A stretch of 32,032 nt of DNA from Novosphingobium sp. Chol11. GTDB lineage: Bacteria > Pseudomonadota > Alphaproteobacteria > Sphingomonadales > Sphingomonadaceae. Shown piece after piece: positions 1-32,032 of the stretch (the first letter of the stretch is position 1; each line of letters starts with the position of its first letter). The notes below the pieces were generated by a model. It did no database searches, had not been told where the DNA came from, and saw only the letters and a list, made by a program, of their open reading frames with translations. The translations under genes and the position numbers were made by a program. Location of the stretch: NCBI GenBank assembly GCA_945906005.1, contig CAMDQY010000004.1:1-32032 (forward strand), in the 5' to 3' direction.

Positions 1-471
1 GAGCGCGCGGCGTCGGTCGCCCGCATCGGGCCAGCGCGCTCGCAGCGCCTCGCGCGCAGCGAACAACGCCGTCGCCAGACGCCCCAGCCCTTGCGGCAGC
101 AGCGCCTCAAGCCGCAGTCGCAGCGCCTTGGCAAGGCCCGCCGAAGCCCCGCCCGTCCCAACCGCGACCAGCACTGGAGAGCGATCGAGCACCGATGGGA
201 CGACAAAATCGCAAAGCTCGGGCTGGTCGGTCACGTTGACCAGCAGACCGGCGCAGCGCAGACGAATGGCGTCGCCCGCGGCGGCATCGGGGTTGTCATG
301 CGCGACAAAGGCCAGCCGCGCGCCCTGATCGATCCCTTGCTGAATGTCATCGACGATCATGCCGCCCGCGCGTTCGACCAGTCGCCGTTTCGCCTCGGCC
401 GCCTCGCCGCTACCCAGCACCACCACCGGTTGCCCGGAAATGCGATGGAACAGGGGCAGCGTCTCGATCAC
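1..471 (-). CDS. Siroheme synthase N-terminal domain-type protein (precorrin-2 dehydrogenase / sirohydrochlorin ferrochelatase), GTG start, 3' end beyond window
   Basis: My own reverse-strand translation (absent from ORF track because it runs off the edge): (M)IETLPLFHRISGQPVVVLGSGEAAEAKRRLVERAGG...LLVNVTDQPELCDFVVPSVLDRSPVLVAVGTGGASAGLAKALRLRLE; matches CysG-N/Met8 pattern. Starts 7 nt after the lysA stop. Confidence 0.85.
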   Translation of the reverse strand, partial: MIETLPLFHRISGQPVVVLGSGEAAEAKRRLVERAGGMIVDDIQQGIDQGARLAFVAHDNPDAAAGDAIRLRCAGLLVNVTDQPELCDFVVPSVLDRSPVLVAVGTGGASAGLAKALRLRLEALLPQGLGRLATALFAAREALRARWPDAGDRRRAL

Positions 472-477
472 CGCGCG

Positions 478-1737
478 CTAGTCCAGCCAGTCCGGCACGG
501 TCTCGGCGGCAAGAATCGTGGCAGGCTCGATCCGGTTCGCGACGATCGCCCAGCGCGTTCCGTCGACCATTACTTCGGGCACCAACGGGCGGCTGTTGTA
601 GGTGTTGGCCATGGTCGCGCCGTAAGCCCCGGCGGTGCGGAACACCGCAAGATCGCCCGCCGCGACCGCATCGATATCGCGGCCCATGGCGAACGTGTCG
701 GAACTTTCGCAGATCGGGCCGGCAATGTTGGCGGTCATGCGGTCGCCGCTTGGTTCGACCGCAGCGAAATCGTGCCAGGCATCGTACATCGCGGGACGCG
801 CCAGATCGTTCATCGCCGCATCGACGATCACGAAGGGAGAGGAAGCGCCCGGCTTCACCCGGATCACCCGGGTCAGCAGCACGCCGGTGTTGCCCGCGAT
901 CACCCGTCCCGGCTCGAACATGATCGTCGCGTCCCAATCGCGGGTTACGTCGGCAACCATTGCGCCATAGGCGGCTGGATCGGGCAGCACTTCACCGGCG
1001 CGATAGGGCACGCCAAGGCCGCCGCCGAGATCCATGTGCGTGACGGTAAATCCTTGTCCCCGCAAATCCCGCATCAAGCCGCCCATTTTGACAAAGGCCT
1101 GCCGCGAAGGTTCGAGATCGGTAATCTGGCTGCCGATGTGAACCGCCAGCCCGCGCATTTCGAGGTTTTCCAGGCTGCTCAGCCGTGCATAGATTCCCGC
1201 CGCCCTGTCATAAGCGACGCCGAATTTGTTCTCGGCCTTGCCGGTTGAAATCTTGGCATGGGTGCCCGCATCGACATCGGGATTGACCCGCAGCGTGCAT
1301 ACCGCGCGCTTGCCCTTGACGGCAGCGATCGCGGCAAGTTCGACGCCCTCTTCCTCGCTCTCGAGGTTGAACTGGCCCAGACCCGCTTCGAGCGCGCGGG
1401 CCATTTCGGCGGCATCCTTGCCGACCCCAGAAAACACGACATCGGCTGGCGGCATCCCCGCCGCCAGCGCGCGTTCCAGCTCGCCTCCCGAAACGATGTC
1501 GGCGCCGTATCCCTCCGCCGCCAGCACCTTGAGAACGGCAAGGTTGGGATTGGCCTTCATAGCATAGGCTAGGTGGACCTTGGGCAGCACGGACAGCGCC
1601 TCGCGGAACACCTGGGCATGGCGTTCGAGCGTGGCGCGCGAATAGACATAGACCGGCGTGCCTACCGCTTCGGCAATTGCCGAAAGCGGCACCTGCTCGG
1701 CATGAAGCACGCCGTTCTGATACGAAAAATGGTCCAT
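478..1737 (-). CDS. lysA: Diaminopimelate decarboxylase
   Basis: MDHFSYQNGVLHAEQVPLSAIAEAVGTPVYVYSRATLERH...AYAMKANPNLAVLKVLAAEGYGADIVSGGEL...DLGGGLGVPYR...FEPGRVIAGNTGVLLT...GPICESSDTFAMGRD. Start is internal to the tracked 493-aa ORF. Confidence 0.95.
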   Translation of the reverse strand: MDHFSYQNGVLHAEQVPLSAIAEAVGTPVYVYSRATLERHAQVFREALSVLPKVHLAYAMKANPNLAVLKVLAAEGYGADIVSGGELERALAAGMPPADVVFSGVGKDAAEMARALEAGLGQFNLESEEEGVELAAIAAVKGKRAVCTLRVNPDVDAGTHAKISTGKAENKFGVAYDRAAGIYARLSSLENLEMRGLAVHIGSQITDLEPSRQAFVKMGGLMRDLRGQGFTVTHMDLGGGLGVPYRAGEVLPDPAAYGAMVADVTRDWDATIMFEPGRVIAGNTGVLLTRVIRVKPGASSPFVIVDAAMNDLARPAMYDAWHDFAAVEPSGDRMTANIAGPICESSDTFAMGRDIDAVAAGDLAVFRTAGAYGATMANTYNSRPLVPEVMVDGTRWAIVANRIEPATILAAETVPDWLD

Positions 1738-1738
1738 C

Positions 1739-1984
1739 TTATTCCTTGGGCGGCAGATCGAACGCGTCGTTGGCCCGCTCTTCGGAGCGGCGGCGTAACT
1801 CGACACTGCGTTCGGGCACGGCCTGCGGCGGTGCCACAAGCAGGGCATCTCCCTCGAGCGGCTCCTCGCGGCCATAGGGCGCGACCGGCAGGTTCTGGCC
1901 CTGCTTGGGTTCGAGCGCGGCCCGGTTGCCGCAAGCCGAAAGCGCCGCGTAGATGCCAAGCAGGAGGATTGCGGGTCGGATCAT
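1739..1984 (-). CDS. Small lipoprotein, LptM-like
   Basis: 81 aa [33 protein letters not shown]...; signal peptide with lipobox LSAC followed by G, position between argH and lysA. Confidence 0.65.
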
Positions 1985-3360
1985 ACTGGGTCCATCCCGA
2001 GTGCCTTCCGAGCGTCTGCCACGCGCGCGCGAACTTGATTGGGCGCGGTGCCGCCGTGGCTTGAGCGTGCAGCGACCGATGCCTCCACCGAAAGCGCGGA
2101 AAAGACTCGCTCGTCGATCCGCGCATCGATGGCCTTGAGCTCATCGAGTGGCAGCAGATCGAGCGCGATTCCGCGCGCCTCAGCCAGCTTTACCGCAGTG
2201 CCGGTGATGTGATGCGCCTCGCGGAACGGTATGTCAGCCTCGCGCACCAGCCAGTCGGCCAGATCGGTCGCGGTAGCATAGCCAAGCTCGGCCGCCTGCC
2301 GCATCCGCTCGGTCCGGAACGTGGCTTCCGCAACCATCCCGGTCATCGCCGCGATCGAGAGCGCGAGCAGCGATGCGGCCTCGAACACCGGCGGCTTGTC
2401 GTCCTGCATGTCCTTGGAATAGGCGAGCGGCAGGCCTTTCATCGTCACCATCAGCGACACCAGACAGCCAGTGATCCGCCCCGAATGGCCGCGCACCAGC
2501 TCGGCAGCGTCTGGGTTTTTCTTTTGCGGCATGATCGAGCTGCCGGTCGAGAGACCATCGGGGAGCGTGATCCAGCCGAAAGGCTGGCTCGCCCACAGTA
2601 CGAATTCCTCGGCCAGCCGCGAGAGATGCAGCACGCACTGCGCCGCCGCCGAGAGATAATCGAGCGCGAAATCGCGGTCAGAAACACCGTCGAGGCTGTT
2701 ATCGGTGGGCGCATCGAAGCCGAGCGCCGAGGCAGTCATTTCCCGGTCGATGGCAAAGCCCGTGCCTGCGAGCGCTGCCGATCCGAGCGGGCACCTGTTC
2801 AGCCGCACTCGCGCATCAGCGAGCCGCGAGCGGTCGCGAGCCGCCATCTCGTAATAGGCCATCAGGTGATGGCCCAGCGTTACCGGCTGCGCGGTCTGCA
2901 AATGGGTAAAGCCCGGCATGATCGACGCGGCGTGCTCGCCAGCGCGGATAACAAGCGCCTTTTGCAGCGCTTCGAGCCCGGCGTCGGCCTGATCGATGGC
3001 GTCGCGCACCCACAGTTTGAAATCAGTCGCCACCTGATCGTTGCGACTGCGCGCAGTGTGCAACCGCCCTGCAACCGGTCCGATCAGTTCGGCAAGCCGG
3101 CTTTCGGTGGTCATGTGAATGTCTTCGAGCGCCCAGTCCTCGGGAACGCCATTGGCTTCGAATTCGGCGGCCACCTTGTCCAACCCGGAGAGGATCGCCT
3201 TGGCATCTTCGCCCGAAACGATACTCTGCGCGCCGAGCATCGTAACATGCGCCTTGCTCGCGGCGATGTCCTGACGCCACAATGCCTTGTCGAACGGGAT
3301 CGAGGCATTTATCTCGCGCATGATCGCAGACGGTCCGCCATCGAACCGCCCGCCCCACAT
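1981..3360 (-). CDS. argH: Argininosuccinate lyase
   Basis: [32 protein letters not shown]...[20 protein letters not shown]...[19 protein letters not shown]; start MWGGRF is internal to the tracked 561-aa ORF. Stop overlaps the lipoprotein start (ATGA). Confidence 0.95.
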
Positions 3361-3379
3361 CGAGTTGGAGCCTGCACTC

Positions 3380-3958
3380 TTGGTTTGGTCGCCGTCGTTC
3401 AAATCGCTTATCCTGGCCTGCGCGCTGTTAGCAGGCGGCTGCGATAGGCAAAGCGGCGCGCCTTCGCAACCGGAGGCTGAGGCTGGTGCCAGGGTACCCG
3501 CCAGCAAGCTCGATCGCAGCCATGCCGGAAAATCCTTGCCAGATGTGACTGTACGCGATCCCGATGAAGAAGAATTGGCGCTCGACAGCCTTAAGGGCCA
3601 GCCGGTGCTGATCAACCTATGGGCGACGTGGTGCGCACCATGTGTGAAGGAATTGCCGACCCTCAATGCTATTGCAAACCGCGCCGATGTCGGAGTTCAG
3701 GTGGTCACGGTATCGCAGGACATGGGCGATGCCACGGCTGTGCAGCAATTCCTCGACCGGCGCGGCCTCGCCCAGCTTCCCGCGTGGATCGACGCCGAGG
3801 GCACGCTGCCCACGCATTATGGTGCCCAGGCCTTGCCAATGTCGGTCCTCTACGATGCCTCGGGCCGCGAAGTGTGGCGCTATATTGGCGACCGTGACTG
3901 GGCCGACGAGGAAAGCCTCAAGCTACTCGGCGAAGCTCCGGTCGTGCCGCAAAGCTGA
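3380..3958 (+). CDS. TlpA/ResA-like thiol-disulfide oxidoreductase, probably secreted or lipid-anchored (start uncertain: TTG 3365 or 3380)
   Basis: N-terminal hydrophobic segment [16 protein letters not shown]; thioredoxin-fold motif [19 protein letters not shown]; tracked ORF 3287..3958. Confidence 0.8.
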
Positions 3959-4704
3959 TGGCACCTCCGGTGCTGGAACTCTACGTGTGCATGACGCCCA
4001 ACACGCTGAAGGCGATGTTCATGCTGGGCGAGCTCGATCTGCCGTTCGAGGTGAAGCATGTGCGCGTCTATCGCGGCGAGCAATTTGCCGAAGGATTCGA
4101 CAGGCTTCATCCCTATCGCAAGCTGCCCGTGCTGGTCGATGCGCAGGGGCCGGAAGGCGCGCCGTTCACGGTGTTCGAATCGGGTGCGATCCTTGTCTAC
4201 CTCGCCGAGAAATACGGGAAGCTACTCGGCAAAGGTGCCGCGGAGCGCAGCACAGTGATGCAATGGCTGATGCTGCAGATGAGCAGCGTCGGGCCATCGT
4301 TTGGCAACGCCTCGCACTTCACCGCGGCAAGCGGTCAGTCTGAAACCTATTCGCGCAGGCGCTTCGTCACGCAGGCCGCCCGGCTTTGCGCGCTCTACGA
4401 CGAACGACTCAGCGCGGAACGCTACCTTGCGGGCGATGCCTTCTCGATTGCCGATGTTGCGACGTTCCCGTGGCTGTGGCGGCATCCGGGCATGGTCCGC
4501 ATCGACACGAGCCGGTTTGACGGGCTCAACCGCTGGCTGCGCGAGGTGGAGCAACGCCCCGGCCTTACCCGAGCGCAGGCGCGCTACAAGACGCTGGTGG
4601 AGGCTGACCGCGCGGACCTGACAGCGATCGATCCCGACCTGATGGACCGGATCATGGGCCGTGGCAGATGGTGGCTTGCCGACGAGTCAGGGGGAGGCCA
4701 GTGA
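3958..4704 (+). CDS. Glutathione S-transferase family protein
   Basis: LELYVCMTPNTLKAMFMLGELDLPFEVKHV...GFDRLHPYRKLPVLVD...VFESGAILVYLAEKYGKLL...AGDAFSIADVATFPWL. Confidence 0.88.
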   Translation: MAPPVLELYVCMTPNTLKAMFMLGELDLPFEVKHVRVYRGEQFAEGFDRLHPYRKLPVLVDAQGPEGAPFTVFESGAILVYLAEKYGKLLGKGAAERSTVMQWLMLQMSSVGPSFGNASHFTAASGQSETYSRRRFVTQAARLCALYDERLSAERYLAGDAFSIADVATFPWLWRHPGMVRIDTSRFDGLNRWLREVEQRPGLTRAQARYKTLVEADRADLTAIDPDLMDRIMGRGRWWLADESGGGQ

Positions 4705-5597
4705 CAGACCTCATCTGCAGCTACTACACGCTGGCCGGCGTCTCCCCCGCTGCCGGAGGATACAGCCCGCGTCCCTTTGCCGAGCGCGTCGAAGCCTGCG
4801 CCCGCGCCGGCTACAAGGGCATCGGCCTGCATGTGCGCGACTATCGCGCCCTGCGCGATAAGGGGCACAGCGACGCCCAGCTGCGTGACATGCTCGAAGC
4901 CAACGGCATGGTGAATGTCGAGGTGGAGTTCCTGCTCAACTGGTTCGCCGACGGCGCGGCGGGTGAGCAGTCGCGCCGTGACGAGGATACGCTTTACCAC
5001 ATGGCGAATACCTTCGGGGCGCGGGTAATGTTCCTTGGCGGCGACATGGCCGAAGGCAACGAGATGCCGTTCGAGGACCTGACCCGGCGGTTTTCTGCAG
5101 TTGCCGAACGCGCCGCGAGCGCCGGGGTACGGCTTGGGGTCGAACCTTGCGCCTGGACCAATGTGGGCGATCTCGACGACGCGCTGCGGCTGGTGCGCGA
5201 TTGCGGGGCAAGCAATGCCGGGCTGTTCCTCGATGTCTGGCACCTTTCGCGCCGAGGCCTCGATTACGAACGCCTGCGCAGCCTCGATCCGGGACTTATC
5301 TTTGGCGTGCAACTCGATGACGTAGCGCCTGTGGTGCAGGGAACGCTGGCCGAGGATTGCCTTAACAATCGGCTGCTGCCGGGACAAGGCGTCGCCGATA
5401 CGGCCCGCTTCGTCCAGACGTTGCTCGAAATCGGCGTCACCTGTCCGTTCAGCGTCGAGATCATCTCCGATGCACAGCGCGCCCTGCCTGTGGCCGAGGG
5501 CGCCAGCGTGAGTTTCGACACCGCGAGCGCAGTGGTCGATGAGGCAGCGGGCAAGGCTGAGTATCGGGATGGGAATGCGAGGACTGGTGGGCGGTAA
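4701..5597 (+). CDS. Xylose-isomerase-like TIM-barrel protein (sugar phosphate isomerase/epimerase family), GTG start
   Basis: (M)TDLICSYYTLAGVSP...ACARAGYKGIGLHVRDY...VRLGVEPCAWTNVGDLDDALRLV...NAGLFLDVWHLSRRG...GVQLDDVAP...FSVEIISD; GTGA overlap with the GST stop. Confidence 0.8.
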   Translation: MTDLICSYYTLAGVSPAAGGYSPRPFAERVEACARAGYKGIGLHVRDYRALRDKGHSDAQLRDMLEANGMVNVEVEFLLNWFADGAAGEQSRRDEDTLYHMANTFGARVMFLGGDMAEGNEMPFEDLTRRFSAVAERAASAGVRLGVEPCAWTNVGDLDDALRLVRDCGASNAGLFLDVWHLSRRGLDYERLRSLDPGLIFGVQLDDVAPVVQGTLAEDCLNNRLLPGQGVADTARFVQTLLEIGVTCPFSVEIISDAQRALPVAEGASVSFDTASAVVDEAAGKAEYRDGNARTGGR

Positions 5598-5934
5598 CGG
5601 GCTCACAATGGTGAACAAAAACCACAGATTTTAGCCTCCGCGCGAGATCGTTTGCGGTCCCGGCCGGAATGATGCCGAGCGGAAGTCCGCTTTCCATCAC
5701 TGCCGGGGCGGCAGATGAGATCGATCCATCCCCGCCGCAAACAACTATCACATCAGAGGAACCCTGAAGCCGCGTGATGTCCCTGGCGATTTCGGGAAGG
5801 TTCTCGAAAGGCTCGACGCTGACAGCGAAACCTCCGGCTTCCAAACGCTCGCGCACCGGCTCGAGAGCGCTACCGCCCTGCCGCGCCTTCGCGTTGTGGA
5901 GGAGCAGGACGCGCTTGCTGTGTTGCGAGGGCAT
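5461..5934 (-). pseudogene. Truncated diacylglycerol kinase catalytic-domain (DagK/LCB5) gene; recognisable part about 5635..5934
   Basis: MPSQHSKRVLLLHNAKARQGGSALEPVRERLEAGGFAVSVEPFENLPEIARDITRLQGSSDVIVVCGGDGSISSAAPAVMESGLPLGIIPAGTANDLARRL, then unrelated residues antisense to the TIM-barrel gene. Confidence 0.75.
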
Positions 5935-5951
5935 CAGACAAGTCGATCGGG

Positions 5952-6593
5952 TTGAATAGCTGGCATAGGACGACCGCGTTGATGCTCGATGTGTTCGAAT
6001 TCCGCGCGCGTGAGGGTGATGACGGATATCGGATCGAGGGCATGATGTGGACCGGCGGCGACATCGACCGTGCGGTCATCGCCCTCGATGCCGAAGGCGC
6101 GTTTGGCGAAGCGGCGGAAAGCATCAAGATCGACGGCTACTGGAGCCATGCAATCAACCCGTGGTTCAACCTGCAGCTTGGAGCGCGTCATGACCTGCGC
6201 CCCGATCCCGAACGCACCTACGCGCTGGTCGGCCTTCAGGGTGTGCTGCCCTACTGGATTGAGGGCGAAGGCCAGCTTTTCGTTTCAAACAAAGGCGATG
6301 TGCATTTGTCCGCCACGGCCTCGCACGACCTACGCGTGACGCAGCGGTTAGTCGTGGAGCCGAAAGTCGAACTCGACGTGGCCTTGCAGGACGTGCCCGA
6401 GCTTGGCATTGGCGCGGGCTTCGACAAGGTCAAACTGTCGGCCCGCGCGCGATATGCATTGGCCCGGAACTTCGCGCCTTACATCGGAATTTCATGGGAA
6501 CGAAAGCTGGGCGGCAGCGCCGATTTCGCCCGGCTTGCGGGTGAGAAATCGTCGGTCGTCTCATTGCTTGTCGGCTTGCGCGCGTGGTTCTGA
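5952..6593 (+). pseudogene. copB: 5'-truncated copper resistance outer membrane protein B (CopB) remnant
   Basis: LMLDVFEFRAREGDDGYRIEGMMWTGGDIDRAVI...SHAINPWFNLQLGARHDLRPDPERTYALVGLQGVLPYWIEGEGQLFVSNKGD...RLVVEPKVELDVALQDVPELGIGAGFDKVKLSARARYALARNFAPYIGISWERKLGG...GLRAWF; no signal peptide or Met/His-rich N-terminus. Confidence 0.8.
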
Positions 6594-6594
6594 A

Positions 6595-6657
6595 ATGTCG
6601 AAGTTCTGGTTTTCGACCCTTGCCGTCCTTTTACTGACCTGTGGCGAAGCGCAGGCG
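6595..6657 (+). pseudogene. Signal-peptide-encoding 5' end of a secreted protein gene, cut at the IS junction
   Basis: MSKFWFSTLAVLLLTCGEAQA directly after copB stop; sequence from about 6658 on is IS3 orfB on the other strand. Confidence 0.6.
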
Positions 6658-7165
6658 GTGGGACTGCTCGACGATCCTGATGATCTCGAGCTTCTCGGAT
6701 CCAGGATACCTCATTCTTGGTCGCCCCCATCCGCGATCATGCTTTTTTAAGCAGGCGGTTCTCGAGGGTCAGGTCGGCAACGCACTCCTTCAGGGCGCTG
6801 GCCTCGCGGCGCAGATCCCTCACTTCGTCGGTCGTGGCTGCGCGGGCGGTATCCCCCGCCAAACGGCGCTTACCGGCTTCCATGAACTCCTTCGACCAGG
6901 TGTAATACAGGCTCTGGGCGATGCCTTCCTTGCGGCACAGCTCGGCAATGCTGTCCTCGCCGCGCAGGCCATCGAGCACGATCCGGATCCTGTCTTCCGC
7001 CGAGAAGTGCCGCCGGGTCGCCCGGCGAATGTCCTTCACCGCAGCTTCCGCAGGGCGCTTGGCTGGCGATTTTGATTTGGAGACTCTTTCAGGTAGCTTT
7101 GATGACGGTTTGGTGGCGTGAGGCCGCCTGAGAAAGTTGGGTCGGCCGAACAGGTTTGTCATGCG
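6658..7165 (-). mobile_element. IS3-family element remnant: complete orfA plus first ~19 codons of orfB; right boundary undefined
   Basis: orfA (6737..7162) and, on the minus strand from 6714, MRYPGSEKLEIIRIVEQSH, the recognisable IS3-type OrfB N-terminus, then a foreign sequence and TAA at 6631. Confidence 0.8.
6737..7162 (-). CDS. IS3-family transposase OrfA (helix-turn-helix)
   Basis: MTNLFGRPNFLRRPHATKP...RRATRRHFSAEDRIRIVLDGLRGEDSIAELCRKEGIAQSLYYTWSKEFMEAGKRRLAGDTARAATTDEVRDLRREASALKECVADLTLENRLLKKA. Confidence 0.9.
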   Translation of the reverse strand: MTNLFGRPNFLRRPHATKPSSKLPERVSKSKSPAKRPAEAAVKDIRRATRRHFSAEDRIRIVLDGLRGEDSIAELCRKEGIAQSLYYTWSKEFMEAGKRRLAGDTARAATTDEVRDLRREASALKECVADLTLENRLLKKA

Positions 7166-7254
7166 TCAATCATCGGATAATTCACAGGAAATAACAACAT
7201 CTTATGAAATAATCGGACGGCTGGCTGGCGACGTCGGAATATTGCACAGCGACC

Positions 7255-7353
7255 CGTCACACGGCCGACAATGGCCATATCTGCTTCGAACGCGGAACCA
7301 CGCAGCTGAGCGGCAAGGCCGAGCGCTCTCACCGCCCTGACCTGCAGCAATAC
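7255..7353 (+). pseudogene. Fragment of a DDE (IS481/integrase-core type) transposase
   Basis: + strand translation RHTADNGHICFERGTTQLSGKAERSHRPDLQQY resembles the TDNGHEF...SPQLNGKVERSHRSDQQEF segment of such transposases, with the middle shortened. Confidence 0.5.
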
Positions 7354-7417
7354 TTGCCAGCCTCTATCCCGAAAGGACTAAGAGCACTTACTCGCAGTGC
7401 CCTTCGATCCCGATCGA

Positions 7418-10400
7418 TCAGAACTCGAAACGAACGCCGACTTTGATTTGGTAGAGCGACTGGCGCGCTTGGTTCTGATTGACCACGTCTGGCTTCGAGA
7501 AGCTCGAATAGCGGGACTGCGCGCAGGTCTGAGTCGGCGCCGTATTGACCACGCCCGTGCCCGGCGTGGTCGCCGTCGGGGTCGCGACCGTCAGGCACTG
7601 CACGTTTACGACAGGCGCAAAATAGGCGAAGTTGACCTGGCGCTGCACGCCCCAGTCACTGTTGAGCATGTTGAGGAAGTTTTCGATGTCGGCAAACACG
7701 CTGATCCGGCTCGTGCCGACAAAGGTCGGGATTTCCTGTTCGAGATGCAGGTCAACCTTCCACACGCTCGGCGATGTGCCAAGATTCTTGGGCGCGATCG
7801 AACCGCGATGACCGTCAAGCTTCGATCCGCTGATGAATGCATCGAGCGCATCGCGGGTTGCCACCGAGTCATAGCTAACTTTCGCATCGTCGATGTCGCT
7901 CGGCACATAGAGCAGATAGCGCGTGTTCGAACCGTTGGTGCCGAATACAGGAGATCGCACGGAACTGGTCGAGCCCGCATCACGCATGGTATAGCTGTAG
8001 GGGCGGCCCGTGCGCCACTCGCCAAAGACCGAGAAGCGGGTCTTGTAGTCACCGAAGAAGGCGTGGTCGTAGTCGATATTGAACTTGGCCGAGTTCCTGA
8101 CCTCGTAGATCGAGCGACCATAGGCCGCAAGGTTCGGATCGGCCATGGCGGCATTGCCATAGAGCGAACCGGGCGTGGCTGAGGTGATCGGGTTCACGTC
8201 CTTGATATTCTGGTAAGTGTAACTCGCACCCAGCCCGAGGCCGAAATCGAACCGCTTGTCGAACCGCGCGACAGCGAAAATCGAGCGGCCCTTACTGGTG
8301 CTATTCAACACCAGGTCCTGGTTCACCTGATTGGTGTCGCCGGCAAGGATGCCTTGCGTGGTGCGGGCATAGCGCGGGCGGCCGTCGGGCAGCGTGCCGA
8401 TCACCACCGATCGGGTATCGATGTAGGTGTTGGCCGCTTCGGTCCAGCCGTAAAGCACGTCCGCGCCCACAAGCCAGCCGTCGCCAAGTTCATAGCTGGC
8501 CGACAGGGTCGCGCGCCACAGCGCCGGCAGATCGTAGCCGGGCGCGATCGCTGCGACCGGCGCGGCCGTTAAGGAAGCAGTGTTGGTGGTGAGGAACGTG
8601 TTCACCCCGGGTGCAAAGGTTGTCCCGTTGATCGCGGTCAGCGCGGCATTGCAGAACGCTGCATCGCCGCTGTTGCACCCAGTGGCATTGCGAACGATAT
8701 TGACCGAATTGGTGAGCTGTCCGGTGTTCGAAAATGAGTTCGCCAGGAACACGTCGGGAGCGCCGCCAGCGAATTTTCCGACGCCGCCGCGAATGATCAG
8801 GCGATCGGTGGCATCCCATTCGAAGCCGACACGCGGCTGGAACGTGCCCTTGCCATTGAACGTGTAATTGTTGGGGAAGCCCGCGCGCGCGAGGAAGTTC
8901 AGATTGGCAGGAACCTTCGAATTGCTGCCTTGTAGGTCATAGCGCGCACCGATGCTGACCAGCAGCGTATCGTTGACCTGCCAGTCGTCCTGCAAGCCGA
9001 AGTTATACTGCTGGGTGGTGAAACGAGCGGCGGCGTCGTTGGCATCGAGGCTCGGCACGGCCTGCTGAAACTGCACGCTGCTGGCCACGCCGGCCTGAAA
9101 ATCAGCGATCGAATCGAAGTATACGTCGCCGATAGCGCGCTGCAGGAACAGGTTGAAGACCTTGGTCCTGCCGAAGCCGATCAGGCCCTTGAAACTGTGG
9201 TTGCCAGCTTCAAGCCGAGGCGTCAGCTCGATATTGAGGTTGGTGTTGTTCATCTCATTGGCCTGGCGGCTGATGTCCGGGCCTAAGAACAGGCGGGGGT
9301 TGGAGGTGGTTGTATTGCCGCAACTCGTGAAGCTGTTTCCGCCCGTGCCGTCGGTGATCGAGACTGGATCGGTGCAGACGCCGAACTGCATGAAATCGCC
9401 GCCGAATGAGTTCTGGCCGCGGTTGTAGTCACGATAGGAAACCCGCAGATCGGTCGAGAACGTATCCGACCAGTCGGAAAACCATTGAAGCGTGCCGGTG
9501 TTGACTTCTTCGGTCAGTTCGTAACCGTTCGATTTCAACCCATAGGTCGGTCCGGTCAGCGAGGTGTTGTTGCCCTGCGAGAACTGGTTGGAGCCGACAT
9601 TGCGAATGTAGGTCAGCGAGATGCGGTTGTTGTCACCGAGGTTGGCGTCGAGCTTGGCGGTAATTTTCTCGTCGGCTTCCTGCGTGCCGTTAAACACGCC
9701 GAGCGCGTCATAACCGTATTTGGACTGCGCGATCGCCCCGATCTGATCGACGAGCGCGGTGGTGACGCGCGGGACCGGGGTGGCGAACCCCGCATCCGAC
9801 GGACCTTCATCAATCGGCTTGCCTTCCTTGGTGCGCTGGTAGGCAACCGCGAAGAACAACTTGTCCTCGATAATCGGGCCGGACAGGAACGCGCCATAGG
9901 TCTTGGCGTCGAAGTCGAGACGCACTGGGTTGCCGCGGATCTTGTCGCCGGTCAGCTTGTCGTCGGTGTAGGTGTAGAAAGCCGATCCGGTGAAATCGTT
10001 GCCGCCCGAGCGCAGCACGACATCGACCGCGCCGCCCTGGAAATCGCCCTCGGAAATGTCGAAGGGCGCGACCTTGACCGAAAGCTGCTCGATCGCATCA
10101 TAGGGCACCGGACCGCGATTGGTCGGCAGGCCGCCGTTGTTGAGACCGAAATCGTCCGAAAACTGGATGCCATCGACTGAGAAACGGTTGAGCCGACCGT
10201 TGTTGCCGGCGATCTCGATCGTGCGGCTGTTCGATGCGTCCATTCTCACGAATGGATCGCGGCGGGCGGCATCGCGGATGTCTCCGGCCACAGAAGCCAC
10301 GCCTTCCAGCGTGGTCCTGTTCAGCACCGTGATTGGCCCTTGCGATGTAATGCGCGCGCCGCTCAGCCCCTCGGCGGTAACGATGATTTCGTCTGTCGGT

Positions 10401-10738
10401 TCGAGCACGACCGGCAGGCGGAACGGCTGGCCCGCCTGGAGGAAAACATCGGTGACCTTTGCATCCGCCAAGCCCGGTGCCGAAACCGTCACCGTGAATG
10501 GCCCGCCGATACGCAGGTTGCCTGCATTGAAAGCACCGTCGCTGCCTGAGGTGGTGGTCGAGCGCGTGCCCGAAGGTTCGTGGAGGATCGTCACGCTCGC
10601 ACCGGCAACCGCGTTTCCGCCCGAATCGACCGTCCCGCGAATCGAGGAGGAAACTTCTTGCGCCGAAACCGGTGTCACGAACGGCGCAGTGAACCCAATC
10701 GAAGCCACGCCTGCGGCTAGCAAATACTTCAGATGCAT
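7418..10738 (-). CDS. TonB-dependent receptor with N-terminal carboxypeptidase-regulatory-like domain (Oar-like)
   Basis: Start MHLKYLLAAGVASIGFTAPFVTPVSAQ (signal peptide) internal to the tracked ORF; EVSSSIRGTVDSGGNAVAGASVTILHEPSGTRSTTTSGSDGAFN; plug-like RFSVDGIQFSDDFGLNNGG...GGAVDVVLRSGGNDFTGSAFYTY; C-terminal ...YQIKVGVRFEF. Confidence 0.92.
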   Translation of the reverse strand: MHLKYLLAAGVASIGFTAPFVTPVSAQEVSSSIRGTVDSGGNAVAGASVTILHEPSGTRSTTTSGSDGAFNAGNLRIGGPFTVTVSAPGLADAKVTDVFLQAGQPFRLPVVLEPTDEIIVTAEGLSGARITSQGPITVLNRTTLEGVASVAGDIRDAARRDPFVRMDASNSRTIEIAGNNGRLNRFSVDGIQFSDDFGLNNGGLPTNRGPVPYDAIEQLSVKVAPFDISEGDFQGGAVDVVLRSGGNDFTGSAFYTYTDDKLTGDKIRGNPVRLDFDAKTYGAFLSGPIIEDKLFFAVAYQRTKEGKPIDEGPSDAGFATPVPRVTTALVDQIGAIAQSKYGYDALGVFNGTQEADEKITAKLDANLGDNNRISLTYIRNVGSNQFSQGNNTSLTGPTYGLKSNGYELTEEVNTGTLQWFSDWSDTFSTDLRVSYRDYNRGQNSFGGDFMQFGVCTDPVSITDGTGGNSFTSCGNTTTSNPRLFLGPDISRQANEMNNTNLNIELTPRLEAGNHSFKGLIGFGRTKVFNLFLQRAIGDVYFDSIADFQAGVASSVQFQQAVPSLDANDAAARFTTQQYNFGLQDDWQVNDTLLVSIGARYDLQGSNSKVPANLNFLARAGFPNNYTFNGKGTFQPRVGFEWDATDRLIIRGGVGKFAGGAPDVFLANSFSNTGQLTNSVNIVRNATGCNSGDAAFCNAALTAINGTTFAPGVNTFLTTNTASLTAAPVAAIAPGYDLPALWRATLSASYELGDGWLVGADVLYGWTEAANTYIDTRSVVIGTLPDGRPRYARTTQGILAGDTNQVNQDLVLNSTSKGRSIFAVARFDKRFDFGLGLGASYTYQNIKDVNPITSATPGSLYGNAAMADPNLAAYGRSIYEVRNSAKFNIDYDHAFFGDYKTRFSVFGEWRTGRPYSYTMRDAGSTSSVRSPVFGTNGSNTRYLLYVPSDIDDAKVSYDSVATRDALDAFISGSKLDGHRGSIAPKNLGTSPSVWKVDLHLEQEIPTFVGTSRISVFADIENFLNMLNSDWGVQRQVNFAYFAPVVNVQCLTVATPTATTPGTGVVNTAPTQTCAQSRYSSFSKPDVVNQNQARQSLYQIKVGVRFEF

Positions 10739-11010
10739 GCTTTTTCCCCTGTAGCCGAGCAAGGCGGATGCGATCATTCGCCGGAATTTCTGAAACTCTA
10801 AAAAACACCTGTATATGACAATTTGCAGACACTCGCCAAAACAGTGGATTCTGGTTCGGCGAGTATCCCCAGGCAACATGGGCATACAGCCACTGACATG
10901 ATCGGTCAGGATGTCCGCTTCCCACGACAAACCAGTCGTTAGCGGTATTCCACCCTCGCCCCGAAAACTGCCGTATATTCAGCAGTTCGGCTGTGCGTAA
11001 TCTACGCCCC

Positions 11011-11748
11011 CTACCCCCGCCCAAACAATTCCGCGCGATCCGCCAGCGGCCCCGCGCCACTGCTGAAATCCACGTCCGCGCCCGGATTGCGGCGCGCTTC
11101 CTGCGCGCGACCCGGCTGGAACGTGTGGCATGAGCCGATCAAGCCGATGTCGCTACCGATCATCCCGGCGGGCATTTCAATACCGCGCCCGCCCGCAACC
11201 ATGCTGGCCCAGCGCAGCACGCGCGCGGCTTCTTCCTCGCGGGGGTCGAGCGTTGCCAGCCATTCGCCGATGCCGGTCAGCCCTTTGCCCGCAACCGCCT
11301 CGGGCGTGACGAAACGCCCTCCTTGCAGCGTCCATTCGAGCAGTTTCTCGCCGTCGCAATAGAGCCGCGTGACAAGCAGTCCGTCCAATGGATCGCTGGT
11401 GAAAATCTCGTAGGTGATCTGCTCGCTCTCGCCTGCGTGGCCCGCGCAGAACGTCGCGAGATCATAGAGATGCGTGCAGTTGAGCGCCTTCATCCGCTTG
11501 ACCGAAGGATCGTCGAGCCGCTTGCCGGTGAAGGTATCGACCAGCACCGTCCTCGCCCCTTCGCAGGTGGTCCAAGGCCCGCGCTTCATCTCGCTCAAAA
11601 CGCCGGTGATCGTCCCGCCCTCGTGGGCGAGAGTGACCACCATCCGGTGATAGTCGTCCTCGAGCTCGGCGGTCACCATGCCCGGCGCAGGATCGATAAC
11701 GATCCGGCGGCGATAACCGGGCAGCTTTTCGGGATCGGGATAGGTCAT
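11011..11748 (-). CDS. DUF2889 domain-containing protein
   Basis: LPGYRRRIVIDPAPGMVTAELEDDYHRMVVTLAHEGGTITGVLSEMKRGPWTTCEGARTVLVDTFTGKRL...MKALNCTHLYDLATF; 25 nt after the upstream crotonase gene. Confidence 0.75.
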   Translation of the reverse strand: MTYPDPEKLPGYRRRIVIDPAPGMVTAELEDDYHRMVVTLAHEGGTITGVLSEMKRGPWTTCEGARTVLVDTFTGKRLDDPSVKRMKALNCTHLYDLATFCAGHAGESEQITYEIFTSDPLDGLLVTRLYCDGEKLLEWTLQGGRFVTPEAVAGKGLTGIGEWLATLDPREEEAARVLRWASMVAGGRGIEMPAGMIGSDIGLIGSCHTFQPGRAQEARRNPGADVDFSSGAGPLADRAELFGRG

Positions 11749-11773
11749 GCTGACTGCGACCTAGCCCAGTCGC

Positions 11774-12685
11774 TCAATCGAAGCCAAGGTCCTTGAATAT
11801 CTTGTTGAGCTTCTTCCACACGGTCTTGTTGTCGCCCGCCTTGTTGCGCTCGTTCAAAAAGTTGAACTCGTCCTCGCGCCAGACGATGTTGGTGAACAGC
11901 GGGTGACCGATCGAGGCGAAGTTCTGGAAGGCGGCGATGCCGAGTCCGTGCAGGTACTGGTGCATCGCCCGCTTGCTGAGCATCAGGCCATCGGTCGACA
12001 GCGCGGCTGTGGCGCGAGCGAAGCGCATCGCCTCGTCGAACAGCTTGTCCGCGGGCACGACCGAATTGGCGATGCCCCACTCCTTCATCTCGGTCGGAGT
12101 GACCGAGCGGCCGGTGAGCTGGATTTCCATGCCGCGATTGAGCCCCATCTTGAGCAGCGCGATCGGCAACTGGCCGTCGAACGCGGCAAAGCCGATCCGC
12201 GACTGGCGGCGGGCAAAGCGCGCATCGTCTGCACAGACCATCATGTCGCAGGCCAGCGCCAGCGAGAAGCCGAGGCCCATGACATTGCCCTGGCAGGCCG
12301 CGATGGTCACCTTGTCGCCCCAGATCATGCCGCGCTGCAGCGTCTCGTAAGTGTGGCGCATGTTGCGCATGCGGACCGACTGCGGCAGACGCGCGCCCTT
12401 CTTGAGGCCGAAACTTTCGATCGGCGTCTTGCGCGTATCCTCGCCCGAGCAGAAATCTGGGCCTTCTGCACGCAGCACGATGACCTTGACCATGTCGTCG
12501 TCCTGGGCGCGCTCAAACTGCTTGTGGAGCAGGTCGTTCATGCCGGGAATGGCGATGGCGTTGCGGCGATTGGCACGGTTGAGCGAGATCAGGCAGATGT
12601 GATCCTCGACAACTTCGTAGGTGACCGAGTTGGACAGATCCTCGTGCGAAAAGCCTTCTCCGACCTTCGGATCGTTCTCGCTCAT
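11774..12685 (-). CDS. Enoyl-CoA hydratase/isomerase (crotonase) family protein, ECH1
   Basis: VEDHICLISLNRANRRNAIAIPGMNDLL...IVLRAEGPDFCSGEDT...TIAACQGNVMGLGFSLALACDMMVCADDARFARRQSRIG. Confidence 0.88.
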   Translation of the reverse strand: MSENDPKVGEGFSHEDLSNSVTYEVVEDHICLISLNRANRRNAIAIPGMNDLLHKQFERAQDDDMVKVIVLRAEGPDFCSGEDTRKTPIESFGLKKGARLPQSVRMRNMRHTYETLQRGMIWGDKVTIAACQGNVMGLGFSLALACDMMVCADDARFARRQSRIGFAAFDGQLPIALLKMGLNRGMEIQLTGRSVTPTEMKEWGIANSVVPADKLFDEAMRFARATAALSTDGLMLSKRAMHQYLHGLGIAAFQNFASIGHPLFTNIVWREDEFNFLNERNKAGDNKTVWKKLNKIFKDLGFD

Positions 12686-12706
12686 CTACTTCACTCCTTG
12701 AACTGC

Positions 12707-12719
12707 CAATTGTCTAACC
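12707..12719 (-). promoter_or_regulatory. Copy 1 of GGTTAGACAATTG motif (reads CAATTGTCTAACC on +), 22 nt upstream of ECH1 start
   Basis: Exact 13-nt match shared with 12839, 20418 and 26139. Confidence 0.7.
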
Positions 12720-12798
12720 TTTAAGTATGCCGCTATTCGCGAAGCTGCCAGATTTGTCAAATGTCAATCCGGTGGGCCTCGGACTGTGCCATGCAGAT

Positions 12799-12826
12799 CG
12801 TGGCAATCGCCTTGGCGGTTGCCACG
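12799..12826. repeat. 28-bp imperfect palindrome CGTGGCAATCGCC-TT-GGCGGTTGCCACG
   Basis: 12 of 13 positions pair between arms; lies between motif copies 1 and 2 in a divergent intergenic region. Confidence 0.85.
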
Positions 12827-12838
12827 TCAATATCTAAT

Positions 12839-12851
12839 GGTTAGACAATTG
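12839..12851 (+). promoter_or_regulatory. Copy 2 of GGTTAGACAATTG motif, upstream of AH1; contains dyad TATCTAA-TGG-TTAGACA at 12831..12847
   Basis: Exact 13-nt match; inverted relative to copy 1. Confidence 0.7.
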
Positions 12852-12933
12852 GAGTGTTACCGACCGTGCGCCCGCGATTGACGATTCGCCGGGGCAGGTC
12901 CAGTCTTTGAGCCAAATGTGAAGGAGAGCGATC

Positions 12934-14175
12934 GTGGCCACTCAAGCGACTCTGGAAAAATTCCCCGACCAGGCAGAGGGGGTGCAGATCGATCCGCGCC
13001 TGGGCTATGCCGTGTTCGATGCCGACAACCACTATTACGAGGCGCAGGACGCGCTGACCCGTCACCTTCCTGCCGAATGGAAGCGGCGCGGGCCAAAATG
13101 GATCGAGATGAACGGGCGCAAGCGGCTGATGCTGGGCGACAAGCTTTACGGCTTCATTCCCAACCCGACTTTCGATCCGATCGCCAAGCCCGGCTGCCTG
13201 CATGACTATTTCGCCGCCAAGCTCGACGGAGCCGATCTCAAGACCGCGATGGGCGATCTCGAACCGCTGAGCAACCGCCCCGAATACGGCAACCGCGATG
13301 CGCGCCTGCGGGTAATGGACGATCAGGGCGTCGGTGCGACGTGGCTGTTCCCGACGCTCGCGGTCACGCTCGAAGTGCCGATGCAGCCCGACATCGCCGC
13401 AGTGCTGGCAACGATCCGCGCCTTCAACCGCTGGCTCGAGGAAGACTGGGGTCTTGCCTACCAGAACCGCCTGTTCGGCGTGCCAATGATCTCGCTGTCC
13501 GATCCCGACTGGGCGGTCAAGGAAGTGGAATGGGCGATCAGCCGGGGCGCCAAGGTGATCTCGATGCGCAACGGCCCGGTCTATACCGCCACCGGCACGA
13601 CCTCGCCTGGCGCACCCGAATACGATCCGTTCTGGGCGCGCTGCCAGGAAGCCAACCTGGTCGTCGCGCCGCACGCGGGCAACGACGGATATGAATTCCT
13701 CGGCAACATGTGGGAACCGGGCGGTTACGGCGCATTCAGCGTATCGCCGCTGCACAAGGTCGTGACCTCGCAGCGCGCGGTTCCCGATTTCTTCGCCGCG
13801 CTGGTCTGCCACAAGGTGTTCGAGCGTTTCCCCCGCCTGCGCGTCGCCTCGGTCGAGAACGGGGCGAGCTGGGTCAAGCCGCTGCTGGTGCGGCTGCTCC
13901 GCGGCCATGCCCAGACCAAGGGCTATTACAAGACCAACCCGGTCGACCAGTTCATGGAGCACATCTGGGTCACCCCGTTCTGGGAGGACAAGATCGAGGA
14001 TCTGGTCCAGTCGATCCCGATCGAGCGCATCATCTTCGGCAGCGACTGGCCGCATACCGAAGGCGTGGTGCGGCCGCTCGATTTCCTCGACAGCCTTGCC
14101 GGCCTCAATGCGGAGGACACACGCAAGGTCATGCGCGACAATGCCGCCGAGCTGACCGCGACCGCCAATCCGTGA
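12934..14175 (+). CDS. Amidohydrolase_2 family (ACMSD-like TIM-barrel) protein, AH1, GTG start
   Basis: YAVFDADNHYYEAQDAL...VMDDQGVGATWLFPT...VVAPHAGNDGY...FPRLRVASVENGASWVKPLLVRL...IIFGSDWPHTEG; AAGGAGAG upstream of GTG. Confidence 0.88.
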   Translation: MATQATLEKFPDQAEGVQIDPRLGYAVFDADNHYYEAQDALTRHLPAEWKRRGPKWIEMNGRKRLMLGDKLYGFIPNPTFDPIAKPGCLHDYFAAKLDGADLKTAMGDLEPLSNRPEYGNRDARLRVMDDQGVGATWLFPTLAVTLEVPMQPDIAAVLATIRAFNRWLEEDWGLAYQNRLFGVPMISLSDPDWAVKEVEWAISRGAKVISMRNGPVYTATGTTSPGAPEYDPFWARCQEANLVVAPHAGNDGYEFLGNMWEPGGYGAFSVSPLHKVVTSQRAVPDFFAALVCHKVFERFPRLRVASVENGASWVKPLLVRLLRGHAQTKGYYKTNPVDQFMEHIWVTPFWEDKIEDLVQSIPIERIIFGSDWPHTEGVVRPLDFLDSLAGLNAEDTRKVMRDNAAELTATANP

Positions 14176-14192
14176 GCATAACGGGAGAGGAA

Positions 14193-14999
14193 ATGCCGGT
14201 CCTGAGCGAGATCGATTACGGCGTCGGCCTGATCACGCTCAACCGGCCCGACAAGCTCAACGCCTGGACCCCGGCGATGCGGCTTGCCTATTTCGACACG
14301 CTCGACAGGTTTGCGGAGGATCCAGAAGTGCGCGCCATTGTGGTGCGCGGTGCCGGGCGCGCGTTCTGCGCCGGCGCCGACCTTTCGGGGATCCGCGCGC
14401 CCGATGCGCAGAGCCTGGCGTTGCGCGCAGCGGAGCCACGCGAATACTGGTTCCCCCTCTCAATCGGCAAGCCAATCGTCGCCGCGATCCACGGGCCGTG
14501 CCTTGGCATCGGCCTGCAACAAGCGATGTTCTGCGATGTGCGTTTCGCCGCGCGTGATGCGAAGATCGGCGCGCCCTATGTGCGGCGTGGGATCGTCGGC
14601 GAGATGGGCATCACCTGGATGCTCAGCCGGCTGTGCGGGGTCGGCGCAGCGAACGACATCATGCTTTCGGGCCGCACGCTTTCGGGTGAAGAAGCCGCCA
14701 GCGTGGGTCTCGTCAACGAGGCGGTGGAACCTGAAGAGGTGCTCGACCGCGCCATGGCCTATGCCCGCGACCTTGCCGCGAATTGCTCGCCGCTTGCCAT
14801 GCGCACGGTCAAGATGCAGCTCTATCAGGATCTGATGGACGATTTCACCCCCAGCTTCGAGCGCTCCGAACGCCTGCTCGATGAAGTTCTTCGCGGCGAG
14901 GATGTGAAGGAAGGCATTGCCGCCGTGCGCGAAAAGCGTCCCGTCAGTTTCCCCGGCCTCGATCCCAGCCTCGCCCGCAGCGGAGCCTGGCCCAAGTGA
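14193..14999 (+). CDS. Enoyl-CoA hydratase/isomerase family protein, ECH2
   Basis: MPVLSEIDYGVGLITLNRPDKLNAWTPAMRLAYFDTLDRFAEDPEVRAIVVRGAGRAFCAGADLSGI...AAIHGPCLGIGLQQAMFCDVRFAARDAKIGAPYVRRGIVGEMG; start internal to tracked ORF. Confidence 0.9.
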   Translation: MPVLSEIDYGVGLITLNRPDKLNAWTPAMRLAYFDTLDRFAEDPEVRAIVVRGAGRAFCAGADLSGIRAPDAQSLALRAAEPREYWFPLSIGKPIVAAIHGPCLGIGLQQAMFCDVRFAARDAKIGAPYVRRGIVGEMGITWMLSRLCGVGAANDIMLSGRTLSGEEAASVGLVNEAVEPEEVLDRAMAYARDLAANCSPLAMRTVKMQLYQDLMDDFTPSFERSERLLDEVLRGEDVKEGIAAVREKRPVSFPGLDPSLARSGAWPK

Positions 15000-16579
15000 C
15001 TCTCGCCGATGCCCAGACCAATGTCGACCTGTCGATCCGCCACGGCGGCAGCGAGCCACCGATCCCGCAAGGTTCGCTTGCCGCAATGCTGCGCGACAGG
15101 GCCGAACGCTTCGGCGAGCGGCCTGCGATGCTCGTTCCGCAGGAAGGTGGCGGGGCTGTCCCGATCACCTACGCCGAGATGGTCGCTGGCGCGGAGAACG
15201 TCGCGCGCTGGATCGCGAGCCAGGCTTCGCCGGGATCGCGCGTCGCGATCTGGTCGCGCAACGCGGTTGAAAGCGTAATCGTCCAGCATGCCTGCGCGCT
15301 TGCCGGAATGGTCGTTGCCCATTTCAACACCGGCTGGACCGACGCCGAAGTGCGACACGCCTGCGATCTGATCGAACCGTCGCTCGGCTTTGCCGGGTTT
15401 GGCTTTCGCGATATGGACCTCGCCCCGCGCCTCGAAGCAATCGCCAGCTTTCCGGTTCTGCCGCTCGCCAATGTCGCGGCCCTGGCCGAAACCCCGCAGA
15501 CCGGCGATCTGCCCGATCCCGGCCCTGACGCGCCCTATCTGATCCAATTCACCAGCGGCACCACCGGCAAGAGCAAGGGCGCGCTGCTCACGCAGCATTG
15601 CGTGATCTACGGCGGCTGGGTGCGCCCGGCAGTCTATGGCGGCAACGAGCACGACGTCTGGCTCAATGCGGTTCCCTATCACCACATCGGCGGCTCGATC
15701 GCGATCATGGTCGGAGCGCTCGCCACGGCCAGCGCCTTCGTCGTGCTCGAACGATACGACCGCGACCAGACCGTGCGACTGATGCGAGAAGTGCGTCCTA
15801 CCCGCATGGGCGGGGTGCCGACGATGTGGCACGATATCCTCTCCGCCCCCGATCTGCCCTCCGACAGCATGGTAAGGCTCGTCACCCTCGGCGGCGCGAC
15901 CGTGCCGCCCTCGATCGTGCGTGCGGTGCAGGAAAAGACCGGAGCAACCTGCGGTATCGGCTATGGCCAGTCCGAAAGCGGCGGGATCACTAACACCGTG
16001 CCCGACGATTCCATCGAGAACCTGTGCGAAACGATCGGTCGCGCCTCGCCGCACACGCAGGTGCTGATCGCCGACCGCGAAACCGGCGAGGCCCTGCCGC
16101 TCGGTGAGGTAGGCGAAATCTGCGCGCGCAGCCCCGGTAACATGACGTGCTACTGGGGCAATCCGGAAGCGACCGCAGCGACGATCCGCGCCGATGGCTT
16201 CCTGCGCACCGGCGATCTCGGCGTGATGGACGAGCACGGATATGTGCGCTTCGCCGGGCGGCTGCGCGAGGTTATCATCAGGGGCGGCGAGAATATCTAT
16301 GCCGCCGAGGTCGAGGACGCGCTGCTTTCGCACCCTGCCATTGCACTCGCCGCCGTGGTCAAGGTCCCGCACGAACGGCTCGGCCACGAGGTCGGCGCGG
16401 TGGTTACGCTGGCACCCGGCGCCGAGGCCGACATTGCCGCATTCGAGGCGCATGTCGCTGAGGCAGTCGCAAGGTTCAAGGTGCCGTGTCACTGGCGCGT
16501 GCTCGATCAAATGCCGCTCACCGTTTCGGGCAAGATCCGCAAGGTCGAGCTGGAAAAGCTTTTCGAGGCCGAGCCGTGA
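14996..16579 (+). CDS. AMP-forming acyl-CoA ligase, LIG1 (GTG start)
   Basis: LIQFTSGTTGKSKGALLTQ; GYGQSESGG; RTGDLGVMDEHGYVRFAGRLREVIIRGGENIYAAEVE; VSGKIRKVEL. Confidence 0.92.
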   Translation: MTLADAQTNVDLSIRHGGSEPPIPQGSLAAMLRDRAERFGERPAMLVPQEGGGAVPITYAEMVAGAENVARWIASQASPGSRVAIWSRNAVESVIVQHACALAGMVVAHFNTGWTDAEVRHACDLIEPSLGFAGFGFRDMDLAPRLEAIASFPVLPLANVAALAETPQTGDLPDPGPDAPYLIQFTSGTTGKSKGALLTQHCVIYGGWVRPAVYGGNEHDVWLNAVPYHHIGGSIAIMVGALATASAFVVLERYDRDQTVRLMREVRPTRMGGVPTMWHDILSAPDLPSDSMVRLVTLGGATVPPSIVRAVQEKTGATCGIGYGQSESGGITNTVPDDSIENLCETIGRASPHTQVLIADRETGEALPLGEVGEICARSPGNMTCYWGNPEATAATIRADGFLRTGDLGVMDEHGYVRFAGRLREVIIRGGENIYAAEVEDALLSHPAIALAAVVKVPHERLGHEVGAVVTLAPGAEADIAAFEAHVAEAVARFKVPCHWRVLDQMPLTVSGKIRKVELEKLFEAEP

Positions 16580-18108
16580 GCGCAGAAACCATTGCCGCAG
16601 TGCTACAGGAACAGGCGGCGCTCGGCGACAAGACCTTCGTCGTCATCGACGATGACCGGCTCACTTATGCGGGTGCGGAAGCCCGCTCGCGCAAGCTCGC
16701 TGCCGCGCTGATTGCAGCGGGGGTCGGTCGCGGCAGTCGCGTCGCCATACTGATGGGCAACAGCTCGGATTTTGCGGTCACGTTCCTGGGGATCACGCGC
16801 ATCGGCGCGGTCGCCCTGCCGTTCAGCACCATGTCGACGCCCCACGAACTGGCCGGACTGCTGGCCCGCTCAGACTGCGAATACCTGATTGCCGCCAAGG
16901 GCTATCGCGGGCGCGACTTCCGTGAGGTCCTGGCAGGCGTTCTCGGGCAGGAGCCTGATGGGCGGCTGTTGGTTCCCGAAATCCCGACGCTGCGCCGGGT
17001 CTGGTTCGGCGCAGCCGTGCTCGAAAACGAGGGCGCGCCCCAAGCACCGATGCTCGCCGCCGATGCGCAGGTCACGCCCGCCGATACCTTGGTGCTCGTC
17101 CACACCTCGGGTTCGACTAGCGCGCCCAAGGGCGTGATCCACACCCACGGGCAGGTGATCCGCAACATGCGCCGCCAGAATGCGACGCGCCGCTATACCG
17201 AGGACGAAGTGCTGTTCGCCAATGCGCCGTGGTTCTGGGTGGGCGGGCTCGCCTATTCGTTCCTCGCCACGCTGATCGCCGGCGCGCGGTTACTGTGCTC
17301 CTCGGCCCGGCCAGCGGACATGCTCGACCTGATCGAGCGCGAGCGGCCGACCATGACCAACGGCGTCGCCTCGACCATGCTGGCGCTCGAACAGGACCCG
17401 AGCTTTGCGGGCCGCGACCTTTCGTTCATGCGGCGCGGCAACCTCTATCCGATCATGCCGCCCGAAGTGCGCCCGAAAGACCCCGAACTGCGTCACAACC
17501 TGCTGGGGATGACCGAAGCCGGCAGCGTCTGCATCGTCGGCGACAGCGAGGACGATCTGCCCGAGGCGATGCGCGGCTCCTATGGCAAGCCGGTCGCGGG
17601 CGCGGACATCCGGATCGTCGATCCCGAAACCGGGCTGGACAGTGCCGACGGTGAGCTGTGGCTGCGCGGAGTCAACGTGATGCAGGGCTATTACGGGCGT
17701 GAGCGGCACGACACCTTCGACGCCGAGGGCTGGTATCACTCGGGCGACATGTTCACCATCGACGAGAACGGATACTGCTACTTCAAGGGCCGCACCGGCG
17801 ACATCATCCGTACGGCAGGCGCGCAAGTCTCTCCGCGCGAGGTCGAAGGCGTGCTCAGCGACGTCACCGGCGGGCGCACTGCGCTGGTGATCGGCGTTCC
17901 CGATCCGGCACGCGGGCAGGCGGTGACGGCGATCCTTGTCGGCACCGAACGGGTCGACGAAGCTGCGCTGACCGCTGCCTTGAGGGAACGGCTCTCACCT
18001 TACAAGGTGCCGCGCCGCTTCCTGACCATGACCGAAGACGAACTACCGACGCTGTCGAGCGGCAAGATCGACCTCAAGAAGCTGGCGGAGTTGGCCAGTG
18101 CCCGGTGA
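16576..18108 (+). CDS. AMP-forming acyl-CoA ligase, LIG2 (GTG start)
   Basis: LVHTSGSTSAPKGVIHTHG; LLGMTEAGS; YHSGDMFTIDENGYCYFKGRTGDIIRTAGAQVSPREVE; LSSGKIDLKKL; GTGA overlap with LIG1. Confidence 0.92.
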   Translation: MSAETIAAVLQEQAALGDKTFVVIDDDRLTYAGAEARSRKLAAALIAAGVGRGSRVAILMGNSSDFAVTFLGITRIGAVALPFSTMSTPHELAGLLARSDCEYLIAAKGYRGRDFREVLAGVLGQEPDGRLLVPEIPTLRRVWFGAAVLENEGAPQAPMLAADAQVTPADTLVLVHTSGSTSAPKGVIHTHGQVIRNMRRQNATRRYTEDEVLFANAPWFWVGGLAYSFLATLIAGARLLCSSARPADMLDLIERERPTMTNGVASTMLALEQDPSFAGRDLSFMRRGNLYPIMPPEVRPKDPELRHNLLGMTEAGSVCIVGDSEDDLPEAMRGSYGKPVAGADIRIVDPETGLDSADGELWLRGVNVMQGYYGRERHDTFDAEGWYHSGDMFTIDENGYCYFKGRTGDIIRTAGAQVSPREVEGVLSDVTGGRTALVIGVPDPARGQAVTAILVGTERVDEAALTAALRERLSPYKVPRRFLTMTEDELPTLSSGKIDLKKLAELASAR

Positions 18109-19627
18109 AACGGTTGCTGCTCTGCTTGCCGCCAATGCCGCCGCGCGCGGTGAGAGGGATGCTGTCGCCGATCCGCAGGCTCGCATTTCGTGGGCTGAAC
18201 TCGAAAGCAAGAGCGCGGCGCAGGCCGCAAAGCTGGTCGAGGCAGGAGTCAACAAGGGCCATCGGGTCGGTCTGTTGGCCGAAAACAGCGCGGAATGGGT
18301 GGTCTGGGCCTGCGCGGTGATGCGGTTCGGCGCTGTGCTGGTGCCGCTCTCGACGATGCTGCGCATGCCGGAACTCGAAGCCCAACTGCGGATTGCAGGG
18401 GTGCGGCATCTGATTGCGCGACCCGCGATCCGGGACCGCGACATCAAGCGCGAGATGGGAACGCTCGACCGGGCCGCGCTGCCCTCGCTTGGTAATATCT
18501 GGTGGAACGACGTTGCATTGCCACTCCCCTCGCCCGAGGCTGTCGCAGTTGCGAAAGCGCTGACCGAAAAGCTGGTGCCCGCCGATGATCTCGCGGTGAT
18601 TTTCACTTCGGGCAGTAGCGGCGAGCCAAAAGGCGTGATCCACACCCACGGCGGTGCGATCCGCGCCAATACGAGCGGCAACGCGGCTCGCTGCATCACG
18701 GCGGACTCACGCCTCTACCTGCCGATGCCGCTGTTCTGGGCGGGCGGCTTTTGCACCGGCTTGATGTCCTCACTCAACACGGGCTGCACGCTACTTACTG
18801 AGGCGGGGAGCGATGCACGGCAAACGCTCGCCTTTCTTGCGCGCGAAAGGGTGACGCTATTTCGCGGCTGGCCCGATCAGGCAGCGCGGCTCGCCGCACA
18901 CCCCGACTTTGCCAGGACCGACCTCTCCTCGCTCCAGCCCGGCAGCCTCGATGCGATCATGCCCGGCGATCCTCCGCCTGCGGGAGCGCGTGCGCCGGTG
19001 CTCGGCATGACCGAAAGCTTCGGCCCTTATTGCGGCTGGCCGCTCGATGAACTGCTCCCGGAGGGCAAGCGGGGCAGCCTCGGCAAGCCTTTCGCCGGCG
19101 CACAGGTGCGAATTTCCGATCCGGAGAACGGCGCGGTGCTCGGCGCGGACGAAGTGGGCGCGATCCAGATCGGCGACCCTATCGTACTCAAAGGCATTTG
19201 CGGGTGCGAGCGCGAGGACACGTTCACCGCCGATGGCTGGTATGACACCGGCGACATGGGCCGCCTAGATGCAGATGGCTTCCTGTGGTTTGCCGGAAGG
19301 TGCGATGACATGGTCAAGATCGCGGGCGCAACCGCCTATCCGGCGGAAACCGCGGCGGCGCTGGAACGACTACCCGGTGTGGAGCGCGCGGTGGTCTGCG
19401 ACGTTACCTTGGATGGCGAGACCCGGTTCAGTGCGGCGGTGGTGGGCGCGGAGCTATCCGTCGCGGGCCTTGCCTCAGCCGCGCGCGAAGCGCTCAGTGC
19501 GTTCAAGGTGCCGCGGCTGTGGCTTTTGCTCGGCTCGGCGGACGAACTGCCGCGTCTGGTATCGGGCAAGGTCGATGTGGCGAAACTGCGCGAGACGATT
19601 AGCGCAAAGGGTGTTACCGCCCCTTGA
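18098..19627 (+). CDS. AMP-forming acyl-CoA ligase, LIG3 (GTG start)
   Basis: VIFTSGSSGEPKGVIHTHGG; VLGMTESFG; YDTGDMGRLDADGFLWFAGRCDDMVKIAGATAYPAE; LVSGKVDVAKL; 11-nt overlap with LIG2. Confidence 0.92.
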   Translation: MPGETVAALLAANAAARGERDAVADPQARISWAELESKSAAQAAKLVEAGVNKGHRVGLLAENSAEWVVWACAVMRFGAVLVPLSTMLRMPELEAQLRIAGVRHLIARPAIRDRDIKREMGTLDRAALPSLGNIWWNDVALPLPSPEAVAVAKALTEKLVPADDLAVIFTSGSSGEPKGVIHTHGGAIRANTSGNAARCITADSRLYLPMPLFWAGGFCTGLMSSLNTGCTLLTEAGSDARQTLAFLARERVTLFRGWPDQAARLAAHPDFARTDLSSLQPGSLDAIMPGDPPPAGARAPVLGMTESFGPYCGWPLDELLPEGKRGSLGKPFAGAQVRISDPENGAVLGADEVGAIQIGDPIVLKGICGCEREDTFTADGWYDTGDMGRLDADGFLWFAGRCDDMVKIAGATAYPAETAAALERLPGVERAVVCDVTLDGETRFSAAVVGAELSVAGLASAAREALSAFKVPRLWLLLGSADELPRLVSGKVDVAKLRETISAKGVTAP

Positions 19628-20399
19628 ACTGCGGCGCGCGGCGCTCGGCAAATGCGAGCACGCCTTCCTTGAAATCCTCGGTCGTGACGGCGACCTGCTG
19701 GCTCTCCGCCTCGACCTGGAGTGAAGCCTCGAAGCTCGATTCGAGCGCCAAGCGCACCTGCTGCTTGATCAGCGCGAGGGTCTTGGTCGGCATTGCCGCG
19801 AGCTTCACCGCGACTTCGAGCGCGCGGTCCATCAGCTTGTCGTCATCGACGACTTCGGTGACGAGGTTGCAGCGCTCAGCCTTCTCGGCACTCATCTTGT
19901 TGGTGAGCAGCGCCATCTCGAGCGCGCGCACCCGGCCCGCCGCCCGCGCTACCAGCCAGGTTCCGCCGACATCGGGCGTCAGCCCCAGATTGGCGAAAGT
20001 GAACACGAAATTCGCGCTCCTCGCCGCAATGATGATGTCTCCCGCGAGCGCCAGCGAGGCCCCCGCGCCTGCCGCGACGCCGTTGACTGCCGTGACGACC
20101 GGCACCGGCGCATCGGCAAAGGCGCGCGCCAGCGGCTTGTAAAAGGTCTCCATCATGCCGAGCACGTCGGACTTGCCCCCGCCTTCGCCGGCCCCGCCAA
20201 GGTTCGCGCCAGCGCAGAACCCCCGGCCCGCGCCAGTGACCAGCAGGGCGCGCGCGCCAGCCGCGACCTCGCCGTTCATCGCGGCGGCGATCTCCAGCGC
20301 CATGTCGGGGGTGAATGCATTGAGCACCTCAGGCGCGTTGAGCGTCACAATCGAGACCGCGCCCTGACGTTCAACCAATACGTTGCCCGTTTCGCTCAT
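19614..20399 (-). CDS. Enoyl-CoA hydratase/isomerase family protein (PaaG-like), ECH3
   Basis: MSETGNVLVERQGAVSIVTLNAPEVLNAFTPDMALEIAAAM...GRGFCAGANLGG...VNGVAAGAGASLALAGDIIIAARSANFVFTFANLGLTPDVGGTWLVAR; start internal to tracked ORF; 3' end overlaps LIG3 3' end by 14 nt. Confidence 0.9.
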   Translation of the reverse strand: MSETGNVLVERQGAVSIVTLNAPEVLNAFTPDMALEIAAAMNGEVAAGARALLVTGAGRGFCAGANLGGAGEGGGKSDVLGMMETFYKPLARAFADAPVPVVTAVNGVAAGAGASLALAGDIIIAARSANFVFTFANLGLTPDVGGTWLVARAAGRVRALEMALLTNKMSAEKAERCNLVTEVVDDDKLMDRALEVAVKLAAMPTKTLALIKQQVRLALESSFEASLQVEAESQQVAVTTEDFKEGVLAFAERRAPQFKGR

Positions 20400-20417
20400 G
20401 TCCCGCACCCTTCTCGC

Positions 20418-20430
20418 CAATTGTCTAACC
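20418..20430 (-). promoter_or_regulatory. Copy 3 of GGTTAGACAATTG motif, 19 nt upstream of ECH3 start
   Basis: CAATTGTCTAACC on + strand; exact 13-nt match. Confidence 0.7.
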
Positions 20431-20432
20431 AA

Positions 20433-20462
20433 ACAGCACTTGCCGCACCGCGCAAGTGCTGT
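20433..20462. repeat. Perfect 11-bp inverted repeat ACAGCACTTGC-N8-GCAAGTGCTGT
   Basis: Read directly; in the divergent ECH3/SnoaL intergenic region, 3 nt beyond motif copy 3. Confidence 0.88.
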
Positions 20463-20501
20463 CCATAGCGTCAGGAACTGAGACGACAGGGGAGGACAGC
20501 G

Positions 20502-20897
20502 ATGACCGAATTTACTGCAGAGAGCCTGATCGCAGCCGAGCACGCGCGGCGCGCGGCCATCGTCGCGCTCGATCTGGACGCGCTCGAGGCGATGACCGCC
20601 GACTGGTTCCACTATGCCCACATCTCGGGCCTGGTCGAAACGCGCGAGGAATACTTCGCGCGGACCCGCGCCAGTATCGGCTCCCCCTCGCGGATCGTTG
20701 CGACGAGCGCGCACGACATCGCGGTCGAACTGCGCAAGGGCTATGCGCTGATGACCGGCAAGTCGCACCTCGACACCACGGCCTTGAAGTTCGACTCGTT
20801 GTTCCTGTCGGTTTGGGAACCGGACGAAAACGGCTGGATGATCGCGGCCTATGCCTCGACGCCGGTGCACCTTCCCGCGTCGTTCCTCTCGGCCTGA
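20502..20897 (+). CDS. DUF4440/SnoaL-like (NTF2 fold) protein
   Basis: 131 aa MTEFTAESLIAAEHARRAAIVALDLDALEAMTADWFHYAHISGLVETREEYFARTR...; AGGGGAGG upstream of ATG. Confidence 0.75.
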   Translation: MTEFTAESLIAAEHARRAAIVALDLDALEAMTADWFHYAHISGLVETREEYFARTRASIGSPSRIVATSAHDIAVELRKGYALMTGKSHLDTTALKFDSLFLSVWEPDENGWMIAAYASTPVHLPASFLSA

Positions 20898-20915
20898 GCG
20901 GAACGGACCGCCACC

Positions 20916-21692
20916 CTAACCCCCGAACGGCGGTTGGGTCAGGATCGTGTGCGGCCGGGATTCGGTGCGCTTCCACAGGCGTTGCAGAATCGCGACGGCC
21001 TCGTCCGGAGCCTCGTAGGGCCAGAAATGGTCTGCAGGCACCATGTTGAATTCCGCGCCGATCCGGTTCGCCATGCGGCGGCCGATCTCGGTCGGCACGA
21101 CAAGATCGTTCTCGCCCCAGATGAAGGCGGTGGGAATGACGATGCGCGCCAGGTCATCGGCCCATTCGGTGCCAATGTTCACCGCCGAACGGTAAAGGCT
21201 CATGATGCGGTGAACGCTGCGCGGATATTCAAAGGCATTGTGCCGCGCATCCTCGGGCGGAAAGCCCATGCGGTCGAGCATCGGGGCCATGTGCTCACCG
21301 CCTTCGAGAGCATCCGAAATCTGCTCGCCAAGGCCGGGCTTCATCCATTCGGTCCACAGGTTGTGAATTGGCCAGTGCGGATCGATCGGAGCGTTGCCGA
21401 CCGCTAGCGAGCGCAACAATTCGGGCCGCAGCGAAGCGGCGCGAAGCGCGATCAGGCAGCCCCAGTCATGCCCGACAAGATGCACCGGTCCGCCGCGCGC
21501 GTGCAGGCCTTCCAATTGCTCGATCGCCCAGTCGACGTAGCTTTCCTTGACCGGCTCCCATCCCTCGGGAGGCTCGGCGGTGAAACCCGGCAGGTCTGGC
21601 ACAAGCACCTCGTCGTCGCGCTCGATGCGGCTGAGGATCGGTCGCCACAGCCGCGATGTCGCGGGAACGCCGTGGATGAACAGGACGGGCAT
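20916..21692 (-). CDS. Alpha/beta-fold hydrolase
   Basis: MPVLFIHGVPATSRLWRPILSRIERDDEVLVPDLPGF...VHLVGHDWGCLIALRAA...FIWGENDLVVP...ADHFWPYEAPDEA. Confidence 0.9.
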   Translation of the reverse strand: MPVLFIHGVPATSRLWRPILSRIERDDEVLVPDLPGFTAEPPEGWEPVKESYVDWAIEQLEGLHARGGPVHLVGHDWGCLIALRAASLRPELLRSLAVGNAPIDPHWPIHNLWTEWMKPGLGEQISDALEGGEHMAPMLDRMGFPPEDARHNAFEYPRSVHRIMSLYRSAVNIGTEWADDLARIVIPTAFIWGENDLVVPTEIGRRMANRIGAEFNMVPADHFWPYEAPDEAVAILQRLWKRTESRPHTILTQPPFGG

Positions 21693-21724
21693 TTGAGATT
21701 TCCTTCACAAGTTTTGGCGAACCA

Positions 21725-22468
21725 TCAGCGGTAGGCCCAGCCGCCATCGACGGTCAGCGTATCGCCGGTGATGTAGCTCGATTCGTCCGAGGTGAGGAAC
21801 AGCATCGCCTTGACCACGTCTTCCGCCTTGCCGAGCCGCTTCAGCGCAGGCGTTTCGGTCAGCCGGTCGCGCGAAGTGGCGAGCAGGTCGGTGACCATAT
21901 CGGTGGGGATGGTGCCGGGGCAAACGGTGTTGACGCGGATATCCGGCCCGAGTTCGGCGGCGAGCGAATTGCTTAGCATAATGACCCCCGCCTTTGAGAC
22001 GGCATAGGCCGTTGTCGTAGGGGCCGGGCGCAGCCCGCCGATCGACGAGATGTTCACCATCGTACCGCCGCCTGCGCGCCGCATCGCCGGGGCGAGCTTC
22101 TGGCACATCAGCATGGTGCCGGTGAGGTTTACATCGAGCACGCGCTGCCATTCGGCAAGGGAGGTTTCCATGAGCGGCTTCATGATCAGGATACCCGCCG
22201 CGTTGATCAGTCCATCGACGCCGCCCAACGCGCTTTCAGCCTCGTTGCAGAAGCGTTGCACATCGCTTTCGTCGGAAACATCGCAGCCTCCACCAAACTG
22301 GCCGAGCCGCTCGGCATTGGCGCGGACCGCCTGCTCGTCGCGGTCGCACAGCGCAAGGCTCGCGCCCTCTGCGGCGAAGATTTCGGCGGTGGCGAGGCCC
22401 ATGCCCCGCGCCGCGCCGGTAATGACGATGCGCCGCCCAGCGAGTCTGCCTGATCCCTGCGATGCCAT
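21725..22468 (-). CDS. SDR-family oxidoreductase
   Basis: RRIVITGAARGMGLATAEIFAAEGA...LINAAGIL...MVNISSIGGLRPAPTTTAYAVSKAG...VNTVCPGTIPTDM...LTVDGGWAYR. Confidence 0.92.
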   Translation of the reverse strand: MASQGSGRLAGRRIVITGAARGMGLATAEIFAAEGASLALCDRDEQAVRANAERLGQFGGGCDVSDESDVQRFCNEAESALGGVDGLINAAGILIMKPLMETSLAEWQRVLDVNLTGTMLMCQKLAPAMRRAGGGTMVNISSIGGLRPAPTTTAYAVSKAGVIMLSNSLAAELGPDIRVNTVCPGTIPTDMVTDLLATSRDRLTETPALKRLGKAEDVVKAMLFLTSDESSYITGDTLTVDGGWAYR

Positions 22469-22595
22469 GCGATGTTCTCCCGTTCTACTTTGGCGCGAGC
22501 TATGCCGCGCATTTGCGCCAAGTCAAAGCCAGAACGCACGCTTGCATCGACTCGGGATATGCCGGACACTCGATCGCATAGCGAGGAGAAGATCC

Positions 22596-23819
22596 ATGAA
22601 TGTGCAAGTTCAGGAGCGGCCAAAGGACAAGGCCGGTCAGACCCTGAAGATCATCGACGTCGATACTCACTGGAGCGAACCGGAAGATCTTTGGACCAGC
22701 CGCGCGCCCGCCAAGTGGAGGGATCGCGTCCCGCAGAAGAAACTCGACGCGCAGGGTGAGATGATGTGGACCATCGATGGCGACATCTCGATGGGCCTCG
22801 GCTCCGCAGCCAGTGTCGTCCACGAGACCGGGCGAAAGGCCGTTGGCACCGAATTCACCAAGTGGGGCGTCAACGAGGTTCACCCCGCCTGTTCGCAGCT
22901 TGGCCCCCGGCTCGACGTAATGGATGAGCAGGGCATCTGGGCGCACGTGCTCTATCCCAACGTGCTGGGTTTCGGCGGGCAAGGCAGGTTGACCGCGCAT
23001 GGCAACCGCTCAGCTACGGTCGACGAGGAACTGCGGCTGATCTCCACACAGATCTACAACGATGCCAGCGCTGAAATGCAGGCGAAATCGGGCGGGCGCA
23101 TGCTGCCGCAGGCGCTGCTGCCGTGGTGGGACATCAAGCTGGCGGTGGCCGAGGCCGAACGCTGTTTCGCTATGGGCATGACCGGCGTGAACATCAATTC
23201 GGACCCGCACCTCAACGGTATGCTCGATCTGTCAGAGGATTACTGGACGCCGCTATGGGAACTGTGCAGCGACAAGGGCGCGCCGATCAACTTCCACATC
23301 GGTGCGAGCGATAGCTCGTCAAGCTGGTTCGGCAAATCACCATGGCCGTCGTTCGACAGCAGCCAGAAGCTGGCGATGGGCTCGGCGATGATGTTCATCG
23401 CCAACAGCCAGGTGGTCGGCAACATCATCATTTCCGGGCTGCTGGAGCGCTTCCCCAAGCTCAAGTTCGTCTCGGCCGAAAGCGGGGTGGGCTGGTTGCC
23501 GTTCATGCTCGAGGCGCTCGAATACCAGATCAGCGAATCCGGGGCGAACATCGACGGGCGCTATTCTATGACCCCGCTCGAATACTTCCGGCGCAACATC
23601 TACTCGTGCTTCTGGTTCGAGAGCCAGGATTTCGCCCATGTCGCGCGCAAGCTGGGGATCGACAACGTGATGTTCGAGAGCGATTTCCCGCACCCGACCT
23701 GCCTTTATCCCGATCCTCTGGCTTCGGCGCACAAGTCGCTCGAGGGTTTCACCGACGAGGAGAAGGTCAAGGTGCTCAGCACCAATGCGGCTCGGTGTTA
23801 CAATCTAGATCTGAGCTGA
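22596..23819 (+). CDS. Amidohydrolase_2 family (ACMSD-like TIM-barrel) protein, AH2
   Basis: KIIDVDTHWSEPEDLW...LGPRLDVMDEQGIWAHVLYPN...INFHIGASD...LERFPKLKFVSAESGVGWLPFMLEALEYQ...VMFESDFPHPTCLYPD; start internal to tracked ORF; GAGGAGA RBS. Confidence 0.88.
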   Translation: MNVQVQERPKDKAGQTLKIIDVDTHWSEPEDLWTSRAPAKWRDRVPQKKLDAQGEMMWTIDGDISMGLGSAASVVHETGRKAVGTEFTKWGVNEVHPACSQLGPRLDVMDEQGIWAHVLYPNVLGFGGQGRLTAHGNRSATVDEELRLISTQIYNDASAEMQAKSGGRMLPQALLPWWDIKLAVAEAERCFAMGMTGVNINSDPHLNGMLDLSEDYWTPLWELCSDKGAPINFHIGASDSSSSWFGKSPWPSFDSSQKLAMGSAMMFIANSQVVGNIIISGLLERFPKLKFVSAESGVGWLPFMLEALEYQISESGANIDGRYSMTPLEYFRRNIYSCFWFESQDFAHVARKLGIDNVMFESDFPHPTCLYPDPLASAHKSLEGFTDEEKVKVLSTNAARCYNLDLS

Positions 23820-23839
23820 ACAGTAAGCAGATCAATCAG

Positions 23840-23891
23840 CTTCCGGGAGGGGAGCCGGAAGGGGGTGGCGAGAAAACGCCCCCCCTTTTTT
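23840..23891 (+). terminator. Tandem stem-loops ending in T6: probable intrinsic terminator after AH2
   Basis: CTTCCGG-N8-CCGGAAG (23840..23861), then GGGGGTGGCG-AGAAAA-CGCCCCCCC-TTTTTT (23861..23891). Confidence 0.75.
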
Positions 23892-23902
23892 GAGATGCGG
23901 CG

Positions 23903-26098
23903 CTACCGCGTCCTTGGCAGACCCAGCGTCTTTTCTGCGACCATGGAGCGCTGCACTTCGCTGGTGCCGCCATAGGTCACCGCGACCTGCGAGTGGCGGA
24001 AGCATTGGTTGATGAAGGCCGCGTGCTCGCTCTCGAACGTCAGTGATTCGGGAGCGGTGAGGTTCAAGAGGTCGAACGAGTCCCTGCGATAGGCCTCGGC
24101 CGAAAACAGCTTGCTCGCCGGACCATAGGCGAAGTTGGGTTTTTTCTCCGCCTCGACGAACAGGATGCGCTTGCGCAGGCAGTCGGCAGCAAGTGCATTG
24201 GCGTTCGCGCGGGTCAGTCGGCGGCGCGCCCCGGCGTGCTCGATCAGCGGGCTGCCGTCTCGGGTCAGTTCCTTGCACAGCTCCTCGGTGGCGTGAACTA
24301 TCCGATGCATGTAAGGCGCGAAGCTCATGCCCTGTTCGATCTCGAGCGCCAGCGCCAGCACGGCCAAGCCGCCGTTGACTTCGCCCAGCCGCCATTCATC
24401 AGGCACTTTGAGGCCGTCGTAATAGGTGATGTTGGTGCGCTCGTCCTGGAAGGTCTTGACCTCCTGCACGGTCACTTCGGGCACCTTCAGTGGCACCATG
24501 AACATGGTGATGCCCTTGTGCTTGGGCGCGTCGGGATCGGTGCGGGTGAGCAGGATCGCATAGTCGGCATGTTCGGCGCCGCTGGTGAACATCTTCTGCC
24601 CGTCGATGCGCCAGGCGTTGCCTTCCTTCACCGCTTTGGTCTTGGCCGCAAAAACGTCGGAACCCGAACCCGGCTCGCTGTAGCCCAGCGAACAGATCGA
24701 TTCGCCCGACACGATCTTGTCGAGAACCTCGCGCTTGACGGTTTCGGTGCCGAACCTGTCGATCATCACGCCGATGATGTTGGAAGTGCCGCGCGGGTGC
24801 GCGGTCCAGTTGAAGTCTTCCCAGACACGCATCGCCGCCTCCATCGCATAGGGGCTGGCGTTGCGGCCTCCCATGCGCTCGGGCCATTCGGGGAAAAGCA
24901 GGCCTGCCTCCGCCATCTTGCGGTTCACCGAGGGAACATAGCCCGAATAGGAATAGTGCGCCTTGGACATTTCCTCCGCAGTCAGCTGCGTCTCAAAAAA
25001 GGCCCGGGTCTCTTCGGCGAGGCCCAGCTCTTCTGGGGCAAGCGAAAAATTGACCGAGACTTCGCCCGGATCGGGAAGCGAAGCCTTGACCCCAGCGTAG
25101 CGGCGCGCCGCCGCCTCGTCGAGCAGCGCCTCGGGATCGCCCAGGACCAGCAGCCATGCGCGCGAACGCAGGTTGAACAGGTGGACATCGTATTCAAGCG
25201 TCAGCCCGTAGCCGCCGAAGGTGTGCAGCGAGTGCATCACCGCCTGTTCGGAGGCATTACCCGCCCACCAGGCTGCCGTGGCCACGGTCTCGCCCGCAAT
25301 GTCGGGCTCGCGCGCCAGATCGCTGACCGCGCGCCAAACCATCAGCCGCCCGGCATCAACCGCGACGATTGCGTCGGCAAGCGGGTGCGACACACCCTGA
25401 TATGCTCCGATTGGCTTGCCGAATTGTACGCGCTCGCAGGCGTATTCGGATGCCAGCCGGATCGCCTCGGCGGACAGGCCGATAAGCGCCGCGCCAATCA
25501 GCAGCTTCCATTCTTCGAGCGCCGCATCGAAGCGCGCGGTCGCAGCACTGCCGCTCGCCAGCACGCTGACATCGCCCGCAGACAGGTCGATCCGGTCGAT
25601 CGGCGTGGAAGCGAGGGTCTTTTCAGGAGCGGGGTTGGGCGTGCGGCGAACCAGCACCACTTCACCGCCGCGCCGCGCGATCACCGCCACCGCTGCCGCG
25701 CCTCCGGCAACGAGCTGCACTGGCTGTTCGCCGGCATCGTGCATGGCAATGGTGACTGCGGCGCTGCCTGCCAGCGCCTCGTCGAGCAGTTCGCCGTCAC
25801 CACCCAGATCGGCGAGCAGGCTCGCCGCGACGAGTGCTTCGGCAAGCGGCCCGGAAACGAGCCTGCGCCCTGCCTGCTCCATCAGCAGCACGGCATCGAA
25901 CAAGCCGAGGCCAAGCCCGCCCTTGTCCTCGGAAACGCGCAGGCCAAGCGCGCCAAGCTCGCCAAGCCCGGTCCACAATGCGGCGTCGAAGCCGGTGGGA
26001 AGCGCGGCGCGCACGCGGGCAATGCTGCTCTCCTCGTCGAGGAAGCGCGTGTAGGCATCGAGCATCATCTGCTGGTCGTCGGTGGGTTCCAGGTTCAT
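23903..26098 (-). CDS. Fused acyl-CoA dehydrogenase (two ACAD units in one ~731-aa chain, FadE34-like organisation)
   Basis: Unit 1: MNLEPTDDQQMMLDAYTRFL...ERVQFGKPIGAYQGVSHPLADAIV...LHTFGGYGLTLEYDVHLFNLR; unit 2: LPDPGEVSVNFSLAPEELGLAEETRAFFETQL...YSEPGSGSDVFAAKTKAVKEGNAWRIDGQKMFTSGAEHADYAILLTRTD...VTYGGTSEVQRSMVAEKTLGLPR. Start 26098 preferred over 26107 by RBS spacing. Confidence 0.88.
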   Translation of the reverse strand: MNLEPTDDQQMMLDAYTRFLDEESSIARVRAALPTGFDAALWTGLGELGALGLRVSEDKGGLGLGLFDAVLLMEQAGRRLVSGPLAEALVAASLLADLGGDGELLDEALAGSAAVTIAMHDAGEQPVQLVAGGAAAVAVIARRGGEVVLVRRTPNPAPEKTLASTPIDRIDLSAGDVSVLASGSAATARFDAALEEWKLLIGAALIGLSAEAIRLASEYACERVQFGKPIGAYQGVSHPLADAIVAVDAGRLMVWRAVSDLAREPDIAGETVATAAWWAGNASEQAVMHSLHTFGGYGLTLEYDVHLFNLRSRAWLLVLGDPEALLDEAAARRYAGVKASLPDPGEVSVNFSLAPEELGLAEETRAFFETQLTAEEMSKAHYSYSGYVPSVNRKMAEAGLLFPEWPERMGGRNASPYAMEAAMRVWEDFNWTAHPRGTSNIIGVMIDRFGTETVKREVLDKIVSGESICSLGYSEPGSGSDVFAAKTKAVKEGNAWRIDGQKMFTSGAEHADYAILLTRTDPDAPKHKGITMFMVPLKVPEVTVQEVKTFQDERTNITYYDGLKVPDEWRLGEVNGGLAVLALALEIEQGMSFAPYMHRIVHATEELCKELTRDGSPLIEHAGARRRLTRANANALAADCLRKRILFVEAEKKPNFAYGPASKLFSAEAYRRDSFDLLNLTAPESLTFESEHAAFINQCFRHSQVAVTYGGTSEVQRSMVAEKTLGLPRTR

Positions 26099-26138
26099 CG
26101 GTCTCATTCCTTCCGGCCAAGGGGCCTTCTCGACAATC

Positions 26139-26151
26139 GGTTAGACAATTG
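26139..26151 (+). promoter_or_regulatory. Copy 4 of GGTTAGACAATTG motif, between divergent ACAD and LIG4
   Basis: Exact 13-nt match. Confidence 0.7.
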
Positions 26152-26312
26152 AGCCGCGCAGGCAAGTGTGAATTGCGCCATCTGCACCTTCGGGCATGCC
26201 GACAGGCACTGCGGCCAACATCGTCCAATGAGATAGTTGAATCTCGCGAGCACTCGTGCAAGGCCCGTGACCGCGCGAACCAAAGAACCGCGCTCCACAT
26301 CGAGAGGCAGCC

Positions 26313-27905
26313 TTGACCGAAATCGACCTGAACGATCCGATGGCCGTCGGCAGCCTGACAGGCTGGTCGAAGATCCATCCCGACAAGCCCGCGGTCATCA
26401 CCGTATGGGATGACAATTGGATCAGCTTCGCGCAGCTCGAAGACCAGGCGAACCGCACCGCGCAGCTTTTCCGCAAGCTTGGCCTCTCGCGCGGCGACAC
26501 CGTTTCGACGCTGGTTGGCAACTCCATCGAGTTTCTCGAGATCAATTGTGGATCGCAGCGCAGCGGGCTTTATCTCGTGCCGATCGCCTCGCGCCTCAAC
26601 GCCGACGAGGCCGCCTACATCATCAATGACAGCCAGTCGCGCGTCGCGGTGATCGATGCCGGAACCAAGCACGGCGCGGAACTCGCAGAAAATATTGCCT
26701 CGCTTTGCCCCAAGGTCGAGCATGTCTATGCCGTGCGGGGCGATCTGCCGGGGCTGGAGCGCTGGGAGCAGGCAGTGGCAGCGATGCCTGCGCAGATGAT
26801 CGAAGATCCCAGTGTCGGCGTGCCGATGATCTATTCGTCGGGCACGACCGGGCAGCCCAAGGGGGTCAAGCACCCGCTTCCAGACGAACCCTTTGGCGGG
26901 CCGAGCAGGCACCTGCCGCTGATGACGAGCTGGTATCACATGCGCACGCGGATGGATTTCATCGTCTCCGCGCCGATGTATCACTCGGGCGCCAACTCGT
27001 TCGCGATGTCCACCCTCGCACTGGGCGGAACAGTGATCCTGTTCGAGAAGTTCGACCCCGAGAAGATGCTGCAGGTCATCGAACGCTACAAACCGCATGG
27101 CGGCCAGTTCGTGCCGACCATGTTCACTCGCATGGTCAAGCTGCCGCAAGAGGTGCGCGACATGTACGACGTTTCCTCACTCGAACTGGCGCTCCATTCC
27201 GCCGCGCCCTGCCCGGTCGAGGTCAAGCGAGCGATGATCGAATGGTGGGGACCGATCTTCGAGGACCTGTATGGCGGTGCCGAGAACATCGGCCTGTGCC
27301 AGATTGGCAGCAAGGAATGGCTGAAGAAGCCGGGCTCGGTCGGCCGCGCGACACACGGCGTGCTGCACATCTGCGACGAAGCGGGCAACGAGTTGCCAAT
27401 AGGTGAAAACGGCCTCGTCTATTTCGAGCACCCCGAGGCCCAGTTCGAATATCTGGGCGATGATGAGAAGACCAAGGGCTCCTACGATCCCAAGGGGCGC
27501 GGCTGGCGCACTTATGGCGACATCGGCCATGTCGACGAGGACGGTTACCTGTTCCTCACCGACCGGCGCTCGTTCATGATCGTCGCGGGCGGGGTCAACA
27601 TCTATCCGCAGGAAGCCGAAAACGTGCTGACCATGCACCCCAGGATCGCAGATGTGGTGGTGTTCGGCGTGCCCGATCCCGACATGGGCGAGCAGGTCAA
27701 GGCGGTGGTCCAGCCAGCCGACTGGAACGCGGCCGGGCCGGAACTGGAGGCCGAACTGATCGAATACTGCAAGTCGAAGCTGGCAACGCTCAAGTGCCCC
27801 AAGACCATCGATTTCCAGCGGGAACTAGCGCGCGACGACAACGGCAAGATTTCCAAGAAGGCACTGCGCGACAGCTACTGGCAGGGCAGGACCGTCGGCG
27901 GGTGA
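26313..27905 (+). CDS. AMP-forming acyl-CoA ligase, LIG4 (TTG start)
   Basis: MIYSSGTTGQPKGVKHP; DLYGGAENIG; RTYGDIGHVDEDGYLFLTDRRSFMIVAGGVNIYPQEAENVL; DDNGKISKKAL. Confidence 0.92.
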   Translation: MTEIDLNDPMAVGSLTGWSKIHPDKPAVITVWDDNWISFAQLEDQANRTAQLFRKLGLSRGDTVSTLVGNSIEFLEINCGSQRSGLYLVPIASRLNADEAAYIINDSQSRVAVIDAGTKHGAELAENIASLCPKVEHVYAVRGDLPGLERWEQAVAAMPAQMIEDPSVGVPMIYSSGTTGQPKGVKHPLPDEPFGGPSRHLPLMTSWYHMRTRMDFIVSAPMYHSGANSFAMSTLALGGTVILFEKFDPEKMLQVIERYKPHGGQFVPTMFTRMVKLPQEVRDMYDVSSLELALHSAAPCPVEVKRAMIEWWGPIFEDLYGGAENIGLCQIGSKEWLKKPGSVGRATHGVLHICDEAGNELPIGENGLVYFEHPEAQFEYLGDDEKTKGSYDPKGRGWRTYGDIGHVDEDGYLFLTDRRSFMIVAGGVNIYPQEAENVLTMHPRIADVVVFGVPDPDMGEQVKAVVQPADWNAAGPELEAELIEYCKSKLATLKCPKTIDFQRELARDDNGKISKKALRDSYWQGRTVGG

Positions 27906-27918
27906 GGGAGAAGATTTG

Positions 27919-28407
27919 ATGACGAGCAGTTCAAAGACCATCGAGGAGCGCCTGCAAGCGCTCGAGGACCATGAGGCGATCCGCCAGGTGCTGGCTGGCT
28001 ACGGCTATTCGGTCGATGGGCTAAACTACGATTCGGTTGCGGATTTCTATGCCGAGGATGGCAGGTATCTCGTTGACGATACGCTCGACTTCCGGGGTCG
28101 CTCGGCGGTTGCCAGCATCACCAAGGATGAGGGCCACCGCGCACTGGTCGCCGGCGGCGTCGCGCACATCGCGCTGCCGCCATACATCGTCGTTGAGGGC
28201 AACGAGGCGTCCGCGACCTGCCACACCATGATCCCCCGAATGGGTAATGACGGCTATTACATGTGGCGGCTTTCCGCGTCACGGCTCGAACTGGCGCGCG
28301 AGGCGGATGGCGAGTGGCGGATCGCCAAGCGCCAGACTTGGTCCTTGGACGGCAATCCGCGTGGCCCCGAAATGCTGGGCGACCTGCGCAAGGTGCGGCG
28401 GGACTAA
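27919..28407 (+). CDS. SnoaL-like (NTF2 fold) protein
   Basis: MTSSSKTIEERLQALEDHEAIRQVLAGYGYSVDGLNYDSVADFYAEDGRYLVDDTLDFRGRSAV...TCHTMIPRMGNDGYYMWRLSASRLELAREADGEWRIAKRQ. Confidence 0.8.
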   Translation: MTSSSKTIEERLQALEDHEAIRQVLAGYGYSVDGLNYDSVADFYAEDGRYLVDDTLDFRGRSAVASITKDEGHRALVAGGVAHIALPPYIVVEGNEASATCHTMIPRMGNDGYYMWRLSASRLELAREADGEWRIAKRQTWSLDGNPRGPEMLGDLRKVRRD

Positions 28408-29477
28408 CCCAATTTCTGCCGCGCCCCGCTGGACGAAGCCGCATCGATGGCATCGAGCAGCTTTGTTAGCCGCACCGCGTCATCGAAATCGGGCACGGTG
28501 AAAGTATTGTTCTCGATGTCGTCGGCAAATCGCGCCCATGCTTCGGCGACATTGACCGGCGCGTATTTCAGGCCCTCGACCACGTGCGCGGCAGGCGGCG
28601 GCGCGTCGAAGCTCGTCTCCAGCACGATCGTACCCGCCTGATAGCCGCCGGGAAAGCTGCTGCCCAGCTTCAGCGAGCCCTTGCTGCCAACCAGTTCGAG
28701 CGCGAACGGCCGGTCGCTCACCCCGCCCGTCACTTCCAGCGTGGAGACGCAGCCACTCTCGTGCTTGCCCAGCACCAGCATGTGATCGGCGCAGGTGCGC
28801 TCGACCACCTCGTCGCTGCCGACGATAGGCACCTGCTTGCGCATGATCGTGTTGCGCGCATCCAGTTCGCGGTAGGGTCCAAGCAGGAACTCGATCATCG
28901 TGAGAGTGTGACCACCCGCGATGGTTTCCAGCGTCGCTCCGTTGGCCTTGTCCTGCAGGTAGGCGTAGTGCGCCGGCGCGCTGTCGCCCCAGCCACCAGT
29001 GGGAGAGAACACCCGGCACACCTGGAGCTCGCCGACAAGGCCCTCGTCGATCAGCTTGCGAGCATGAAGCACCGCCGGAGCGGACAGCGCCTGCGTACCG
29101 ATCATCACGTGTGCGCCCTTGGGCACGGCCGCCGCCATCTCTTCGGCTTCGGCGAGGTCGCGTCCCAAGGGCCATTCGCAAAACACGTGTTTGCCCGCGG
29201 CGAGCGCGGCGAGAACCACGGCGCGATGCTCGGGCACCTTCACCGACACCGCGACGATGTCGATGTCCGGATCGCGCACCAGCGCAAGCGAGTCGCCAAA
29301 AGCGCGATTGCCGCCGAACGCGGCATTTGCCTCGTCGGCAAGTTCCTGCGTACGCCCGGAAACCGCCTCTATCGCGAACCGGCCGGTCATCTTGCGCAGG
29401 GCAGGCACATGGGCATCATGCGCCCATGCCCGCGTCGCATTGCCGCCGACGATGCCGATCCTGTGCCGGTTTGCCAT
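28404..29477 (-). CDS. Gfo/Idh/MocA-family oxidoreductase
   Basis: MANRHRIGIVGGNATRAWAHDAHVPALRKM...DIDIVAVSVKVPEHRAVVLAALAAGKHVFCEWPLGRDLAEAEEM...; start internal to tracked ORF. Confidence 0.9.
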   Translation of the reverse strand: MANRHRIGIVGGNATRAWAHDAHVPALRKMTGRFAIEAVSGRTQELADEANAAFGGNRAFGDSLALVRDPDIDIVAVSVKVPEHRAVVLAALAAGKHVFCEWPLGRDLAEAEEMAAAVPKGAHVMIGTQALSAPAVLHARKLIDEGLVGELQVCRVFSPTGGWGDSAPAHYAYLQDKANGATLETIAGGHTLTMIEFLLGPYRELDARNTIMRKQVPIVGSDEVVERTCADHMLVLGKHESGCVSTLEVTGGVSDRPFALELVGSKGSLKLGSSFPGGYQAGTIVLETSFDAPPPAAHVVEGLKYAPVNVAEAWARFADDIENNTFTVPDFDDAVRLTKLLDAIDAASSSGARQKLG

Positions 29478-29505
29478 GTCTTGTCCTCTCCGCCTGTCAG
29501 GCAAT

Positions 29506-30375
29506 CTAGTCGAGTTTGAACACGCGCGCTGCGTTCTCGCGCAGGAACTTGGGCCACACCTCGTCCTTGAACGGCACGTTCTCCAGTTCGGTGAAGATGC
29601 GCTCGAGGCTCAGGCCCGCCGGGAAATATCCCGCATAGATGATCTTGTCGGGTCCGCGCTTGTTGGCAAAATCGATGACGGCCTTGGGGTAATGCTTGGG
29701 CGCGAAGGCCGAGGTCGAATAGTAGAGGTTGGGGTACTTGAGCATCAGCTTGACCGCCAGATCCTCCCACGGTTCGGCCCCGTGGCGCATCACGAAACGC
29801 AGTTCGGGGAAGAACCAGCACACCTCGTCGAGATGCTCGACCTTCTGCGTGCGCAAAGGAAAGCGCGGCCCCGGCACCCCGACATTGCCGACGAACGGAA
29901 TGTCGAGATCGATGCATTCGGCATAGAAGGGATAGAGCTCTCGTTCGTTGAGTGCGACCTGCGGGACCGAGGCTGCCGGGAAATAGGACAGCGCCTTGAT
30001 GTCATGCTCTTTCTTCATCCGACGGATACGCCGGATCTCCTCCATGCCGAGGATCGGATTGATCGTCACCGAGCAGAAAAAACGATCTTTGAACTTACCG
30101 AGCGATTCGGGATATTGTAGCGCGTTGTCGATTGGCAGCATGGCCTTGGCGATGTTGTACTTGTCCATTTCCGCGACCATGTTTTCGACGAATTTCGCCG
30201 GGTCGGAGCCGATGTTCGGCACGTTCTTGAACATGTAACCGGCGGGCATCGTGGTGCTCTTGCCCGGCGCATCGCGCTGCATCGTTGCCATCGACTGGTA
30301 GCCCGCGACGTTGTGCTCGTCGGTAGGTATGTTCATCATGCAATCGATGACGCGGATGTCCTTGGGAAATGCCAT
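29506..30375 (-). CDS. Amidohydrolase-fold protein AH3 lacking obvious metal-ligand motifs
   Basis: IRVIDCMMNIPTDEHN...MLPIDNA...FCSVTINPILG...FPELRFVMRHGAEPWEDLAVKLMLKYPNLYYSTSAFAPKHYPKAVIDFANKRGPDKIIYAGYFPAGLSLERIFTELENVPFKDEVWPKFLRENAARVFKLD. Confidence 0.8.
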   Translation of the reverse strand: MAFPKDIRVIDCMMNIPTDEHNVAGYQSMATMQRDAPGKSTTMPAGYMFKNVPNIGSDPAKFVENMVAEMDKYNIAKAMLPIDNALQYPESLGKFKDRFFCSVTINPILGMEEIRRIRRMKKEHDIKALSYFPAASVPQVALNERELYPFYAECIDLDIPFVGNVGVPGPRFPLRTQKVEHLDEVCWFFPELRFVMRHGAEPWEDLAVKLMLKYPNLYYSTSAFAPKHYPKAVIDFANKRGPDKIIYAGYFPAGLSLERIFTELENVPFKDEVWPKFLRENAARVFKLD

Positions 30376-30420
30376 GGCTGCTCTCTCTTCGTGGTTCTGG
30401 TTCGGCGCGGCGTTAGCGCT

Positions 30421-31425
30421 TCAGTCCGCGCCTGCATAGAAGCGCGAATAGAAGCGCCGGTATTCGAGGATTGGCCCATCGTTCTTGACCAGCAGCGGTT
30501 TTTCCAGATGGCGCTTGTGCGGCCAGACGTTGGCGTCTTCCTCAAGCTGGATCGCTGTGTTGCGGATCAGCTTGGCGGTGACATTGACCTTGGTTTCTTC
30601 CAGCACGGCGGGATGGAAATAGATGTGGCGCAGCGCCGTGCGCGATCCGTCGAGAGGGGTCTGCATCTGAAGCAGCAACATATCGGTGATGCCCCAGAAC
30701 CGCGTGAACGAAACACCCGGCCCGATCGCGCGCACGTCGATCTTGCCTTCGACCATTCCGCGCGCTGTTGGCATTTTGCTCGAAGCCGACGAGTAACGGA
30801 AATAGCCGTCGATCTTGAACTCTGGCTCGGGAGGCGATGGAAAATTGTGCAGCGCCGGGAAGTGCGCGACGTCCGCTCCGTTCTCGGTGATTTCCTGGAT
30901 GTGGACGTCGAAGATCCACTCACGGTAGTCCGCCGCGATCCAGCCCTGGTCGGCAACTTCCTCGACCCGGCTCATCGCGAAGAGAGGCGCAGCGCGATGC
31001 GGGTGCCACCAGGCGAAAATGATGCCGAGGTCTTCGTGGATCGGCAGGGCCAGATTGCACGGCTTCGACAGCTTGAGCGGCACCTTCTCCTGATAGGGAA
31101 TGGCGGCAACTCCGCCGTCGCCCTTCCAGGTCCAGTGGTGGAACGGGCAGCGCAGATCGTTGCCCATGACCTTGCCGCCATGGCCAAGGTGCGTGCCGAG
31201 GTGGCGACAAATTGCATCGATCCCGCGCGCCGCGCCGTCCTCACCGCGCCACAAAACGAATTCCTCGCCCGCGATCACGATCGGCAACACATCGCCTGTC
31301 GAAAGCTCGTCGCTGCGTGCCACGGCAAACCAGCCGAACGGCATGGGCAGGTCGAAGCGATTGGCTGGATCGTCCAGCACCGCGTTGACGGGCCGATGCG
31401 CCTTCTTGCCCGATTTTGCCGCCAT
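30421..31425 (-). CDS. Rieske non-heme iron oxygenase, KshA/DAF-36-like
   Basis: Rieske motif CRH-X17-CPFH (CRHLGTHLGHGGKVMGNDLRCPFHHWTWKGDG); EITENGADVAHFPALHN resembles the mononuclear iron region of KshA/Neverland-type oxygenases; start internal to tracked ORF. Confidence 0.88.
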   Translation of the reverse strand: MAAKSGKKAHRPVNAVLDDPANRFDLPMPFGWFAVARSDELSTGDVLPIVIAGEEFVLWRGEDGAARGIDAICRHLGTHLGHGGKVMGNDLRCPFHHWTWKGDGGVAAIPYQEKVPLKLSKPCNLALPIHEDLGIIFAWWHPHRAAPLFAMSRVEEVADQGWIAADYREWIFDVHIQEITENGADVAHFPALHNFPSPPEPEFKIDGYFRYSSASSKMPTARGMVEGKIDVRAIGPGVSFTRFWGITDMLLLQMQTPLDGSRTALRHIYFHPAVLEETKVNVTAKLIRNTAIQLEEDANVWPHKRHLEKPLLVKNDGPILEYRRFYSRFYAGAD

Positions 31426-31623
31426 TTGCCTCTCCAGCCCATGCTCTTGAAGAGTAAGCCTAGCGCAGCGCCGCGTCATAATGCAACAGGCCAAGTGCAA
31501 TAATGCGTCGCCCCAACGGCTCGGCAGCAAATCGAGCCTTGCCAAGCCGGGCAAAGGGGGAAACAATCGGCCCAACAGGAGACCGCCCGGCAGGTGCGGG
31601 AACCGTGACGAGAGGAAATTCCC

Positions 31624-32032
31624 ATGAGCAGTTTTGACACCGTCATCAGGGGCGGCACCGTCATCGACGGAACCGGTGCCGAGGGCATCATCGCAGACGT
31701 CGGCATCGTGGGTGGCCGCATTGCAGAAATCGGCAAGATCGCCAGCAAGGGCGAACGCGAGATCGACGCCGAGGGCCATGTCGTGTGCCCCGGTTTCGTC
31801 GATGGCCACACCCACATGGATGCGCAGATCAACTGGGATCCGATCGGTCGCAATTCGTGCTGGCACGGCATCACCACGGTGGTGATGGGCAATTGCGGAT
31901 TCTCGGTCGCGCCGGTCAGGAAGGGCGAAGAAGCCTTCGTCGTACGCAACCTGGAACGCGCCGAGGACATATCGCCCGTTGCGATGGCCGCGGGGATGGA
32001 ATGGAAGTGGCAGGGCTTCAGCGAGTATCTCG
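31624..32032 (+). CDS. N-acyl-D-amino-acid deacylase / D-aminoacylase-like amidohydrolase, 5' part only
   Basis: MSSFDTVIRGGTVIDGTGAEGIIADVGIVGGRIAEIGKIASKGEREIDAEGHVVCPGFVDGHTHMDAQINWDPIGRNSCWHGITTVVMGNCGFSVAPVRKG...; no stop before window end, so absent from ORF track. Confidence 0.88.
   Translation, partial: MSSFDTVIRGGTVIDGTGAEGIIADVGIVGGRIAEIGKIASKGEREIDAEGHVVCPGFVDGHTHMDAQINWDPIGRNSCWHGITTVVMGNCGFSVAPVRKGEEAFVVRNLERAEDISPVAMAAGMEWKWQGFSEYL

Follow-up and report, generated by a model that had tools for sequence, protein, structure and literature searches.

A palindrome between two putative GntR/FCD operators in the ECH1/AH1 spacer of a Novosphingobium catabolic cluster

Operators of the FadR subfamily follow the consensus TKGT/ACMA, in which GT and AC are typically 3 nt apart; where double sites occur in divergent regions, they are either shared centrally or lie each near its own operon (PMC4494728). 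In Agrobacterium fabrum, hydroxycinnamate degradation is repressed by Atu1419, a tetrameric GntR protein of the FCD/VanR type, whose tetramer loops two operators that are 190 bp apart in the hydroxycinnamate degradation region (PMC7797058). NanR binds GGTATA repeats (PMC8012715).

We compared these systems with a locus in a 32,032-nt stretch of the genome of Novosphingobium sp. Chol11 (the window; the genome is G000 below). Here, a 248-bp spacer separates two divergent genes: ECH1 (11774-12685, minus strand), which belongs to the enoyl-CoA hydratase/isomerase family (PF00378, 1.7e-33), and AH1 (12934-14175, plus strand), an amidohydrolase (Amidohydro_2, PF04909, 2.7e-20). As in the FadR subfamily (PMC4494728), two of the four copies of a short motif (copies 2 and 3) carry TKGT-N3-ACMA with A/T-rich flanks, the divergent spacer has two sites, each near its own gene, and an FCD gene co-occurs with them. 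On the other hand, the AYAATTG half-site is far more conserved here than the other one, several orthologs have GT-N3-AT, which departs from the GntR consensus, and binding is only predicted. With Atu1419 (PMC7797058) the locus shares an FCD GntR regulator, a CoA-linked catabolic region and two operators per intergenic region, one of which overlaps or adjoins promoter elements, at a spacing of 190 bp there and about 132 bp here. Unlike here, the operator of Atu1419 is ATGTATACAT, and the tetramer and the DNA loop were demonstrated there, whereas they are only possible in our case. In NCBIfam and PDB, the sequences closest to the candidate regulator are NanR and PdhR, two GntR/FCD proteins with solved structures. 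Since its matches fall far short of the NCBIfam cut-offs (87 of 260 bits for NanR), the candidate is not an ortholog.

Motif copies, gene cluster and candidate regulator

The motif GGTTAGACAATTG occurs exactly at 12707 (minus strand), 12839 (plus), 20418 (minus) and 26139 (plus), and nowhere else in the assembly. Putative operator 1 is this motif at 12707-12719 on the minus strand, where it would cover about +6 to +18 relative to the predicted start of ECH1 transcription; it is conserved in the orthologs. Putative operator 2 (CTAATGGTTAGACAATTG, 12834-12851, plus strand) has an identity of 0.95 in five species. It includes the exact motif at 12839-12851 (plus), inverted relative to operator 1, and, according to a pattern scan, the sequence TGGT-TAG-ACAA (TKGT-N3-ACMA) at 12838-12848; relative to the predicted start of AH1 transcription its centre lies at about -68, and its conserved form in the orthologs is CTAATGGTTAGAYAATTG. 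Copy 3 (20418-20430, minus) precedes an enoyl-CoA hydratase gene (ORF 19614-20870, with the start probably near 20400), and copy 4 (26139-26151, plus) between an acyl-CoA dehydrogenase gene on the minus strand and an AMP-binding CoA ligase gene on the plus strand. GT-N3-AC is present in all four copies; copies 2 and 3, with TGGT-TAG-ACAA, agree with TKGT/ACMA at the 3-nt spacing, and copies 1 and 4 have AGGT/CGGT. The bases of the operator that are invariant beyond the core (ATTG) are no part of the GntR consensus. The idea that every copy of the motif acts as a -10 box was also considered and rejected, as a TTG at a fixed distance is absent at copies 1, 3 and 4.

The exact motif was found in six of 196 genus genomes (G000, G015, G149, G151, G187 and, once, G006), five of which have close AH1 orthologs; a reversed-pattern control gave no match across the same 196 genomes. 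G145 has degenerate copies only. In G000, copies with one or two mismatches are found at C87:6286, C28:1759, C12:6386, C144:4643 and C150:1632 (L013, L012, L011, L026 and L027), and several of these precede an amidohydrolase paralog, or apparent flavin monooxygenase and P450 genes. These dispersed near-copies are a possible regulon of the same regulator. For example, the sequence at C12:6386-6405 (L011), GGTTAGACCATTGTCTAATC, shows the motif in an almost symmetric form with two inverted half-sites.

The rest of the window encodes CoA ligases, more enoyl-CoA hydratases, an alpha/beta hydrolase, a short-chain dehydrogenase, an acyl-CoA dehydrogenase, amidohydrolases and a Rieske oxygenase with a KshA C-terminal domain; going by these predicted functions, the gene set is a CoA-dependent degradation cluster. 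The relatives by AH1 are Novosphingobium or Sphingomonadaceae MAGs, and a literature search found no paper on this catabolic cluster. Downstream of ECH1 there is a conserved gene of 245 aa (11011-11748, minus), 80-82% identical in G015 and G149, without a significant Pfam match (DUF2889 only, sub-threshold at 0.011). From 11011 onward the gene order is largely common to the cluster contigs of G015 and G149, and the genes in 1-10930 of the window have no counterpart on these contigs.

The candidate regulator combines an N-terminal GntR winged-helix domain with a C-terminal FCD domain; in its G149 ortholog, PF00392 scores 63.6 bits (1.3e-17) and PF07729 54.1 bits (2.6e-14), both above the curated cut-offs. 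Among the 196 genus genomes, orthologs with at least 71% identity are present in G000, G015, G145, G149, G151 and G187; the match in G179 has 64%, and all the others have at most 40%. In G015 and G187 the gene is divided between contigs. In G000 it has an intact frame on contig C87, which also carries a one-mismatch copy of the motif. G149 and G151 carry the gene on the cluster contig, and in G015 the cluster contig begins with the end of the gene. In summary, it co-occurs with the motif and the ECH1/AH1 gene pair, and three genomes show it linked to the cluster. We found no motif copy within 3 mismatches in the stretches around the regulator gene, and therefore see no sign of autoregulation in these sequences. 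As alternative regulators, members of the TetR and AraC families were sought on the cluster contigs, and none was found. Judging by the co-occurrence and by the fit to the consensus, the motif is most likely an operator for the GntR/FCD regulator, and we treat the two as a candidate binding pair.

The palindrome and the conservation of the spacer

Bracketed by operators 1 and 2, the spacer contains a near-perfect palindrome, CGTGGCAATCGCC-TT-GGCGGTTGCCACG (12799-12826, assigned to neither strand), with 12 of 13 pairs, a 2-nt centre and one T/G mismatch. A previous sequence-only reading had described these 28 bp in the same terms, had located them in the ECH1/AH1 intergenic region between inverted motif copies and had noted that the lack of a T-tract is unlike an intrinsic terminator. 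The pairing and the coordinates bear this out, and a scan of the element also rejects a terminator: there is no T-run after the stem, and the site lies between divergent gene starts. A REP/BIME-like repetitive palindrome is ruled out, as the element is a single copy in the 2.59-Mb assembly in a search allowing up to 3 mismatches. A sigma-54 promoter within the palindrome was rejected as well, since the GG/GC spacing, checked by eye, does not fit and the stem is unconserved.

How unusual such a palindrome is depends on the background. Dinucleotide shuffles of the 248-bp spacer gave a comparable palindrome in 2 of 1000 cases, and shuffles of the whole window gave at least one in 10 of 20. We also counted palindromes with 13-nt arms, at most one mismatch and a loop of at most 12 in 422 kb of the same genome, that is, in 390 kb of other stretches and the window. 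There were 15 of like quality, about 7 of them in the roughly 52 kb that a crude gene caller left as approximate non-coding DNA, and thus the palindrome is not unusual for this genome. It is notable within its own spacer and ordinary genome-wide.

We aligned the G000 spacer with the orthologous spacers of G015, G151, G149 and G187 (AH1 89-95% identical) and of G145 (81%), six in all. Since unconstrained stretches are only about 35% identical across the species, conservation in the spacer is informative. What the alignment shows as conserved is operators 1 and 2, the -35-like block of each promoter-like element, the -10-like block of ECH1 and a ribosome-binding site. Within the palindrome, the right-arm core GCGGTTG (12815-12821, plus) has an identity of 0.886 in the five close species versus 0.346 for neutral sequence (P = 5e-6 per window, about 3e-4 after window correction). 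Its TTG is kept in all six species, G145 included, and its distance to operator 2 is equal in five of them and one base shorter in G145. The left-arm core CAATCGC (12804-12810, plus) is kept only in G000, G187 and, with one change, G151, and is absent at the aligned position in G015 and G149. The outer stem changes at the neutral rate (identity 0.32 versus 0.35). The palindrome is complete only in this genome among the six spacers.

Counts of paired cells and of covariation in the stem on this alignment were no higher than in shuffles (for covariation, 252 of 500 shuffles were as high), and so the compensatory changes that the sequence-only reading had suggested looking for did not appear. The stem does score better than slid versions of itself, which is expected for a structure drawn from one of the aligned sequences. 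An alternative MAFFT alignment of the short core moves a 7-nt gap in G149; the conclusions are independent of its placement. Because the outer stem is neutral, the left core is kept in three species and covariation is lacking, the palindrome as such is, by this footprint, not the conserved unit, and the conservation of both half-sites that characterises a conserved palindromic operator was not found. The earlier reading had named a lack of conservation in both arms among the things that would count against it; this describes the outer stem, and the left arm outside three species, but not the right core. By AH1 identity G015 comes closest (an AH1 tree is mostly unresolved), and this suggests an old imperfect core of the palindrome that G015 has since lost. 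It is the short box in the right arm that is worth testing.

Predicted promoters and possible roles of the palindrome

A strict scan of the spacer for the sigma-70 consensus found no promoter, and we assigned promoters by conservation together with a loose consensus. The ECH1 promoter-like element (12732-12760, minus strand) reads TTGACA (12755-12760)-N17-AATAGC (12732-12737) and is conserved in six species. The AH1 element (12878-12906, plus strand) reads TTGACG (12878-12883)-N17-CAGTCT (12901-12906), with a conserved -35-like and a weakly conserved -10-like block. If these elements are used, we infer transcription starts near 12725 for ECH1 and near 12913 for AH1. Since the palindrome lies upstream of both predicted starts, it is probably not a 5'UTR hairpin, a role once suggested for it in the AH1 operon. 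That the right-arm box serves as the -35 of a second AH1 promoter, with the -10 under operator 2 (TTGCCA-N17-TAGACA), is only a possibility, with which the nearly constant distance between the right-arm TTG and operator 2 would agree.

We consider it rather probable that the spacer is a divergent promoter region under GntR/FCD control with two operators about 132 bp apart, and that the palindrome is a lineage-specific elaboration round a conserved box and not in itself what functions there. A GntR-family FCD (FadR-subfamily) regulator would bind the two inverted operators and so control ECH1 and AH1 of the CoA-dependent catabolic cluster. Operator 1 would be placed just downstream of the ECH1 promoter, the classical position of a repressor, where the bound protein would block transcription, and operator 2 upstream of the AH1 promoter. 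The right-arm core GCGGTTG would be a conserved box that belongs with operator 2 and may serve as a -35-like element or as a site touched by RNA polymerase or some other protein. The left arm and the outer stem would have been elaborated in this species from a loose, imperfect dyad, by chance or by template switching at an inverted repeat. We draw the promoters, the binding, the repression and the role of the box in this account from the sequence, its conservation pattern and the co-occurrence of motif and regulator. The composite control region proposed earlier is supported in outline, as the orthologs keep the order of two inverted motifs and two promoter-like elements. The roles proposed for the palindrome find no support. 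For a catabolic cluster of the Novosphingobium group that is so far uncharacterised, the account supplies a regulator, an operator and a set of targets that experiments can address. It also illustrates how footprinting tells a striking unconserved palindrome from quieter conserved elements nearby.

The spacing of the operators, start to start, is 133, 133, 133, 132 and 133 bp in five species and 140 bp in G145; it holds while the DNA between them diverges, which, given the few sequences, is suggestive only. It corresponds to about 12.6 helical turns, and the sites are not placed on the same face. By analogy, a GntR/FCD tetramer could loop the two operators and silence both promoters, with the GCGRTTG box serving a second factor or a second AH1 promoter and the palindrome tuning the loop in this genome; we regard this as decidedly improbable.

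The palindrome had also been read as a possible second operator. A narrower version, which we think unlikely, holds that its core is a 20-bp dyad, GCAATCRC-N4-GCGRTTGY, for a second dimeric regulator, perfected here and decayed in some relatives. The dyad is indeed kept in G000, G187 and G151 with an identical 4-nt centre, its right half is conserved in all species, and looser inverted GCAA/TTGC arrangements are visible by eye in G015 and G145. The identity of the left core among the first three is 0.905 versus 0.39 for neutral sequence (P about 0.02 after window correction), but it is not significant after correction across five species, nor for G187 and G151 alone, and the left half is missing at the aligned position in G149 and in G015, the closest genome by AH1 identity. 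There is also no regulon signal: of the genome's two further dyads with one mismatch, one precedes a likely glutamate synthase gene by about 130 nt and the other falls in apparent coding sequence. A regulon-wide dyad was tried with a relaxed pattern (136/170 hits versus 50/50 in the control) and rejected, as the hits that were checked lay mostly in apparent coding sequence and followed no target logic. With the outer stem at the neutral rate, a left arm in three species and no excess of covariation, neither the operator role nor the cruciform that the sequence-only reading had offered finds support. A structural element, be it a DNA cruciform or an RNA hairpin in the AH1 leader, has very little probability in our view, even though the palindrome folds as single-stranded DNA with -12.4 kcal/mol (z = -5.6) and the RNA fold of the 81-nt region has a z of -2.8. 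The covarying or conserved stem expected of a structured RNA is absent, the palindrome lies outside both predicted transcripts, it has no T-tract, and an Rfam search gave no match, on which ground we rejected an RNA family.

More doubtful than a dyad for a second regulator is the idea that quasi-palindrome template switching alone made the arms alike, as a result without selection. The imperfect core common to G187 and G151, with the outer pairs found only in this genome, would fit such an origin, and the process has been described in E. coli (PMC7202029). Point mutation and chance explain a near-perfect palindrome equally well, however, and the mutational account concerns the origin only and is compatible with the divergent promoter region that we favour. 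A second palindrome, with perfect 11-bp arms, is found at 20433-20462, 2 bp from operator copy 3; it is likewise perfect only in this genome, and the orthologs keep pieces of the sequence and not the symmetry. With two palindromes near operators perfected in this genome only, a mutational explanation suggests itself, which is here indistinguishable from chance. We rejected the idea that palindromes generally accompany the motif: they are found near 5 of 16 motif sites (arms of at least 11 bp; two of the sites share the palindrome at 12799-12826), but they are unrelated, variously placed and unconserved between orthologs. At 40-64 nt downstream of operator copy 4, unrelated palindromes are present in G015 (L087, about 1540-1561) and G149 (L078, about 1545-1564), which differ in sequence and have a roughly equal position.
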